From the IMG/VR virus record IMGVR_UViG_3300020477_001849, positions 1 through 64,000 of that record: a DNA stretch of 64,000 nucleotides; one strand, 5' to 3'. A program made the position numbers and the translations under genes. This DNA is from a virus. Each line of letters opens with the position of its first letter. Within the stretch, counting starts at the first letter, position 1. Under the pieces are notes generated by a model. That model saw nothing but the letters and a program-made list of their open reading frames with translations. It was not told the origin of the DNA and made no database searches. Shown piece by piece: positions 1 through 64,000 of the stretch.

Positions 1-298
1 ACCCGCCATTATTATATTGTATATATGTATCGGATCCAGCTGGTGATCCTGAGCCACCGCTTGAAGCTATCGTAACCTGGCCATTCGACGCAGACGTTAT
101 TGTAACATTTGATCCTGCGACAAGATATGAAGCGCCGGCCTGCGTGTGGTGGATAGATCCAGACAAGGTACCAGTCAAAATTAGGGTACCAAAAAAATTA
201 TGAAGATCATCCGCTGAGTTCCCAAACCACGTTGAGCCGGTCGATGCCAGAACAGTTGCTCTCCTACCATTTGTTTGATCACCCACTATAATAGGCAT
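1..298 (-). CDS. Fibre-like virion protein, N-terminal part (cut by window edge)
   Basis: This open frame starts at 298 and runs off the left edge, leaving 99 visible residues. The ATG at 303 lies closer to the GGGAGG ribosome site but meets a stop after five codons, so the second ATG at 298 is the start. The residues are rich in Ser, Thr, Gly and Asn. They include the motif YIQYNNGG, which closely matches VQYNNGG in the next fibre protein (401-2743), and a segment of the type GSNVTITSASNGQVTI that looks like a beta-strand repeat. It is probably a third tail-fibre or appendage protein of the same family. It follows a strong terminator at 335-371, so it should have its own promoter. The true length and C-terminus are unknown. 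Confidence 0.75.
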   Translation of the reverse strand, partial: MPIIVGDQTNGRRATVLASTGSTWFGNSADDLHNFFGTLILTGTLSGSIHHTQAGASYLVAGSNVTITSASNGQVTIASSGGSGSPAGSDTYIQYNNGG

Positions 299-328
299 TG
301 CATTCCTCCCATTGATACCAGCATAAAT

Positions 329-334
329 AGTATA
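329..334 (-). promoter_or_regulatory. Possible -10 box for the partial fibre gene
   Basis: Reading the minus strand, TATACT (5 of 6 to the consensus) lies about 30 bases before the ATG at 298 and just after the terminator at 335-371. The gene downstream needs a start point here because the terminator should block read-through. I see no good -35 box, and no exact T4 late promoter (TATAAATA) in the right orientation, so this is a weak call. Confidence 0.25.
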
Positions 335-371
335 CAAAAAAGAAAAGGAGGGCCAAAAGACCCTCCTTTTC
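335..371 (-). terminator. Rho-independent terminator after the 401-2743 fibre gene
   Basis: An 11-bp perfect inverted repeat (342-352 with 361-371, arms GAAAAGGAGGG and CCCTCCTTTTC) encloses an 8-base loop. On the minus strand it is followed at once by a run of T residues (341-335). It lies 30 bases past the stop codon of the fibre gene, the right place and orientation to end that transcript. This is the clearest intrinsic terminator in the window. Confidence 0.9.
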
Positions 372-400
372 CATCCCTTAAAGAAGGAATTAATTAGAGA

Positions 401-2743
401 TTATATCTCCCATTCAACGTCATCGTCGCCTGCACGAGGGGGGACACCCTTCATACCAGCGTCTCGACCTGTTGGGTCAATCTCTTCCATAACCATCCGG
501 AACCACTTACCAGTGTAGTTGTTCCTAAAAGTGATCATGGAATTTTCCTCGACGAGGGTCCAGTTTCCTCTGTCATTGCAGAGGTGGAGGTCGCCCGTAT
601 AGATGTTGCCAAAGCGGACGGAGTCACTACCCAGGTTAACACCTTCATCGGCCGATGGGATGATTGAACCAGCCGTCACAGTGATGTTATTGCTTCCAGC
701 ATCCAACGTCAAACCAGCCTCAGAACGAACCACAACACCAGAACTAGTATTACCATCTTCGCCGATGGTAATCGTCCTGTTACCGTTAGTACCGATATTG
801 ATTGCCTGAGCAACGTCATCATTACCGATGCTAATTGCACCAGCTGAAGAGTTAAGCTCCAGAACTCCATCGGCATCAAGAAGTAGCGTATCATCAGAAT
901 CAAGCGTAATATCGCCTGTACCTGTTGAAGCTAGAGCGATACCACCGGTACCGGCATTAAATGCTAATGCAGTTGCACCGGTCACGTTACCCATGGTGAT
1001 TGTACGAGCAGCAGCACCTGTACCAACGCTGATTGCTTGAGCAACAGCGTCAGCACCGATGCTAATTGTACCACCAGAAGACTCAATCGCGATCGCTCCA
1101 GAAGAATCTACCTGGATACCACCTGCGGTAGCATTAATATCAATCGCATCAGCACCAGTACCTGCAGAGTCAAGCTTCAACACTTGAGCACCACCTCCAG
1201 AAACGCCAATTGTCAGATCCTTTGCCGAAGCAGAAACAGTAATGTCAGAATCATCATTGGCATCAATTGAAAGAGCACCAGCAACGTCAACGTCCATGCC
1301 ACCAGCAGTAGCATTGATATCGATAGCATCAGTACCTGTACCTGCAGAGTTCAACTGAAGAACTTGGGCGCCACCACCAGAAACGGTAAGGGCAAGGTCT
1401 TTAGCTGCGGTACTGACTGTAACATCAGAATCATCAGCACCATTAATCGAGAATGCAGCAACAGCATCAATAGTGATACCGGCTGCAGAATCGATATCGA
1501 TACCACCAACTGCATTCATATCAATTGAATCTGTGCCCGTACCTTGAGATTCTAGAATCAAACTAGAAGCTGTTGCACCCGTTACTGAAATGGTGAGGTT
1601 CTCATCTGCCCCGTCAGAAGCAACCGTGATATTAGAAGCAGCTGCACCGTCTACAGAGAACGCCCCAGTTGTATCTACAGCAATACCGCCAGTTCCAGCA
1701 TCAACATCAATACCACCAGCAGCATTATCAGCTTGAATTCTAACGGCAGCAGCATCAGCTTCACCACCAGTTAAGTTCAATGAACCAGCAGTAGCATCTA
1801 CTGTAAGATCACCAGTACTAGCTGACCATGTTGAAGCAGCTCCAGCAGTAAGCGTAATAGCTCCTGAAGGTGTGACAGACAATGAAGTCATACCAGTCTC
1901 AGTAACTGCACCAGCACCATCAAACTCCCATGTACCAGTATCATCACCCAAAGATGCGCCACCATTACCTACAACAGTCATAGTACCTTCGGCGGTCAGG
2001 TTTGTAGCTAGTGCTGAATCAATATCGATACCACCCGCAGCGGCGTTGATTTTAATGGCCGAGGCATTGTTACCCTGGGTATTTGTGACAGTAATTCTCT
2101 CACTGGTGCCTGCATTTGTCATCATAGAAATTGCGCTGGCGTCGTTGAAACTAGACTCTAGTGTGATGGCGGCGGTGGCATCTGTTACAAGCTTGGTAAC
2201 ATTTGTACCATCAGTCGTCATGTTGGATACACCGCCCAATGAACCACCGTTGTTATACTGTACTTGAGTATTAGAACCTCCAGCAGGTGTATTACCATCA
2301 GATCCTGATAGTAGTGCATACTGCTTGCCATTTTTCATCATGACATGAAGTGAACCTGTTGCAGCATAAAAGAGAACGTCATCGAGATGCATTCCTGCGG
2401 TACTTAGACCTGCACCGAGGGATGCAGCTCCTCCGACCATCAGCTGAGTAGCTGCATAGCTGGTACCAGCACCTACATGTCTCTCACCGAGGAAAAATGC
2501 ACCAGAAACATTTAAGTCGCCGCCAAAGACAGCAAACTGCCTTTTGTTTAGCATACCATGTGTTGCACTTCCCTGCGCGCCCGAAACAAAGAATGTAGCG
2601 CCTTGCGGTGCTGAAGGGAGGTGGAGGTCACTACCTGCTGCTCCACCTGCGTAACCAGGATCACCAAATTTGACTGATCCTGTGACACCAATGAAATTAT
2701 CATCTACATTGGATCCTGTAATATTATTAACGAATAAAGCCAT
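401..2743 (-). CDS. Repeat-rich tail fibre protein, 780 aa
   Basis: Structural fibre-type protein. The N-terminal 150 residues include one copy of a module (FFVSG...FGGDLNVSG) found five times in the next fibre gene. The middle, roughly residues 150-690, is low-complexity beta-repeat sequence rich in Gly, Ala, Asp, Thr and Ile, with units of about 60 residues built around DAIDINATAGG and ITVSxxAKDL; this suggests a beta-helical shaft. The last 90 residues form a cap with NIYTGDLHL and RGNWTLVEE motifs that the 3239-6682 protein also has. It follows a good GGGAG ribosome site. Locally its DNA is much more GC-rich than the glycan genes: 32 of 60 bases at 1141-1200 against 18 of 60 at 35041-35100. 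Host receptor binding is inferred, not shown. Confidence 0.9.
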   Translation of the reverse strand: MALFVNNITGSNVDDNFIGVTGSVKFGDPGYAGGAAGSDLHLPSAPQGATFFVSGAQGSATHGMLNKRQFAVFGGDLNVSGAFFLGERHVGAGTSYAATQLMVGGAASLGAGLSTAGMHLDDVLFYAATGSLHVMMKNGKQYALLSGSDGNTPAGGSNTQVQYNNGGSLGGVSNMTTDGTNVTKLVTDATAAITLESSFNDASAISMMTNAGTSERITVTNTQGNNASAIKINAAAGGIDIDSALATNLTAEGTMTVVGNGGASLGDDTGTWEFDGAGAVTETGMTSLSVTPSGAITLTAGAASTWSASTGDLTVDATAGSLNLTGGEADAAAVRIQADNAAGGIDVDAGTGGIAVDTTGAFSVDGAAASNITVASDGADENLTISVTGATASSLILESQGTGTDSIDMNAVGGIDIDSAAGITIDAVAAFSINGADDSDVTVSTAAKDLALTVSGGGAQVLQLNSAGTGTDAIDINATAGGMDVDVAGALSIDANDDSDITVSASAKDLTIGVSGGGAQVLKLDSAGTGADAIDINATAGGIQVDSSGAIAIESSGGTISIGADAVAQAISVGTGAAARTITMGNVTGATALAFNAGTGGIALASTGTGDITLDSDDTLLLDADGVLELNSSAGAISIGNDDVAQAINIGTNGNRTITIGEDGNTSSGVVVRSEAGLTLDAGSNNITVTAGSIIPSADEGVNLGSDSVRFGNIYTGDLHLCNDRGNWTLVEENSMITFRNNYTGKWFRMVMEEIDPTGRDAGMKGVPPRAGDDDVEWEI
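1120..1620 (-). repeat. In-frame coding repeats of the fibre shaft
   Basis: Two to three imperfect direct repeats with a period of about 180-200 bases can be seen, for example around 1160, 1340 and 1540. Each encodes the motif series GTGTDAIDIN, then a variable acidic stretch, then AKDLxxxVSGGGAQVL. They stay in frame and diverge mainly at synonymous or conservative positions, as expected for a repetitive fibre shaft that can gain or lose units by recombination. Confidence 0.8.
2502..2597 (-). repeat. Single copy of the FFVSG/FGGD module
   Basis: This stretch of the 780-residue fibre encodes a unit of the form FFVSGAxGS...FGGDLNVSG. The same unit occurs five times in the neighbouring 1147-residue fibre (3771-3865, 3984-4075, 4725-4815, 5235-5326 and 5539-5641). 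Sharing it suggests duplication and exchange between fibre genes. Confidence 0.75.
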
Positions 2744-2928
2744 TATTTTCTCCCATTGTTTTTAGTATTTTGCTTTAAAGTTATGAAAAACTAAACTACA
2801 AAACCGAACAAATTCTACGTACAATTACATAACACACAACGGTGAACATAGTGACGTACAGGTAAATAATGAACGATACGATATGCTAACAAACAGACGA
2901 TATTAAATATATCGCCGGGGCTCAAACA
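2744..2928. other. Short intergenic gap, no gene seen
   Basis: These 185 AT-rich bases lie between a fibre gene and a small DUF5659-like gene. No open frame longer than about 17 codons follows a plausible ribosome site. A small imperfect palindrome (CGATAT at 2898-2903 with ATATCG at 2909-2914) lies near the left end. It has no T-run to make it a terminator. The gap may hold a promoter, but I cannot point to one. Confidence 0.4.
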
Positions 2929-3165
2929 TTATGAATTAGTTATCATTCCTCGCAGCATTCGAATAAAGCTGTCGTATAAAAAGCACTCAGACGATAGAAA
3001 TTCCAATGACAGAGATTTCGCATCTGCATCTTCGTCATCAAAAAGGAAAATATATTTACCAGAATGCTTATCGGTAGACGCATCTATTATTTTCTTTCCC
3101 TTCATCAACAAAAATGCAGCAATTGCCATATCATGTGTTTTGTAAGTGTTAACACTATTTTTCAT
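2929..3165 (-). CDS. Small DUF5659-like protein, 78 aa
   Basis: Small soluble protein with the pattern TYKTHDMAIAAFLLMKGKK near the N-terminus, then a beta-strand pair ending in FLFDDED and a C-terminal amphipathic helix. This matches my memory of the DUF5659 family, short proteins common in phages and mobile elements whose function is unknown. It sits alone between two fibre genes, with gaps of 185 and 73 bases, unlike the tightly packed genes around it, so it may be transcribed on its own. No catalytic motif is visible. Confidence 0.7.
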   Translation of the reverse strand: MKNSVNTYKTHDMAIAAFLLMKGKKIIDASTDKHSGKYIFLFDDEDADAKSLSLEFLSSECFLYDSFIRMLRGMITNS

Positions 3166-3238
3166 CGCTTAGCACCTTAAAAGTGACTTATTAATCCTTA
3201 AATCACTTGCTTGAATATTTAAAAAACCACCATGGAGC

Positions 3239-6200
3239 CTAATCATCATCTTCAAGGGGTTGTAGAACCATCTTGTATTTTTTTCCAGTTGTGTTATTTA
3301 CTACACATAAATATTCAAGTTCTTCGACTATAGTCCAATTACCGCGATCATTTTTAAGATGAAGGTCACCAGTATAGATATTTGCCCAGCGATTTGTATC
3401 GGACCCAAGATCATATGTCGTGTCAGCAGAGGGATATATACTACCTGCAACATTTAAATTACCTTTAAACTTTGAGCCACCAGCGGAGCCAGTAAAATAT
3501 AGCGTGCCTGGTGAATTTATCTCCACACTCCTGCTTGATACTCCTCCTGAGCCGGTTAAAACTAATTGTCCTGCGGCACCGTCTCCTAGATCCAATAGGT
3601 CTATTATCCCCACGTCTGAACCAAGCTTTAGTGCAGACCCTGCGAATATTTTTACAGGCCCATGGGGATTTCGCACAATTGCAACATCACCAGAAGCCGG
3701 CTTAAGCTCCATTGTTCCAGTAACCTCAATACCTCCGTCAACCTTAAGTGGTGACCCTCCGTAGAGTGTCCCTGATACAACAACATCACCAGCAAAAACA
3801 GATGTACCGACTGTGCTTGAGATACCACGAGATCCAGCTGTTCCTGAAACAAAGAAATTAACATCTGTTCCCATTCCGAGATGTTGTCCGTATACGTCTG
3901 ACTGGAATGGGTAAACTGCAACCTGGTTTGCCTTTATCGGTAATGCATTAACGGTACCGTACCACCGGCCACCATATAAAGATCCGGATATTAGTGTATC
4001 GCCACCGAAGACAGACGTTCCAGGACTTGATGTACCCCTTGAGCCAATAGCACCTGATATGAAGAAAGATATGTCAGACATCTCTCTTGGTTGCATAGCT
4101 CCCACATGCATTCCGGAACCTGATAATAATACTATACGCCTGTTATCCTGGGTGTAGTATCCCCCCAGACGTACAATCTCTTCTAGGGATGAACCACCAT
4201 TGCCAAAAGTCCTAAAGACTAAATCATTTGTTGATTCTTCATGTACGATAGAGCTACCGACCACGTTCGCGGCTCCGGCAAACTCTAGGGTCGAACTGTT
4301 TGTTTGTGCACTTCTCTGTAGCCTAATTGCAGGGCTTGAATCTTTTAAATGCACTAGCGAACTCGGGTTATTTAGGCCGATGCCAATCCTGTCAGAGCTA
4401 CCCTGAACATAAAGGGTATTATTACCGCCGCTTGTCTTAACTTGAAAATCGACATCTCCGCCGTCGCCGACCGTGACAATATCTTGGGTAGATTCTTGCA
4501 TAGTCAGTAAAGTCTCACCACCAGCCGCAAATGTTATCTTATCACCCTCAAAGCGCATATAAGTATTTGCATCATTTTTGTGGTAAAGATATTCCCCCAA
4601 ATCCATATTGCCGCCGACAGACAACTTATATGAAGGTGTGCTGGTGCCAATTCCGACCTTGCCGTCAGTAGTAACAACAAACTGACTACCGACAGAAGAA
4701 TCAGATAAATTAACAGCCAGGGTTCCAGATATTGCAACATCACCACCGAAGACAGATGTACCACGAACCGTAGTATCTCTAGAGTCAACCGCGCCTGATA
4801 CAAAGAAATTGGTGTCTGTAGCATCCCACTCATTCCCAGAAGATGGTGAAGAGCCTGCGCCTGACAATATGAAAAATTTGGGGGTATTTCTATCAATCCT
4901 TAGCTTGGGATAAACAGTAGTAGTTGCTGCAGCGTCTAGATTAAGCTCGTTAGCACTACCATCATATAAAAACCTAAAGCCATAAGCACCGGTACCACCG
5001 AATTCTTGACCCTGGCCAGGACTTAACTCTAGTAAGCTAAAAGAAGAATTTTTATTTAGGCCAGCCCTAATAGATGCTGTAACGTCATGGGCTGGTGAAG
5101 GTCCTCCAGGTCCTAGCCTTATATTATGGCCGTATGCTGTCAGGCTTTGAGAAACAATAAGCGATCCGGATACCATTAGTGAGCCAGTCACTGTCTCATT
5201 TACTTCTACTACATATTTTTCAGCATAAAGTGTACCGCTTACAACAACATCACCACCAAAGAGTGATGTCCCCTTGGTTGAACTTCCACGAGAACCGACG
5301 GATCCTGATACGAAAAAATTAATATCAGAAAATGAAGATTCATCCAGGCTTGACTTTGCCCCAGAACCTGATAGAATAAACACCTGGGATGTACTACCAT
5401 CTCCCTTAATGTCCAATGTACCGGATGGTGTTGATGTCCCTATTCCTACTCTATCTGTCGGCGTGGTTAACCTGACAACTGTACCGCTATCAGTCCATCC
5501 TCCCCCGAATGGCATGCCGAAAGAATTATATGCTGTGCCACTAACAAATATGTCTCCCCCGAAAACAGAAATACCCTTTGACGCGTCACCCGAAGTTACC
5601 CCTCGGCCTCCAATGGCACCTGACACGAAAAAGAATATGTCACCGCCGTCAGAGGTATCTTCATTTCCTTTTGAATATTGGGAGCCTAGCTTGAGTTGAT
5701 CTGCTGAGGAATCTACAAATACGCCGTACCCTTTATTTTGGGTCTTAGCTATGAAATCAACGTCTTGGTCACTGGAGGGATTTACAACTATGTCTGCTTC
5801 TGAGCCATCAAGCTGTATTAAATTTGTTGTAGAGCCCCCATGGTTTGCCCTAACATATATGTCTTTGTCTTGTGTCGTATTCTCAATGTAAACATCATCG
5901 GATGATAGTGATATCTTTAGGTCATCCCCAGCACCAGCCGTTATTCCTGCATCATTTCGAAATCGAACAATCGACTCGCTTCCATCGAGTTGTACAAGTT
6001 CAGTTGACCCTCCTCCATCGGAGTCATTAATAAAAAACTTTAAATCTTTGTCTGCGGTCCCATTTGCTATATTGACATTGCCTGATGATACTGAGACTCC
6101 AAAATCCGAGCTAGCTCCAACAGATAGGCCGGTATCAGAATTAATCTGCATTGCCTGGCCGTCGGTAGTGATTGTTGCATTTGCTTGCTGGATTGCTCTG

Positions 6201-6682
6201 CCACTAGTACCATTCGTTGTAACGACAACGTTGTCAGCGTCAATCTGGCTAGCCATTGTAACATTGCCAGTTCCCGCTCCACCAGATAATTCAATAGAGA
6301 CTGACTTATTCGAAGAATTTCCAGTTAATGTGACGGAATCGCTGGCCGTTAATGTCAGAAGTGTGTTATTTCCGGAAAATGTTATGCTGGTATCTCCAGC
6401 AACCGTGCCACCATCGGCGGCAAGGCCGATTGCCATGACCCCGCCAAAAAGTGGAACTCCCCCGAATTTAAGTGTACCTCCCTCATTGTACAGCCTATCA
6501 GATGTATTGGCAGGCTTGGTGTGGGGAGGCATAATCAAACCACGAGGACCCATGGCTGAGGAGCTTAAACCGATCTGTAGCTCTGGTACAGATATAATCC
6601 GGCGCACATTGCCAGATTGATCATCCTTAAGAGTTAGGAATGTATTTTTAAGAAGCTGGTCTTTATCTGCTTTTTTTGGCAT
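3239..6682 (-). CDS. Large modular tail fibre protein, 1147 aa
   Basis: Fibre-type virion protein. The first 130 residues look like an attachment region. Then come beta-rich repeats, including three copies of a VGIGTSTPS-type motif that is common in trimeric phage fibres. Five copies of a module NFFVSGxxGSRG...GTSVFGGDvvVSGTLYG are spread through the chain. The C-terminal 75 residues repeat the cap of the 780-aa fibre (YPSADTTYDLGSD, NIYTGDLHLKNDRGNWT). It starts behind an AGGAGATGAG ribosome site, 17 bases after the LamG gene. Each FFVSG module may be a folding or ligand-binding unit. The exact virion location cannot be told from the sequence. Confidence 0.9.
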   Translation of the reverse strand: MPKKADKDQLLKNTFLTLKDDQSGNVRRIISVPELQIGLSSSAMGPRGLIMPPHTKPANTSDRLYNEGGTLKFGGVPLFGGVMAIGLAADGGTVAGDTSITFSGNNTLLTLTASDSVTLTGNSSNKSVSIELSGGAGTGNVTMASQIDADNVVVTTNGTSGRAIQQANATITTDGQAMQINSDTGLSVGASSDFGVSVSSGNVNIANGTADKDLKFFINDSDGGGSTELVQLDGSESIVRFRNDAGITAGAGDDLKISLSSDDVYIENTTQDKDIYVRANHGGSTTNLIQLDGSEADIVVNPSSDQDVDFIAKTQNKGYGVFVDSSADQLKLGSQYSKGNEDTSDGGDIFFFVSGAIGGRGVTSGDASKGISVFGGDIFVSGTAYNSFGMPFGGGWTDSGTVVRLTTPTDRVGIGTSTPSGTLDIKGDGSTSQVFILSGSGAKSSLDESSFSDINFFVSGSVGSRGSSTKGTSLFGGDVVVSGTLYAEKYVVEVNETVTGSLMVSGSLIVSQSLTAYGHNIRLGPGGPSPAHDVTASIRAGLNKNSSFSLLELSPGQGQEFGGTGAYGFRFLYDGSANELNLDAAATTTVYPKLRIDRNTPKFFILSGAGSSPSSGNEWDATDTNFFVSGAVDSRDTTVRGTSVFGGDVAISGTLAVNLSDSSVGSQFVVTTDGKVGIGTSTPSYKLSVGGNMDLGEYLYHKNDANTYMRFEGDKITFAAGGETLLTMQESTQDIVTVGDGGDVDFQVKTSGGNNTLYVQGSSDRIGIGLNNPSSLVHLKDSSPAIRLQRSAQTNSSTLEFAGAANVVGSSIVHEESTNDLVFRTFGNGGSSLEEIVRLGGYYTQDNRRIVLLSGSGMHVGAMQPREMSDISFFISGAIGSRGTSSPGTSVFGGDTLISGSLYGGRWYGTVNALPIKANQVAVYPFQSDVYGQHLGMGTDVNFFVSGTAGSRGISSTVGTSVFAGDVVVSGTLYGGSPLKVDGGIEVTGTMELKPASGDVAIVRNPHGPVKIFAGSALKLGSDVGIIDLLDLGDGAAGQLVLTGSGGVSSRSVEINSPGTLYFTGSAGGSKFKGNLNVAGSIYPSADTTYDLGSDTNRWANIYTGDLHLKNDRGNWTIVEELEYLCVVNNTTGKKYKMVLQPLEDDD
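3771..5641 (-). repeat. Five copies of the FFVSG/FGGD module in one fibre gene
   Basis: Units of 90-105 bases lie at 3771-3865, 3984-4075, 4725-4815, 5235-5326 and 5539-5641. Each encodes F-F-V/I-S-G, then SRG with a variable 4-10 residue insert, then GTSVFGGD, then V/I-SGTLY. Spacing between units is irregular (about 120 to 650 bases), so they are interspersed modules rather than a tandem array. Confidence 0.8.
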
Positions 6683-6699
6683 AAAAACTCATCTCCTTT

Positions 6700-9600
6700 C
6701 TAAGTTAGTCCTGGAATTCCTGTCCCTGGCGGAGACATATTAACTGGATCAAGTATTTCAGTAACAGTTACCTGCTGGATCTTATCTGGGTCATCCCCTC
6801 TTTCAACTGCTCTACCATCAAAATAAGGCACAGATGATGTTGCAAAATAGCTAAGATTTTGTGACATTGTCTGGCTAGGTGATATTGGAGAATCACTAGC
6901 TCTATCTACAAATATAATCTTGATTGGAGAGTCACCCTTCGGGGATACAACGTCAGGTGCTGCATTCCAGAACCTAGTGTCATGACGCTGCTCTAACATA
7001 TCTCTCAACTGGCCATACCGGTCGTATCTAAAAACCGCCTCTGAATATAGGGGTGAAGTAGAAACGATACCGTACCTGAACCCCGTGGCCCCTGACATAA
7101 ACTTTCCGTCTGATAGCCTTATGGTTACTGGCGTCGTTGAGTTAGTAGCCTTGTCTAGAATTGTTCCGGGATAGCTTCTATTCAAACCGTACCTAAACAT
7201 TGCTTCTTTTACTCGGCTATAACCCTTAATAAATGAAATTTTAGAATTGTCGGATGAAGCGCTAAAAACCATAACACTTCGAGCATCCCTATAATCACGC
7301 TCCGGATCTCCGAGATAAGGCCAAGGCAGGGATGCGTTACCTTTCCACTGGAAATTCCCAAATGATGTGCCAGGAGTACCATTTAGCTCCAGCGCTCCAG
7401 ATAAATAATAGGCCCTTTTTGAGCCCAGCCTCTTAAATCCCCCAGTAGAAGACCCCCCCATGTTCCTAGAATGGAAAACTGACCCAGAGATTGTTCTCTT
7501 ACTAAAATATTGGTTAATGTCTGGAAGAAGAGAGTCGTAATACCTCTCCGTTGAATCTCTAAGCTTAACACCCCTAAGTAAAGAACCCGTAACACCCTGA
7601 GTGCCCATTGATGTTCTACCAGCTACACGGCGAGTTGCGATGTAACCGCGCCCAGTGCCATATGGTTTTTTCGGCCTTAAGGTCCCCACATATACCTCAT
7701 CCAGATAACCACCGGCATATGATATATCCTTCTCTACCAAGAATTGGTCAAGTATCGGACCAGAATCATAATGTACATCCTCATGAACAGCTAAAGATGT
7801 TAGGGGCTGGTTTGATCCAAAATGAAATTCGCTACCTCCCTTAACTAATGAGCCGTACAAGGTTAACTTTATTTCACCAGTTGCAATCTTTGACGAAAAA
7901 TCCCGGCCTGTGATATGATCAGGAAAACCAGCGATATCTGATTCGGTGACTTGCATATACGAGACAGAGCCGGCGGAGGAGACATTGGTCGGTGTCATTT
8001 GCCTAATTACCCCCAGCACTAGATTGTCATTAGGGAACAGTAAATAAGGAGACACATCAACTACTTTATTAAAGATGGGATATCCTAACCCTGGTGTGCC
8101 GGCAACTGCAAACTGCTGTGCAACAGGTTGACCGCCTGCGACTGTCCTGCTTAACTTTCTAGGTGAAACTGATGAGAACAGAGAAGTACCTCCATAATAA
8201 TTACCGGGTAAAAACCAGTCGCCCTTATTCGGCGCAGAGGCGTATGTATTTCCATCCAGAACCCAGTTCCACCAGGACCTACCCGACAATGGTCTATTTG
8301 TAGCCGGGGCCACAGACATCATCCTACATGGCGCCTCCATGCGAACTGATCCGGTGAAAGATGATTTATCCCCAGCGGTACCGCCGTCAGTCGGGGCGGG
8401 GACCCATGTGTCTGCCATCTGGAAGGGAATAGGTGAAGATGCAGAGAATTCGGACACCGTATCCCACCCGTTTGTATCAGTTGAAAAGACACCAACCCTA
8501 TTATACCAGATTATATCTTGGTCTTGTGTTTGTTCAAACCTGGCCCAACGGTTACCTGTCCAGCCGGCACTGTAATTATTGCGGTCCAAAAACCTAATCG
8601 GTGTCGAGGCTGTTGACGAAAAATTAAGCCACGGGTCGGGTTGTGACGATCTCATGAGAATGAATGTCGTAGTGGATGCGGAATCCCTAGGGCGGTCACT
8701 TTGAAGCTCATAACCTGGACCGCCAAAAGCACCAGAGGCCTCTAAAACAACCTTTTCTAATAAGAAAGGTTGGGAAATGTAATTTTTCATCGACAAGTAA
8801 TGAGAAGCTGTTGCATTAAATTTACTAGCTAGCGGGAACCCACATGGAGATGATGATGGGGCCCCCTGGCCATCCCATTGCCTATTTAGATTTCCCGGGC
8901 CGCCTGTCGACGGATCCCATGTGTAGCTATAATAAGTGGCATTTTGAGGACACACAAGATAGCTACTAGTCACCTGGTGTGTTCGTCCACTCATATAGTC
9001 TACATTGCTACCCGTGGTTAGATCACCAATAATCTCAAATTTTCTAGAGTCCCATGCATAATACAGGATACCTGAATTAATTCCTGCCGCGGCACCTGCA
9101 TTGCTACTAGGGTATGAACTACCATTGGTAACAATCGTAGTACCTGTTGAAAAACATACCTTTGACTCGACTAGGGGTGTTGATTTAATTTCTATTATAG
9201 TCTTATCACGAAGGGGCATAGAGAATCCAGGTAGGATAGACTCTTCCGTACCTGTAGACCAAAAGTTGGGAAATGAGGGTGAATTTGAGGATGACAAATA
9301 TACTTTGCTCTCATCAAACGGTGATAGGCCAAATGATGAACCAAATTGACGCCGCATATCTATGCCGTAAAACGTTGATTGACCGATATAACTAGTCTGG
9401 GGAACCGAGCCAGCAATCCTTATGCTTGAACTAACATTCGGTGTTGCGACAAACCTATCAGACTGGTGCATATTAAAATATGGGGCGGTCGAAAATGAGG
9501 TCATATCATTGTAGTAAAATCCAGAGAGAGGCATCATCTCTGGGTATTGTATCAACCTGTCAGGTGTGGTTCCTGAAGATGCTGAAGTGAACATGACGGT

Positions 9601-10590
9601 TGCATTATCTGAAAATGGAGCCCTAGATATCCCTGCCCTCCAGTCCGCGTCCCCGGTCCGGTCTATAACAGGGTAATCGTATAACATCACATCGTCCATC
9701 TCCCTTCGCCTTAAACGCGGCGGGGTATCGAGAAAACCAGATGATAAATTATATGCGCCTAACCTATATGAATTATTTAACGCTTGGATCTCTGTGGGGG
9801 TGAGAACCCTTGAGAAAACTGCGAAGTCTGAAACCCTACCGTCAAGTTCATCGGTTCCATCTTGCTGGCCACCGACATACAGCCTACCGGCGTGGTATGG
9901 TACCATACCGACGTAACTAGAATTATTGATATACCCTGCAGATACATCAACCCCATTCATGTATATTTTCATGCCGTTTGCTGCAGAGGCGTCGGAGACA
10001 GCCGCTGCGGCATTACCGTCGTATGTAAATACCAAATGCATCCAATAACCAGGTGCAACAATGGCAGGTGACACAACGACAGCTGTGGCGGAGCTGGCGC
10101 TGCTGTCCTCTAGCTTAAAATATACTTTATTATCGAGATGACTAGCATATGCCCTATACTCATTGTCGTCCGATGCTCCACCGCTTTTACCAAAAAGATA
10201 TTGAATACCAGTGATATTGTCGAAGTTTACCCACATGCTGACGGAGAAAGGGCGGTCCGAAGTTACTGTGGGGGTACCCCCATTTCCCAAAGAGCTGAAT
10301 GACAGTAGGCCGGAGGCAGCAGTTGCATATGCACTCTGGGCCGATGAATCGTTACATCTCACAGCGCGATATATAAAACCTCGATGAGGTGCAAACTGGA
10401 CCTCAGATGTAGGTGCAGAATTTTCGTATGAAACAGTCGAGATCTTGTTGGGCCCTGCATCTGTTGGTGTTGTGGCTGTCATTCGTAACCACATTACCAA
10501 GTTGGAATATGCATCAACGCCATAAACGTTTCCGCGCCAGTCCTTAAATGCCCTATTAAGATCTATCGTTTTTGTACTAGTCGCCTTCAT
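6700..10590 (-). CDS. Giant virion protein with LamG/concanavalin-like domain, 1296 aa
   Basis: Structural protein of a late gene block. Residues of about 105-275 have the layout of a LamG/pentraxin-like jelly-roll domain: PFSVSMWVNF, a WMHLVFTYDG motif, KIYMNGV, and a closing GRVSDFAVFSRVLTPTEI. Such domains usually bind sugars or calcium. The remaining thousand residues are rich in Ser, Tyr and Gly and show no family I recognise. Its ATG overlaps the stop codon of the upstream gene by one base (TAATG), so the two are likely translated together. Position between baseplate genes and fibres suggests a baseplate-to-fibre connector or a receptor-binding appendage. That role is inferred. Confidence 0.85.
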   Translation of the reverse strand: MKATSTKTIDLNRAFKDWRGNVYGVDAYSNLVMWLRMTATTPTDAGPNKISTVSYENSAPTSEVQFAPHRGFIYRAVRCNDSSAQSAYATAASGLLSFSSLGNGGTPTVTSDRPFSVSMWVNFDNITGIQYLFGKSGGASDDNEYRAYASHLDNKVYFKLEDSSASSATAVVVSPAIVAPGYWMHLVFTYDGNAAAAVSDASAANGMKIYMNGVDVSAGYINNSSYVGMVPYHAGRLYVGGQQDGTDELDGRVSDFAVFSRVLTPTEIQALNNSYRLGAYNLSSGFLDTPPRLRRREMDDVMLYDYPVIDRTGDADWRAGISRAPFSDNATVMFTSASSGTTPDRLIQYPEMMPLSGFYYNDMTSFSTAPYFNMHQSDRFVATPNVSSSIRIAGSVPQTSYIGQSTFYGIDMRRQFGSSFGLSPFDESKVYLSSSNSPSFPNFWSTGTEESILPGFSMPLRDKTIIEIKSTPLVESKVCFSTGTTIVTNGSSYPSSNAGAAAGINSGILYYAWDSRKFEIIGDLTTGSNVDYMSGRTHQVTSSYLVCPQNATYYSYTWDPSTGGPGNLNRQWDGQGAPSSSPCGFPLASKFNATASHYLSMKNYISQPFLLEKVVLEASGAFGGPGYELQSDRPRDSASTTTFILMRSSQPDPWLNFSSTASTPIRFLDRNNYSAGWTGNRWARFEQTQDQDIIWYNRVGVFSTDTNGWDTVSEFSASSPIPFQMADTWVPAPTDGGTAGDKSSFTGSVRMEAPCRMMSVAPATNRPLSGRSWWNWVLDGNTYASAPNKGDWFLPGNYYGGTSLFSSVSPRKLSRTVAGGQPVAQQFAVAGTPGLGYPIFNKVVDVSPYLLFPNDNLVLGVIRQMTPTNVSSAGSVSYMQVTESDIAGFPDHITGRDFSSKIATGEIKLTLYGSLVKGGSEFHFGSNQPLTSLAVHEDVHYDSGPILDQFLVEKDISYAGGYLDEVYVGTLRPKKPYGTGRGYIATRRVAGRTSMGTQGVTGSLLRGVKLRDSTERYYDSLLPDINQYFSKRTISGSVFHSRNMGGSSTGGFKRLGSKRAYYLSGALELNGTPGTSFGNFQWKGNASLPWPYLGDPERDYRDARSVMVFSASSDNSKISFIKGYSRVKEAMFRYGLNRSYPGTILDKATNSTTPVTIRLSDGKFMSGATGFRYGIVSTSPLYSEAVFRYDRYGQLRDMLEQRHDTRFWNAAPDVVSPKGDSPIKIIFVDRASDSPISPSQTMSQNLSYFATSSVPYFDGRAVERGDDPDKIQQVTVTEILDPVNMSPPGTGIPGLT

Positions 10591-11597
10591 TACTTCTTAA
10601 ATCCCCCGAAAGCTAAAGAGTCAGTACCCATTTTCCACCCTGGTGCATTGGATGTTGAGTATGTAAAACCTGCAGTTGTCGAAACACATTTCGAAGGCTG
10701 GCCGTAGAAACTCTCTATCTTTGATCCCGTCATTGCTGCAACTGCATTTGCTATCGGCGTTGTTCCCATAAATGTTGGCCCGAACCCATCCTTTGAATAT
10801 ACATACTCATACCTCCACCCTACATTGACGCTTGTCTCTACAAAATTACTTGTAGTTGAAGCAGCAGGTACCTTTACAACCACATCATTAAAGACGCTGC
10901 TTATCTTCTTTTTTGCCTCTATTGACTTAAGCGAAAATGAATTCATGTCATTATAAGGAGGAATATTTGCCTCCTTTAAATCTACGTACTGTGCAACTTC
11001 GCCGTCAGCATCGCCAGGGGTCATATAATATAACTCAGCCTTAACCCCCCTAAAAAATGCTGCCTTAAGCTTTCCTGATGGGAATGAAGGAGGTAGGTTA
11101 TTAAACGAAAAATCCACAAGTCTGCGGATGGGGAATGGCTCAATGACTCCATCCATCTGATCTAAGGAACGCAGGGAAGAATACCTAACAGCCAGTGGTA
11201 ATGTACCTGAATTTTCCGCGGAGGTGAGGGTGATCATCTTATCAAGGGTGCCACTAACTATTGCATTTTTTTCTACGAACGGAGTTCCTTCTTTAAAGCC
11301 TGTATCGGACTCGCCAAAAACGTCATGAACCCACAGATGATTAATAATTGTCTTGTATCCAGGGGGTGCATTCAAACGCTCACGGGGACTACCTGCAGCC
11401 TGATCGTCGAATGCTTTAAATGTTAGGGAATTATAGTCTGTGACAACAGGTTCGACAGATCCAGAAACCAATATTGCATAGGGCGTACCAACTGAGATTC
11501 TAGGAAATAGAGATCTATGCAGCTGGCCAAATGTCCTTATACTGACGCCTTGACGAAATTTGTCTATCGTTCCGCTTAATGTTCTGGTTGTTGGCAT
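10590..11597 (-). CDS. Virion-associated protein of unknown function, 335 aa
   Basis: I do not recognise a family. The protein is soluble, with no signal peptide or membrane segment, and has mixed alpha/beta composition. It includes PPGYKTIINHLWVHD and a C-terminal stretch ending in a GFTYSTSN motif. It lies between two giant LamG proteins, 13 bases after one and overlapping the other by one base, and shares their strand and spacing. It therefore belongs to the baseplate/fibre operon and may be an adaptor between them. No enzyme motif is visible. Confidence 0.8.
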   Translation of the reverse strand: MPTTRTLSGTIDKFRQGVSIRTFGQLHRSLFPRISVGTPYAILVSGSVEPVVTDYNSLTFKAFDDQAAGSPRERLNAPPGYKTIINHLWVHDVFGESDTGFKEGTPFVEKNAIVSGTLDKMITLTSAENSGTLPLAVRYSSLRSLDQMDGVIEPFPIRRLVDFSFNNLPPSFPSGKLKAAFFRGVKAELYYMTPGDADGEVAQYVDLKEANIPPYNDMNSFSLKSIEAKKKISSVFNDVVVKVPAASTTSNFVETSVNVGWRYEYVYSKDGFGPTFMGTTPIANAVAAMTGSKIESFYGQPSKCVSTTAGFTYSTSNAPGWKMGTDSLAFGGFKK

Positions 11598-11610
11598 ATT
11601 ATCTCCCTAT

Positions 11611-14600
11611 CTATGAACCTTCGACATCGGCGGTGAGTGTATCCAGGTCTAATAGTACCGCGGTTGGTAGAGGTATGGCACCTTGCGGTAAGTATGCTGG
11701 TGCAAAATTATATTGCATCTTGGCACGCTCAAGTATATGAGATTCAATAGTAAATTGTACCCCCAAGAATTCTGTCTTTTTTGGAAGTAATTGCTCTATC
11801 ATAATTCCTACAGAGTCGTCAAACCACCTAAAAAACTCAAAGAATTCTTTAATCTGGATCCTACCCGTTAGTCGATTGAAATAGATATCACGCAATCTCC
11901 TAAGATCTGGATAGCTAGATGCGAACAGTAGCTCTGGATTTCCTAGGGAATTCTCAAAATCTTCCAAGGTGCCAAAGATCTTAATAATATCTTCATTCAA
12001 TGCCTGGACAAATGAATTCTCAATTAAAAAACGTGTGTCGTCCCAAGGCTCTTCGTTCGGGGGAATTTGATATGCAGGGGCACCCTGTGTTCTTTGATCA
12101 TCAATATTCTCTTGATCCAGGAAGCCCCTCACCCTAATCTTATTAAATGAGCTTCTTTCATCAAATTTAGGATCAATCGTGCTGTAGTATGTTAACCACG
12201 GTTTAATAATTTCTCGTTGAGGCACAAAGCCTGCACCTAACATCATAAACCTCTGCCTCGACGGATAGACGGGGATACCTCTGCTACCAGTAAGGTTCCA
12301 TGGAGCACCGTATGTGCCCGTTAGGGATAAATTTTGAGTAAAATCAAAAAATGACAGCTCACCGTTAACAGAAGATTGCGTGACTATCTGGTCCATACTA
12401 ACGTCTAATCGTAATCTCTCAAATGAACCCGTGGGTGTATGAATAAAATTAAAGTGTTTATTTGGGTATACTGTACCCAAAGATTCAGGGTCCCTTATAT
12501 GTGCCTTAACCTCCTCGCTGGTTAATGCCTTTGACCAAAACCTTATTTTCCCTATCTTACCTGAGAAGTTTGTCGACCTTGCAGTCTCAGATGAATACCT
12601 AGAATCGTTTAAGCCGGGAACATAATATCTGATTGCATTACTTTCTATTCCATTCTGGAGGCTTTGAGATCCAATCGCCAAAAAACACCCGCGGTCGATC
12701 CCGAACGCACTCGCGAAACCATCACCTGCTGATGAACATGACCACCAATCCCACACGCTAACGCTAGTGCCATATTTTGGCACTGTTGAATTTACTGATT
12801 TTGTCTCACCAAAAAAAGAGCTTGTATGATAAAATGATAAAATAGAGCCGTTATTTTGCGAGCCGGCATTTATAAAATATGATGCCGTCGGTGCATGCTC
12901 GGCAGTGCGATTAGGCTGAATTTGTTGCGGTGCCACACGCCCGAAGGATATATGCCACTGTTGCCCATCAAATATATTGACGCCTGTCATAACTAGCTTA
13001 AATGAATTGTCAGGATCAGTCGCATTCTTGATAGACCGACCCCCAGGTCGTACATGCAACTGTAAAGATGATGTTATATTCTCGCTAATAGAGCCAGATA
13101 TAGCTACACAGTTTAATAGTGCATATTGCCCTTTATTGTATGCAAGCTTCGCAGAAGTCATTCCTAACATGCCACCTGTCATATGAATTCTCATCAAACT
13201 TTGGGTCGTATGATGCCGAACTCCTGGCAGCGGAGACTCTAAAAATTGATAAAGACCCTCGACGGTAAATGACCCGCTTGTAAACAGCCCGTCTTGAGGG
13301 TGAGTAGACCTCCCATGGGGGGGATAGAGCTTCTTATTTGCCATATTCTCAGGATTGATTGTTGGCATTCCTACCTCAAGCCTTGCACCTGATAGGAATG
13401 TTGACATTGCATGCGGAATTTTCTTATTAAAACCGGTGGGGTCATTCGACGCCGGTAAATGAGCCGTATTCGATATTATAGACCCAGAAAAGTCTGCCAT
13501 TCTTAGAATTGATCTCTTTGGCCTATACGTCTCTATTAACTCTCTAGACCGAGCACCGCCAAATTCCCTAAACTTGAAATTACTCTCAGGATCTATTCCG
13601 CATGAGCGTATAAGCGACTTAATGGAGTGTATTGTGCCCTTACTTTGTGTAATATTCCTAAGGTTTACAAGAACTCTTCGCCACATTTGGTTCTGGACAA
13701 ACCTCAAGCTATTTTTACTAAATTGGGCGTTTACTAGTAAGTCTTCTCCCTCTATGTACTGTTTAATTTGAGCATTTGTATAAAAGCTTGGAAGCGGAAA
13801 CCCATAGTATTGCCCTAAGAATGTCAAGAACTGGTTTGCGATCGTCCTATCTTCTTCATACTTAACAGTTAATAACTTGCCGAACTGGTCGGTGAACATC
13901 TTTAGTTCATCAAAATATGAAGACCACATCAACATCATCAATGTGATTATTTGAGGAGAACCTATCTTACCGCCACCGGGAAAATTAACAGATCCGGTTG
14001 CATAAGGTTTTCCTACATCACCCTCCTCAGTCTTAAATCCTTGAAATTCTTGAGACTCCAGAAGGTAATGCCTAGGAATTAACCTAGTAATTAAGTTGGG
14101 ATTATTAAAATCATAGTTGCTAGCAGAAAATAGAAGCCTTTGATTTAAGCTGGCGACTGCATTCTCAGTCGGAAACAAGATCGGATTAACATCTTTTCTC
14201 TCATTCTTTAGGGGCATTGTAAGCCCGACTGTAGCTGTCTCTGATCCTCCCTCACCTCTATTTCTTGCCCTAAGAGATGAAGTAAAATTAGATATTTTTG
14301 AATGCAGCGAATTCCCTGAACTGTCTAGGACAATAAAATTGTTCGTATACGACCCCGTGGGTTCATTGAACTTGAAATACAACCTAAGATCTTTCGAGGG
14401 AAAAACATTTTTAAATTGGAATTTTCTTTGTTGTCCCGGGGACCTAAATTCATGCCAAACCCTAAATTCGTCTATTGCTCCTGAAAATGTTTGGAGAGGT
14501 GTAAAGTATGAACTCGCTCCCGTTGATGATGTTAAAACAGTGGATCCTGACCCAATTATAAAGTCGGAGGATTCAAATGGCAATCCTTCAAATTTATATG

Positions 14601-15423
14601 ATGTTGCGGACTGCTCCTTGAACACGCCGCTTTGGTACATCTTTATCCTGTGTTGACCAGACCTCCTATCTAATGACAGACAAACATTATTGAATTTGCC
14701 TTTAGGCAGTGACATACTAGAAACTAGATTTGCTGTTCCTGACGAAACATGCATGAATAATGAAACATTCTCCTCGGCGATGTCACTACGCTCTATGCCT
14801 ACTGTCAATGCACCCTCTGAAGAAGACTTTTGTATAATGACCTGCTCATCATGTGTATGTAAAGGCACCCATACGGTCATCTCGAATGTTAACGTTTGTA
14901 TACCTGTTGGGCCTATTATTACCTGACCAGATTCATCTTTTGAGAGTGAAGGAATGAGAGATCCAGCAGCATCTTTAACTTTTATATACGTTCCTGACGA
15001 CCCACCTGGAACTTGTCCCGTGTTAGTTCCTGAAAAGTGGAGGAATCCGAGATGTTTTGGAAACTGCTTGTATACCCAATGCTCGAACCCTGATAGGTCG
15101 TCTAAAAATTTCTCTAAGTCCTTTCTGTCTCCGTCAAATGGAAACCGATTAATAACCTTGTCAAAAGCGATATTAACCTTAGACTCAGCTGAATTATAAA
15201 ATGTATGATTTTCAAATTTGGAGAAATCAATTGCCAGCTGTTGCGTCGACTTTATAGGCCCGGAGGGTGCATCATACCGAAATGACGAAGTGCTTGAAAT
15301 ATTAGAGGAAGACAACGACGCGCCAACCTGACCTCTAAGAATATTGGCATTATAGGTCATTCTTTTTAGGGTCTCGACTGAGAACAAGTCCCTCTGCTTA
15401 AATAACGGATTTGTCTTGGCCAT
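11611..15423 (-). CDS. Giant baseplate-region protein with two LamG-like domains, 1270 aa
   Basis: Large structural protein downstream of the gp6-like gene. Residues of about 165-350 look like a LamG domain (TLTFEMTVWVPLHTHDE, FNNVCLSLDRRSGQHRIKMY, FSGAIDEFRVWHEF). A second copy seems to lie at about 700-985 and ends in GKIGKIRFWSKALTSEEV. Between them is an alpha-helical region starting near LMMLMWSSYFDELKMFTDQF. The C-terminal 200 residues (FFEFFRWFDDSVGIMIEQLLPKK) look like a baseplate docking part. By position it could replace T4 gp7, which follows gp6, but no sequence similarity can be claimed. Three bases separate it from the upstream gene. Confidence 0.85.
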   Translation of the reverse strand: MAKTNPLFKQRDLFSVETLKRMTYNANILRGQVGASLSSSNISSTSSFRYDAPSGPIKSTQQLAIDFSKFENHTFYNSAESKVNIAFDKVINRFPFDGDRKDLEKFLDDLSGFEHWVYKQFPKHLGFLHFSGTNTGQVPGGSSGTYIKVKDAAGSLIPSLSKDESGQVIIGPTGIQTLTFEMTVWVPLHTHDEQVIIQKSSSEGALTVGIERSDIAEENVSLFMHVSSGTANLVSSMSLPKGKFNNVCLSLDRRSGQHRIKMYQSGVFKEQSATSYKFEGLPFESSDFIIGSGSTVLTSSTGASSYFTPLQTFSGAIDEFRVWHEFRSPGQQRKFQFKNVFPSKDLRLYFKFNEPTGSYTNNFIVLDSSGNSLHSKISNFTSSLRARNRGEGGSETATVGLTMPLKNERKDVNPILFPTENAVASLNQRLLFSASNYDFNNPNLITRLIPRHYLLESQEFQGFKTEEGDVGKPYATGSVNFPGGGKIGSPQIITLMMLMWSSYFDELKMFTDQFGKLLTVKYEEDRTIANQFLTFLGQYYGFPLPSFYTNAQIKQYIEGEDLLVNAQFSKNSLRFVQNQMWRRVLVNLRNITQSKGTIHSIKSLIRSCGIDPESNFKFREFGGARSRELIETYRPKRSILRMADFSGSIISNTAHLPASNDPTGFNKKIPHAMSTFLSGARLEVGMPTINPENMANKKLYPPHGRSTHPQDGLFTSGSFTVEGLYQFLESPLPGVRHHTTQSLMRIHMTGGMLGMTSAKLAYNKGQYALLNCVAISGSISENITSSLQLHVRPGGRSIKNATDPDNSFKLVMTGVNIFDGQQWHISFGRVAPQQIQPNRTAEHAPTASYFINAGSQNNGSILSFYHTSSFFGETKSVNSTVPKYGTSVSVWDWWSCSSAGDGFASAFGIDRGCFLAIGSQSLQNGIESNAIRYYVPGLNDSRYSSETARSTNFSGKIGKIRFWSKALTSEEVKAHIRDPESLGTVYPNKHFNFIHTPTGSFERLRLDVSMDQIVTQSSVNGELSFFDFTQNLSLTGTYGAPWNLTGSRGIPVYPSRQRFMMLGAGFVPQREIIKPWLTYYSTIDPKFDERSSFNKIRVRGFLDQENIDDQRTQGAPAYQIPPNEEPWDDTRFLIENSFVQALNEDIIKIFGTLEDFENSLGNPELLFASSYPDLRRLRDIYFNRLTGRIQIKEFFEFFRWFDDSVGIMIEQLLPKKTEFLGVQFTIESHILERAKMQYNFAPAYLPQGAIPLPTAVLLDLDTLTADVEGS

Positions 15424-15426
15424 GTC

Positions 15427-17034
15427 TTAATCCACCCTAAATCTCACATTTTTAGCTTCTTGGATTAATTCTAACCCAGCTTCCTTGATTAGAAAATCAA
15501 TTGTATATGTCCTACCCTTTGGTAGATAATCTACGTATGTCTCAAAAAACATGCCTTTGGAATCGCTAGATAGCCTAGTAGCATTATTTTTCTCCTCAAA
15601 TGGTACCCATACATAATCATCATCTATATCTCTAATTCTGTAATACACTTCTTCTAAAATAACACTCTTTAAATTGTAGGGTAACCTCGCAGCCTTTTGA
15701 TTCGCAGCAAAATCACGTACAAAAACCCTAAACATTACTTTTTCATTGGACTTATAGGAATTTTTTGCATTTGTGACTATCATATCAAGCCGCTTGGGTG
15801 CAATATTAAATGATGTAGGGTCATTTCTACCCACAGTTAAACTACCGGTATAGTAACCCACTTTCCCATCAACAGAACCCCATATTTCATCAAAGGTTAT
15901 TGATCCACTGGCTATAACAAAATCTATGACCCTTGTACTACCGAATATGACACCGGTGTCTTGGCTAGATATAGCAAATGATGCAGAGTATACACCTGTC
16001 ATGTAGTTGAATATCCTGGTATCAGCTCCAGCTGCAGATATAGAATTATTTAGAACCTTTGTTCCAGCCTGGTGCTGAGATGCTGAAATTTGCTTACTGT
16101 ATGAACCTGATTCTATTTTTAGAATCATGCAATCCGTACCAGTGACTTCAGAGGCAGCAGTACCAGACAATATGCTCGCAGGAATTCCTCTTTTAAAATT
16201 CTTAAGAAATACGGACCCGGTTAAATCAAAAAATAGATTTTGGTGTTGATCTTTTATGGTGTCATCGTACGTAACAACAAGTCTAGGAATTTTTGTCTTA
16301 TCTCTTACATGCCGACTTGCAAACCTCTTAACAAATCTAGTTTTTGCATCATTTTCTTCTGAGCCTGTGAATGACAATCTCCACCCGCAGTCAGGTAACA
16401 CCCCCGCAATGGTTGCTGAGACAATTGTCGTCACATCCATAGACAGGTTCTCGCTTCCCTGCTTAAATAACTGTGAAACCCCTAATCCTGTGGTACCGTT
16501 TCCATCATTTAAATTTCCGGAAACTATAATATCAATATCAGCAGGGTATCCGGTGCCGGATGTCTTGTCAATAGTGCCTTGCGCATTTGCCCCAGAAAGA
16601 TACCATGCAACATTTGATGCATTTTTATAAGATGCAGTAACAAAATTTGCAACGTCTAAATCAGAAAATGACACTACGTTCTTGCCAATCCCTTCGTCAA
16701 ATGATTGTGAGAGTGGAAAAAGCATTAATGTAAAATTAGTGGGGGTTACTTGGCCACCCATAATATCGAAAAGCTCTAATGTACACTTGAAGTCAGAGCC
16801 ATCTAGGTTCAAATTTTCCCTTGATAACTTTTCTATTCTCTCAAAATCAAATTTTATTAGCCCTCGTGATAACTCTACAGGATTATCCACACCGGTCAGA
16901 AATGATTCATCATAAAGCTTAAACAAATCGATGGTGGAAGCTTTTCCCGTATTAGCATCTGAGGCACTAAACGCATTCGATATAATCTTATTCGTGATAT
17001 ATGTGTCTTTGCTAGCAGTTAATGTAAGATACAA
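15427..17034 (-). CDS. Virion protein with DNRLRE-like N-terminal domain, 535 aa
   Basis: The N-terminal 260 residues open with LTLTASKDTYITNKI and contain ELSRGLIKFDFERI, CTLELFDI and a W-Y-L-S-G motif followed by IPRLVVTYDD. This is the layout of DNRLRE-type beta-sandwich domains, which occur in secreted adhesins and in some phage structural proteins. The C-terminal half is beta-rich and ends in YTIDFLIKEAGL. It sits 9 bases after the gp6-like gene and 3 before the giant LamG gene, so it is probably part of the baseplate periphery. The DNRLRE match is by eye and only moderately sure. Confidence 0.8.
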   Translation of the reverse strand: MYLTLTASKDTYITNKIISNAFSASDANTGKASTIDLFKLYDESFLTGVDNPVELSRGLIKFDFERIEKLSRENLNLDGSDFKCTLELFDIMGGQVTPTNFTLMLFPLSQSFDEGIGKNVVSFSDLDVANFVTASYKNASNVAWYLSGANAQGTIDKTSGTGYPADIDIIVSGNLNDGNGTTGLGVSQLFKQGSENLSMDVTTIVSATIAGVLPDCGWRLSFTGSEENDAKTRFVKRFASRHVRDKTKIPRLVVTYDDTIKDQHQNLFFDLTGSVFLKNFKRGIPASILSGTAASEVTGTDCMILKIESGSYSKQISASQHQAGTKVLNNSISAAGADTRIFNYMTGVYSASFAISSQDTGVIFGSTRVIDFVIASGSITFDEIWGSVDGKVGYYTGSLTVGRNDPTSFNIAPKRLDMIVTNAKNSYKSNEKVMFRVFVRDFAANQKAARLPYNLKSVILEEVYYRIRDIDDDYVWVPFEEKNNATRLSSDSKGMFFETYVDYLPKGRTYTIDFLIKEAGLELIQEAKNVRFRVD

Positions 17035-17043
17035 AATACCCTC

Positions 17044-18897
17044 CTATGAAGCAGTGCCAATTATGTCGAAATCCGGATATCTTAACTCGAATATCCCTCC
17101 CTCCATAGGAACAATCATTCCTTTTATATTCATCTTAGATGGTTCAAATCCTATTATAGAATATTCCCTACCGTTGACTATTCCCACACGAGGTATTATT
17201 TTTGGCATCTCTTGAATTGCTATAACCCCCTCGGTATTAACAATAATATTAACAATATCAGATGTCACTATTGGTTGGCCTATCTGGAAATTCTCTATAG
17301 TTAAGATATCCCTAATGTTAGCTATAACCTCCTGAACAACTGTTGACTTATTGGAGGATGGGTGCGTGACAATCGAAAACTCTACGCCGAAGTTTAGAAC
17401 CCGCGTATCCAAGATGTCCACTGCATCCGAAACTAGCCTAAATTCATTTAAGTACTTTCTTAAATTCTTTTTTAGTGCATCTGGAGATACAGTTAACCTA
17501 CCTTCCCTGTCTAGGCTAATAACATAAAGATTAGATGCAAGAGGGTTCATTGGATTATTTGTAGCCATGGCACGATACACCCTCCCAAACCTAGCAGGTA
17601 ATGTAAATATCCTGGCATATAAATCTGACCTTGTAACCATGCGGGCTTGTGAATTTCTCGTGGATGCTATTGCAGCCCTGAGATCGTCTAGGGTAGGGGG
17701 ATTTAATCCTCCCCCCGCCGGTTGTGTGTTTATAGCTGCGATAGACTGCTTGACACCGTCCGACATTGCTTTTGTTATGCTAGTGTTAGGAAACAATATC
17801 TGTAGAGTCTCTATAGTATTAATTGAATTTGCATTTACGTTATGTGATAACCCACCCCCAAAACGATACTTGATAGAAAGAGTAGTATTAACTGGTGCAA
17901 TTCCCAATGTTTTTGTCTCTAGTAATGAGTTGGGATCTATAACGAACCTAGAGAATGTTTTCTTTCCATATAGCTTTAAGGCTAACTCGCTAGGGTCGGG
18001 AATAATGTCATCGTTAAGAGACTTAGCTGTTCCACCACCGAACTGTAGGGTTGTTATTTTTGTCTTAGGGTCCACTATCTTTACGAACCTGCGAGGGGCA
18101 GGTATGATCTCCATATCCTGCTCTACAAGCGCGCCTTCGGCGTCCGGACGTAGCTTTCCGCCGTATACGACATCATCAACCAATGAAGAAACCTCATAAT
18201 ACTGGTTTCCGTTTGTGTCATAGACGGATATTACTTCAGTCACATTAACATTCCCTAAATCTATTTGCCTAAAGGGTTCATGTACATTAGGGATAAAAAA
18301 TGTCTCGGTTGTTTCTTGGCCTGAAACACAAATACCTTTTTGCGAAATATTATAGGCTGTAGGGGCTCCCTCATAGTCTACGCCGGCTATCGAAACATCT
18401 GCCCTAAGATCTCCGGACTTAAACTGGCTACCCATGTTAATGTCTTCTATCAGCGTAAATTTTATGCCACCAGGACCGACTAAAACTGTTCCCTGTTGTA
18501 TAATGGGCAATGCTGTCCTATTTGGACTACGTACACCATATGAATTTTCTTGATGTGGAACTTGAATAGAGAATGTAATCTCAGCAACCGCAGGAGAAGC
18601 TGTCACTATATCCACGCCGGCGTTCCTCAGGTGTGATATCACATTATCAGGTTCTATTGCAGTAAATGGATTTAGCTCATTAAATTGATGATCTAGATAA
18701 AAAGACAGGTTGTCACCAACCATTGCTGCAAAGTCTAGTAGCATTCCCCCTAATGACGACTCAGAAAAATCTTGTATCTTATCAGGAAAATAAGTCTTTG
18801 CATATCCCAATAAGTCTGCCCTTAGGCTATCAAAATCCTTTGCTAGGTATGTCCTACTACTTACATTCTTTAATTTATTCTTAATATCTTTTGGCAT
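17044..18897 (-). CDS. 6: Baseplate wedge protein gp6-like (baseplate J family), 617 aa
   Basis: Core of the baseplate wedge, which dimerises to form the inner ring of contractile-tail baseplates. The N-terminus has the family hallmark KDFDSLRADLLGYAKTYFPD followed by SESSLGGMLLDFAAMVGD and LSFYLDHQFNELNP. The C-terminal third has the RSDLYARIFTLP and QIGQPIVTSDIVNIIVNTEG motifs typical of gp6 and baseplate-J proteins. Its length is near that of T4 gp6 (660 aa). It follows the gp25-like gene by 6 bases, an order often seen in T4-like phages. This is one of the firmest family calls in the window. Confidence 0.93.
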   Translation of the reverse strand: MPKDIKNKLKNVSSRTYLAKDFDSLRADLLGYAKTYFPDKIQDFSESSLGGMLLDFAAMVGDNLSFYLDHQFNELNPFTAIEPDNVISHLRNAGVDIVTASPAVAEITFSIQVPHQENSYGVRSPNRTALPIIQQGTVLVGPGGIKFTLIEDINMGSQFKSGDLRADVSIAGVDYEGAPTAYNISQKGICVSGQETTETFFIPNVHEPFRQIDLGNVNVTEVISVYDTNGNQYYEVSSLVDDVVYGGKLRPDAEGALVEQDMEIIPAPRRFVKIVDPKTKITTLQFGGGTAKSLNDDIIPDPSELALKLYGKKTFSRFVIDPNSLLETKTLGIAPVNTTLSIKYRFGGGLSHNVNANSINTIETLQILFPNTSITKAMSDGVKQSIAAINTQPAGGGLNPPTLDDLRAAIASTRNSQARMVTRSDLYARIFTLPARFGRVYRAMATNNPMNPLASNLYVISLDREGRLTVSPDALKKNLRKYLNEFRLVSDAVDILDTRVLNFGVEFSIVTHPSSNKSTVVQEVIANIRDILTIENFQIGQPIVTSDIVNIIVNTEGVIAIQEMPKIIPRVGIVNGREYSIIGFEPSKMNIKGMIVPMEGGIFELRYPDFDIIGTAS

Positions 18898-18903
18898 AAA
18901 TTA

Positions 18904-19386
18904 TCATCCTGCTACATATAGCATTACCTGGACCTGTTTATCAAATGCATTTAAAAGAGGGATATCAAATGTTACCCTAATTCCAATCTTAGCAACATCT
19001 TTGTTGTCAAGGTGATCTGTAAAGGTTGTGAAGTCCTTTAAGGTTATAAATGGCATATATTTTGCAGATGTAGCAGATATTCTCTCCATTGCTACAGCAT
19101 CGATATCTTCACTGCCAAGTTCAAATGTTAATTCTCTTAAATTTGCACCAAAGTCATAATGAACCATCCTCTCACCATGATTTGTTAAGACCATATTTCG
19201 AAAATTATCTACCATCTGATCCCCAATGTCTTTATGCATCTTAAATAAACCGTCATCAGTTTCGCCATACTCTATGGGTGTTTTAATACCCAAGGGTAAT
19301 GCATCCTGTTGTGGTAACAGCTGCTGCTCATCTAAGCTGGAAAGACCTGAGCTGATGAAACTGTATGTCTTTTGGTTTTGTGGCAT
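18904..19386 (-). CDS. 25: Baseplate wedge subunit, gp25 (GPW/gp25 family), 160 aa
   Basis: Small conserved wedge protein that caps the sheath-baseplate junction. The family motif is clear: DNFRNMVLTNHGERMVHYDF with GANLRELTFEL after it, followed by the C-terminal strand pair IGIRVTFDIPLLNAF. About 40 extra residues at the N-terminus precede the conserved core. It is the first gene after a 135-base gap, which includes a possible terminator, so it may head its own transcription unit. Confidence 0.92.
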   Translation of the reverse strand: MPQNQKTYSFISSGLSSLDEQQLLPQQDALPLGIKTPIEYGETDDGLFKMHKDIGDQMVDNFRNMVLTNHGERMVHYDFGANLRELTFELGSEDIDAVAMERISATSAKYMPFITLKDFTTFTDHLDNKDVAKIGIRVTFDIPLLNAFDKQVQVMLYVAG

Positions 19387-19455
19387 TCTCTGCTCTATAG
19401 AGTTGTCGTTATGGATTAAATATGTACTCTAGCAAATCCTATAACGAATAGAGCT

Positions 19456-19506
19456 TAAATAAAACACGCGTAGTGATATATACGCTAAAAGATATACAAA
19501 TATCTT
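19456..19506 (-). terminator. Possible weak terminator or attenuator
   Basis: On the minus strand two small hairpins follow the end of the 19522-20739 gene. The first has a 7-bp AT-rich stem with a 4-base loop (19489-19495 with 19500-19506). The second has a 5-bp GCGTA/TACGC stem (19468-19472 with 19481-19485) followed by GTGTTTTATTT. Either alone is weak. Together with the 135-base gap they suggest a transcript end or pause before the gp25 gene. Confidence 0.4.
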
Positions 19507-19521
19507 AAGATATGACGGCTA

Positions 19522-20739
19522 TTAGCTGTCTTTTGTAATAATCGGTGGGAGTGCTAGAATCCTCAAGTCACCGGGTGGTAGGCATGCTAGTAGGTGATGC
19601 ATATGTATCGCTTTCCAGTTAACGGTACCAATTTCTGGCATCTCTTGAACAGAGTATGGCTCCGTAACAGGTGGAATGGGCACAGCATTCAAATCATCTA
19701 AGTTGGCAGAGATTGCCGAAGTGCCTGGATCGGGGACGCTCAGTGATAATAATTTAGCGGATCCCTGGGTCAATGCCATCCCAATATCTGTATCTACTAC
19801 ATTGGCGGCACCCAATATAAGGCCGGTCCATGCGGCAAGCACATCACCAAGTACTTTACCCAGCAGGCCCTCGTCTTCTGAAGCTGCCAACTTCTCATAT
19901 GTCTCTTCACCTGCTGCTAATCCTAAGGACAACAAGACCTCATCAGGCTTTGTCGCCAAAAGTGCCATTACCGGAATTGCAGGAAGTGGAGGAATCATAT
20001 ATGCTGTTGCAACCTCGGGTGCAATAACCTCGTTAAATACCGTAAATAATACTGGAGCAACAGCATCAATTATCTTTTGTCCGTCCTCATCACCGTATAA
20101 TGCCTTCACAGAATCCTGAAGAAGTGCAGGGGCACCTGCTGATATTGCAGGAAGCGATCCACCTGCCTGTAGAATACTATCTTTTACAATCCAGTCAAGT
20201 GCATTAAATACTGTATCATCACCACCATTACCATGGGGATCAATGTTGAACCCCCCCGGGGCCCCGTCCCACTCTAAACCTAGGTCCGGTGGGGCAGGCT
20301 GGCCTGAATATGATGTTACAACGGCCATTAGCAGGTTTGCATACCCTAGCGGATCTTTAATGTCCATCGGGGCATCAAGTTGTGTCGTAGATCGTAAGAT
20401 AATTGCCTTCATCATCGCAAGCTTATCTCTGGCCCAGGAGGCATCTTTAAGAGTATTCTCATCCGGTATTGAATCATCATTAAAGCGTCCGACAATATAT
20501 GAAAATACAGGTTTTTTTGCGCCGAGCCGAACTGCGGGGTTGGGGTCGGTTGCAAGTGCCTCCATGTACACCTTTGACGCGCTCATTTTCACATTTGCTA
20601 GTGTCGGAGACATGTCACCGGCTTGAAGGACTGGGTTTTGAGGGGGAATAGTGGGTACGGTACCTGCCCCCGCATTTCCTGTAAACCCGGGCTTGTATAG
20701 GGGGTCATTATCTATAGTCTCTTCATATACTTCAGGCAT
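19522..20739 (-). CDS. Baseplate-region protein of unknown function, 405 aa
   Basis: I do not recognise this protein. It has a Pro/Gly-rich N-terminus, a helical middle rich in Ala and Leu with several hydrophobic stretches (for example PALLQDSVKALYGDEDGQK and MIPPLPAIPVMALLATKPDE), and a C-terminus ending in HMHHLLACLPPGDLR. The hydrophobic segments contain many prolines and look more like packed helices than membrane spans. Its start overlaps the stop of the spike-like gene by one base, so it may assemble with it, for example as a hub or spike-associated protein. That is inference from position only. Confidence 0.8.
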   Translation of the reverse strand: MPEVYEETIDNDPLYKPGFTGNAGAGTVPTIPPQNPVLQAGDMSPTLANVKMSASKVYMEALATDPNPAVRLGAKKPVFSYIVGRFNDDSIPDENTLKDASWARDKLAMMKAIILRSTTQLDAPMDIKDPLGYANLLMAVVTSYSGQPAPPDLGLEWDGAPGGFNIDPHGNGGDDTVFNALDWIVKDSILQAGGSLPAISAGAPALLQDSVKALYGDEDGQKIIDAVAPVLFTVFNEVIAPEVATAYMIPPLPAIPVMALLATKPDEVLLSLGLAAGEETYEKLAASEDEGLLGKVLGDVLAAWTGLILGAANVVDTDIGMALTQGSAKLLSLSVPDPGTSAISANLDDLNAVPIPPVTEPYSVQEMPEIGTVNWKAIHMHHLLACLPPGDLRILALPPIITKDS

Positions 20740-22349
20740 TAGGCATCATTCTTCATGAAGATTGTTTTACTTTTCATCTGGGTCAGCTTGCCCTGTAACG
20801 TTGTGGCCGCCGTTACGACAGGACTGTCAGGGACACCTAGGTTGCATATTGACAATGTGAGGTTCGTACAGAATTCATCCAATAGTTCCACAAGTTTATC
20901 ACCCATCACTGCAGCCTGAGCCTTTGACTTTGCTGGATCCCCCAAAAATATCTGGTCTGCCTGCCCGTCGCCTATAAATACCTCTTTTGCATCAATAGCA
21001 ACTTTTCCACCTGGTAATAGTGAAACAGAACACCTGTTTGCAGGGTCGGCGCCTTCCCTAATTATTAGAATTGAACCATCCGCCGGTGGCTTTGTAGCAG
21101 GATCCTTCCTGGCAACTATTCGAACCTCATTGGATTTCATTATCACATAAGCATTATCATCAACGGCCTTGACCTTAAGGTCATTCTTAACAAAATCACC
21201 TAGAGAATCCAGCAGCTTAAAGTTGGTATCACCTGATGTTTTCATTGAGATATACACACGTGAAAGGTCGGACATGAAATCCGGATCACCCTCCTGTGGG
21301 TTTGCATACCAGTTATTTTTTACTAGAATTATCTCTTCATTATCTTCAGGTGTAGCATCAGTGCCGGCTGGTGAAAAATCTGATCCGAAATTAACAGGGT
21401 TCTTATTTGTCTCTTTCCAACTACGTGTATTTGCTATGGTGAAAGGCTTAGTCCCATCAACCTGACCTCTGCCTGCGACGATATCGATTGTCCCCTTAAG
21501 TGCCGGTTCTTTTGCAGCACTTATACTATCCCCCCTATTCCCAAATGGAAATCCCTTATCAACCTTAATATTTGCATTACTGACAGTTGTCCCATCACCC
21601 TTTGCGGGGTCGGTTGAGCTTTTGTCAGGGGTATTAGTGCCTGTGAAACCCCTATCTTCACCAAGGCATATCAGTGTATTATTCGACCCCTGCAGGGCTA
21701 AATCACCTGGACGCTTAGTAAACCTAGGAACTGCCTCAAAATTTACTGACTTATTCGATATCGAGCCAGTAAAAATCATATCATAATCATCTGGCATCGC
21801 TAGGGTAAATGTATCATCAGTGTCAGTGCCATTCATGAATGCCGGCTTATCGGGAGGTGTTTCTGACTTAATCTTCGTAGCAACCTCCATCAACGTTCGG
21901 TCCCAATGGGTAAAGTTGATATCATCGACGAAGTCAGCAGCTGGAATTCTACACAGCCAGAACATTAGATCTGATGTTGTTGTTGGATCGGGATCTATTA
22001 GAAAAACAGTCTCACCTGCCTTAACCGGTAGTCCTATGTGGGGAGGAAAAATAGGATAAGCAACAGACACCTTTTGTCCTTGCGCTGACTTAGCACGATC
22101 CAAGCCCCCTGTGACATCCCTAACCAGAATTGAATTACGGGGAGCCGATATCAGGTATGCACTATTCTGACATTCATCAAAGTATATATCCCTCTGCTTA
22201 GCAGGAATAGCACCTGGGTCATTTAGTACCTCTACAACGACACCAAACCTTAAGGTGGGTTGTGCCGGTGCTTCCGCCTCCGCAAATGCGGATGTAGGAT
22301 TTGAGTCGCTAGCCAGGTAATCGACATAGTCAAAATTGCGTCCGGCCAT
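20739..22349 (-). CDS. Baseplate hub/spike-like protein (gp5-like without lysozyme), 536 aa
   Basis: The N-terminal 150 residues look like an OB-fold of the kind at the base of tail spikes: FGVVVEVLNDPG, AYPIFPPHIGLPVKAGETVF. The last 120 residues carry short strands and the motif VAIDAKEVFIGDGQADQIF, then a helical end AAVMGDKLVELLDEF. That end motif is frequent in phage spike and baseplate assembly proteins. No lysozyme domain, as found in T4 gp5, is visible in the middle. It lies upstream of the gp25-gp6 pair, the expected place for a hub gene. The spike role is likely but not certain. Confidence 0.75.
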   Translation of the reverse strand: MAGRNFDYVDYLASDSNPTSAFAEAEAPAQPTLRFGVVVEVLNDPGAIPAKQRDIYFDECQNSAYLISAPRNSILVRDVTGGLDRAKSAQGQKVSVAYPIFPPHIGLPVKAGETVFLIDPDPTTTSDLMFWLCRIPAADFVDDINFTHWDRTLMEVATKIKSETPPDKPAFMNGTDTDDTFTLAMPDDYDMIFTGSISNKSVNFEAVPRFTKRPGDLALQGSNNTLICLGEDRGFTGTNTPDKSSTDPAKGDGTTVSNANIKVDKGFPFGNRGDSISAAKEPALKGTIDIVAGRGQVDGTKPFTIANTRSWKETNKNPVNFGSDFSPAGTDATPEDNEEIILVKNNWYANPQEGDPDFMSDLSRVYISMKTSGDTNFKLLDSLGDFVKNDLKVKAVDDNAYVIMKSNEVRIVARKDPATKPPADGSILIIREGADPANRCSVSLLPGGKVAIDAKEVFIGDGQADQIFLGDPAKSKAQAAVMGDKLVELLDEFCTNLTLSICNLGVPDSPVVTAATTLQGKLTQMKSKTIFMKNDA

Positions 22350-22352
22350 GAT

Positions 22353-22718
22353 TTAATCCTCTATTTGTGCAAAAATATCATCCGGATTAACACGGGCAGC
22401 TCTCTCTTCACATTTTGTTATCAGTTCGGCTAGCCGCAGTATCTGGTCATTCGATTTACACATTCGCTCGATATACTTCGACAATGTAGGCCCTAGGGTA
22501 ACATGCTCAGTAGTCCCTGATTGCATTTGTTGAAATGCATCAGTAAATAACATGCCTGCATTCTCCCTATCCATTACTGCATTATGGTATATCTCTTTCC
22601 ATAACAGCTTCTTTTTATCCTCTGATGCATCTATTGAATCAAGTAGCTCTGCAAAGTCTGCTACTTTTTGCTGGCTGTTCCTATACTTGTCAAACATCTT
22701 ATCGACATCATTACTCAT
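22353..22718 (-). CDS. Small acidic helical protein next to the late sigma gene, 121 aa
   Basis: Largely alpha-helical protein with many charged residues and a C-terminal helix LSKYIERMCKSNDQILRLAE. It overlaps the end of the gp55-type sigma gene by four bases (ATGA-type), so the two are probably translated together. In T4, late transcription needs gp55 plus a small partner, gp33, of similar size (112 aa). This protein could be such a partner by position, but I see no convincing gp33 motif. A structural or packaging role is equally possible, since it precedes the spike gene. Confidence 0.8.
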   Translation of the reverse strand: MSNDVDKMFDKYRNSQQKVADFAELLDSIDASEDKKKLLWKEIYHNAVMDRENAGMLFTDAFQQMQSGTTEHVTLGPTLSKYIERMCKSNDQILRLAELITKCEERAARVNPDDIFAQIED

Positions 22719-23446
22719 AGCAATTCCTCCAATATCGTCTTTTGTTTAACTATATCTTTATAATGTTTTCTAATAGATGACATTGCAACAGACAGCTGTT
22801 TAGGATTGAGCCCTGATATATCTCTGACATATACAAAAATCGCCCTTTTGTTTAAAAAATCTAATTCATCTATATTCTTAAACACCGTAGTTATGGCCTC
22901 GATACATGCTATTTCTTTTTGGCCTTTCACCCTACTTCTAATTTTTACTAAAATTTCCAGTATCTCATTTCTGAGATTTCTCTTAATTAATATCTCGTCA
23001 GGAGCAGGGACAACATCATAGTTTGCTAGAAAACTTTTGTCAACCGCATTCATTGAACTATAGTCACTCAAGCTGACATGTCTCATTGCCCGCTTCTTTA
23101 GCTTTCTAGAATTCATTATAAGCCAATTTTTTGCAACAACATTAAAGTAAGAAAAAGCCTTAGTTCCTCGAGACCCATCCCATTTATGAATAGTCTCATA
23201 TAAAAAACTAACACAATCATTCTTTAAGCTAATATAAGGCTGCTGGGGATTTACAAAGCCGTAAACGAAGATTAAGTTCTCTGCCAGTTTATCGAATGCC
23301 GGCAATATTTCTTCTACGTATATTTTTTCTTTGTCGTCCATAGAATCAGTATCTTGATATTTTTGAATACTGGCCTGAGTATCTTTACTGAAGTATGGCT
23401 CTTGACCGGAGCGGCGGCGCCTCCTTGTTTTTTTCTTTCCTTGCAT
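22715..23446 (-). CDS. 55: gp55-type late sigma factor, 243 aa
   Basis: Sigma-70-family factor that would direct host RNA polymerase to phage late promoters. The centre has the region-2 signature seen in gp55 proteins: ISLKNDCVSFLYETIHKWD, then GTKAFSYFNVVAKNWLI and a basic segment SRKLKKRAMRHVSL. The N-terminus is very basic (KKKTRRRRRSGQE), unlike T4 gp55, and may contact DNA. The C-terminal 100 residues have a second helical block but no clear region 4, as expected. It is longer than T4 gp55 (185 aa). It lies between the glycan cluster and the baseplate genes, both probably late. Confidence 0.85.
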   Translation of the reverse strand: MQGKKKTRRRRRSGQEPYFSKDTQASIQKYQDTDSMDDKEKIYVEEILPAFDKLAENLIFVYGFVNPQQPYISLKNDCVSFLYETIHKWDGSRGTKAFSYFNVVAKNWLIMNSRKLKKRAMRHVSLSDYSSMNAVDKSFLANYDVVPAPDEILIKRNLRNEILEILVKIRSRVKGQKEIACIEAITTVFKNIDELDFLNKRAIFVYVRDISGLNPKQLSVAMSSIRKHYKDIVKQKTILEELL

Positions 23447-23468
23447 GGTCGGGAATCTCCATTTTAAA

Positions 23469-23768
23469 TTATTCCTCAGTAGGTGGCGGCGCCTCGTCTA
23501 CACGGGTTATTGAATTTGCAACGTATAAAATTGCATCTCTACTTTTCTCTATATCAGTTAAAACTCTACGTATTTCTGGACTATCGTAAAAAAGAGGTGT
23601 TTGTAGCACATTGTACATGCTGCTATATCTCTCATCCAAAATATCAAGTGAGCTCTCTATTGCATCTTGAAACTTTAGAATCGTTAACCCAAATCTTATT
23701 GCGTAAAATGTAGAGATTATAGATAATAAAGATAAAAAAGCGACTATGAGGACAATAGGCCAGCTCAT
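23469..23768 (-). CDS. Small single-span membrane protein, 99 aa
   Basis: The N-terminal 30 residues form a hydrophobic segment (PIVLIVAFLSLLSIISTFYA), followed by a helical, charged soluble tail that ends in a Pro/Glu-rich stretch. This predicts one inner-membrane helix with the tail in the cytoplasm or periplasm. It overlaps the upstream glycosyltransferase gene by four bases. No family was recognised. It is one of only two clear membrane proteins in the window, so it could anchor another phage protein at the membrane, though nothing proves this. Confidence 0.8.
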   Translation of the reverse strand: MSWPIVLIVAFLSLLSIISTFYAIRFGLTILKFQDAIESSLDILDERYSSMYNVLQTPLFYDSPEIRRVLTDIEKSRDAILYVANSITRVDEAPPPTEE

Positions 23769-24928
23769 ACAAAATACTTCCCTATTGCACTATCGTATAG
23801 AGAATTTATGCTGCCTTGATTGAACGTAGTTAGTAACTTTTCCCTAAGCTCTTTTGCCCACTGTTTAGGAATTACGTTGGACTTTCTAAATTTCCGAAGC
23901 CTGGCACGTGCATGCTCACTAGAAGCCTCAGCCCACCTTGCATTTTGCATAAAAATTTGATTATCAACCCTCGTCTCATGAATAGGTGACAATTGATAAT
24001 CTACGCTGACATATTTTCCGAGGCGTAAAAAATCGACATGTCCGGACCATGCTGTTGCAATAACAGGTAGCCCGCTAGCTGCCGCCTCTAATATTGGAAG
24101 GCCAAAACCCTCGCCTCGTGTTAATGATACCAGTGCAGAAATTTGAGGATGCCTGTATAGAGAAGCTACCTCCTTAGTCGACATTGCACCGTGGATCATA
24201 TGAACCTTAGGATAAGGACCCTCTCTAATCTCGCTAACAAGCTGCTGTACAATGCCGCTAGTTATTTTTCTATCAATTTTTGTATTTTTTCCTGAGTTTG
24301 TTTTTAGCACTATTCCGACATCAGGATCATCTTTAAATTCATCACAAATCCACTTTATAGTATTGAATAAATTTTTCCTATCATTATAGGGATTATTTCC
24401 TGTTAATTGACCAAAAACAAGAAAATTGAAGTCCGTCTCAAACTTAATGTCGATAGGGTCTAAATCTTCTTTCTCAATATCCTCATAGAAGGACTCGGGG
24501 ACAACATGCACAGGCACATTACACTTTCCGGAATTCTCTATAACTCGCCTGACATGCTGAGATGGTACGACAATACAGTCCATCTTGTTACATGCATTTA
24601 TCCACTCAGGATTACATACATCTGTTTCCACAAATGCAGATACACCTATGTTGATATTTGCCAAATTAGGATCCCACTCATTTGGCAGCTGTACCTGTAT
24701 CGAAATGTCACATTTTGCTGGAGGATTATTGGATCTAGCCATTATTTCTCCAGCAAGGCCTGACTCTATATCCGGATTAACCATCCATGGTGTGATCCCC
24801 CAGGGTACACAACTCGTAAAAATATTGGACTCAGGATATCTATTCAGTAGCCACTTAAATATCTGCCTCGAGTGTGTACCATACCCAGAATACGTTAACA
24901 ATGGTGCCCTAATTATAATATTTTTCAT
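23765..24928 (-). CDS. GT4-family glycosyltransferase, 387 aa
   Basis: Retaining GT-B glycosyltransferase that transfers a sugar from a nucleotide donor, presumably in the cytoplasm. The C-terminal domain has the E-x7-E signature in TRGEGFGLPILEAAASGLPV, and the N-terminus has a glycine-rich acceptor-side loop (TYSGYGTHSRQI). The middle VFGQLTGNNPYNDRKNL marks the hinge into the donor domain. It is the last gene of the 30-kb glycan block, overlapping the small membrane protein gene by four bases and following another GT4 by two bases. Donor and acceptor cannot be told from the sequence. Confidence 0.9.
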   Translation of the reverse strand: MKNIIIRAPLLTYSGYGTHSRQIFKWLLNRYPESNIFTSCVPWGITPWMVNPDIESGLAGEIMARSNNPPAKCDISIQVQLPNEWDPNLANINIGVSAFVETDVCNPEWINACNKMDCIVVPSQHVRRVIENSGKCNVPVHVVPESFYEDIEKEDLDPIDIKFETDFNFLVFGQLTGNNPYNDRKNLFNTIKWICDEFKDDPDVGIVLKTNSGKNTKIDRKITSGIVQQLVSEIREGPYPKVHMIHGAMSTKEVASLYRHPQISALVSLTRGEGFGLPILEAAASGLPVIATAWSGHVDFLRLGKYVSVDYQLSPIHETRVDNQIFMQNARWAEASSEHARARLRKFRKSNVIPKQWAKELREKLLTTFNQGSINSLYDSAIGKYFV

Positions 24929-24930
24929 GC

Positions 24931-26184
24931 TTAAAATGTCCTACACACCCAGCTATTATGATTATCTTTCCAGTTATCAATAGTATGCATCAGCGTATCA
25001 TGCCATTTATCGATTGTATCCTGGTGTAAAAATTCAGATAAGACATACTTCCTAGCCTTTTCTCCCAGCTTTTTTCTACCCTCAGGACCCTCTTCAAACA
25101 TTTTCATTAATGCCGCAGCAATTGTCTCTGCCGACGTGTAGTCCTCAAAAATATAGGGTACCGATTGTGAACCCACAAGCGATTTGAGCTCGATCGGTAA
25201 TGCAACACCGTTCTCAGTTCCATCCCTGTGGTCTACAACCTGCCTGGTCAAGCCTCCTGTTGTAGTGGCTATAATCGGGGTACCTGTCTGCATTGCCTCC
25301 AGTGTCGACAAACCAAAACCCTCAGCATAGCTCACCTGTATACATGCGTCAGAAATATTGTGTAAGACATTCATATGATTAAAATCAACTCTTTCAGTTG
25401 AAAAGACAACGCTTTGTTTTACATCGAATAGCTCAACGACGCTGAATAGGTTTGGGCCTTCGTGATCCCCGGGGTCAGTATGCATAAGCAAAGTGACTTT
25501 ATCATGCCCATATTTTTCCTTGACTTCCTTGACAAACATAGACCACGCCCACACAAGGTCTGCGGGTCGCTTCCTGCGTGCATTTCTGTTTATCCATAAA
25601 ACCACGAAATGATCTTCTCTCTCTTTTCCCAATAGAGAAACCCTACACGTATCTATGTCTTTCTTACTCATAGGAAAGAAGATGCCTTCGGGAAGCGAGT
25701 GAGGAATAAAATTTGTCTTTTCCGGAAAATTTTCACTAACAACTTCATATGTTAAGTGAGAATGACAATTGATTAGATCTGTTGATTCATAAAGAACATC
25801 ATTAAACCTGGGTGTCGGCCGATTATCCCATACATGCCACCACACTATAGGGCACACTTGATGAATTTCATCTTCCATCTCAAACAACCACGTAAAAAAT
25901 CGGGGATCTGTGAATAGAAAAACTGCATCAGGTTTCTCTGTTGCTAGTGTGACCCTTAGCATCTCAGGTGTGCCGAAACCATCAACAGGCTTAATAATAA
26001 AGTCGTCATTAACAACTACTGTCTCATAGTCCCCATGTTTAATCGCTGCGCCGAACTGACGAAAAGACCAACAGCCTTTCTTGATCAAGCCCTCGATTAA
26101 ATGGCGACTTTGCACACCGACGCCTGACGTACATAAAGCATGATCAGATAACATTAATACTTTTTTCTTATTTGCCATATGCAA
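24931..26184 (-). CDS. GT4-family glycosyltransferase, 417 aa
   Basis: Second GT-B transferase of the block. It starts with KVLMLSDHALCTSGVGVQSR, the glycine-containing acceptor loop, and has HFVVLWINRNARRKRPADL at the domain junction. The donor-site signature is YAEGFGLSTLEAMQTGTPII. It is followed after two bases by another GT4 gene (23765-24928), so the two may add consecutive sugars. Substrates are unknown. Confidence 0.9.
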   Translation of the reverse strand: MHMANKKKVLMLSDHALCTSGVGVQSRHLIEGLIKKGCWSFRQFGAAIKHGDYETVVVNDDFIIKPVDGFGTPEMLRVTLATEKPDAVFLFTDPRFFTWLFEMEDEIHQVCPIVWWHVWDNRPTPRFNDVLYESTDLINCHSHLTYEVVSENFPEKTNFIPHSLPEGIFFPMSKKDIDTCRVSLLGKEREDHFVVLWINRNARRKRPADLVWAWSMFVKEVKEKYGHDKVTLLMHTDPGDHEGPNLFSVVELFDVKQSVVFSTERVDFNHMNVLHNISDACIQVSYAEGFGLSTLEAMQTGTPIIATTTGGLTRQVVDHRDGTENGVALPIELKSLVGSQSVPYIFEDYTSAETIAAALMKMFEEGPEGRKKLGEKARKYVLSEFLHQDTIDKWHDTLMHTIDNWKDNHNSWVCRTF

Positions 26185-26214
26185 AACCTATCCCTTATTG
26201 AGAAACAGTTAATA

Positions 26215-27084
26215 TCAATCTTTTTCTATCACTGCCCTACCATTCATAAGCTCCCAATCCCTATATTCTCTCACCTCATCATTTTTTTCTTTTACTGCGT
26301 TGAGAACGCTGGGGGAAATATCAAAATTACTCATTACATTAATCATTGCAGACAAATCCTTCGGAAAACAGTGGCCGCCATAGCCAAAATGCCCATCAGG
26401 ACCAGGAACAGAAAAGTGTGACTTGCCTAATCTATCATCATACAATGCATATTCTGCAACTTTATCATAATCAACCCCTAGCTTTTCACAGACCTGGTAT
26501 ATTTCATTTGCAAATGAAACCTTTGTGGATAGAAAACAATTTATAAAATACTTCACCATCTCAGCATGGGTTGAGCTGGTCTTAATAATTGGTATTGTAG
26601 GAAACGCTTTTCGAAACATCGTCTTCACCATCGATGATGAAGGGCGCGGCCCTCCGACGATAATCCTTGACTGATTTTTAAAATCATCAAATGAATTTGC
26701 CTCTGTTAAAAACTCGGGGCTAAAAACTATCGATACACTTGAATACTTCTCATCCAGATAAGCAGTTGTCCCCGGAGGAACTGTCGATTTTATGATCAGT
26801 ATCTTGTTATCTAGATTATTGGCTGAACATAATTCATTTATATCGCTTATTGCCTTCTCAACAATACCGGTATGACAGCTGCCATCTTTATGCATCGGCG
26901 TTGGCAGGCATACAAAGACAAAATCAGACTTTGAAACAAGGTGATATAAAGACTCGCAGTTTCTTAGTTCAGGCTTAATATCATATGTTAATACGCTATA
27001 AAAATCTTTTAGGCCTTCGCGGATTGCGGACCCCACGAAGCCCTGGCCGACTATTCCTACTTGGTATTCTTGATTATTTTTCAC
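26215..27084 (-). CDS. UDP-glucose/GDP-mannose dehydrogenase family protein, short form, 289 aa
   Basis: Members oxidise a nucleotide sugar C6 alcohol to the uronate using two NAD+. Seen here: Rossmann loop VGIVGQGFVGSAI, the IIKSTVPPGTT and SPEFLTEANS motifs, the central NCFLSTKVSFANEI helix, and the active-site GGHCFPKD with Cys239. Family enzymes are usually 390-450 aa and include a C-terminal sugar-nucleotide-binding domain, which is missing here. A similar short paralogue lies at 27912-28769. Either the substrate differs or the second domain is supplied in trans. Overall it is a likely oxidoreductase of the glycan pathway, with the exact substrate unknown. Confidence 0.85.
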   Translation of the reverse strand: MKNNQEYQVGIVGQGFVGSAIREGLKDFYSVLTYDIKPELRNCESLYHLVSKSDFVFVCLPTPMHKDGSCHTGIVEKAISDINELCSANNLDNKILIIKSTVPPGTTAYLDEKYSSVSIVFSPEFLTEANSFDDFKNQSRIIVGGPRPSSSMVKTMFRKAFPTIPIIKTSSTHAEMVKYFINCFLSTKVSFANEIYQVCEKLGVDYDKVAEYALYDDRLGKSHFSVPGPDGHFGYGGHCFPKDLSAMINVMSNFDISPSVLNAVKEKNDEVREYRDWELMNGRAVIEKD

Positions 27085-27094
27085 TTATTTCTCC

Positions 27095-27919
27095 TTAGGT
27101 ACAATGCTCAGTTTGATGATAATCACAATATGTGCATGAATTTCTATTTTTTACATAAAATCCCTTTCTAACAGCCGATATCATGCTATCGACCATTTTT
27201 CTGGATTTTGCTATTGTCTTTGGCCCGGCTGAGATGGGGAAAAACTCGCATGTGTTCCCCGGCTTTCCTCCTCTCTTTAAAAGAATAAACCCACACCCTA
27301 CATCCTTGAGGGGTATGCCATTCTTTCTAGACCAAAAATCTTTATACAAAATAATTTGAGCCTGTGTCAAAAAATCCTGCTTTTTTCTTCTATCCCACCC
27401 ATAAGACTTTGCAGTCTTCCAGTCTAGGATCCAATATTTGTACGTTCCATTTTTCCTAGGAACCTTTATGATTGCGTCGATAAATCCCTTGAAGTTTAAA
27501 TCCTTCGCCTCTATAAACTCGTATAGCTCTTCTTCAGCACGAACAGGTTCCCATCCAGGAAAGGTCTTATCTAAAAATTGCGGAACATCATCCCACATGT
27601 TAGATGCCCATTGGCACCACTCACCTACTGGGTGGTACTTATACCACCCTGGCTGAACCTTGACCCAATCAGGATTATCAAATCCATTTTTCTCCCAAGC
27701 GTCCTTAATATTTTGTAACAGTTTATCCTTGGGAATATCTCCTGTATTAAGAAAACTCTCGCAGCCCTCATGAACATTAGTACCAAAATCTAGGTACGGT
27801 GAGGGCTCGAACTTATCAATCTTATCAATATGCTGTAGCTTATGACGGTAAGGGCACTCTTTCCAACACCTCACCTCTGAGTATGACACATGTTTCTTTC
27901 CTGTCGGGAAATCACTCAT
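27095..27919 (-). CDS. PD-(D/E)XK nuclease with iron-sulphur cysteines (Cas4/RecB-like), 274 aa
   Basis: Predicted 4Fe-4S DNA exonuclease of the Cas4/AddB type. It opens with VSYSEVRCWKECPYRHKL, a typical start for this family. Catalytic residues can be placed as His50, Asp148 (GFIDAII), Asp166 and Lys168 (ILDWKTAK), with Gln187 after them. Cys22 plus Cys262, Cys265 and Cys273 form the expected four-cysteine cluster. It probably acts in phage DNA recombination or repair. It is out of place functionally: the only nucleic-acid enzyme inside the glycan block, set between two related sugar dehydrogenase genes and overlapping one by 8 bases. Confidence 0.85.
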   Translation of the reverse strand: MSDFPTGKKHVSYSEVRCWKECPYRHKLQHIDKIDKFEPSPYLDFGTNVHEGCESFLNTGDIPKDKLLQNIKDAWEKNGFDNPDWVKVQPGWYKYHPVGEWCQWASNMWDDVPQFLDKTFPGWEPVRAEEELYEFIEAKDLNFKGFIDAIIKVPRKNGTYKYWILDWKTAKSYGWDRRKKQDFLTQAQIILYKDFWSRKNGIPLKDVGCGFILLKRGGKPGNTCEFFPISAGPKTIAKSRKMVDSMISAVRKGFYVKNRNSCTYCDYHQTEHCT

Positions 27920-28769
27920 TATTGTCTCCTAATATGCTAACTGCACCTTCTATACTAGTCCAGTCATGATTTTTTCTAACTTCTAGATTCTTATCCCATG
28001 CAGCCTTAAGAATCTTTGGGTCTACACCGACATCTTTACATTTATGAATAATGGCATTAATGTCTTTTGGAAAACATTTTCCACCAAACCCTAGGTCACC
28101 ATCATGTCCAGGTACATCTAAGTGTGAATTACCAACCCTACCATCTAAGACTAGCCCATTAACTACATCATCCCAATCTGCATTTACGGCATCAGATAAT
28201 TGCCTTATCTCATTCATGAATGAAACCTTCACAGCAAAAAAGCAGTTTGCAATATATTTGATTAATTGTGCAGATGCAAAATCTGTCTTTAAGATAGGCG
28301 TTGCTGAAAATCTACTTCTGTATAGAATTTCCACCCTACTGTTATTCACGTTATCTCCGCCTAGCACTATTCTAGACGAATTGATAAAATCTAGGCGCGC
28401 CCGACGCTCAGTTAGAAATTCAGGGTTAAAAACAAGATTCAGGCCTGGAAATTGTTCTGCATATCTTTCCATTGTGCCTGGAACAACTGTCGACTTAACT
28501 ATTATTACATTATCACGTGTATTAATATTCGAGATATCTAACATGAGATTATCTAGAATACTAGTGTCAATCTCCCCTCCCAGGACATCTTTCATAGGTG
28601 TGGGTACACTTAAGAATACAAAGTCTGAATTTAGTAGGACATCCTCTAAGCTATGCGTAGACTTTGTGGGGTCAATGTCATGGATGAAAATATCATCAAC
28701 ATGTAACACAAAGCCCGCTGCTATAGCGGACCCCACAAACCCATTCCCTATAATTCCTATCTTTTTCAT
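27912..28769 (-). CDS. UDP-glucose/GDP-mannose dehydrogenase family protein, short form, 285 aa
   Basis: Paralogue of the 26215-27084 gene, with the same short two-domain layout: GIIGNGFVGSAIAAG, IVKSTVVPGTME, NPEFLTERRARLDF, a KVSFMNEIRQL helix, and GGKCFPKD with active-site Cys232. It also lacks the usual C-terminal UDP-binding domain. The two paralogues differ at many positions, so they have probably specialised for different substrates or form a heteromer. It directly follows the glycosyltransferase at 28770 with no gap. Confidence 0.85.
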   Translation of the reverse strand: MKKIGIIGNGFVGSAIAAGFVLHVDDIFIHDIDPTKSTHSLEDVLLNSDFVFLSVPTPMKDVLGGEIDTSILDNLMLDISNINTRDNVIIVKSTVVPGTMERYAEQFPGLNLVFNPEFLTERRARLDFINSSRIVLGGDNVNNSRVEILYRSRFSATPILKTDFASAQLIKYIANCFFAVKVSFMNEIRQLSDAVNADWDDVVNGLVLDGRVGNSHLDVPGHDGDLGFGGKCFPKDINAIIHKCKDVGVDPKILKAAWDKNLEVRKNHDWTSIEGAVSILGDNNE

Positions 28770-29405
28770 TTAGCCTATCCCTTTCCACGTTGCACCCCCA
28801 GGCGTCCAGTGATGATTACACTCCATGGCAGGCTCATAAAGATACGTCATCCCAGAAGACACTGCGTCGGCAGCCCAGTACCGATCTTCTTTTGACACTA
28901 CACCTTCATTAAACGGTAGCTCAATAAGTGCCTTCTTATCATAAAAACAAAATGCATTATGTAAGAAATTTCTGCTCTCTAATTCAGACCACATGTTCTC
29001 AACTTTTTCATCAACAAAGTGTGACCAAATATACCGCTTATTAATTTTCTTTCCGCGGTATACAGGGGTCTGCTTTCCAAAGACTGCGGAATATGACTTT
29101 AATGCATCATTAATCTCTGACATATCAGGCATCTTCATTATCTGGCTGTGCGCTGACAATATTAGGACTACATTATATGATGCTTTTGATATGCCAAAAT
29201 TTAATGCCTTACCTGGCGTATATTGATCTATAGCATGTACTTTGATATTTGAAAAACAGAACTCGTTAACAACACTTAAAGAATCATCAGAAGACTCATT
29301 ATCAATAATGATAATCTCGGGGTCACTAAAAAAATCTAAACATGACTGTATTGCATGCCCAATCCATCTAGCTTCATTCTTATTTCTAATAATGACACTA
29401 ATCAT
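28770..29405 (-). CDS. GT2-family glycosyltransferase, 211 aa
   Basis: Short inverting GT-A transferase. The N-terminal pattern SVIIRNKNEARWIGHAIQSC and the strand-loop IIIIDNESSDDSLSVV are typical of GT2. ALNFGISKASYNVVLILSAHS then supplies the central strand, although the usual DXD is not obvious there. It lacks any membrane segment. It is transcribed just after the NeuB-like gene (four-base overlap), so it may use a donor made by that branch. Confidence 0.85.
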   Translation of the reverse strand: MISVIIRNKNEARWIGHAIQSCLDFFSDPEIIIIDNESSDDSLSVVNEFCFSNIKVHAIDQYTPGKALNFGISKASYNVVLILSAHSQIMKMPDMSEINDALKSYSAVFGKQTPVYRGKKINKRYIWSHFVDEKVENMWSELESRNFLHNAFCFYDKKALIELPFNEGVVSKEDRYWAADAVSSGMTYLYEPAMECNHHWTPGGATWKGIG

Positions 29406-30202
29406 TTATTAAATCTTCCAGTATAAAATTCTCTAGAGCTTCTCTCTTGCTCTAAGAAATCCAAGCCATGCCATATGTGCATTTGTTCATGCATATGAAT
29501 ATAGTCACATAAATTCTTCAACTCGTGAGGTAAAATAGCAAATTTATTATCTCTACCTGGTAGGTTGTGATCAATGGTAAAATGTTTTTCTATAGCACAG
29601 ACATCATATTTCATGGCAACCTTTGCTGACTCTACCCCGAAGATATGGTCACTGTACCCTATATTTTTAGTAATAGTCTTTAGGTTTTCTAGCTTTCGTA
29701 TATTCGCAATGGCTGGATCGCAAGGGTATGACGAGACGCAATGCATTAAAACTAGATTAACATCACATAAAAGCTTACAAGAACTAGAGATCTCATCCCA
29801 TGTTGAAGTACCTGTAGACATAAAAATTTTGTCGAAACTCTTATTGCAATAAGACAAGAGTGCGCTATTTCTGCATTCAAAGCTAGGGATCTTAACCTCT
29901 TTAATGCCCAAAGAAACCAACAGCTTTGCATCGTCGATGCTAAAAACCGATGACAGAAACTTTATGTTATGCTTTTTGCATATCCCTATTAGGTGCCTAT
30001 GATCGTCTACCGTAAGTTCAGCATTCTCGTATATTTGTCGTCGGCCGTCGGCGTCCCAATCACCAGCCTTAAGCCTATCAACGGACCATGTTTGAAATTT
30101 TGCATATGCAGCCCCACTCTCCGAAGCCGCCTTAATCATTTTCTCAGCTAAAGCCATATCACCCATGTGATTCCAGCCAATTTCTGCAATTACTTCAATC
30201 AT
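29402..30202 (-). CDS. NeuB-like nonulosonate synthase lacking the antifreeze domain, 266 aa
   Basis: NeuB enzymes join phosphoenolpyruvate to a six-carbon sugar to make a nine-carbon acid such as sialic, legionaminic or pseudaminic acid. Seen: the opening IAEIGWNHMGDMALAEKMI, then AKFQTWS, the IPSFECRN strand, IGYSDHIFG and EKHFTIDHNLPGRDN, all TIM-barrel hallmarks. Bacterial NeuB is usually about 340-350 aa with a C-terminal SAF (antifreeze-like) domain. That domain is absent here and the protein ends after a short tail. A CMP-sugar synthetase follows at 31191-31877. A KdsA/NeuB cousin with another sugar substrate is possible. Confidence 0.85.
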   Translation of the reverse strand: MIEVIAEIGWNHMGDMALAEKMIKAASESGAAYAKFQTWSVDRLKAGDWDADGRRQIYENAELTVDDHRHLIGICKKHNIKFLSSVFSIDDAKLLVSLGIKEVKIPSFECRNSALLSYCNKSFDKIFMSTGTSTWDEISSSCKLLCDVNLVLMHCVSSYPCDPAIANIRKLENLKTITKNIGYSDHIFGVESAKVAMKYDVCAIEKHFTIDHNLPGRDNKFAILPHELKNLCDYIHMHEQMHIWHGLDFLEQERSSREFYTGRFNK

Positions 30203-30235
30203 CTCAGAGACCTCTTGCCTAATGATTTATTAATT

Positions 30236-31186
30236 TTAAGCACTTTCAAGTATTTTTACAAGCTTTTGTGCTGCAAACTGGTAGGCTAGGTTTTGTGCAT
30301 CTATTGTTGAGCCGCCTACATGGGGTGTCACCGTAACATATTCGTCAGGCATTGACAGAAGCCTACTGGCTCTATTATCGTCAAATTCCCCCTCTATAAC
30401 ATCTGTTGCATAATGAGATACTAGTTTTTTCTCTATGGCTCTAAGGATATCATCTTCACAAACTATTTCTCCCCTTGATGTGTTAACCACAACTAGGCCA
30501 GGGCGTGCAAGGCACAAAACATCATTATTTATCATATGCACCGTTTCTTTATTAACATGTACGTGTATAGAAAGTGCATCTATTATTGGCATCATTTCAT
30601 GGATGCTGTTAACGCGTGTATATCTTTTGTCATCAACGTGAGGATCAACATAAAAAACCTCTGCACCGAAAGATGAGCAATATTCAGCCATCATAATGCC
30701 TAGCCTACCTAATCCTAAAATACCAACTGACATCTGATTTAACTGTCGTCCTAAAAATGGCCTCCAATCCCACCCTACATTCTTAGCATAAAAATTAGCT
30801 GGAACTGTCTTTCTAATACTAGACAATAATAACCCAAACGCATGCTCTGCAGTTGATGTAATCTCTTTAAGTAACTCATAATCTCTCGTTATAGAGATTA
30901 CCTGTATGTTATTGTTATCACAGTACTCCATCTCAATATGATTTAGGCCAGTAGATGCAGTACAGATTGTGGAGACGTTTGACCCATGAAGGAGGTGTTT
31001 ATTAAGCTTAAAGCCTTGCATATTGGGATTTGTGAAAATAACAGTAATATTTTTAGTCCTTAAAACGTCATAAAGATCCTCACTTGAGATGAGAGGCATC
31101 TGGAATAAATTTCCAGCATTACCTAGGATATTTGAAACATTTTCTAGGTGGTCAATTGGTGTAATACATAAGATATTGTTGTTCAT
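30236..31186 (-). CDS. D-2-hydroxyacid dehydrogenase family protein, 316 aa
   Basis: NAD-dependent dehydrogenase related to phosphoglycerate dehydrogenase. The coenzyme domain has GILGLGRLGIMMAEYCSSFG and the triad of the family can be placed: Arg in NTSRGEIV, Glu in a following loop, His in TPHVGGSTIDAQ. It lies between a CMP-sugar synthetase gene (31191) and a NeuB-like gene (30202), with gaps of 4 and 33 bases. That suggests a role in making or modifying an alpha-keto or alpha-hydroxy acid sugar, rather than serine synthesis. This is inference from context. Confidence 0.85.
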   Translation of the reverse strand: MNNNILCITPIDHLENVSNILGNAGNLFQMPLISSEDLYDVLRTKNITVIFTNPNMQGFKLNKHLLHGSNVSTICTASTGLNHIEMEYCDNNNIQVISITRDYELLKEITSTAEHAFGLLLSSIRKTVPANFYAKNVGWDWRPFLGRQLNQMSVGILGLGRLGIMMAEYCSSFGAEVFYVDPHVDDKRYTRVNSIHEMMPIIDALSIHVHVNKETVHMINNDVLCLARPGLVVVNTSRGEIVCEDDILRAIEKKLVSHYATDVIEGEFDDNRASRLLSMPDEYVTVTPHVGGSTIDAQNLAYQFAAQKLVKILESA

Positions 31187-31190
31187 ATTC

Positions 31191-31877
31191 CTACCTTTTC
31201 TTTACCATAATTCTTGCTAGCTCTAAATCTATAGGTTCATCAATATTAATCGTCCTTGACTCCGGCATTATGTAGGGCCTTGTGACATCCCCTAGTCTTG
31301 ATCCATATTCCTTTATTGTTTTAACCCTAAATGCATATATCGACCCATTCCTAATGTATGCAGGTGGTGTAAGATCTTGTCTCCTAGACTCCGGCACTTC
31401 AGGGTAAACATCAACAAGCGTATCATTCTCTATAAACTTAATTCTGCTAGGATGATAATCCCACACCCTGCATACAGAAACTGCACTGTCACCCCCTAGG
31501 TCATCTAGCTTTTTTATCACACCGTCGATATCACATGCTAGCTTTAAGGGATTTGTGCACATAACCTCGACTATATAATCATAATCGCCAGGAACAATAG
31601 ACAATACATGAAGTATTGCATCTGACGATTTTGAGGTATCTTTTGCTAAGCCCGTGGGCCTTAAGACCGTTGAAATACCTAGCGACTTAACAAAAGATAT
31701 AATTTCTTGATCATCACTTGACACTACATAATCATCGATAAACTCACTCTTCTTAACTTCATCAATTGTGTATTTCAGTAATGGTTGACCACATATGTCA
31801 ACCATGTTCTTTTTGGGTACACGTTTTGAACCTCCCCTCGCAAGAGTAATAGCCAAAACCCGCTTATCATTAATCAT
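31191..31877 (-). CDS. neuA: CMP-sugar (acylneuraminate-type) cytidylyltransferase, 228 aa
   Basis: Activates a nonulosonic or similar keto acid as its CMP form. The N-terminus VLAITLARGGSKRVPKKN is the nucleotide-binding loop of the NeuA/KdsB family, followed by GQPLLKYTIDEVKKS and a conserved VVSSDD. Length matches single-domain NeuA enzymes. It is the first gene after a 58-base gap that holds a TATAAT-like box. Downstream lie the 2-hydroxyacid dehydrogenase and NeuB-like genes, so the three form one functional set. The symbol reflects family, not proven substrate. Confidence 0.85.
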   Translation of the reverse strand: MINDKRVLAITLARGGSKRVPKKNMVDICGQPLLKYTIDEVKKSEFIDDYVVSSDDQEIISFVKSLGISTVLRPTGLAKDTSKSSDAILHVLSIVPGDYDYIVEVMCTNPLKLACDIDGVIKKLDDLGGDSAVSVCRVWDYHPSRIKFIENDTLVDVYPEVPESRRQDLTPPAYIRNGSIYAFRVKTIKEYGSRLGDVTRPYIMPESRTINIDEPIDLELARIMVKKR

Positions 31878-31914
31878 ATTATCACCAACTACCCAAAATA
31901 AAGTTTAACACCAT

Positions 31915-31920
31915 ATTATA
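31915..31920 (-). promoter_or_regulatory. Possible -10 box before the CMP-sugar synthetase gene
   Basis: The minus strand reads TATAAT exactly, 38 bases before the ATG at 31877 and inside one of the few gaps (58 bases) of the glycan block. No convincing -35 box lies 17 bases upstream, so this is only a candidate internal promoter. Confidence 0.3.
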
Positions 31921-31935
31921 AAAAGAACAAGGGCA

Positions 31936-32664
31936 TCATATGTAGATTTTTTTAACGAGATAACACCCGCTAGCTATTGAGTCTTGTACCTGAATATCAG
32001 ATAAGCATGCATCATTAACGATCATCACTGATCCGGGCTCTTGCTTAAATCGTATAACTGGAGAAGAAAAAGATATTTCAGCATTGACATCTAATGATCT
32101 GCATATGCATGGGTTTAATTCACAGCTACATAACCTATGAGATCCTAGGACATATGAGTATAGGTCAAGATTATTGACATCAGGCTCTATAAAAAGTATG
32201 ACCGTGTAACTATTTTTCGAGCCAAAGCTTGAGGTCCTATGAATTTTTTTGGCAACAATATCTCGACCTGGAGGCAAAAGAAAACTATACTCCCTCTTTA
32301 TCATCCCACAAAAAATAGTATTTGAAATTGCATCAACTGCTGCATGCAAGGCACTGATTAATTCGCCTGTGAGATTTTGGGAGTTCCATATCCTTTGTAC
32401 CTTACCCCCATCTATCTCTAGCATTACCTCAGGTATAAGAGGGGTACCATTATTTTCATCAAATAATAAGTATGAGTCTACAGAGTTATTTTTGAATGAC
32501 CTAATTTTGCCTGTGTGCATTACAGGACTAGTTATCTTAGAGATATCATTCAAGACATTGGAGAAAATAGAGTGATCGACAAACACGTTTGACAAATATG
32601 CAACACCATCCTCTAACAGTATTGATATTGCATCTTCAAATAATTCTTGTATTACTGGATTCAC
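31936..32664 (-). CDS. Protein of unknown function, perhaps a degenerate PhyH-like fold, 242 aa
   Basis: No firm family. It includes KIHRTSSFGSKNSYTVILFI followed by a YVLGSHRL strand and PGSVMIVNDACLSDIQ. This arrangement is reminiscent of the double-stranded beta-helix of phytanoyl-CoA dioxygenase relatives (metal His, PGSH loop, GDxxxF strand), of which two clearer members occur in this block. The usual HxD pair is not evident, so catalysis is doubtful. The start overlaps the end of the preceding gene by 29 bases, so the true start may be later. Confidence 0.7.
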   Translation of the reverse strand: MNPVIQELFEDAISILLEDGVAYLSNVFVDHSIFSNVLNDISKITSPVMHTGKIRSFKNNSVDSYLLFDENNGTPLIPEVMLEIDGGKVQRIWNSQNLTGELISALHAAVDAISNTIFCGMIKREYSFLLPPGRDIVAKKIHRTSSFGSKNSYTVILFIEPDVNNLDLYSYVLGSHRLCSCELNPCICRSLDVNAEISFSSPVIRFKQEPGSVMIVNDACLSDIQVQDSIASGCYLVKKIYI

Positions 32665-33403
32665 TTTTTAGTTTATGACTTTCCCTAAAGGGTATTAGAT
32701 CGACCCTGGAAGTATATTCGCTTAACCTTACAATCTCAATTTGCTTAATGTTTTCTTGAAATATAGAGAATACGATGTGATGATTATCTAGCCCGTTACG
32801 ATGAGGACGCGGGTTCAAGACGGATGGGGCCCGGTTCAACATTCTATTATCTAGATTTTTCTTGGCATCATTTGAAAAAAAATCAAATATGTCACCTTTT
32901 TTACCTATGATAAAATCATCAGCCAATCTTTTTGAGTCGTCATACAAAGTATTCCACTCAGGATTATCTCCGGGGAAATACACACGGGCTTTTTGAGAAT
33001 TTTCAGCTATTATATCATTGATCTTTAATTGCTTATTGTAGAACATGTCGAACCTGCAAGATAGTATTATGTCGTCATTGCAGTATTTTTCGCACATGTT
33101 TATGCTCTTATAGAGGCTATAAAATTTACTAAACCTACGCTGATCTTCTTGAGATACACCCTCAAAAACAATTTGATTCTCTATAACATGTGATGTTGGA
33201 TCGTATAGACTCAATATACTGTCTTTCTGATCAACGCTCCAGCTATGTATAAAAACATCAATCTTTTCGAAATCGCCTTCATTTGCTGCAATTACATTAT
33301 CCCTGAAATGTGAGAATAACTCATGAATATCCAGTGCACCGCCGGCATTATCTTTACCTTTCTTTCCTCCGACAATACCATGTATACAAACAGCTAGCCT
33401 CAT
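32636..33403 (-). CDS. Capsule-type glycan biosynthesis protein (DVFIHSW family), about 255 aa
   Basis: Start chosen at 33403 (MRLAVCIHGIVGGKKG). The longer frame to 33484 would overlap the dioxygenase gene by 77 bases and adds an atypical basic leader, while the 33403 ATG falls 4 bases past that gene's stop and has a weak GAGG upstream. The pattern LAVCIHG at the N-terminus, then KIDVFIHSWS, then YDPTSHVIEN and LSCRFDMFY is typical of proteins found in capsule and O-antigen loci that are thought to be glycosyltransferase-like. DMFY could serve as a metal-binding acidic motif. The donor is unknown. Confidence 0.75.
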   Translation of the reverse strand: MRLAVCIHGIVGGKKGKDNAGGALDIHELFSHFRDNVIAANEGDFEKIDVFIHSWSVDQKDSILSLYDPTSHVIENQIVFEGVSQEDQRRFSKFYSLYKSINMCEKYCNDDIILSCRFDMFYNKQLKINDIIAENSQKARVYFPGDNPEWNTLYDDSKRLADDFIIGKKGDIFDFFSNDAKKNLDNRMLNRAPSVLNPRPHRNGLDNHHIVFSIFQENIKQIEIVRLSEYTSRVDLIPFRESHKLKSESSNTRII

Positions 33404-33407
33404 ACAA

Positions 33408-34214
33408 CTAACGACCCTCACGGTGTGAGTCAGAATAGAGTGCGCGCTTCGCTTCTTGTTTTTCCAATTCAGCACGCAGGACACCTACGGTATAGTTTGT
33501 GCGATATGCGGTTTCTTCCTCAAATTCAATATCTGATTTTTTCTTTATATCTGACCTGGCCTGTAAGACGATTGCCCGGCGATCGAAGGGGCCGTTGTTT
33601 GATGTTGAACCATGAAGAAGTAGGTGGTTAAATATTACAACATCACCAGGCTCCAGTTCCAAATTTAATATTCCATATTTCTGGTAGGCTCTTTCAACAT
33701 CTGTGTACGTCGTTATTCTCTTATGTCCCATGTTTGGACCAATGAAATCGATATGCTCCAATACACCCATCTTATGTGACTGCGGTATTATCTTTAAGCA
33801 TCCATTTTCTAAATTTTGAGGATCTAGTGGTACATATACTTGAGCAAAACAGTCCCAATCTTCTTTATTAAATCCGGGTGCAAATGTCTTAATATTATAC
33901 ACTTCCTGATGCCAGTTCTCCAACAAGCCATACCACCTAACTTTATTATGGACGTACAGGTGATTATAAACGTAATTTCCCAAAACTTTAGAAAGTACCT
34001 CATTTGTCGCCTTGTTGTTAACGATAAAGCCTAGGTTATTATCATCTACGAGATTACCCCACCCCCATGGTATTTCAGTGAACGGTATGAAGACTTTGGG
34101 AGGCATACTGTCTAGATAATTCTTTAAGTTATTGCACTCCTCCCTAGAAAAATTTGATTTTAATATTACGTACCCATTTTCATGATAACTCTTTATGATA
34201 TCTTTATTATCCAT
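33408..34214 (-). CDS. Phytanoyl-CoA dioxygenase (PhyH) family oxygenase, 268 aa
   Basis: Fe(II)/2-oxoglutarate-dependent oxygenase fold, often used to hydroxylate small molecules or sugars. Seen: HENGYVILKSNFSREECNNL at the N-terminus; the metal motif WHQEVYN (His-x-Glu in place of the commoner His-x-Asp); SHKMG; LEPGDVVIFNHLLLHGSTSN with the distal His; and RRAIVLQ with the 2-oxoglutarate-binding Arg. All key positions are present, so it is probably active. It overlaps the nucleotidyltransferase-kinase gene by 8 bases. A second PhyH gene lies at 46473. Confidence 0.87.
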   Translation of the reverse strand: MDNKDIIKSYHENGYVILKSNFSREECNNLKNYLDSMPPKVFIPFTEIPWGWGNLVDDNNLGFIVNNKATNEVLSKVLGNYVYNHLYVHNKVRWYGLLENWHQEVYNIKTFAPGFNKEDWDCFAQVYVPLDPQNLENGCLKIIPQSHKMGVLEHIDFIGPNMGHKRITTYTDVERAYQKYGILNLELEPGDVVIFNHLLLHGSTSNNGPFDRRAIVLQARSDIKKKSDIEFEEETAYRTNYTVGVLRAELEKQEAKRALYSDSHREGR

Positions 34215-35796
34215 GATGACCCCCTATTTTTCTCAATGTATTATACAGTTTTAGCTTTCCAAAATAGAACAAGAATTGATCAAATGGTGCATGGTGAAGG
34301 CTAGCCATATTTAGCCAAACGATGGCAGTCAATAAATCCATTTTCGCAGTATCAAATCCCATTTTTTCCACCTTTTCTCTAAATGTAGATTGACACTCAA
34401 CTAGATTATTGGATCTCAATATATCACACTTAATTTTATCAACACCAATCTCTAATTTAAACATGTCTCTATTAATAATGTCATGATTAACAACCAGGTT
34501 ATGATTCATCTTTGCAAGATCATAATAGATGTCGCCCCACTTAAGTTGGCCGCCAAAATCTTGCCTCCAGTCAATCGCTGTAAATGATCCATCACTAGTC
34601 ATTAATATATTTTCTAAAATAAAATCTCCATGAAACCAACATGGTATATCGGTGACTAAGTAGTCCCAATCAATACTGGCTATTAATTCTGATATAGGTG
34701 GAACAGCAATTCCATTTATGGGCAAGATGATTTCATTATATTTTTCAAGATAATCAGTAATTCTACCAGAGGTTTTTTCCTTATAGAACTTCATACACAC
34801 ATTACGGACTTCATCCCTAGAGACGCTGACGGGTACCCAGAGATTATCGTTTGCCCAGTCGATCAGGTCATTAATGATAGCAGCATTTATGTTAGAAGAT
34901 AGTACGTTCCCACTTATAAACTCGTAACAGTAAAAGTTCTTAGAGCTAGAAATGATATTAGGAAATACAGGGCTATTCTTTGCACGTGAGACCCGTCCGG
35001 AAACTACAGATTCATCATGAAAAAATTTTATAACCCGATCGCCAGAAGATGATATGGATTCTTTCTCTTTTCTTAAAACAGGAAAATTCTTCTTTTTAGT
35101 AGCATCAATATCGACTAATATCTCAAAACTACCTACATCATACCACTGGCTAAATTCATGAATATGACTAGCATATCCCTCTTTGATACACTCCTCCAGG
35201 CATTTTACGTCATTATTTTCTGGGTTACTTACGTCAGCATTATAAATTTGCCTCATCTTATCCCAAAATACCGAATAGTCAAAAACGCCTATTAAGCCTA
35301 TGTGTGCGTAGTCTCCCCTGTCTAAAGAATTCTTTAAGTGAAGCTTAACTACATTTCCTGATGTGTCTGCAGAGACGGTGCTGTATAGAGATGTGTTTTC
35401 TAGTTTCTTGACTACCCCTATCCAGTTTGTTGCATCAACTGCTGGTATAGGTCCATCAACTATAGTGTCACATGCATTAAAAATAAATGGGCATTGTAGA
35501 TGTTCATGGGCACAAAGCATTGAGTAAGCTAAGCTGCTACCATCATTTTCGTAATTATCTACATCAACAAAGATAAAATCCCTATCAGGATATGCTATTT
35601 TACAGTACTGCCTAACATGATCACCATAATAACCTAACGTAATTACTATAGTCATGCCCTTTGGGTAATTATCTATTATTCTTCCAATAGCTAGTTTATC
35701 GCCCACGCTTACAAGCGACTTATTGGTATATTTTGTTAAGTTACCTAGCCTTTCCCCTTTTCCTGTGCATGTTATTAAAACCCGTGTTTTCATCAT
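34207..35796 (-). CDS. Fused sugar nucleotidyltransferase and choline/sugar kinase-like protein, 529 aa
   Basis: Two enzymes in one chain. Residues 1 to about 240 are a nucleotidyltransferase (CTGKGERLGNLTKYTNKSLV, then NACDTIVDG with the catalytic Asp). The first loop reads TCTGKGERL rather than the usual LAAGxGxRL, a known variant in capsule loci. Residues of about 260-529 are an APH/choline-kinase fold with the catalytic HGDFILENIL (His389) and IDWRQDFGG. The pair would phosphorylate and then activate a sugar or alcohol as a nucleotide derivative, as in LicA/LicC-like choline systems. It overlaps the epimerase gene by four bases, hinting that the substrate is a ketose or its reduction product. 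Confidence 0.87.
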   Translation of the reverse strand: MMKTRVLITCTGKGERLGNLTKYTNKSLVSVGDKLAIGRIIDNYPKGMTIVITLGYYGDHVRQYCKIAYPDRDFIFVDVDNYENDGSSLAYSMLCAHEHLQCPFIFNACDTIVDGPIPAVDATNWIGVVKKLENTSLYSTVSADTSGNVVKLHLKNSLDRGDYAHIGLIGVFDYSVFWDKMRQIYNADVSNPENNDVKCLEECIKEGYASHIHEFSQWYDVGSFEILVDIDATKKKNFPVLRKEKESISSSGDRVIKFFHDESVVSGRVSRAKNSPVFPNIISSSKNFYCYEFISGNVLSSNINAAIINDLIDWANDNLWVPVSVSRDEVRNVCMKFYKEKTSGRITDYLEKYNEIILPINGIAVPPISELIASIDWDYLVTDIPCWFHGDFILENILMTSDGSFTAIDWRQDFGGQLKWGDIYYDLAKMNHNLVVNHDIINRDMFKLEIGVDKIKCDILRSNNLVECQSTFREKVEKMGFDTAKMDLLTAIVWLNMASLHHAPFDQFLFYFGKLKLYNTLRKIGGHHG

Positions 35797-36488
35797 GGAA
35801 CCAGCTTTTTCTCTATCTCAGATACAAATGAATTGATAGTATCATTTAAAGGACCGTCTTGAGGCCTGAAGATAGTACTTGAACCGCACACCAATATAGA
35901 TGCTCCAGCCTTAATTAAATCTGCTGAATTATCTTTTTTCACTGACCCATCAATCTGTATTTCTATATCTTGACGACCTGCTGAATCTAGGTACGCACGA
36001 GTCATTTCTATCTTTTCATAGAGTGGAGGCCAAATTCCCTGGTTTAAAACACCGGGATTAATTCCCATTAGTAGTACCAGCTTTACAGCTGGATTATCTA
36101 TGATCCACTTAAGCGTAGATTCATTTGTAGCTGTATTTAATATAATTCCTGCATCCATTCCTGAAGCTTGAATTTTTTTTACAGTACGATTAACGTCATT
36201 ATTTCCCTCTACATGAACAGACATTAATGATAGGCCTGCTTGTGCAAATACATTGATATACGGCTCGGGGTTAGTGACCATCATATGAGCATCTATTTTT
36301 TTATCCGTATATCTTCTAATAGCAGCTACCTGTTCCGGAAACATCCCCAGCCTAGGTACAAAAATACCGTCCATTACATCAATATGCAACCAATCAACTT
36401 GAGACTTATGTAGTGTCTCAGTCTCGCTACCTATGTTGGCTTGATCTGCACAGATCATCGATGCACTTATTTTCCACTCTCTATTCAT
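35793..36488 (-). CDS. Ribulose-phosphate 3-epimerase family enzyme, 231 aa
   Basis: TIM-barrel enzyme that inverts C3 of a ketose phosphate. The catalytic signatures are present: SASMICAD at the start, HIDVMDGIFVPRL, DAHMMVTNPEP, the VHVEGN loop, LLMGINPG and IQIDGSVKKDN. The usual NPGT and GGV variants are changed to NTAT and GSV, so the substrate may be a hexulose phosphate such as allulose 6-phosphate rather than ribulose 5-phosphate. It lies 4 bases after the SIS isomerase gene, as if the two act in sequence. Confidence 0.88.
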   Translation of the reverse strand: MNREWKISASMICADQANIGSETETLHKSQVDWLHIDVMDGIFVPRLGMFPEQVAAIRRYTDKKIDAHMMVTNPEPYINVFAQAGLSLMSVHVEGNNDVNRTVKKIQASGMDAGIILNTATNESTLKWIIDNPAVKLVLLMGINPGVLNQGIWPPLYEKIEMTRAYLDSAGRQDIEIQIDGSVKKDNSADLIKAGASILVCGSSTIFRPQDGPLNDTINSFVSEIEKKLVP

Positions 36489-36492
36489 ATTA

Positions 36493-37056
36493 CTACTCTA
36501 AATTTGAATGTCTTTCCCACATCGACTCATGTGACTCGCCCATATGATCCATCATAAGTAAGACAATCGAATCGTACAACACCATTAATGATTGCTCATT
36601 CAATGTTGTCATGGGCTGAACTGATTTCCTATTGACATCATGTTTTGAACTAGCCCCCATTACAACCACATGATCAGCTAGTTTTCCTATTCTGGAATCT
36701 GGATTGCACGTTAAAAGGCATATCCTACACCCATTCTCATTAGCTCTTTTTACGATATCATAAATTGTTTGAGTTTCTCCTGACCCTGATGCAACTATTA
36801 GTAAGTCATTTTTTCCAATACACGGTACAGTTGAATCACCCAAGAACCATGAATTTAACCCTAGGTGCCCTAGCCTCATTGCAAATGCCTTAGATGCAAG
36901 GCCGACCCGGCCTGCGCCACATACCACGACCTTTTCTGCATTGAGTATATTTTCTACCAACCCATGAGACTCATCATGTGAAATATCCTTAAGCGCATTA
37001 GTAATCTCGGTCACGACGACCTGTATCTTGTCACCAATATTATACATCAATATCAC
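36493..37056 (-). CDS. SIS-domain sugar-phosphate isomerase, 6-phospho-3-hexuloisomerase-like, 187 aa
   Basis: SIS fold. VVVCGAGRVGLASKAFAMRL followed by GHLGLNSWFLGD, then ASGSGETQTIYDIVKRA and the closing RHSNLE match 6-phospho-3-hexuloisomerase (PHI) better than phosphoheptose isomerase. PHI interconverts 3-hexulose and fructose 6-phosphates. There is no hexulose-phosphate synthase beside it; the partner is an epimerase of the RPE type, so formaldehyde fixation is unlikely and a route to an unusual ketose is more probable. It overlaps the HAD gene by 17 bases. Confidence 0.85.
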   Translation of the reverse strand: MILMYNIGDKIQVVVTEITNALKDISHDESHGLVENILNAEKVVVCGAGRVGLASKAFAMRLGHLGLNSWFLGDSTVPCIGKNDLLIVASGSGETQTIYDIVKRANENGCRICLLTCNPDSRIGKLADHVVVMGASSKHDVNRKSVQPMTTLNEQSLMVLYDSIVLLMMDHMGESHESMWERHSNLE

Positions 37057-37399
37057 CTATACCCTTATTTCGAACCAAGTTAACCGCTACAGCAGTAGGT
37101 TCATTACTATTTGTTTTAAGGTCGTTAATCAACACACGAGGGCCACCGCCTACACCCATAATTAGTTGATCATAAAATATCCCAAGATTTTTTAATTGTA
37201 ATTCAGTTAAATCTCGCAATGATTCTCTCCGACCGGTGATCAGGATTATATTATACCCCTTAATATCCCATTCATTAAATTTCTCCCTAACACCGGGCAG
37301 TAATTCAGGTTCTTTGAATATCTGTGCATCTAGGCTACCATTGTGCCTGATGAGTGTGCCGTCTATGTCCGATATTATCGTTGTGGGTCTCTTCATCAT
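37040..37399 (-). CDS. Small HAD-family phosphatase, 119 aa
   Basis: Compact HAD phosphatase with the nucleophile motif IISDIDGTLIRHNG, the Thr motif ILITGRRESLRDL and the late acidic motif RVLINDLK. No cap domain is visible, as in small capsule-locus phosphatases that remove phosphate from a sugar before nucleotide activation. It overlaps the SIS gene by 17 bases and the upstream transferase gene by four, so it belongs to the same set as the epimerase and the nucleotidyltransferase-kinase. Confidence 0.87.
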   Translation of the reverse strand: MMKRPTTIISDIDGTLIRHNGSLDAQIFKEPELLPGVREKFNEWDIKGYNIILITGRRESLRDLTELQLKNLGIFYDQLIMGVGGGPRVLINDLKTNSNEPTAVAVNLVRNKGIGDIDV

Positions 37400-38535
37400 A
37401 TTACTCCATTTGTCCTTAGGCCATTCAATATTTTAACAACGTTTTTTGAAAAAAGTTCTACGCAAAAATACTCTGCTGCTTTCTCTTTTCTGGGGTGAGC
37501 TAAACCTTTATCTAGATCATCTATGTTCTCAATTTCTACATTCATAAACTCATCCGGAAATTTTATAAAATCCGGTAAATATGGCAGGGAACCGAAATAC
37601 GGTTGGCTAGAGTAGTTCATAGAAATAGATTTACAGTTTGTGAAAAATGTTTCCCATGCGATGTGACTTCCTGACATATTAAATAGAAGATCTGAATAGA
37701 GTATGGCAGCATGGTGATCTTGGCTGTGTATTATCTTTACGTTCCCAAAACCAATCTCTAAAAATTCATATTGAGATGTACCTAAAGCACCAGGATAAGT
37801 TCTCTTGTATATCCCTGTATACTTACCTGAATTCTCATGAAAAATATAGTCATGAGGGTAGGTCTTTACTAGTATTTCATAGTCATTTTTACTAAAGTGG
37901 CTTATAATAGAGTCAAGAATTTCAACATTTTTATTAAACTGTTGTACATGACTAGCAGGATTAGATGGTGCAATAACAACCTTCTTTTTTGATACATCCA
38001 ACCCATATTTTAGGCAAAAATCTTCATAACCTATGGGAGGACCATACCCTGTAAAGCCAGGCATGTAGTAGTCATAATGTGGTGTACCTGCTACATAGAC
38101 ATTTTTCATGCCCATTTTATCTAACCATATTTTCCATGAGGGACCCTTTACCAAGTATACATCTGCCCTATAGTCAGTGAGTATATCAGATCCCCCTATA
38201 TCCCAAAGTCCATGAAGGCACTTTAGGTCTCCAGGGCTTAAGACTCGCCTATTTTTTGGAGCTATCTTAGGGCTTGACATAAGAAAATCATAGTCAGAAG
38301 AAACCTTTTTCAGGTCGTCCCAAGTGTCGATGACCTTGAGCCCTGGGCAGTCAACAAAATGTGGCTTATGAAAATGATATTTTTCGTTACCTGTAAATTG
38401 TTTATTGAGGCGGATATCTTTTGAAAACATTAAAAAATCAACATCAAAACTATCGCTTAAAGCATTATAGACATTTAGCGAATCGTAGGGTATGCTGCTC
38501 CAAAATAGATCTCCTGCAAATACTGCTACTTTCAT
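37396..38535 (-). CDS. CDP-glycerol glycerophosphotransferase-like GT-B protein, 379 aa
   Basis: Resembles TagF-type transferases that move polyol phosphates or sugars onto a glycan. Seen: KVVIAPSNPASHVQQF, EILVKTYPHDYIF, and the donor-site segment ILYSDLLFNMSGSHIAWETF followed by CKSISMNY. N-terminal half has VYVAGTPHYDYY. No membrane segment is present. If the kinase-nucleotidyltransferase fusion makes a CDP-polyol, this would be a natural user of it, but that link is only inferred from proximity. Confidence 0.75.
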   Translation of the reverse strand: MKVAVFAGDLFWSSIPYDSLNVYNALSDSFDVDFLMFSKDIRLNKQFTGNEKYHFHKPHFVDCPGLKVIDTWDDLKKVSSDYDFLMSSPKIAPKNRRVLSPGDLKCLHGLWDIGGSDILTDYRADVYLVKGPSWKIWLDKMGMKNVYVAGTPHYDYYMPGFTGYGPPIGYEDFCLKYGLDVSKKKVVIAPSNPASHVQQFNKNVEILDSIISHFSKNDYEILVKTYPHDYIFHENSGKYTGIYKRTYPGALGTSQYEFLEIGFGNVKIIHSQDHHAAILYSDLLFNMSGSHIAWETFFTNCKSISMNYSSQPYFGSLPYLPDFIKFPDEFMNVEIENIDDLDKGLAHPRKEKAAEYFCVELFSKNVVKILNGLRTNGVI

Positions 38536-39470
38536 TTCTTTGTTTTACCTATTATGTGACGAGCAATATCCACATACCCTATCGACATGTCATGTGGAAC
38601 CCTATTATATTTTTTTACCGCATCGGTATAGACATGGTATTTTAATATAAGCTGATCTAAACTTTTAATTAGCGAATCAAAGCATGAATAAGATAATCCA
38701 TACCCGCTACAATACTCGTTAATGCTTCCTCCTCCCTCATGAAACAGAACAGGGAGCCCACATGCCATGGCTTCTAAAACATGATTTGCGCCTGCTTCCT
38801 CTAGGCTAGCAGTTATATAAACGTCGTGCAAAGGAAGTTCGGCTGAAATCTGGCCAGTATCCATAGGCTCAAAGTATGTCATCCCATAATCTGGCAATGG
38901 GTGTCTAAACCTGCCAATATACGAAAATTGATATTTATCAGGATTTGCTTGACAAAAAGATGCTAATTCCCTGTAAGTCTCAAAGCCTTTTTTTTCGTTA
39001 TCAGACCAGTGATGAGTTACTATCCGAATAGGCTCTGATAGTGTATGGCCTAGTTTTCTGTGTTTATAGAAATCCTCTAGGGGTGAATTATTAATAATAC
39101 TGCAGTTATTTCCAGAAAAACCCACATATTCCTTAGCCCACTTGCTGGGGAAAATAACAAAGTCAGAATAAGCAGTGCTGGCCCTCACTAGTTCTGTGAG
39201 ATCTTTTTTCCCGTGGCTACCGGTATCACCTACCCGCTGCAGTATGGGTATACCATACTTCAGTTTTGCATTAATAAAATCCTGAAACCATACACCTTCA
39301 TCATTTGGCCGCGGGTCATGACAATAAATTAAATCCGCAGAAGCAATATCTTTCCAGCTATAGGATATCTCAAAACCAGAAGAGGCTAATTCTCTCTCTA
39401 AAGAAAGAAGAAATTTAGAACCGCCGCCCCATGGGCCTTGTACGGGTTTTCTATTTATATAAATTTTCAT
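38532..39470 (-). CDS. GT4-family glycosyltransferase, 312 aa
   Basis: GT-B transferase. The N-terminus YINRKPVQGPWGGGSKFL has a glycine-rich acceptor loop. The donor domain ends with EEAGANHVLEAMACGLPVLF, which has the spaced Glu pair of GT4, and HEGGGSINEY. RIVTHHWSDNEKKGFETY begins the second domain. It overlaps both neighbours by four bases. Substrates unknown. Confidence 0.88.
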   Translation of the reverse strand: MKIYINRKPVQGPWGGGSKFLLSLERELASSGFEISYSWKDIASADLIYCHDPRPNDEGVWFQDFINAKLKYGIPILQRVGDTGSHGKKDLTELVRASTAYSDFVIFPSKWAKEYVGFSGNNCSIINNSPLEDFYKHRKLGHTLSEPIRIVTHHWSDNEKKGFETYRELASFCQANPDKYQFSYIGRFRHPLPDYGMTYFEPMDTGQISAELPLHDVYITASLEEAGANHVLEAMACGLPVLFHEGGGSINEYCSGYGLSYSCFDSLIKSLDQLILKYHVYTDAVKKYNRVPHDMSIGYVDIARHIIGKTKK

Positions 39471-40525
39471 TCTATACCAAAGTTGACTAGCTGGTTTTTA
39501 TGTGATGAATACTTTATCCCCTGTATCACTAGATTGTCTATGTAGCTATCTGTTACGCTATAGGTGTTTCCAGCGGCGGCAGCCAAAATTACAGATGCTA
39601 TAGCAATATCTTGATCACGGAGGTTGTACTCCGGAAATGGATTAGTCCACTTAACCCTAAATTCCTCGGCATCTATTGAGATGATACTATTATTAGATCT
39701 GGTAATTTTCGGTGACAAGCTAATCGTCTCATTCCCCATTAGAAACCGAATATCAATAATTTCATAATCGTTACTCTTATCCAGGCGGCGACCTGTGATT
39801 ATTGAACCATTCCTAGAATATCCCCTTAGCGTCTGTAATCCACGAGTCGGTGATATCTTGCATGGATAAGAGAAAGTGTGATTTATTACTGCACCTGATC
39901 TCATTTTCACTATCCCAATATCAAATATGTCATTTAATAACCTTTCCTGTATTGGAATTCCTTCCATGTTATTATGAGGAGGTAATAGAGCGCCGGTACT
40001 CATTGCATATGCAGAAACTGGAATGGTATTACTGCCTAGATAACTACGAAGTTGAGCTATAGCATGATAATCATACGACCTACAATCATTCTGTACCAGG
40101 AAGGGACGCTCTATAATTGATAAATCATACAATTTCTTTTTAAATTGCTCAAGAGGTAAAAATGGCCATTGTTCCATAACACCTACCGGTGAACTACATT
40201 CCCTTGATGCATTTACGACATTGATATCAACAATTGGTGTATCTAATAGAATAGTACCTGAAAATCCTTTAAGCGCATGAAGAGCGCTTAACTGAGCATC
40301 AACTGGAACTGATACTATTATTATGTCGGGAGAAGCTAGTACTAGGGAGTCTGGAGTGCGAAAATACTCAATCCCAAATTCTTTAGCATTTTTCTCGGCA
40401 GCATCATTATTTCTCCTATAGAATCCCGTTACGCTAAAATACTTCTCAAGCTTTTTGAGCAGAGGAACATAGACGTTTATGGCCCTTTTACCAAATCCAA
40501 AAAATGCGACCGTATGATTACTCAT
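39467..40525 (-). CDS. Gfo/Idh/MocA-family oxidoreductase, 352 aa
   Basis: NAD(P)-dependent sugar oxidoreductase fold: TVAFFGFGKRAINVYVPLLK at the N-terminus is the coenzyme loop and IIIVSVPVDAQLSALHALKG the middle strands. The family's catalytic Lys usually sits in an E-K-P motif. Here the matching place reads LLDTPIV, so that Lys seems lost. It may therefore be inactive, use another residue, or act as a binding or regulatory subunit. It overlaps the methyltransferase gene by 8 bases. Confidence 0.8.
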   Translation of the reverse strand: MSNHTVAFFGFGKRAINVYVPLLKKLEKYFSVTGFYRRNNDAAEKNAKEFGIEYFRTPDSLVLASPDIIIVSVPVDAQLSALHALKGFSGTILLDTPIVDINVVNASRECSSPVGVMEQWPFLPLEQFKKKLYDLSIIERPFLVQNDCRSYDYHAIAQLRSYLGSNTIPVSAYAMSTGALLPPHNNMEGIPIQERLLNDIFDIGIVKMRSGAVINHTFSYPCKISPTRGLQTLRGYSRNGSIITGRRLDKSNDYEIIDIRFLMGNETISLSPKITRSNNSIISIDAEEFRVKWTNPFPEYNLRDQDIAIASVILAAAAGNTYSVTDSYIDNLVIQGIKYSSHKNQLVNFGIE

Positions 40526-41183
40526 TTAAAAATGCCTCTGTCTGCTTTTGAATTAAGAAAATCATGTATAGCTGGGGTAAGTCTTCCCATAATGTTAATA
40601 ATTCATACGTAATTCCTAGCCCAAGTGACCACTGGTGTTGTTCCCCTAAGTCTAAAACGCTAGGTACCTCTTCAAAGATTGCTTTTTTAACGTCATCATA
40701 TCCAAACTTTTTAACATATTCTTCGAATTGCTTGTATGCTGGGCGGTCTATGAAAGAGTCGTGCCAAATTGCTGACCATAGGAAATTCTCTTCTTCGTAT
40801 GCAAATTCATGCTCATCATTTTTTACCCACCCAACCTTATAGTCATTAAACCTCCAGTGATCGCCTACTCCCCAGTCGACCAGTATAAGCCCTCCAGGAA
40901 CAACAATGTCAAGACACTTCTTAAGAAATGCAGAAGGATCTTTGGAAAAATATGCACACCTTGTGCATACAACTAAATCATAGTTTTCCCCGATATCCCA
41001 TTCATCATCATTAATAAACCAATTGTCAAGCTGCATATCAAAATAGTGTCCAACACCATGCGATATCGAGTTAGTGAAATCAGACGGGCCCGTAAATCCT
41101 AAAAATGCAACCTTAGAATATTTTTTATTACCACCCAACATTCCGAGATAGGATGAAAAAACGTGTGGGTCAGACTTTCCCAT
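40518..41183 (-). CDS. Class I SAM-dependent methyltransferase, 221 aa
   Basis: Methyltransferase fold by the order VAFLGFTGPSDFTNSISHGV, then YDLVVCTRCAYFSKDPSAFL, then DIVVPGGLILVDWG, which matches the post-motif-III segment of Methyltransf_11-type enzymes. The glycine-rich motif I is atypical (GFTGPSD). It may methylate a sugar hydroxyl or amino group. It is linked to the deacetylase gene by a one-base overlap. Confidence 0.72.
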   Translation of the reverse strand: MGKSDPHVFSSYLGMLGGNKKYSKVAFLGFTGPSDFTNSISHGVGHYFDMQLDNWFINDDEWDIGENYDLVVCTRCAYFSKDPSAFLKKCLDIVVPGGLILVDWGVGDHWRFNDYKVGWVKNDEHEFAYEEENFLWSAIWHDSFIDRPAYKQFEEYVKKFGYDDVKKAIFEEVPSVLDLGEQHQWSLGLGITYELLTLWEDLPQLYMIFLIQKQTEAFLNE

Positions 41184-41899
41184 TATTTACTCCTTAAGTC
41201 ATGCATGAATAAAAACTCAACTTCATCCTTATGATTATATAAAAAAGCAATTAGCTCGTCAAGTAACTGTTGGGAAAAATAGTTTTTGTCCCACTCACAT
41301 GCATGATAAACTATCTTACATTCTTCTTGTCTCTTAAGGGCCTTAAACGGGGGTGCAAAGTCGTATAATACAATGTCATCGCCTATATCTTCTGCATCAT
41401 AGAATACTTTTGCGTAGTCATCTGGTGAAAGAGCCAAAACTTCAATACCTCTACTCCTTGCAACACGAATGGCGTCAGGGCTCATCCTCCATGCCGGTGG
41501 CCTAAAAATGGGCTTAAAAATATCACCCATGCCAGAATTGCTTATCTCATTTTCTATTAGCGAAAACTTATTTTCTGCATCTTCCCTCGATAACCTAGCA
41601 AATTCATCATTATTTGACTTACCTGGTATACCGTGAAAGTGGCCATGGATACCAATTTCAAAATTTTTTTGAGGTAACTTTTTAAGATATTCACAGAACG
41701 TAGGAAAACTGGATAAACTATATGGTGTATTAGACGCCACATGGGGAGGTCTTGGTACGGTTCTCCAATAAGCAGATGGGACGAACAAGGTAAATTTTGC
41801 GTCAGGAAACTCGTCTATAAGAGAAAAACATCTAGAGAGCACCTTTATACTAGAATATGGATGTGGTGAAATATCATCTATGCTAATATTAATTTTCAT
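41183..41899 (-). CDS. Polysaccharide deacetylase (CE4) family protein, 238 aa
   Basis: NodB-type metal-dependent deacetylase fold. The metal set looks present: Asp pair in ISIDDISPH, His pair in GIHGHFHGIP, and a later FRPPAWRMSPDAI motif. These enzymes remove N- or O-acetyl groups from sugars. No signal peptide is visible, so it would act in the cytoplasm on a precursor or lipid-free glycan. It overlaps the next transferase gene by 11 bases. Confidence 0.83.
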   Translation of the reverse strand: MKINISIDDISPHPYSSIKVLSRCFSLIDEFPDAKFTLFVPSAYWRTVPRPPHVASNTPYSLSSFPTFCEYLKKLPQKNFEIGIHGHFHGIPGKSNNDEFARLSREDAENKFSLIENEISNSGMGDIFKPIFRPPAWRMSPDAIRVARSRGIEVLALSPDDYAKVFYDAEDIGDDIVLYDFAPPFKALKRQEECKIVYHACEWDKNYFSQQLLDELIAFLYNHKDEVEFLFMHDLRSK

Positions 41900-42674
41900 T
41901 TGATAAATACCTCAGATAAAATTCATTCCACCCAGGAAGATATACCCTGTTGGGCTTATTGTAGGCGTTGAATGATTTTGGTACGCCCCTGCCTAAATGC
42001 ATGAACATAACATTTCCGCTTGAATCTATGCACCTGTCTACATGAAAAGATTTCCATGGTTCATCTAATGTGTCAACAAGGGACGGCATATTAAATGTAT
42101 TTTTAAAACATAATATAGGCCGAGAGTTATCTCGGCAATATTTTGTAATTGAGTCGCAAGCGTCTAAAATAGTTTGACCCTGGTGCAGTTGAGGCATTAA
42201 GTCAACTTTTGATATTAGGTCTGTTTTGACGTAGAATCCGGATTGATGAATTGCATTAATCCTACTATTGTCTATAGACGTGCCAATTAAATCATACCCT
42301 TTATCCCTAGCATTGAATATTTCATCATAAAATGATTGTGATGTTATACAAACATCGCAGTGAGCGATAAAGACAAAGTCATCATCTATATACTCAAGGC
42401 CTGCCATTATTCCCATGACATTTGCTGTTGAACCTGGGCTACCGATAAATGTACCTGCATTCATCTTGGACGCATCAGCTTTAGGATTTTGTACCCATGT
42501 AACAGACTCTGCGAGGGATAAGGTATGGTCCTTATAGGAGCTATCATTTGAATTTTCAACAATTACATAATGGTTTTCTACATTATTAGGCCTAAATTTC
42601 TCAAATGTCTTAATCAAGACATGCACCAAGTCTGGTGTATGATATGCTGGAACTATTATAGAAAATTTTCTCAT
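41889..42674 (-). CDS. GT2-like glycosyltransferase, 261 aa
   Basis: GT-A transferase. FSIIVPAYHTPDLVHVLIKT begins the nucleotide-binding half, GIMAGLEYIDDDFVFIAHCD carries a D-rich strand with HCDV in the DXD position, and the end DEPWKSFHVDRC resembles the acceptor half. It has no membrane helix. It is transcribed 3 bases after the RmlB gene. Its donor may be the deoxysugar made by genes 42678-46473. Confidence 0.82.
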   Translation of the reverse strand: MRKFSIIVPAYHTPDLVHVLIKTFEKFRPNNVENHYVIVENSNDSSYKDHTLSLAESVTWVQNPKADASKMNAGTFIGSPGSTANVMGIMAGLEYIDDDFVFIAHCDVCITSQSFYDEIFNARDKGYDLIGTSIDNSRINAIHQSGFYVKTDLISKVDLMPQLHQGQTILDACDSITKYCRDNSRPILCFKNTFNMPSLVDTLDEPWKSFHVDRCIDSSGNVMFMHLGRGVPKSFNAYNKPNRVYLPGWNEFYLRYLSNEN

Positions 42675-42677
42675 TCT

Positions 42678-43625
42678 TCATCTACCTATTATTGCATCGA
42701 TGGTGCATTGCAGTGACTGTGTAAAATCTGATGGACTGCTTATCCCTAGGGCTTTAATTTTCTCATTTGATATTGAGTAACGAAAATCATGACCTGGACG
42801 ATCTTTAACAAAAGTAATCACACTGCTAGCATCTACACCCATAATTTCGCATATTTTTTGGACAACAACCAAATTATTAACTTCTTGATTATGTGATAGA
42901 TTATATGTCTCATTATATTTTCCTTTATCTAGTACATCATATATCATTCTTACACAATCTTTTACATAAAACCAGTCACGAACATTAGTTCCATCCCCGT
43001 ATATTGGGACCGGCCGGTTTGAGAGGATGCAATTGACAACTGTTGGTATAAGCTTTTCAGCATGCTGCCTAGGGCCAAAATTATTACTCATCCTGACCAT
43101 CTTGAATGTAGTGTTGTATGTGTTGTGATATGATGTCACTAAATGCTCTGCAGCAGCTTTGCTAGCAGAGTAGGGATTTCGTGGATTAAGCTTATCTTCC
43201 TCACTAAAAGACCCGGCATGCGCAGACCCATATACCTCATCTGTAGATATGTGTAGCATTTTTATCTCAGGTAAGTCCTTACAGACATTCAATAATGATG
43301 CAACACCTTCTACATTCGATTTTAAGAATGGGATAATACTATTAATAGAATTATCCACATGTGTTTCGGCCGCAAAATTAATAATCCAATCTATATTCCT
43401 TAAGTCGCAGAGCTCGCCGATGCTGTGAGTAGAACGTATATCATTATTGTATAGCTTAAACTTATCATTGTCGTAATTGTGTTGAATATTTCCAGCTGAA
43501 CCGGCATATGTAAAGCAATCCACGCCGATAACGGTATGTCCCTTCTCAAGCAATAGATCAACCATATGACTTCCTATAAATCCGGCGCATCCAGTCACCA
43601 GTATATTCATACCCTCAACATTCAT
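42678..43625 (-). CDS. rmlB: RmlB-like NDP-glucose 4,6-dehydratase, 315 aa
   Basis: Makes the 4-keto-6-deoxy sugar nucleotide from NDP-glucose. The Rossmann loop is ILVTGCAGFIGSHMVDLLLE. FAAETHVDNSI, HISTDEVYGS with the active Asp-Glu pair, the catalytic YSASK and the RPGHDFRYS end are all hallmarks of the dTDP-glucose dehydratase. It lies in a set with RmlA (45754), an E1-type dehydrase (43615) and an SDR reductase (44913), so its product is probably further deoxygenated. It overlaps the dehydrase gene by 11 bases. Confidence 0.9.
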   Translation of the reverse strand: MNVEGMNILVTGCAGFIGSHMVDLLLEKGHTVIGVDCFTYAGSAGNIQHNYDNDKFKLYNNDIRSTHSIGELCDLRNIDWIINFAAETHVDNSINSIIPFLKSNVEGVASLLNVCKDLPEIKMLHISTDEVYGSAHAGSFSEEDKLNPRNPYSASKAAAEHLVTSYHNTYNTTFKMVRMSNNFGPRQHAEKLIPTVVNCILSNRPVPIYGDGTNVRDWFYVKDCVRMIYDVLDKGKYNETYNLSHNQEVNNLVVVQKICEIMGVDASSVITFVKDRPGHDFRYSISNEKIKALGISSPSDFTQSLQCTIDAIIGR

Positions 43626-44937
43626 TTAAACCACCATACCCCTCTATCATTTTGCATATATAAGAAATCATTTCTTTTGACAGCGTGGGTGAGCAACCTA
43701 TAAAGAACACATTGTCTAAAACCTTGTTTGAGTTAGGGTAATTCCTATAGTCTTCTATATGGCTATACGCTGGGTGTAATAAAATATTTCCTGCAAAATA
43801 ATTTCGTGTCTGAATTTTATTATCCTCGAGGTACTTAACGAAGTCTTGTTTGAGCCCTTTAGTATTACAGACAATAGGTACACCAAACCAACTGGTCTCA
43901 GAATGAACTAGTTCATCCACCACCCTCACGCCCTTTATCTTTTCAACTGACTCGTGTATTCTATCCTTATTTTCCCTGCGGATCTGGTGTATTTTGTCAA
44001 ACTTTTTTAATTGTATTGAGCCTATCGCACCCTGAAAATCTAGGGGCTTTAAGTTATACCCTATATTGGAAAAAACATACTTGTGGTCAACAATCTCATC
44101 ATATCCACTGATCCACTTGTCAAATCTCTTACCACATGTACCACAAGAAAGTAAATTTGCAGACCCCACGCAATAACAGTCCCTACCCCACCATGCAAAA
44201 CTTCTTGCTAGCGAAATAACCTCAGGTATATTAGATGAAACCATCCCACCCTCACATGTCGTAATGTGGTGGGCAGGATAAAATGAACAAGAAGCAGCTA
44301 CGGCATACTCAGTTAGAAATTTATCACGCCATTTTGACCCTAAGCTATCACAGTTATCAGCTATTATTTTTACATTATTTTTCTCACAAATATTTACTAA
44401 CCTATCTAAGTCATATGGATTTCCCAAAACAGGGGAAGAAAAAACTGCGACGGTCTTGGCTGAGATTTTTCTTTCAACTTCATCCAAATTCCAGTTTAGG
44501 TCATCAAAATTTATATCAACGAATACAGGTTTAAGGCCGTTTTGGATAATAGGGTTTAGGGTAGTCGGAAATCCCACACAGGAAACAATGATCTCGTCCC
44601 CATCTGACCACCCAAAATATTTCTTTAAGGCTGCGATGAGTACCAGGTTCGCGGAGCTACCGGAGTTCACCATAACAGAAGATTTAAACCCAAACTTTTT
44701 AGAAAAAGCTACCTCAAATTTTCTGACATGTTCTCCTGATGATAGCCACTTTCCTGATATTAACGAATCAAAAATTGCAGCAATCTCTTCTTCATCCCAA
44801 TATGGGCCTGAGTAATATACCGGCGTCTTTCCAGGAACAAAGTTATTAGAATTTTTAACATTAGCAAGGTACTTGAAAATGTTATCTTCTGATTTGCTCT
44901 CTAGTAGGCCGATCAGCCTTTCTTTAATTCCTTGCAT
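43615..44937 (-). CDS. rfbH: RfbH/E1-type 3-dehydrase for 3,6-dideoxy sugars, 440 aa
   Basis: Removes the C3 hydroxyl of a 4-keto-6-deoxy sugar nucleotide, using pyridoxamine phosphate and an iron-sulphur cluster. In place of the PLP-binding Lys of ordinary DegT aminotransferases it has His223 (CSFYPAHHITTCEGG), the diagnostic change of this enzyme. A cysteine set, Cys254, Cys256, Cys265 and Cys268 (GRDCYC...SCGTCGKRF), matches the [2Fe-2S] region of E1. Length fits the family (about 437). E1 needs a separate reductase (E3), which is not seen near by, so a host reductase would be needed. Confidence 0.9.
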   Translation of the reverse strand: MQGIKERLIGLLESKSEDNIFKYLANVKNSNNFVPGKTPVYYSGPYWDEEEIAAIFDSLISGKWLSSGEHVRKFEVAFSKKFGFKSSVMVNSGSSANLVLIAALKKYFGWSDGDEIIVSCVGFPTTLNPIIQNGLKPVFVDINFDDLNWNLDEVERKISAKTVAVFSSPVLGNPYDLDRLVNICEKNNVKIIADNCDSLGSKWRDKFLTEYAVAASCSFYPAHHITTCEGGMVSSNIPEVISLARSFAWWGRDCYCVGSANLLSCGTCGKRFDKWISGYDEIVDHKYVFSNIGYNLKPLDFQGAIGSIQLKKFDKIHQIRRENKDRIHESVEKIKGVRVVDELVHSETSWFGVPIVCNTKGLKQDFVKYLEDNKIQTRNYFAGNILLHPAYSHIEDYRNYPNSNKVLDNVFFIGCSPTLSKEMISYICKMIEGYGGLNEC

Positions 44938-45773
44938 AATCTCTTGATCCCTAGTTCAATATCATTTTTTTTCTTGTACCCCAAAGATAGAAGCTTACTG
45001 TTGTCTAGGTACATGTCCTTTACCTGGACTACTTTATGAAATTCAGGTATTTCTATATGATTAATTTTACTAGTACTTTTTGTAATTTTCATTGAAAAAT
45101 CTATAATATCTCTTATTTTTATTGGTTCTCCGTTTCCAATATTGAATATTTCATTTACACCCCCTTTCTTTAGAACCAGGTCTATCGCTTCACATGTGTC
45201 ATTAATATGCATATAGTCCCTTATAACATTACCACCGTCATACAAATTAACCTCTTCGTTATTTATTACTCTTTCCACCATATAGTGAAGGGCATTTTTT
45301 TTTGCTGAAGCTTTGAGGTCAGTTTTTCCGTAGACATTACACAACCGTATTATTCTGTAGTTAATGCCAAATGTCTTACAATAACTGATGAGTAAATCCT
45401 CTGCACATTTCTTGGTTATAGAATAAAAGCCAGTTGGAAAACAATGGCTGTCTTCCCTGGCAGGTAAATCTGTATTTCCGTAGACAAACCATGAGCTTAT
45501 AAAGTTAAAGACATCTAGGTGTTCCCTGTTGGCTTCAAGTACTGATATCATGTGACTCAAATTTGTATTAATATCGACATGAGGATTATCAAACACATTG
45601 TAATTGTTGTTAGTGCTAATGAAATATAGAAAATTGCCGTTAGTAGACTTTAAAGAATTTCTGGGAATCGTGACATACGAATCACCAATAGCATCCTTAT
45701 ATTCACAAAAATTTGAACCGACATAGCCGGTAGATCCAAATATCGACAGCACCTTATTCCTCATCACATGCAT
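44913..45773 (-). CDS. SDR sugar reductase/epimerase, possibly the last step of a dideoxyhexose, 286 aa
   Basis: Extended short-chain dehydrogenase. VLSIFGSTGYVGSNFCEY is the coenzyme loop, NFISSWFVYGNT gives the catalytic Ser and YSITKKCAEDL the Tyr-Lys pair. RLCNVYGK and IFNIGNGEPIKIRDI are standard later motifs. By place, after the 3-dehydrase and next to RmlA, it could reduce C4, as abequose and paratose synthases do. An epimerase role is also possible. The start may lie a few codons after the listed one; overlap with the RmlA gene is 20 bases. Confidence 0.82.
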   Translation of the reverse strand: MHVMRNKVLSIFGSTGYVGSNFCEYKDAIGDSYVTIPRNSLKSTNGNFLYFISTNNNYNVFDNPHVDINTNLSHMISVLEANREHLDVFNFISSWFVYGNTDLPAREDSHCFPTGFYSITKKCAEDLLISYCKTFGINYRIIRLCNVYGKTDLKASAKKNALHYMVERVINNEEVNLYDGGNVIRDYMHINDTCEAIDLVLKKGGVNEIFNIGNGEPIKIRDIIDFSMKITKSTSKINHIEIPEFHKVVQVKDMYLDNSKLLSLGYKKKNDIELGIKRLCKELKKG

Positions 45774-46473
45774 GCATCAACATATTTGCTTTATGGTACG
45801 ATGTGAAAGTTCCAGCATCTGTCCACCACCCTTCTAGAAATGTGAATCCAGCTAAACCATCCTCAATGTACCCATGGTTAAGCTCTGTAATTTCATACTC
45901 TCCTCTACTCGAGGGTTTAAGCGATCTAATTCGATCAAAAACTGAATTATCATACATGTATATTCCAGTAATACACAAGTCAGAAATGAACTCTTGAGGT
46001 TTTTCAATTGCTGCAACGACCTTTCCTTCTTTAATAACTGCGACTCCATACCTTTCAGGGTCCGGCACTTTCTTTAGGAATAAAGAACATGGCATATCTG
46101 AGTTTTTATACTCATTAACGTGGGTCGCGAGATCATCTTCAAAGATATTATCCCCTAATAGGACTATAAATTTCTCGTCTTTAACAAAGCTCTCTGCTAA
46201 CCTAAGTGCATCTGCAATTCCTGCAGAACCGTCCTGGACTTTAAACGTAAAACTACAGCCGTGATTATTTCCGCTCCCAAGTAAGCTAATCATGTCTCCC
46301 ATATGCTCAGTACCTGTAATCACCATTATATCTGAGATACCGGCAGTCGTTAGCTTAGAGACCAAGTGGAGTATCATCGGCTTTTTCCCTACGGGTAATA
46401 AATGCTTATTTGTAACATGAGTAAGAGGATGTAAACGACTTCCGGTACCCCCTGCTAGAATTACACCTTTCAT
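45754..46473 (-). CDS. rmlA: RmlA-like glucose-1-phosphate nucleotidyltransferase, short form, 239 aa
   Basis: Activates glucose 1-phosphate to an NDP-glucose. The N-terminus MKGVILAGGTGSRLHPLTHV and the segment NKHLLPVGKKPMI are of the RmlA (thymidylyl) type and not of the RfbF (cytidylyl) type usually paired with E1 dehydrases. DNIFEDDL, GVAVI and GWWTDAGTF are also present. It is about 50 residues shorter than full-length RmlA, lacking the C-terminal regulatory extension, so it probably escapes end-product feedback. It begins at the base where the dioxygenase gene ends. Confidence 0.88.
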   Translation of the reverse strand: MKGVILAGGTGSRLHPLTHVTNKHLLPVGKKPMILHLVSKLTTAGISDIMVITGTEHMGDMISLLGSGNNHGCSFTFKVQDGSAGIADALRLAESFVKDEKFIVLLGDNIFEDDLATHVNEYKNSDMPCSLFLKKVPDPERYGVAVIKEGKVVAAIEKPQEFISDLCITGIYMYDNSVFDRIRSLKPSSRGEYEITELNHGYIEDGLAGFTFLEGWWTDAGTFTSYHKANMLMHACDEE

Positions 46474-47237
46474 TACTTAGTATCCTCACTTTCTCTAATA
46501 CTCGTTAGTCTATCACTATAGGCTTTCCTAACTTTTGCATGTGTGGGATCAGATAACATCTCTTCCGTGAATTGATTATCTTCTATAAAAGAAAAAATCA
46601 ACCTTATAGATCCGGGCCCTGAATCACCGATAACGTTGTGGAGCATAGATGTGTTAAAGAGAAGTGCCTTATTGTTGTCTGCGCTAATAACCCTCTTTTT
46701 AAGAACCCTAAAGATCTCTTTATCATATCCACTAAACCCAGGAGACAAAAAGCTACTTGACTCTTGGTTTAAAAACCACATTAACTGGCTACCCTCAAGT
46801 ATTTCCAGCATTGGATATAATTTTTCGCTAACCTCAGGATAGTATATAATCTTATGGGCGGGTGGTACCATCCCGACCGACTTGCCGGAACTATAGTAGG
46901 CATCTCTATGCCATGGCATATAACTGCTAGTGCTAGAAGACTTTCTTATTTGAATATGTGATAGTACTAAGTCATGACCAACTAAGCTATGAATTGCATT
47001 ATGGAAATTATTTTCAAATAAAAATTCTACAAAGCAATCATCATACCCAAAAACATTAGGCCTGAGATCTTTTGTGCCACGGTATTTCTCTTCCCATGTA
47101 AAGCCATTTTTTAAAGAGTCATTTAAAAAAAAATTCTTTAAATTTTCATTAACAGCAGTTGTACTAGTACACTCCTTGATATCAAGGAGTGAATATCCCT
47201 TAACAAAAAAAGATGATCTTGAACTATGAATATTCAT
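46473..47237 (-). CDS. Phytanoyl-CoA dioxygenase (PhyH) family oxygenase, 254 aa
   Basis: Fe(II)/2-oxoglutarate oxygenase fold. The metal motif WHRDAYYSSG has the canonical His-x-Asp. The distal His lies in FNTSMLHNV and the 2-oxoglutarate Arg in SIRLIFSFIE. EGSQLMWFLNQE sits where the PGSH loop of the family lies. So it is probably active, perhaps hydroxylating a sugar or lipid precursor. It lies between the methyltransferase at 47243 and the RmlA gene. The protein is more divergent than the one at 33408. Confidence 0.83.
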   Translation of the reverse strand: MNIHSSRSSFFVKGYSLLDIKECTSTTAVNENLKNFFLNDSLKNGFTWEEKYRGTKDLRPNVFGYDDCFVEFLFENNFHNAIHSLVGHDLVLSHIQIRKSSSTSSYMPWHRDAYYSSGKSVGMVPPAHKIIYYPEVSEKLYPMLEILEGSQLMWFLNQESSSFLSPGFSGYDKEIFRVLKKRVISADNNKALLFNTSMLHNVIGDSGPGSIRLIFSFIEDNQFTEEMLSDPTHAKVRKAYSDRLTSIRESEDTK

Positions 47238-47242
47238 ATTTG

Positions 47243-47983
47243 CTACCAGTCCATGATATAGTCTTCCAGCTTAATAGAGGGATGTGTTAGAAGTACCTGT
47301 CCGTAGTCTATTTCATCATCTGCTAACCTTCTATCATCGAAGAATATTCTCCTATCCATAATAATCAACTCTTTACTATCATCTTGTATTTCGTCAATTA
47401 CTGTTGCACAGTCTATGTCAAGTTGCTTTTTAGATGGAAGGTGATAATCATCAAAAAGCAAAAACTTCGTATATCGATCTTTAGATAGGTTCCAATCCTG
47501 TAAAACGGCATCATACCTGTGGTCACCATCTATGTATATCAATTCATAATTATCGGAGGTATCGCCTAAGAAATCTTGTGACTTACCTTTCACAAAATCT
47601 ATCTTATTCCACCATGGCTGAGGTATAACCCTAGCTAGGTTTTGAAAAAGTTCTTCATCCAAATTTGGATCAACAGTAGTAATGTTTCCATCGATACCTA
47701 GGTCGGCCATGGCCTTTGCCATACAGATAGCTGAGTACCCTCTTCCGGTACCAATTTCTAAAATGCTACTTATATTAAAGGTTGCAATAAGCGAGTGAAG
47801 CAAAATACCTCTCTCATAATTAGGCCTAAAAAAACACCCAACAGACTTGTATAAGTCTTTTGAGGGATCCCTAGCTTTCTTTGCAGTCATTTCTCCTATC
47901 TGGTCAAAATCGCCTAGCGAAATGCGATCTAGAGAAAACCCTATCTCTTCTAACTTATCCTTAATAAAAACTTTTTTAATCAT
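47243..47983 (-). CDS. Class I methyltransferase (Methyltransf_24-like), 246 aa
   Basis: Clear SAM-binding motif I, ISSILEIGTGRGYSAICMAK, followed by NITTVDPNLDEE and LIYIDGDHRYDAVLQDWN, the motif order of the Methyltransf_24/TylF-like O-methyltransferases often found in sugar pathways. It likely methylates a sugar or glycan end. It lies 21 bases after the cupin gene and 5 before the dioxygenase, in the same operon. Confidence 0.88.
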   Translation of the reverse strand: MIKKVFIKDKLEEIGFSLDRISLGDFDQIGEMTAKKARDPSKDLYKSVGCFFRPNYERGILLHSLIATFNISSILEIGTGRGYSAICMAKAMADLGIDGNITTVDPNLDEELFQNLARVIPQPWWNKIDFVKGKSQDFLGDTSDNYELIYIDGDHRYDAVLQDWNLSKDRYTKFLLFDDYHLPSKKQLDIDCATVIDEIQDDSKELIIMDRRIFFDDRRLADDEIDYGQVLLTHPSIKLEDYIMDW

Positions 47984-48004
47984 ATTATACCTCGTCGTAT
48001 TTTA

Positions 48005-48367
48005 TTAATCACCTTTTAAAAGGCGATAACTATCTTCATCAAAATGCTGGGTGGAAAACTCAAATAATTCAGTGTCCTCGAGAGCTATCATTTGATGACG
48101 AAGCCCTCTATAGACATGAAAATTGTCTCCAGGAACCAACACCGCCTCCTCTGCAAGGGTAATATCATCCTTGTCAGAGTATTTTACTAACAACTTTCCT
48201 GATTGGACATAAAAAACTTCATCTTTTATTTTGTGGTAATGCCAAGAACATCGCTTATCTTTAACGAAGTAAAGTAACTTTCCGCAATATTCTTCGCAGT
48301 TAACAATCCACTTCTCAAATCCCCACCCTTTCGGCACAAACTTAATTGGTAACGCGTTCTGCATCAT
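48005..48367 (-). CDS. Single-domain cupin, sugar isomerase-like, 120 aa
   Basis: Small beta-barrel protein with both cupin motifs: CSWHYHKIKDEVFYVQSGK (H-x-H-x4-E type metal ligands) and PGDNFHVYRGLRHQMIALED with the last His. It resembles the mannose-6-phosphate isomerase type II and dTDP-keto-sugar cupins found in capsule loci, often opening with a PKGWGFEKW-type segment as here. The substrate cannot be read from the sequence. It overlaps the kinase gene by four bases, so it may act in the same heptose branch. Confidence 0.83.
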   Translation of the reverse strand: MMQNALPIKFVPKGWGFEKWIVNCEEYCGKLLYFVKDKRCSWHYHKIKDEVFYVQSGKLLVKYSDKDDITLAEEAVLVPGDNFHVYRGLRHQMIALEDTELFEFSTQHFDEDSYRLLKGD

Positions 48368-49161
48368 ACATCATCCCTATTAACGACGTATGTACCAAAG
48401 CTCTTTACCGATATTGCAGCAATCTTATTTGCGAACTTTATGGATTTCTCGATATCCCTATCAAGCATATATGAATTTATAAAGCCGGCAAAAAACGAAT
48501 CACCTGCCCCGCAAACATCAAAAACCTGTACATCATCTGTGGGGAAAGTCTTATTGTTCCACACCGCGCCAGACTTTCCCAGTGTTACGATAAGCTCATA
48601 TTCATTAGGTAGTTTTTTAAGTTTCTTACTTTCTTTCTCATTTATTTTTATAAAAGAGTTATGAAAACAAGACAAGTCACTTTTTTTGCTGTCAACGAAT
48701 ACGGGGATATCAGCTTCATTAGCTATCCTGGTAATCTTTCTCGCTACAGCATGACTAACAAATCCCTTATCATAGTCTGATATAACGACACATGAATATA
48801 GAGAAATATTTATCTCATCTATTGACCGCAAGGACATTTGAGATACTTTTTGCTCTTCGCCATGATCAACACGTAGCATATGCTGCATGAAGGTATTTTC
48901 AACAAATCTCTCTTTAACTATATTTTCTTTATTGGTGTAGATGTCGACATTAAAACAAAAATTCTCCAAGTGCCGCAAGACATTTAGCGCCATCCCTGGA
49001 CGATTCTCTACCCTTATAGTTTTCAGTATAGGAACAGGAGCCTCTGGGCTCATTCTTTCGCATATACCAAAATTATATTTGTCGGTGCAAGAATCACCTA
49101 TCAATAATATTCTTGATGATTTTTGTTGTTGAGTATTCATTGATGTAATTAAAAATGACAA
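48364..49161 (-). CDS. PfkB-type sugar kinase, HldE N-terminal domain-like, 265 aa
   Basis: Matches the kinase half of HldE, which makes heptose 1,7-bisphosphate. SRILLIGDSCTDKYNFGICE is the start of the fold, SPEAPVPIL the sugar-binding loop, VVISDYDKGFV a conserved middle, and DVCGAGDSFFAGFI has the catalytic Asp and anion hole. It is shorter than usual (about 310). The start overlaps the nucleotidyltransferase gene by 68 bases; ATG at 49140 is an alternative start. In bacteria the kinase comes first in one fused protein; here the two halves are separate and reversed. Confidence 0.87.
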   Translation of the reverse strand: MSFLITSMNTQQQKSSRILLIGDSCTDKYNFGICERMSPEAPVPILKTIRVENRPGMALNVLRHLENFCFNVDIYTNKENIVKERFVENTFMQHMLRVDHGEEQKVSQMSLRSIDEINISLYSCVVISDYDKGFVSHAVARKITRIANEADIPVFVDSKKSDLSCFHNSFIKINEKESKKLKKLPNEYELIVTLGKSGAVWNNKTFPTDDVQVFDVCGAGDSFFAGFINSYMLDRDIEKSIKFANKIAAISVKSFGTYVVNRDDV

Positions 49162-49486
49162 CCTTAGCTATGTCGTTGCCAATAACCTCTGAGTGTTTGT
49201 AGTCGCCGCCTTTAACGATTATATCAGGTTTTAACTGTTTGATTAAGCTGTAAGGCGTATCCTCATCAAAAATGATAACCTCATCAACATACCTTAAAGC
49301 CCTCAACAATTCAGCCCTATCATCTTGATTATTAATAGGACGATGAGACCCTTTGATACGACGAATACTATCATCCGAATTTAGCCCTAGGATAATTCGG
49401 TCACCTAATGTACTACAAAACCTTAATAATTCTATATGCCCACGGTGTAAAATATCAAAACACCCATTAGTAAAAATGGTAGTCAA
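49094..49486 (-). CDS. HldE C-terminal-like nucleotidyltransferase, 130 aa
   Basis: Small cytidylyl/adenylyltransferase fold with FTNGCFDILHRGHIELLRFC (the HxGH motif), GLNSDDSIRRIKG and VDEVIIFDEDTP, then VKGGDYKHSEVIG. This is the ADP-heptose-forming half of HldE. It is a free-standing 130-residue domain, transcribed before the kinase and overlapping it by 68 bases, and overlapping the GT9 gene by four. Together with the next genes it points to an ADP-heptose-like donor. Confidence 0.9.
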   Translation of the reverse strand: MTTIFTNGCFDILHRGHIELLRFCSTLGDRIILGLNSDDSIRRIKGSHRPINNQDDRAELLRALRYVDEVIIFDEDTPYSLIKQLKPDIIVKGGDYKHSEVIGNDIAKVVIFNYINEYSTTKIIKNIIDR

Positions 49487-50319
49487 ATCTTAAGATTCTC
49501 CAGTATTGCAGTGGATATCTCTGTTGGGTCGTGCATTGATGCATCTTTTTCACAGTCAGCACACTTAATTTTCATCCCGCAGGGTCCATGAGTAGATATA
49601 TCAATATTGATATTCTGGGGATATGCTACCATTTTAGAAGACTGGTATCCGGTAATGACAACAACTGCTGGGGTATCTACTGCTGTTGCTGCGTGAACAA
49701 GGCCGCCCTCAGACCCAACAAACATTAATGACCTCTTGATAACAGCAGAAGCTTCTCTAAACGTTGTTTTTCCGGTGAGATCTATGACAGAATCTAGGAC
49801 AGGTGACCCTTCTACACCCACTTGCACAACGCTAACGCTCGTAGAAATTTTATTGACGACCTGTTGCCACTTAGGTAGGGGGTATGCTCTGTTAGGTGTA
49901 TAATTGTCCTTTGAGTACGGCTCTATAACAATAAAGTTATTCAGGTTAGAAACTAATTCATCAGCATATTTCTCTTCACTGTCATCTAGAAATAGCTCAC
50001 ATTTAAGTTGGGGATGATCGATTCCATATGCTTTACAGATTGTTTCTATGATGTGATTATCACATTTATGCAGTGCATGTCCAGGAGTGTCCTTAATACA
50101 ATAATTTGTCTTAGGATTATTCATCTCTACTGGAAATGAGTTATTCGATAGATCGCTAAGCTCTTGTGATATTATGGGATTGTTCTTAAACGCATCTGAG
50201 AAAACTAGTTTGATGAATGAACCGTGGCGTTCTATAGGCAAAATGCGGATTGGAAAGCTCACAGTTTTTTGGATTTCCCTAGCAAGTGCAGTCCATGTTA
50301 AATATCCTCCAAGTCCCAT
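49483..50319 (-). CDS. GT9-family heptosyltransferase-like protein, 278 aa
   Basis: ADP-heptose transferase family. The donor domain includes PYSKDNYTPNRAYPLPKWQQ, the DLTGKTTFREASAVIKRS turn, and FVGSEGGLVHAATAVDTPAV, the hallmark of GT9 (GxDSGxxH type). A Cys-containing end, KIKCADCEKDASMHDP, is atypical. The N-terminal half is shorter than in bacterial WaaF/WaaC. It sits beside the split HldE-like pair, so the donor made there is probably used here. Confidence 0.88.
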   Translation of the reverse strand: MGLGGYLTWTALAREIQKTVSFPIRILPIERHGSFIKLVFSDAFKNNPIISQELSDLSNNSFPVEMNNPKTNYCIKDTPGHALHKCDNHIIETICKAYGIDHPQLKCELFLDDSEEKYADELVSNLNNFIVIEPYSKDNYTPNRAYPLPKWQQVVNKISTSVSVVQVGVEGSPVLDSVIDLTGKTTFREASAVIKRSLMFVGSEGGLVHAATAVDTPAVVVITGYQSSKMVAYPQNINIDISTHGPCGMKIKCADCEKDASMHDPTEISTAILENLKI

Positions 50320-50335
50320 AATAAAAATTCCTACG

Positions 50336-51238
50336 CTATCCAGCTGCGATTGTTTCTAAAACAGTTAAGTACTTTTTTGCACACGATAAAATATCAAGGC
50401 TGGAGTCATTTCCAGTATGCACAATTTTCGAAAAGTCCATTTTAGGGGGTTCATAAAGTTTTGTCGGGTTTAAGTCCCATTCATCTTCTTGAATTATAAT
50501 TGCATTTTTTCCTGCAATCTCTTTTGTGCCCCCGGTAGAAGAACAAATAATCTGGCAACCACTAGCTCTGGCATCCACCACTACATTGGGACAATGATCT
50601 AACCATGACATATGTACAAATTTATCGGCCCTTTTACATAATCCTATTAGTTGTGTCCAAACAACATCACCCACAAAAAATATCCTGTCATCTCCTAGCT
50701 TCTTCATTGTGGCATCATCTACGGTACCTGCAACAATCATGCATGCATCGCTAGGGGCGCATTCATGGAAATACCTAATATTCTCGTCTAGCCTCTTATG
50801 AGGCCTCCAGTGGGATGCACAAAGCCATACCTCTGATCTATTATCTAATTTGTGATCATTAATTGGATTAATATTATCAATATTTTTAGTGTATGTACCA
50901 TTATGAATGACGTGTAAATTATCTCTATTACCGAAATATTTCTTAACAAGCCCTAAGTCAAACTCAGACTGAATTATAATTGCTGCTGCATCATCATATG
51001 ATGCCTTGATGGGCTCATTCATTCTTTCCCACTCTTGAGCACTGTTAAAATAGATTCCGTCTAACCTTAAGGCAACAGGAGCATATTTCCTAGTGGTTGA
51101 AATAAAGCTCAACTGTACATCTCCGCCACGTGTCGTTATAGCGTGGCCCATGTCATGAAAACCATGCGCTAGTTTACCAGCAAATTGATTAGGGCCTGAA
51201 TTACTATAGAAGTCTACATTATTAAAACATATTCTCAT
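50336..51238 (-). CDS. GT4-family glycosyltransferase, 300 aa
   Basis: GT-B transferase, compact. N-terminus: RICFNNVDFYSNSGPNQFAG with the acceptor loop. Junction: LCASHWRPHKRLDENIRYFH. Donor site: LDHCPNVVVDARASGCQIIC followed by STGGTKEI; the family E-x7-E is not perfect, with Asp and Ala in the positions normally Glu. It overlaps the GT2 gene by four bases. Confidence 0.86.
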   Translation of the reverse strand: MRICFNNVDFYSNSGPNQFAGKLAHGFHDMGHAITTRGGDVQLSFISTTRKYAPVALRLDGIYFNSAQEWERMNEPIKASYDDAAAIIIQSEFDLGLVKKYFGNRDNLHVIHNGTYTKNIDNINPINDHKLDNRSEVWLCASHWRPHKRLDENIRYFHECAPSDACMIVAGTVDDATMKKLGDDRIFFVGDVVWTQLIGLCKRADKFVHMSWLDHCPNVVVDARASGCQIICSSTGGTKEIAGKNAIIIQEDEWDLNPTKLYEPPKMDFSKIVHTGNDSSLDILSCAKKYLTVLETIAAG

Positions 51239-51981
51239 ATAATGAATCCTCTTTCCCTTATCTTCTCAGCAGATTGTTTTTGATTGAGGGACCTATCACA
51301 TGTAAAAAGGTGGGGATCTTTTAAGTCTATACTGTAGTGGTAGCACACCATAGGTAAAAACATCCTATGCCGTTTCTCGACCCTTGCTTTGTGTAGTATA
51401 GGCAAGAAAACAGCTTGATCACACGCAATCATGATCCAATTACCATCTTCATCTTTAAAATTATTAATGTTAATATCATCAATCGATTTTTTTCGAAACG
51501 TCTTTAGGTGACTACTAACCCATGGGTACTGGTATTCATTAGCATCAGGTGGCAGCGGTGCAGATATATTTTTATTGGTAAAAGACCAGCGGTGTTTTGT
51601 CCATACTAGTGCAGGGTCCTTTGAACGATATACATCATCCAGTATTCTGAGTGTATCTAGATCAGTTAACCAATCACCACCATCTAATCTACAAACTACC
51701 TCATCGTCCTCTATCGTTTGGACAGCATCAATGGTATTTCTTACCTCGCCAAATTTCTCTTCCCTTTTTATAACCGTTAATTTATTGCCTAAATTAAAAT
51801 GCCTAGACATTGCCTCAACAACTTCTGCTGTATTATCCGTTGACATATCATCATACACAACCATCCTCCAGTCTTGATATGATTGTGCTATGACCGAGAT
51901 ACATGTCTGAACTATATTGTTTGCACAGTTAAATGCAGGTGTAACAATTACAAACTTAGTCTTGTCTTGATAACCACTCAT
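51235..51981 (-). CDS. GT2-family glycosyltransferase, 248 aa
   Basis: GT-A transferase with FVIVTPAFNCANNIVQTCIS, then MVVYDDMSTDNTAEVVEAMS, then the metal site VVCRLDGGDWLTDLDTL (DXD equivalent), which are the standard GT2 elements. It is soluble and overlaps the fused transferase gene by 26 bases, suggesting coupled translation. Donor unknown. Confidence 0.88.
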   Translation of the reverse strand: MSGYQDKTKFVIVTPAFNCANNIVQTCISVIAQSYQDWRMVVYDDMSTDNTAEVVEAMSRHFNLGNKLTVIKREEKFGEVRNTIDAVQTIEDDEVVCRLDGGDWLTDLDTLRILDDVYRSKDPALVWTKHRWSFTNKNISAPLPPDANEYQYPWVSSHLKTFRKKSIDDININNFKDEDGNWIMIACDQAVFLPILHKARVEKRHRMFLPMVCYHYSIDLKDPHLFTCDRSLNQKQSAEKIRERGFII

Positions 51982-53890
51982 TCATAACCTCCGGGTGATT
52001 ACATGCTAGCTCTATATGAGGTGTCGGCTTATCAAAATCGACCTTTTCATGAAATACCCATCCACCCATCTTTTCTTTAAGCTCTAGGGCTAATGCATCT
52101 ATCTCTTCCTCTTTTACTGAACTCCATGACTTTTCGAAAAACATATTATTCTCAGGTGTGTCATCTTGCTCTATATCATAGAGGCTTTGCCAGTGCTTAC
52201 TCCAGTAATCCCTATATGTCCGTATCTTTCTTCCTAGGTCAAACCACGAATAATGATGGACTGATGGTAATAATTCTATGTTTCTAGAAAACCATTCTTG
52301 ATACATCTTGAGGGCATCTTCATTTTTCATTAGGGCATGTGCCCTTAAATTATGTGCTTCCGAATTATAGAAATTAGCATGAGCTATGATATCATAATTT
52401 TCATTATGTATGTAGTCGCACCCATCAGTACCAGGCATTGCGTATAATGATCCATTATCATCAAATTTTCGTAATGAACCTGGTATGCCATGTGTAATAA
52501 ATTGGGAATTCTTTGATAGTCTCCACTTCCATGGGTTGACGTCAATCCGAACCTTTTCTTCACCACCCCAGTACTCAACGACAGGTAATGAAACTAGGTC
52601 GACCACACCTGGAAATGATTTAATCAAGTCTCTAATTTTCTTATAGTCATTCTCATGCACAATCTCGTCTGCATCTTGCTGCCAACAAAAATTACCAGTG
52701 CATAAAGATCTAGCATATGCCTTTTGTTCACCATCATAAACTGCAAACCTGGGATTATCCCAATCCCTAACATTTTGTACTGCCCTAATTTTTTCATTAC
52801 CAGCAGCCATTGTTTGTAGCTCACTCCAGGTGCTATCAGAAGAACCCCCATCAACTACAATGACCTCATCACAAAAACCTAGCATCGAGATAATGGATTC
52901 ACGCCATGGATACATTTGCTCTTCTGCGTTCAACAGTGTTGTGTATCCGGATATTGTAGGGTACCAATTCATAGAATGCTTAATGGAATTCCAGAATCTT
53001 TCTCTGGCTGCATAAAGATAAGCTTCCGTATCAAACTCATCATCAGTATTAAACCAGATTTCATCTTTGTGCTGAACATTATCATTAAGTTCAAGTTTGC
53101 AACCCAGCATCTTTGCTTCAATAACCAGCCTAGGACACGTGTCTCCTCCTCTAGGGAGATATACCAAACCTTCAGCTGTAGCTAGTCTGTTAAGGACGTC
53201 TTCATATTTCCAACCCCACACAATGTCATACTCTTTTCCGTTATTCTCACACCACTCTTTCGCATTCTCGAATCCCTTGACCCAGCTATTTGATCCTAGG
53301 ACGACCCATCCTTTCCGAACAGCGTTTTCATACTTTTCCTTTAGCACCTTCACTGACATGAAAAAAGACTCATCAAATACAGAGGATAGGATGACGTTTT
53401 CTCTTTCATTTAAGAATGGAAATAATTCATGGTAATGGTCCATTTGCTTTTCGGACATCCACCATAGGGATTTTGCGCCATAGAGAAATGCAGATACCAT
53501 CTTTCCCTGAACGTCATTTTCACAGCTACATTCTTCCCCCTCCGCTTCTTTATGCTTTTCCGGGGAACGCCACTTACAGTACTTGTAATCATACTCGAGT
53601 ACAGAATAATCTAGGTTACCTATGATTGAAGGAATAAGTTCTGGACTCATTAAAGAAAAATTACCAAATATCCAGTATTTTTCCACACCCTCTTCTAAAA
53701 GGGCCATAGTGAGATCTGATGATTTTATTTTTTGAACCTTAAATGGGCTCGAGTCTATTAGCGCATGCGTAGTCATCTCTGCGCCACCACTATATTCTTC
53801 AGCAAACATATCAGAAACAAATATGATATCAGAATCTGCTATAGTGATATCTGGACCTTGATTGGTTACAAAAGGACTGTTGGCAAACAT
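51956..53890 (-). CDS. Fused GT-B and GT2 glycosyltransferase, 644 aa
   Basis: Two-domain transferase. Residues 1 to about 295 resemble a GT4-like GT-B half: SDIIFVSDMFAEEYSGGAEM at the start, WVVLGSNSWVKGFENAKEWC, and RGGDTCPRLVIEAKMLGC in the donor position. Residues of about 310-560 are GT2, with PWRESIISMLGFCDEVIVVD, then GGSSDSTW, then WQQDADEIVHENDYKK carrying the DXD. The enzyme could add two sugars in turn. It is the first gene of the glycan block, preceded by a 196-base gap. Confidence 0.85.
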   Translation of the reverse strand: MFANSPFVTNQGPDITIADSDIIFVSDMFAEEYSGGAEMTTHALIDSSPFKVQKIKSSDLTMALLEEGVEKYWIFGNFSLMSPELIPSIIGNLDYSVLEYDYKYCKWRSPEKHKEAEGEECSCENDVQGKMVSAFLYGAKSLWWMSEKQMDHYHELFPFLNERENVILSSVFDESFFMSVKVLKEKYENAVRKGWVVLGSNSWVKGFENAKEWCENNGKEYDIVWGWKYEDVLNRLATAEGLVYLPRGGDTCPRLVIEAKMLGCKLELNDNVQHKDEIWFNTDDEFDTEAYLYAARERFWNSIKHSMNWYPTISGYTTLLNAEEQMYPWRESIISMLGFCDEVIVVDGGSSDSTWSELQTMAAGNEKIRAVQNVRDWDNPRFAVYDGEQKAYARSLCTGNFCWQQDADEIVHENDYKKIRDLIKSFPGVVDLVSLPVVEYWGGEEKVRIDVNPWKWRLSKNSQFITHGIPGSLRKFDDNGSLYAMPGTDGCDYIHNENYDIIAHANFYNSEAHNLRAHALMKNEDALKMYQEWFSRNIELLPSVHHYSWFDLGRKIRTYRDYWSKHWQSLYDIEQDDTPENNMFFEKSWSSVKEEEIDALALELKEKMGGWVFHEKVDFDKPTPHIELACNHPEVMNEWLSRQD

Positions 53891-54086
53891 ATTCGAATTC
53901 TCCGTATCTACATACCAGTAGTCTAAACAAACATATTTTTTTTTAGATGTTTAAATTATACATCCTATTAAATGTAGGTTTATTCTAGAATCTATAGATC
54001 AGAATTCCCAGTTTTCAGCATTCAGTAATTATAGAAACTTAATTCTAGAATTTAAGTACCTAATTTAATAGAATTTAGATTACTGA
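53891..54086. other. AT-rich intergenic region between the glycan block and PhoH
   Basis: 196 bases with no open frame over about 10 codons. It carries a 9-base T run (53936-53944), two copies of TTCTAGAAT near 53982 and 54041, and two TATAAT-like boxes on the minus strand. It is the largest gap in the 30 kb around it, so it is the best place for a promoter of the glycan operon. Confidence 0.6.
53955..53962 (-). promoter_or_regulatory. Candidate -10 box (TGTATAAT) for the glycan operon
   Basis: On the minus strand the sequence reads TGTATAAT, a perfect -10 hexamer with TG just before it, about 65 bases before the ATG of the 51956-53890 gene. A second TATAAT box is at 54028-54033. I find no good -35 box for either, as often in phage middle promoters. 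Function is not proven. Confidence 0.4.
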
Positions 54087-55391
54087 TTACAGTATATTAG
54101 AAGCCATGGCAGCAATTGCTGATCTCTGGCTATCTTTTAAATGAGCATGCGCAGCCAATTCAGTATTTTTTAATTTTTCGATTGCTATCGATAGCCCATT
54201 TGATTTTTTATCGATATAGGGTGTGTCGACCTGATCGGTATCACCCATCAGTACAATCTTCGAGCCATGTCCAATTCGAGTAATTATTGTTTTTAGTTCG
54301 TGAATAGTTGCATTTTGTGCTTCATCAACTATTACATAGGAATCATTAAAGGTTCTTCCTCTTATATACGCTAATGGGGCTATTTCTATTTCACCCTTTT
54401 GTTTCATCATGTCAAAATATGTTAGATCCTTAAAGGCATGCCTAAAATTATCCATAATGGGTGCCATCCATGGTGCCATTTTTTCGCCCATATCACCGGG
54501 TAAATAACCTAAATCTCTCCCAACAGGCTGTATTGACCTGGTCACAATAATTCTTTTATATTTTCTAGTCATAAGCCCAGCTAGCCCGCACATTAGGGCA
54601 AGATATGTTTTACCTGAGCCGGCTATACCTGTTAATGATACTAACTGAATTGTGGCATCACACAGAATATTCATAGCATATGCTTGCTCTTTTCCTCGGG
54701 GCTCTATATTAACTGTTGAACCCAGTTCAGTCTTTCCAATTTTATGTATCTGATTTTTCTTAAAAATACCGATTAGCGATTTTCCTGAATAGCTTTTTGC
54801 TATAACAAACTGGTTTGGGTATAATTCATGATCCAACCTGGTCAGGTCGATATATCCATCTTCATAAAATTTATCAACATCAGAATCGTCTAGACTTAGG
54901 ATACTAGGCTCTTCAGGCCCTTCCGAATCCGTCGACGGAATATGATCCTTCCAGTAGTCCTCTCCTACCAACCCTAGGGCATCACATTTAACTCGAAGGT
55001 TAATATCCTTGGTTACGAGCTTAACTGTCCTCTGGGGATGAATCCTAGCCAGTCCTAGGGCTGTGGCAACAATCTGGTTATCAGCATAATCAGGTAATAA
55101 GCCGGCGGGGATATCTTCAGGTTTTGAATAGCTGGTTTCTATCCTGATTGTTTGATCAGAATTAGGCAACTGGACTTCCTTATCCAACCGGCCGATTTCC
55201 CTAAGGCCGTCGAGATACCGGTTAACATACCTAGCAGACTCGCCCAATAGCCCGGATTTATCTTTAAACCTATCTAGTTCATCTAAAACCGGAAGAGGTA
55301 TAATAACGTCGTTTCCTGGAAATGAATGAATTGCGCTTTTATCATATAACAGCACGCTGGTATCTAGTACCAGTAATTTTCTGTTGCTCAT
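54087..55391 (-). CDS. phoH: PIN-PhoH protein (PhoH2-like RNase/ATPase), 434 aa
   Basis: Two domains. Residues of about 5-150 are a PIN nuclease with the acidic set Asp10, Asp37-Glu38, Asp104 and Asp129 (VLDTSVLL, YADNQIV, VTKDINL). Residues of about 225-430 are the PhoH ATPase: Walker A GIAGSGKT at 255-262 and Walker B VIVDEAQN at 353-360, then GDTDQVD. In bacteria PhoH2 unwinds and cuts RNA. PhoH genes are common in marine phages, often the shorter single-domain form; this one has both halves. It ends the transcription unit leftwards, facing the plus-strand gene at 55469. Confidence 0.92.
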   Translation of the reverse strand: MSNRKLLVLDTSVLLYDKSAIHSFPGNDVIIPLPVLDELDRFKDKSGLLGESARYVNRYLDGLREIGRLDKEVQLPNSDQTIRIETSYSKPEDIPAGLLPDYADNQIVATALGLARIHPQRTVKLVTKDINLRVKCDALGLVGEDYWKDHIPSTDSEGPEEPSILSLDDSDVDKFYEDGYIDLTRLDHELYPNQFVIAKSYSGKSLIGIFKKNQIHKIGKTELGSTVNIEPRGKEQAYAMNILCDATIQLVSLTGIAGSGKTYLALMCGLAGLMTRKYKRIIVTRSIQPVGRDLGYLPGDMGEKMAPWMAPIMDNFRHAFKDLTYFDMMKQKGEIEIAPLAYIRGRTFNDSYVIVDEAQNATIHELKTIITRIGHGSKIVLMGDTDQVDTPYIDKKSNGLSIAIEKLKNTELAAHAHLKDSQRSAIAAMASNIL

Positions 55392-55416
55392 CTAGTATAT
55401 TCCCTCATGTACAATC

Positions 55417-55445
55417 TTGAAAAAACCTATATGATGTCTTATTAC
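55417..55445 (+). promoter_or_regulatory. Putative sigma-70-type promoter for the plus-strand gene
   Basis: TTGAAA (55417-55422) and TATTAC (55440-55445) are separated by exactly 17 bases, in the gap between divergently transcribed PhoH and the small zinc/sigma gene. Matches are 5 of 6 and 4 of 6 to the bacterial consensus. This would be an early, host-recognised promoter, the only one pointing right in the window. Confidence 0.45.
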
Positions 55446-55468
55446 TAAATATGCACAACTTATAACTT

Positions 55469-55744
55469 ATGGATCATAATAAATCAAGTGAGATAGTCAA
55501 AGGCACTACATGTTTTAAGGAACATGAAAAAAGATCTTTAGCATGTGAAAAAACAGAATGCCGGCATTGGATTCATTACGAAGACTGTTATAACTGTACG
55601 ATACTTGCTAGCGATAAACAAAAGCATACACTTCAAGAAATAGGCGATCTATTTGGTATTACTAGAATGAGAATATGTCAAATAGAAAAATCAATACTGC
55701 AAAAGCTACTAAAGAATCGTGATGTAAAAAGCACTAAGCAGTAA
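55469..55744 (+). CDS. Zinc-type cysteine motif plus sigma-70 region 4 miniprotein, 91 aa
   Basis: Only plus-strand gene in the window. Residues of about 15-43 have Cys15, Cys26, Cys31, Cys40 and Cys43 (ACEKTECRHW, EDCYNC), a likely zinc site. Residues 54-80 match sigma-70 region 4.2 (TLQEIGDLFGITRMRICQIE), the helix-turn-helix that reads the -35 box. No region 2 is present, so it cannot be a full sigma factor. It may alter promoter choice as an anti-sigma, a co-activator or a repressor. No clear Shine-Dalgarno lies before the ATG. It is transcribed towards the tmRNA on the other strand. Confidence 0.78.
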   Translation: MDHNKSSEIVKGTTCFKEHEKRSLACEKTECRHWIHYEDCYNCTILASDKQKHTLQEIGDLFGITRMRICQIEKSILQKLLKNRDVKSTKQ

Positions 55745-55746
55745 TT

Positions 55747-55770
55747 CTAGATGACTAGCCACATTTTTTT
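55747..55770 (+). terminator. Weak possible terminator after the plus-strand gene
   Basis: A 4-bp CTAG/CTAG stem (55747-55750 with 55755-55758) is followed by ACATTTTTTT. The T-run is good but the stem is too short for a confident call. It would stop plus-strand transcription before the tmRNA. Confidence 0.3.
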
Positions 55771-55778
55771 AGATTAAT

Positions 55779-56136
55779 TGGTGGAGATGCCGGGAGTCGA
55801 ACCCGGGTCCAAAATAAGTCTATAATCAGGTCATTCACAAGTTTAGCTAATTTATTCCCGAACTAGCAAGGTATCTCGAAAAATCAACATTCCTATCGAG
55901 AATCGGAACCCACCTATTTCTAGGGACCATTCTTAATCTTTTTTATGTCGGTGAGATTAACCACTTATCCAGCTTTGATAACAAGGTTGCTGGAAACCCC
56001 GGATTAAGCAGCTAAGGCGTAATCATACTCAACATTATCGTTGGCATTTAAAGTTTATGACACTGTCAATCCATGTGTCACAGTTGGATACTTGCACCCT
56101 CGAACTTTCTTACCTTGTCGATACCAATTCACCCCC
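55779..56136 (-). ncRNA. ssrA: tmRNA (ssrA), complete, 358 nt
   Basis: Transfer-messenger RNA, which rescues stalled ribosomes and tags their products for proteolysis. The 5' end GGGGGUG (56136-56130) pairs with the 3' CAUCUCC to give a 7-bp acceptor stem with G-U pairs, and a genome-encoded CCA ends at 55779. The T-arm is GGACCCGGGUUCGACUCCCG. The D-like start GUAUCGACA and the resume codon GCC followed by a complete tag frame (56045-56004) are in the usual places. It starts 13 bases after the stop of the upstream methyltransferase-like gene, so it is probably cut from that transcript or has a promoter within that gene. tmRNA genes are rare in phages. Confidence 0.95.
56004..56045 (-). other. 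tmRNA tag-peptide reading frame
   Basis: Fourteen codons beginning with the resume codon GCC and ending in TAA encode ANDNVEYDYALAA. The C-terminal ALAA is the degron read by ClpXP/ClpAP in bacteria. The first AND and the final YALAA match the E. coli tag (ANDENYALAA), with the middle lengthened, so it is probably functional. Confidence 0.93.
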
Positions 56137-56149
56137 ATATTAGTAGGTA

Positions 56150-56752
56150 TTATGGTTTGGCAATATTTTTCTTACGTGTCTTACGATGAATATCATCATT
56201 ATTATCTATCCACTTGATAATGGGATCCCCGCTATAGCAGTTTTCAAATACATACCATGCATAGACCATCATCCCTGTACGGTATTTTCCATCGTCTCGT
56301 AGTTTTTCGCCTAACATAGGATACCTGGTAAATACATGTACATGTTTAAGACCGTAATTGCGATCGCTGTATACATGATCATACCGCCGTTTTCCATGTA
56401 GGTATGATAAAGGAAGTAGCAGCGCAAACTTATTGACTGCTACTTCCTTTGCTTTTTCAATAAATTCCATTGCTAGCGAAAAAGGTGGATTCGTAACAAC
56501 GTAATCATACTGTTTAGTCTCTGTTAAGAAGTCAACATCTGCATCATATGATGTAATATTGCCATTCCAGAATTTATTCAATACCCTTACAATCGCACCG
56601 TTACCACATGCAGGTTCGCATATATTAAGGTCAATATTGAAATTTTCATTTGCAAATAAATGTTCTGTTATTGAGTAGGGCGTTTCATAAAAATCAGACC
56701 TTTTTCTCTGCCCTCGATTGTTACGACTAAAATTTTTCCCTTTTTGTGACAT
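56150..56752 (-). CDS. N6-adenine DNA methyltransferase-like protein, 200 aa
   Basis: Methyltransferase fold with DFYETPYSITEHLFANENFN at the N-terminus, SAM motif I ICEPACGNGAIVRVL and the catalytic motif IV VVTNPPFSLAMEF (NPPF type). It has no clear target-recognition domain and no partner restriction gene lies near by. It may methylate phage DNA against host restriction, or another substrate such as RNA or protein. Its C-terminus is very basic (RKTRKKNIAKP). The tmRNA follows 13 bases after its stop. Confidence 0.85.
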   Translation of the reverse strand: MSQKGKNFSRNNRGQRKRSDFYETPYSITEHLFANENFNIDLNICEPACGNGAIVRVLNKFWNGNITSYDADVDFLTETKQYDYVVTNPPFSLAMEFIEKAKEVAVNKFALLLPLSYLHGKRRYDHVYSDRNYGLKHVHVFTRYPMLGEKLRDDGKYRTGMMVYAWYVFENCYSGDPIIKWIDNNDDIHRKTRKKNIAKP

Positions 56753-56875
56753 ACCATACTCCAGTGCTAATATAGTTTGATTATATTAAAACATTGATAT
56801 GTGTACAGATTGTCCTCGTTAAAGGGTGTATACCCATCAATACATCATACTTTTTGCTAGGGTAGATTTATTTAC
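56753..56875. other. Intergenic gap with a possible -10 box
   Basis: 123 AT-rich bases before the methyltransferase-like gene. On the minus strand it holds TATAAT (56780-56785) about 28 bases before the ATG, without a good -35. A short GGGT/ACCC palindrome lies near 56830. No small gene is seen. Confidence 0.4.
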
Positions 56876-57058
56876 CTACTTTTTTTCTGTGCTTAGGGTG
56901 ATCTTAACTAGGTCTGCTGCTTCCTTCTTAAGTAGCCTCAGGCCTTTCCTTGCACGTACCCCGGCTGAAGCATTTCCTCCTGCATTTTTGTGTACGTCTA
57001 GATCTAAACTCTCAACTAAGACCTTAATCTCATTCCATTTTTCTAAAATACCTGACAT
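56876..57058 (-). CDS. Histone H1-like (Hc1-type) small basic protein, 60 aa
   Basis: A two-helix protein with MSGILEKWNEIKVLVESLDL first, then GNASAGVRARKGLRLLKKEA, and a Lys-rich end. This matches short bacterial Hc1/H1-like proteins, which have a conserved N-A-A-G-x-R-A-R-K turn and bind DNA. So it may help to fold or protect phage DNA. It lies in the right-hand cluster with no near overlap (13 bases to the next gene). Function by similarity only. Confidence 0.72.
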   Translation of the reverse strand: MSGILEKWNEIKVLVESLDLDVHKNAGGNASAGVRARKGLRLLKKEAADLVKITLSTEKK

Positions 57059-57071
57059 TTTAAAACTCCTT

Positions 57072-57302
57072 TTATACTATAACGTCATTATTAGAGCTAG
57101 ATGTAATATCATCTAGATAATCCTTAATACAACTAGAGATATTTGACATTGCAAATGTATCTTCTAACTCTAGTGATAAAAGATAAGATATTCTTAAAAT
57201 TTGCTGTTGGCTAACGCCATACTCTAGAATTCTTTGCACTATTTCTCTACACTCCAGCAATTCTTTTGCTTTTGATTCGCTGTCTGTTGTTCCTAACTTC
57301 AA
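57072..57302 (-). CDS. Small helical protein of unknown function, 76 aa
   Basis: Acidic, mainly alpha-helical (AKELLECREIVQRILEYGVS, QQQILRISYLLSLELED). No family was recognised. The layout is like small adaptor proteins that bind another protein. It sits between the H1-like gene (13 bases) and a conserved phage protein (24 bases) on the same strand. Confidence 0.7.
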   Translation of the reverse strand: MKLGTTDSESKAKELLECREIVQRILEYGVSQQQILRISYLLSLELEDTFAMSNISSCIKDYLDDITSSSNNDVIV

Positions 57303-57326
57303 AATATCATCCTCACCTACATGTAA

Positions 57327-57788
57327 CTATACTGTTGTTCGATATACGAAAGGCTCAATCTTAAATTTATCTTTTCTCTCAAATACCAATCTTTTACCGC
57401 TTATCTCATCATCAATAGTCTCTTTTGATATGACTATGCTTTCTCCCCACAATTCATTCTGCATAATAAATGAGGCATTCTCAAATGTAGCAACATCAGA
57501 TTGATAACTCTCCAATACATCACAAACATCTTTTTCAAGTGATAGCTTAATGTCATCTATAGTAGCTATTGATCTAATCTCATCTCTTCCTGCTACAATT
57601 TCTGATTTACATAAGTCATGAACCTTATGTACTACATCACAATTATTACACTGTGCATACTTCGGGACTACGGTATTACTATCATCAATTATTGAGAAAA
57701 CAATAAATTTATGATATACAGGATTCTTGGCATTACGATACTGAGGTAGAATGCAGTGGCACTCTACTATGTGCTTAATTCCCTGCAT
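57327..57788 (-). CDS. Conserved phage protein with paired cysteines, 153 aa
   Basis: N-terminal motif VECHCILPQYRNAKNPVYHK followed by KFIVFSIIDDSNTV and YAQCNNCDVVHKVHDLC. CxC and CxxC pairs suggest a zinc-ribbon-like fold. The rest is mixed alpha/beta. The pattern reminds me of uncharacterised proteins of T4-like marine phages. Role unknown. It overlaps the next gene by 14 bases. Confidence 0.8.
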   Translation of the reverse strand: MQGIKHIVECHCILPQYRNAKNPVYHKFIVFSIIDDSNTVVPKYAQCNNCDVVHKVHDLCKSEIVAGRDEIRSIATIDDIKLSLEKDVCDVLESYQSDVATFENASFIMQNELWGESIVISKETIDDEISGKRLVFERKDKFKIEPFVYRTTV

Positions 57789-58008
57789 CCTTACTATTTT
57801 TCACAGTAGATAGCACACCGTTCATGCCAACAGTAAATGACTTTTCAACCGAGCCATGTGTTTGATCAATAATCCATTGAACATCAGATATATCAAGGCC
57901 GGCATCCAAGAATTTTCCCTTAAGACCTCCGAGGTGCACAGTTAATTGCCCCTTGACATAGTCCTTAAGATCTATTAATGATTTTCCTACATTTGCTTCT
58001 AGGCTCAT
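57775..58008 (-). CDS. Small protein of unknown function, 77 aa
   Basis: Short mixed-charge protein (ANVGKSLIDLKDYVKGQLTV at the start), with a good AGGAG site 8 bases before its ATG. No family seen. It overlaps the cysteine-motif protein gene by 14 bases, suggesting coupled translation. Confidence 0.72.
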   Translation of the reverse strand: MSLEANVGKSLIDLKDYVKGQLTVHLGGLKGKFLDAGLDISDVQWIIDQTHGSVEKSFTVGMNGVLSTVKNSKDAGN

Positions 58009-58068
58009 AGTATTCTCCTATGAAAAAAAATACATATATCTCTCTAGAAGTAAATAAATTCATTATGA

Positions 58069-58533
58069 TTACTTCGTATGCCTATCCGCGATTGAGAATG
58101 AAGCCCATGAATCCGGCTTGACAAAACAGCTGTATCCCATGGATTTAACATAGTTGACTAAAGGGCTTAAAAATTTAGAGCTAGCAAATTTAGGATTTTG
58201 GTTTATATCAATATGAATTGATATTCTAGAAGCATCGATGTGCTTTTGAATTTCTTGTGCTACATCAATTGAATGTGTTACTTCTTTTTGTAACCTAGAA
58301 CCTAGGGCGGCGTTTAAGTATTTTTTTTCCCAAATTCTTCTATAGAAATACCTGCCGCCCTTTTTTGGCTGGACAACACAAATTGCTATAGCAAAGTTAA
58401 CTTTTTCTTTTTTGACCTGTGAGTCTGTACCGATATGAATTTGGCTTCCTGGATGATTCCTTACAACAGTTAACATTTCATTGAATGAAATCCTATCACC
58501 TGATCCGGTATTCCAGAAACTATTTTGGTTCAT
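58069..58533 (-). CDS. RNase H-fold protein of the YkuK/DUF458 family, 154 aa
   Basis: Predicted nuclease-like fold. It has IHIGTDSQVKKEKVNFAIAI with the first acidic residue of the RNase H fold, then GGRYFYRRIWEKKYL, then SIHIDINQNPKFASSKFL and the closing KPDSWASFSIADRH. These are hallmarks of the YkuK (DUF458) family, of unknown biological role. It starts four bases inside the end of the chaperonin-like gene, so the two are co-translated. Confidence 0.85.
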   Translation of the reverse strand: MNQNSFWNTGSGDRISFNEMLTVVRNHPGSQIHIGTDSQVKKEKVNFAIAICVVQPKKGGRYFYRRIWEKKYLNAALGSRLQKEVTHSIDVAQEIQKHIDASRISIHIDINQNPKFASSKFLSPLVNYVKSMGYSCFVKPDSWASFSIADRHTK

Positions 58534-59936
58534 TTATTTTCACACAAGATCATGGTAGAACAATTTCCGAGTGTTCGTGTAATAGAAATACAACTTTTCA
58601 AAGCTTCACACATCGCAATAAAGCTTAAACTATCAAACCCATATTTTTCAAGCTTTATTAATGATAAATATAACCACCTAACATCCAGTGGTATTTTTTT
58701 AATATCCACCAACCCGAACCTAGACAGGTCCCTAGTTAATTTAATACCGGTCTCTAATCTATCAAGGTCAATTCCCTTTTTTTCCATTAGCGAGTCCCTT
58801 AGCTTTATGTGTACGCATCTAGAGACTAGCCCATTTAATCTTCTAGACAGAAATTCCCGCTTTTCTATAGATTCGCATGCCTCTATGTCTTCCTTGATAT
58901 TCCTCACATGAAGACTAACTGACCGTGATGTATTATCATTCTCTATGACAACATGGCCATTATCTAATGTTACTTTAGGAATATCTAAGATATCTTCAAA
59001 CGTAATAGATGATATTAACTCGCCCTTAAGCGACGAAACCACGTCAGTCCCACAGATAACTGCAATATCCTTCAAGAGGTTTGCACCCTCTAGGTCATAA
59101 GGTACCGATACTGGAATAACCTCCAGCGTCTTTCTCATCCAATTGGTCGCAAGAGTAGCTAGTACTTCTTCACCATAACCTCTCGCAAAGATAATGCCTG
59201 CCTGTTTTTCTTCATGAAATTTCTCTAATAAAAGGTTAACCTCAGACACTTTCTCTATTATACCGTCAATTATAATTGGCTTTACATCGTGTAAGGTAAT
59301 TGATTTAAGCTTCGTCATTAACCGAAATTCTTGTGGGGGTGGCAAATAATATGAGTACCCACAGACTAGCTCTATAGAGCTTTCTTTAGAATTTTTCTTA
59401 TCGATAAAGATATTTCCGTTTGCACCAGCTAGCGATATCGCAGATTCTAGAATATGTGATATTTCATTATCCCTAAAGAGCATGTCGTAATAGTGACATA
59501 GGTCATCTTTATTGGCAGGTAAAATTGAAGCGTGTATTTTCTTTAATAACCCCTCAATCTCGCTTACTATGTTATTAATATCTTGGGGTCTTCTACATAG
59601 TTCTAAAAGACTACTGGATACTAAAAACAAAAATAGTATTCCTGCTGTGGCATGCTTTCTCTCACACCGCACAGCGGCATTTCGCAATATTTGTAGAATA
59701 AGATTTTCTTCTTGTTCACTAAAGGAGTGATTTGTAACGAGTCTCAAAGACTCAGATAAAGATAGGGGAATAAATCTAGATTCGTACGACTGATGTATGT
59801 TACCCTTAGAAATGTTTTCCAGCATTTCTGATAGGAATACAGCTATCTTTTTTTTAGCGCCCCTAGTCTTGTTACTAAAGACCGGTACGCTGAAGCTTGG
59901 TTCCATATCTTTAGTGCCTGACCGGTGGTTCACCAC
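58530..59936 (-). CDS. Highly divergent GroEL-like chaperonin without the canonical ATP-binding motif, 468 aa
   Basis: The apical half aligns well by eye with GroEL: GYSYYLPPPQEF, KPIIIDGIIEKVSEVNLLLE, GIIFARGYGEEVLATLATNW, then ANLLKDIAVICGTDVVSSLK. The lower half has the helix pattern KREFLSRRLNGLVSRCVHIK equal to GroEL EKLQERVAKLAGGVAVIKV, and EKKGIDLDRL in the place of the catalytic Asp398 (here Asp392). The nucleotide motif GDGTTTA is replaced by CERKHAT (91-97), the GGG loop is gone, and the GGM tail is absent. No GroES gene is near. It may be a pseudo-chaperonin that holds rather than folds, or joins host GroEL rings. Confidence 0.78.
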   Translation of the reverse strand: MVNHRSGTKDMEPSFSVPVFSNKTRGAKKKIAVFLSEMLENISKGNIHQSYESRFIPLSLSESLRLVTNHSFSEQEENLILQILRNAAVRCERKHATAGILFLFLVSSSLLELCRRPQDINNIVSEIEGLLKKIHASILPANKDDLCHYYDMLFRDNEISHILESAISLAGANGNIFIDKKNSKESSIELVCGYSYYLPPPQEFRLMTKLKSITLHDVKPIIIDGIIEKVSEVNLLLEKFHEEKQAGIIFARGYGEEVLATLATNWMRKTLEVIPVSVPYDLEGANLLKDIAVICGTDVVSSLKGELISSITFEDILDIPKVTLDNGHVVIENDNTSRSVSLHVRNIKEDIEACESIEKREFLSRRLNGLVSRCVHIKLRDSLMEKKGIDLDRLETGIKLTRDLSRFGLVDIKKIPLDVRWLYLSLIKLEKYGFDSLSFIAMCEALKSCISITRTLGNCSTMILCENK

Positions 59937-60162
59937 CGTGACCCGACGTTGCTAGGTTCAACAGCGTATCTCTTACTTTTAGCAATGCACTGTCGATTGC
60001 CTGACTTTCCTGTTGGGCTTTTTGATTTGCCAACCCCAACCTCCCCATCCCTAACACTAGTGATAAAGCAAATAGAATCCATGCAAACACAGAATGGTTA
60101 GTGGTATAGAGTAAAACTGATAACAGTAAACACAGTTCAGGATATTCAAAGGTAATTTTCAT
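59911..60162 (-). CDS. Small membrane protein with two helices, 83 aa
   Basis: Residues of about 9-45 have two hydrophobic spans (LCLLLSVLLYTTNHSVFAWI followed by LFALSLVLGMG), with a charged C-terminal tail. Likely inserts in the inner membrane. It overlaps the GroEL-like gene by 26 bases and follows PrkA by 43. No family was recognised; a holin is possible in principle but nothing else supports it. Confidence 0.75.
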   Translation of the reverse strand: MKITFEYPELCLLLSVLLYTTNHSVFAWILFALSLVLGMGRLGLANQKAQQESQAIDSALLKVRDTLLNLATSGHGGEPPVRH

Positions 60163-60205
60163 AAAGAGCCTCCTTTGAAAATTATAAGTTACTGAACGCT
60201 ATTGT

Positions 60206-62134
60206 TTAGCTGTCTCTCCATAAGTTATTACTAGCGAATGTCAAAACCTCTTCAGCAGAATCTTCAGTGTATCCATACTCATGAATCATTACTGATATCA
60301 TGTCACCATATTTCTTTTGCTGTTCATCATCTCTTGTTTTTGACTTAGTAACAATCCTCGCCATATCCTTGACAGAAGATATGAGATACGATTCAATCGC
60401 TTCCTTTAGGGGTTCATAGCTAGAGTAGTTAACTTTCTCGCCCCTTCTCATCTTAGCAAACATGTATGCAGTAACATCACTTCGGAACCCATCCCTAGAT
60501 GATCCTACAATTCCTATTTGCTCTTCTATAGTCCTCATGAAAGTCTCGTCAGGCTCCATCTCTTCTTTGGTTATTCTATCTTTCAGTTTTTGCCTTGTAG
60601 TTGCAGCTTCGGCATTGTCTAGGTAGTTATCAAATAACGATTGAGCCTGCTCTTCATAAGCAGTGATAAATGCTTTTGCAATTTCTGTTTCTAATATTTT
60701 TAGGTACTCTTCTCTTACAACCTTCTGTATAAGCTCAAGACAGTTATTACGAAATTCTTCATCCACTATTTGCTCTTTGACCTGCCTAGTCAACGAGTCC
60801 ATTACCGATATCGGTGTAATCATAGACTTATCACTATCCGATAGTGCACTATCAAGTGCCTTCATTATAAACCTAGTAGAAATACCTGTCATTCCTTCTT
60901 TTCTAGATTCATCCCTCAGGTCTTTGATGTCTATCTTTTTAACCCTGCCTTTCTCTATAACATCATCGCCATTGTAAATTTTCATTTTAGTTAATAGGTC
61001 ACATTTGCTTGAGGGCTTAAGTCTGGACATAACACTAAACATTGATGCAATTTTTATAGTGTGAGGAGCGATGTGGTCGTTAAATTCAGATCTACCTAAT
61101 TGCTTTTCATAGATTTTTATTTCTTGATCTAATTCTAAAACATATGGCACGTTAATCTTAACAACACGATCAAGAATTGCTTCATTTGTATGCGACGACT
61201 GGAATCGATTCCACTCCGCTTCGTTACAATGTGCGACTATTACTCCATCGAAATAAATCATGTCATTCTTACCAGGAGAAGGTACTCTTTTTTCCTGAGT
61301 TGCAGTTATAACAGTGTGAAGAAATTCAATTTCATTCTTAAATATCTCGACAAATTCTACTATCCCTCTATTTCCAACGTTAAATGCACCATTAAGGGAA
61401 AGGACCCGCGGGTCATCTTCAGGGTATTTATCAAGCTTCGAGATATCCTCAGAGCCTACTAGCACCGATACATCTTGGCTATTTGCATCCATCGGAGGTA
61501 CGGATGCAACCCCACGCCTACCCCTCTGAGAAAAGGTAGACTGTGTTACTGGAAAGTTCTCGTATTCCCCACCAAGATCAGAAAAAAGCATATGCCTTGC
61601 TATAGGACTAATATCACCCTCTATTTTAACACCCAGCATTTTTTCAAATTTACCACGAAGGCTGCGAGGTAAAAGCTGTAAAGGTTCCCCACGCTGTGGG
61701 TCTCCGCTTAAGTGATAATACACATGTCCCTCTAGAACAGATTTTATATGCTCAGTAAGGGCTGATTTTCCAGCACCAACAGGTCCCATCAGCAATAGTA
61801 CCTGGCGACTTTCCTCCCCCTTAAGGGCAGCCGACTTTAAGAATCTCATAATTTTTGCAATTACTCTTTCCATTCCGAAAAAGTCTTCTTGGAAATATTC
61901 GTAAATTTTAATATTGCTGGAATCAAATAGTTTGTGGTGCCTAGGGTCAGATGTGTCCATTGCACTAACACCATGATCCTCTATAGCATCACACAATCTT
62001 TTATGAGATAGTTTCACTACACCTGGATTTTTTGATACTAAATCTAGGTAATCCAAAAAAGTCCCATCAAACTTTTCTTCTTTTTTAGAACTTCTTTGTT
62101 TTTCAATTAGCTTTCGAAAATTTGCCTTAGCCAT
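60206..62134 (-). CDS. prkA: PrkA-family AAA+ serine protein kinase-like protein, 642 aa
   Basis: Bacterial PrkA/YeaG proteins are stress- and sporulation-linked AAA+ proteins with proposed kinase or protease activity. Walker A GPVGAGKS lies at 117-124, after YFQEDFFGMERVIAKIMRFL. VPPMDANSQDVSVLVGSEDI, GIVEFVEIFKNEIEFLHTV and NEAEWNRFQ then follow in family order. A 642-residue length is that of full YeaG (about 644). It is downstream of SpoVR by 18 bases and of YeaH, so all three members of the bacterial trio are here. Confidence 0.92.
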   Translation of the reverse strand: MAKANFRKLIEKQRSSKKEEKFDGTFLDYLDLVSKNPGVVKLSHKRLCDAIEDHGVSAMDTSDPRHHKLFDSSNIKIYEYFQEDFFGMERVIAKIMRFLKSAALKGEESRQVLLLMGPVGAGKSALTEHIKSVLEGHVYYHLSGDPQRGEPLQLLPRSLRGKFEKMLGVKIEGDISPIARHMLFSDLGGEYENFPVTQSTFSQRGRRGVASVPPMDANSQDVSVLVGSEDISKLDKYPEDDPRVLSLNGAFNVGNRGIVEFVEIFKNEIEFLHTVITATQEKRVPSPGKNDMIYFDGVIVAHCNEAEWNRFQSSHTNEAILDRVVKINVPYVLELDQEIKIYEKQLGRSEFNDHIAPHTIKIASMFSVMSRLKPSSKCDLLTKMKIYNGDDVIEKGRVKKIDIKDLRDESRKEGMTGISTRFIMKALDSALSDSDKSMITPISVMDSLTRQVKEQIVDEEFRNNCLELIQKVVREEYLKILETEIAKAFITAYEEQAQSLFDNYLDNAEAATTRQKLKDRITKEEMEPDETFMRTIEEQIGIVGSSRDGFRSDVTAYMFAKMRRGEKVNYSSYEPLKEAIESYLISSVKDMARIVTKSKTRDDEQQKKYGDMISVMIHEYGYTEDSAEEVLTFASNNLWRDS

Positions 62135-62152
62135 TAAGCACCCCGAATATAA

Positions 62153-63460
62153 TTAGATTTCCCATGGTTCTTCTTCAATAATAGTTATTAATTTTGCAAG
62201 ATCACCCCACAATGTACTGACATGTAGTATAACCTCGTCTGCATATGTGAGCTCTAAATCTCTGCCATCGTGATCATGCCTCAAGCATAAAATATTGCCG
62301 TCCTCTATCTTATCTACATAAATCTTAGGTATGGAATTAATACCTACATTTTTTAACAACGACTCTTTTACTAGTTTCCATCCATCGTCATCTGATATTT
62401 CTGACACACTATACGTACCTTTCTGGTTTTTAAATGAAAACAGGTTTAACTCTTCACAATCATCCCTTGTTAGGTATTGCCTAAGAAATGCTTCGTCATG
62501 TGAAACTTCTCTAGCCACAAAACACTCCTCAAGGCCGTGACGTTCCTCTATTTTATTAAACAGATAAAATCCCAAATGATAAGGATTAATTCCTCCTATG
62601 TGAGGCCTAATAACTTGGTTGTGACTTTTTATAAATGGTAGGTGTAAATTTTGGGGCAGGTCAAGTTCATTCATCATCCTATAATGCCAAAAGCATGCCC
62701 AACCTTCATTCATAATTTTCGTTTGTATTTGTGGAATGAAATACCTAGCGTGATCTCTAACTATTTCCATTAGGTCAACCTGCCAATCTTCGAGATTTCT
62801 AGCATGTTCTAAAATGAACCCCAGCAAATCGCGGTCAGGTTCTAGTGGAATTTTCTCAAGATCAAAATCTTCATACATTCCGGATGCATCATTTTTTACT
62901 AACGATGTATATTTTTTCTTTAGTTCCTTATGGGATTCTCTTTCATACGGAAAGCTAGGCACCTGAAATTCTATTGCATGGGCAGAATCCAATATTTGTT
63001 CTACCGCTGCAATTCCTATGCTGGGATCTTCTATGTACCCCTGTATCCTTTTTTTTGCATTTCTAAACCTAGAAACAACAGTCTCAGCACGTGTATTTTG
63101 AAACATTCGATTATTTTTAAAAAAGTCTGAATGCCCTACGCAGTGACACATAATCAGTATTTGTAGATAGAGAGGGTTTTCTCTCATTAAGTACGATATC
63201 GAAGGGTCAGAGTTAATAATAAGCTCGTATGGAAGTCCCTCAGCTCCAGCATTGTACATCTGGTGTGTTCTTTCAAAGCTTTTCCCAAATGACCAGTGAG
63301 AATAATGGCTAGGCATACCATGATAGGCCATATTACCAATCATCTCGAAATAATCACATGTCTCATAAACAATAGGGTACCAGTCTAGGTCATGTGATTT
63401 TGCCAATTCACAAATTTTTTCATCCCATTCAGATAGGTCATCTAAATTCCAATCATTCAT
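62153..63460 (-). CDS. spoVR: SpoVR-family protein, 435 aa
   Basis: SpoVR proteins act in spore cortex formation in Bacillus and in stress responses elsewhere; their biochemical role is not known. The protein has KICELAKSHDLDWYPIVYET, NMAYHGMPSHYSHWSFGKSF and EGLPYELIINSDPSISYLMR at the N-terminus, and CHCVGHSDFFKNNRMF, all strongly conserved in the family. Bacterial forms are about 470-510 aa; this is slightly shorter at the C-terminus. It overlaps the YeaH gene by 8 bases and precedes PrkA by 18, so the trio is one operon. Confidence 0.92.
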   Translation of the reverse strand: MNDWNLDDLSEWDEKICELAKSHDLDWYPIVYETCDYFEMIGNMAYHGMPSHYSHWSFGKSFERTHQMYNAGAEGLPYELIINSDPSISYLMRENPLYLQILIMCHCVGHSDFFKNNRMFQNTRAETVVSRFRNAKKRIQGYIEDPSIGIAAVEQILDSAHAIEFQVPSFPYERESHKELKKKYTSLVKNDASGMYEDFDLEKIPLEPDRDLLGFILEHARNLEDWQVDLMEIVRDHARYFIPQIQTKIMNEGWACFWHYRMMNELDLPQNLHLPFIKSHNQVIRPHIGGINPYHLGFYLFNKIEERHGLEECFVAREVSHDEAFLRQYLTRDDCEELNLFSFKNQKGTYSVSEISDDDGWKLVKESLLKNVGINSIPKIYVDKIEDGNILCLRHDHDGRDLELTYADEVILHVSTLWGDLAKLITIIEEEPWEI

Positions 63461-64000
63461 CTAATTTCCCCCCAAAGATCTTTCTAAATGATGGCCAGAT
63501 GTCCTCTTTAGAGAATATCTTTACTATCTTAAAGTTCTTATCAACCAGGTTTGCAAATGCATTAGAAAGCCTAGAATCTCTATCTTCAAGCCATTGTACT
63601 CGATCACGCTCAGGTTCAATTTCGCAATAACAATAGAGCTGGCAGACATCCTTTAAGGCAACTGCTGCTTCATTGCAACTAGAAGTATCATCAGGCCAGT
63701 TATCACCATCTGAACACTGGAACGTATACACGTTCCATGACTCGGGATGATATCTTTCATTAACTACTTCAAGTGCCCTCTTAAGTGCACTTGAGACTAT
63801 AGTTCCACCCCCGCTTCCTCTAGTGAAAAATTGTTTCTCATTAACTTCATAAGCGGATGTATCATGAGAGATAAATACAATGTCGACATTTTCATAGCGG
63901 TGGCGAATAAACTGGTATATTAGAAAATAAAAGCTTCTTGCTATGAATTTCTTATCCTTGGTCATCGATCCGGAGATATCCATTATAAAAAAGATTACGG
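63453..64000 (-). CDS. yeaH: YeaH/DUF444-family VWA-domain protein, C-terminal part (cut by window edge)
   Basis: The frame remains open to the right edge, with VIFFIMDISGSMTKDKKF where the family usually reads FxxMDVSGSM, so the true start is outside the window. The apparent start Met at 63983 is the Met of that motif. DxSxS is the metal site of a von Willebrand A domain. FFTRGSGGGTIVSSALKRAL and NVYTFQCSDGDNWPDD are conserved in DUF444. In bacteria YeaH is coexpressed with YeaG/PrkA and is thought to work with it. At least 182 codons are visible of an expected 400 or more. Confidence 0.9.
   Translation of the reverse strand, partial: VIFFIMDISGSMTKDKKFIARSFYFLIYQFIRHRYENVDIVFISHDTSAYEVNEKQFFTRGSGGGTIVSSALKRALEVVNERYHPESWNVYTFQCSDGDNWPDDTSSCNEAAVALKDVCQLYCYCEIEPERDRVQWLEDRDSRLSNAFANLVDKNFKIVKIFSKEDIWPSFRKIFGGKLDE

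What the first reader, a model, noticed from the sequence alone, without database searches (positions are those of the whole stretch)
60206..64000. A phage operon encoding the bacterial PrkA-SpoVR-YeaH stress trio
All three families, known as a conserved functional group in bacteria (sporulation in Bacillus; starvation and stress in Enterobacteria), are encoded together in order yeaH, spoVR, prkA on one strand with 8- and 18-base junctions. PrkA has its full length and Walker A, SpoVR its conserved core, and YeaH the VWA metal motif. A phage keeping the whole trio suggests it changes the host's stress or dormancy state. I do not know of it as a standard phage module.
Basis: partly seen in the sequence, partly recalled or inferred. 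Interest (0 to 1): 0.88.

Follow-up and report, generated by a model that had tools for sequence, protein, structure and literature searches.

The report
Phage operon of bacterial stress-response trio
A large family of uncultivated giant phages carries an intact, strongly conserved copy of a three-gene bacterial stress machine (PrkA, YeaH, SpoVR) in a rearranged, phage-only gene order, which suggests these viruses run a piece of the host's starvation or stress programme during infection; what the machine acts on is not known.

Summary
The window lies in a 75,650-bp virus record, and past 64,000 it is still phage. YeaH/YhbH (complete, 391 aa), SpoVR (435 aa) and PrkA (642 aa) lie in that order on the minus strand, with an 8-base overlap and an 18-base gap.

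The trio is not a one-off. IMG/VR holds hundreds of contigs with PrkA or SpoVR relatives. In the window's clade all 104 loci with enough flank, and 80 of 80 picked by SpoVR, read YeaH-SpoVR-PrkA; bacteria in many phyla read PrkA-YeaH-SpoVR. All three trees give one phage clade (99-100). Active-site residues are invariant and dN/dS is about 0.01-0.08. A degenerate chaperonin usually follows PrkA.

Phages captured the trio at least five times: this clade, Thermus phages, two kinds of ~600-kb phage, and one Spirochaete-like contig. Ralstonia jumbo phage RsoM2USA is a published carrier. So "no standard phage module" is half right: scattered members are in the databases, but I found no paper that treats the trio as a module.

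Most likely it is an AAA+/VWA remodelling machine with SpoVR as effector or client. A stress- or envelope-related host target is favoured; virion assembly is the main rival.

The parts
63453..64000 (-). YeaH/YhbH (DUF444, VWA domain), C-terminal part; the gene runs on to record position 64628 (391 aa in all)
   Evidence: PF04285 E=1.7e-113, TIGR02877 415.7 bits against a cut-off of 468; MIDAS residues invariant in the phage clade
62153..63460 (-). SpoVR, 435 aa
   Evidence: PF04293 E=7.7e-122; H55, H106, H110, E252, G253, H259 invariant in the clade; AF2 model pLDDT 90.1 without a PDB fold match
60206..62134 (-). PrkA (YeaG) AAA+ protein, 642 aa
   Evidence: PF08298 E=1.1e-134 and PF06798 E=1.2e-80; PDB relative 9xip E=1.6e-92; Walker A, N296, R315 and R413 (numbering of the HMM-matched stretch) invariant in 110 clade members
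59911..60162 (-). 83-aa small protein with a hydrophobic N-terminal half, 43 bases after PrkA; recognisable in a few relatives only
   Evidence: TM83 hits in L014, L035, L144, L149
58530..59936 (-). Degenerate GroEL-like protein, 468 aa, next large gene after PrkA in most relatives
   Evidence: NCBIfam GroEL hits E~1e-19; AF2 model matches group I chaperonins, TMq up to 0.76; GDGTTT ATPase motif lost
58069..58533 (-). RNase H-like protein (PF04308), often the gene after the GroEL-like one
   Evidence: PF04308 E=8.9e-31; position kept in many relatives

Best explanation
This is a phage-adapted copy of the bacterial PrkA-YeaH-SpoVR module. Shown: all three genes are intact, kept together, invariant at the key residues and selected as proteins. 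Inferred: PrkA forms an AAA+ ATPase ring, YeaH is its VWA (MIDAS) adaptor as in NorQ-NorD or RavA-ViaA, and together they remodel or activate SpoVR, a protein with an invariant histidine/glutamate core that may bind metal, or act with it on a shared target. Inferred with less certainty: as in starved E. coli, where yeaG and yeaH hold down metabolic activity, or in sporulating Bacillus, the phage uses it to hold its host in a restrained but viable, stress-hardened state (metabolism and/or envelope) through a long infection.
For: The window clade has one order, YeaH-SpoVR-PrkA, in 104 of 104 informative loci, 80 of 80 SpoVR-selected loci and 2 of 2 TerL-selected carriers. It is one clade in the PrkA, SpoVR and YeaH trees (SH-aLRT 100, 100, 99). 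dN/dS is about 0.01-0.08 for the trio. Catalytic and MIDAS residues are 100% kept, including the Lys116 and Lys426 equivalents that E. coli YeaG needs (PMC4664914). At least five captures by unrelated large phages argue for a selected benefit. [quoted passage not shown] a stress operon in Rhizobium etli (PMC3188799); sporulation and osmotic stress in B. anthracis, with negligible kinase or protease activity in vitro (PMC13001217). AAA+/VWA mechanism by analogy: NorQD (PMC13036017), RavA-ViaA (PMC10585395).
Against: No expression or infection data. The molecular target of the trio is unknown even in bacteria. The bacterial link to dormancy rests on mutants in other species. In Thermus phages the trio sits by portal, minor head and terminase genes, which fits morphogenesis better. 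The trio is not universal among phages with a related terminase: 2 of 6 records of 100 kb or more, although such records may be fragments.
Confidence: 0.5

Rival explanations
1. The trio is a chaperone set for the phage's own proteins (virion assembly or late-protein folding), like the MoxR-vWA pairs proposed for group 2.2 jumbo phages and reported for an archaeal virus tail.
For: In Thermus phage Lalka8 the trio lies between the minor head protein and TerL, and in phiYS40 close to TerL. In the window clade a GroEL-like gene follows PrkA, the record also has HSP20 and tmRNA, and larger relatives carry a canonical GroEL. Iyer et al. propose virion assembly for MoxR-vWA in jumbo phages (PMC7824862).
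Against: In the window clade the close neighbours are DNA and nucleotide genes, and in the records worked out TerL is some 70-110 kb away. SpoVR has no known counterpart in assembly systems. The bacterial trio works without any virion.
Confidence: 0.3
2. The trio acts on the cell envelope (peptidoglycan or outer layer), to delay lysis or block competing phages, rather than on metabolism.
For: SpoVR of B. subtilis is needed for spore cortex formation (Beall and Moran 1994, cited in PMC4605624); yeaGH matters for the polymyxin B response in Salmonella (cited in PMC4664914). The window phage also has a long sugar and glycosyltransferase cluster at about 22-54 kb.
Against: No envelope enzyme is linked to the trio by position. 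The SpoVR model has no PDB fold match to suggest an enzymatic role.
Confidence: 0.15
3. Passive cargo: host genes picked up by chance and on their way to decay.
For: Phages do pick up host genes; the trio is missing from some related records.
Against: dN/dS 0.01-0.08, invariant active sites, one fixed order across about 32 clusters at 80% identity.
Confidence: 0.02
4. Artefact: bacterial chromosome or prophage flank binned as virus, as in record LAU1.
For: Enterobacter phage LAU1 begins with host yeaG-yeaH, so such artefacts exist.
Against: Contigs of 167-361 kb with one TerL each carry the trio; the gene order differs from all bacteria sampled; neighbours are phage-like.
Confidence: 0.01

Closest known systems
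Bacterial prkA-yeaH-spoVR operon (e.g. Clostridia; prkA operon of Rhizobium etli, PMC3188799)
   Same: Same three families, full length, same key residues; nearest bacterial PrkA are Clostridia, Bacteroidota and Deltaproteobacteria types, 53-58% identical over the full length
   Different: Order is YeaH-SpoVR-PrkA instead of PrkA-YeaH-SpoVR; phage genes form their own clade; a degenerate chaperonin follows PrkA
Thermus phages phiYS40, TMA, phiLo, MN1, Lalka8/27 (deposited trios)
   Same: Carry YeaH-like, SpoVR and PrkA in the same YeaH-SpoVR-PrkA order where read
   Different: About 30% identical, far apart in the trees; one clade with the window's is rejected (AU p=2e-8 for PrkA, 0.005 for YeaH); in phiYS40 and Lalka8 located by head and terminase genes
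~600-kb metagenomic phages LR745206, LR756502, LR756504, LR756511
   Same: All three genes on each record
   Different: Bacterial order PrkA-YeaH-SpoVR where linked; the two of the first three that are in the tree (LR745206, LR756504) group with Proteobacteria, LR756511 with another bacterial type
Ralstonia jumbo phage RsoM2USA
   Same: SpoVR (ORF28) and PrkA (ORF30) two genes apart, per PMC8504454
   Different: Reported best hits are Gammaproteobacterial; no module interpretation given; order on the strand is PrkA-ORF29-SpoVR
MoxR AAA+/VWA pairs (NorQ-NorD, RavA-ViaA; jumbo-phage MoxR-vWA of Iyer et al.)
   Same: AAA+ ATPase encoded with a VWA MIDAS protein
   Different: PrkA is its own AAA+ family with an extra C-terminal domain; SpoVR is a third conserved member; physical interaction untested here

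Membership tests
PrkA (YeaG) family | AAA_PrkA domain (PF08298) followed by PrkA C-terminal domain (PF06798) | tested here: met
   E=1.1e-134 and 1.2e-80, nearly the whole protein covered
PrkA (YeaG) family | Intact Walker A and residues essential in E. coli YeaG (K116, K426) | tested here: met
   GPVGAGKS; both lysines kept; R232 is Ser, as in a Clostridium and Flammeovirga too
PrkA (YeaG) family | NCBIfam equivalog score (NF011999, 576 bits) | tested here: not met
   395 bits: family member, but not an equivalog of the enterobacterial type
SpoVR family | PF04293 over the whole protein with the conserved His/Glu core | tested here: met
   E=7.7e-122, residues 3-375; core invariant. Equivalog NF008737 not reached, 274 of 679 bits
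YeaH/YhbH (DUF444) | PF04285 and MIDAS DxSxS..T..D | tested here: met
   E=1.7e-113; MIDAS 100%. Equivalog TIGR02877 not reached, 415.7 of 468 bits
Bacterial prkA-yeaH-spoVR operon | Gene order PrkA-YeaH-SpoVR | tested here: not met
   Order is YeaH-SpoVR-PrkA in the whole window clade
MoxR-VWA chaperone pair | AAA+ of the MoxR clade that binds its VWA partner | not testable with these tools
   The PrkA profile hits RavA (MoxR) and Lon only weakly in the PDB; binding needs an experiment
GroEL (neighbour gene) | Group I chaperonin fold | tested here: met
   Foldseek E about 1e-27; TMq up to 0.76 with a GroES-bound form
GroEL (neighbour gene) | GDGTTT ATPase motif | tested here: not met
   Lost in all 12 sequences compared; kept in the separate GroEL of five relatives

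The most novel reading that the evidence does not exclude
A common lineage of uncultivated jumbo phages carries its own re-ordered PrkA-YeaH-SpoVR machine, coupled to a catalytically dead, fast-evolving chaperonin that tunes it to the host, and so imposes a stationary-phase-like, viable-but-restrained state on infected cells: a virus-run dormancy programme.
Probability: 0.25. Interest if true: 0.85.

Novelty: new variant of a known kind. Interest (0 to 1): 0.62.

Why it matters
The biochemical job of PrkA-YeaH-SpoVR is still unknown, although the operon is spread widely over bacteria. Repeated capture by phages, with all three kept together under strong selection, indicates that the trio works as one unit and that it helps a virus. 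Cultivated Thermus phages with the trio make the question testable. If it changes host state, it adds a regulatory machine to the list of ways in which giant phages steer their hosts, in a lineage found in hundreds of viral contigs.

Tried and rejected
Rejected: bacterial contamination; passive cargo; a single phage origin of the YeaH-SpoVR-PrkA order (AU test, with long Thermus branches as a caveat). Enterobacter phage LAU1 was set aside as host flank at the record end. MAG contig L062 looked like a bacterial carrier with phage order but is a phage contig (TerL and PrkA on contig C5). A SpoVR fold search in the PDB gave nothing. Promoter and terminator scans gave no more than chance. Literature: the marine jumbo-phage survey PMC9123017 does not mention the families; the phiYS40 genome paper is not held. 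Host prediction was not attempted beyond tRNA, tmRNA and RNA-family scans, which gave no host. TerL-selected records show that the trio is not universal.

Full report
What is there. The window is part of a 75,650-bp virus record. On its minus strand lie YeaH/YhbH (complete at record 63453-64628, 391 aa), SpoVR (62153-63460, 435 aa) and PrkA (60206-62134, 642 aa), with an 8-base overlap and an 18-base gap. Pfam matches are full length and unambiguous (E 1e-113 to 1e-134 for the main domains). All three stay below NCBIfam's equivalog cut-offs, so they are diverged members of their families. The sequence past 64,000 is phage-like: a HAD-NUDIX protein, a DinG-type helicase (phrog_2488), a dCMP deaminase, HSP20. 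Elsewhere in the window are a baseplate protein, PhoH, a tmRNA and a large glycan cluster.

How common it is. A scan of IMG/VR with the window's PrkA gave 50 loci, nearly all 63-84% identical. Contigs of the clade reach 167-361 kb, each with one terminase match. In the window clade every locus with enough flank reads YeaH-SpoVR-PrkA: 104 of 104, 80 of 80 SpoVR-selected loci (which overlap the first set) and both TerL-selected carriers. The trio is not universal: 2 of 6 TerL-selected records of at least 100 kb have PrkA, but such records may be fragments. I infer a mainly aquatic habitat from memory of IMG sample numbers and from the Tara name of one MAG; habitat was not tested.

Gene order. 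In bacteria the order is PrkA-YeaH-SpoVR: 70 loci plus 3 with broken frames, and 19 of 20 further loci from several phyla, the twentieth showing PrkA only, near a contig end. The single 'bacterial' exception, L062, is a 306-kb phage contig inside a MAG, since terminase and PrkA lie on the same contig. The order is thus a phage hallmark in this sample. Thermus phages share it, while the ~600-kb phages have the bacterial order where the genes are linked.

Origin. In trees of 61 rows the window clade (33 representatives) is one clade for PrkA (SH-aLRT 100), SpoVR (100) and YeaH (99). Its PrkA sits by Clostridia, Bacteroidota, Deltaproteobacteria and one Sneathiellales MAG. Other phage trios fall elsewhere: LR745206 and LR756504 with Proteobacteria, LR756511 with a second bacterial type, contig L059 with Spirochaete-like sequences, Thermus phages on their own long branch. 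Holding the window clade and the Thermus phages together is rejected (p=2e-8 for PrkA, 0.005 for YeaH), with long branches as a caveat. So large phages took up the trio at least five times; the RsoM2USA genes may be a sixth (PMC8504454).

Selection and function of the parts. In 110 window-clade PrkA the Walker A motif, the conserved Asn and the Arg positions are invariant; so are the MIDAS residues of YeaH and the His/Glu core of SpoVR. The lysines that E. coli YeaG needs (K116, K426; PMC4664914) are kept. Pairwise dN/dS is about 0.01-0.08 for the trio, though dS is near saturation in many pairs. PrkA has a solved relative, 9xip (E=1.6e-92). SpoVR gave a confident model (pLDDT 90.1) without a PDB match, so its fold is an orphan; a metal-binding role is inferred only from the invariant H-x3-H, E and H.

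The companion chaperonin. In most relatives the next large gene after PrkA is a 390-480 aa GroEL-like protein. Its model has the group I chaperonin fold (TMq up to 0.76), but the GDGTTT ATPase motif is lost in all 12 sequences compared. Five of six large relatives examined carry a separate GroEL, and these keep GDGTTT. The GroEL-like gene evolves much faster than the trio (dN/dS 0.07-0.53; 41-60% identity in most pairs where PrkA is over 90% identical). A catalytically dead chaperonin that adapts to host proteins or tunes PrkA is an attractive guess, no more.

Mechanism. PrkA plus YeaH looks like an AAA+/VWA pair of the NorQ-NorD or RavA-ViaA kind (PMC13036017, PMC10585395); physical contact is not shown here. 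In B. anthracis PrkA is needed for sporulation and osmotic tolerance and shows negligible kinase or protease activity in vitro (PMC13001217). In E. [quoted passage not shown] I therefore favour a host-state role (0.5), with virion assembly (0.3; Iyer et al., PMC7824862; trio next to head and terminase genes in Thermus phages) and an envelope role (0.15) as rivals.

Novelty. Scattered phage copies are deposited, and SpoVR was noted as the most abundant viral 'sporulation' gene in an oxygen-minimum-zone virome (PMC8940887). I found no paper that describes the trio as a phage module, its phage-specific order or its chaperonin companion, within an open-licence library only. I file it as a new variant of a known kind.

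Noticed in passing
window 55779-56136 (-): Phage-encoded tmRNA, Rfam RF00023 at 99.7 bits, tag ANDNVEYDYALAA.
   Followed up: partly
window 58530-59936; L388-L392: Jumbo phages of this clade can have two chaperonins: a GroEL with intact GDGTTT and a fast-evolving GroEL-like one without it next to PrkA.
   Followed up: partly
L062 (NHDW01000006.1, 305,838 bp): Phage contig binned in the GTDB MAG 'Methylococcaceae bacterium TMED69': TerL and the phage-order trio on one contig.
   Followed up: yes
window about 22000-54000 (-): About 30 genes in one direction, many for sugar nucleotides, aminotransferases and glycosyltransferases: a large phage glycan cluster.
   Followed up: no
window 56876-57058 (-): 60-aa protein with a match to histone H1-like Hc1 (PF07432, E=4.4e-8).
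   Followed up: no
L390:3377-4192; L389:3574-4503: Relatives encode a sigma-70-type factor and a UvdE endonuclease close to GroEL.
   Followed up: no
L003 (MN688132.1, Enterobacter phage LAU1): The deposited 'complete phage genome' begins with host yeaG-yeaH, probably a prophage flank.
   Followed up: partly
L049, L050, L027, L432: YeaH is split into two overlapping or adjacent frames: sequencing error, decay or frameshift not decided.
   Followed up: no
L002:8125-8967 (+): Sizeable plus-strand gene among minus-strand ones: trypsin-like/HtrA-like protease with an apparent lipoprotein-type start.
   Followed up: no
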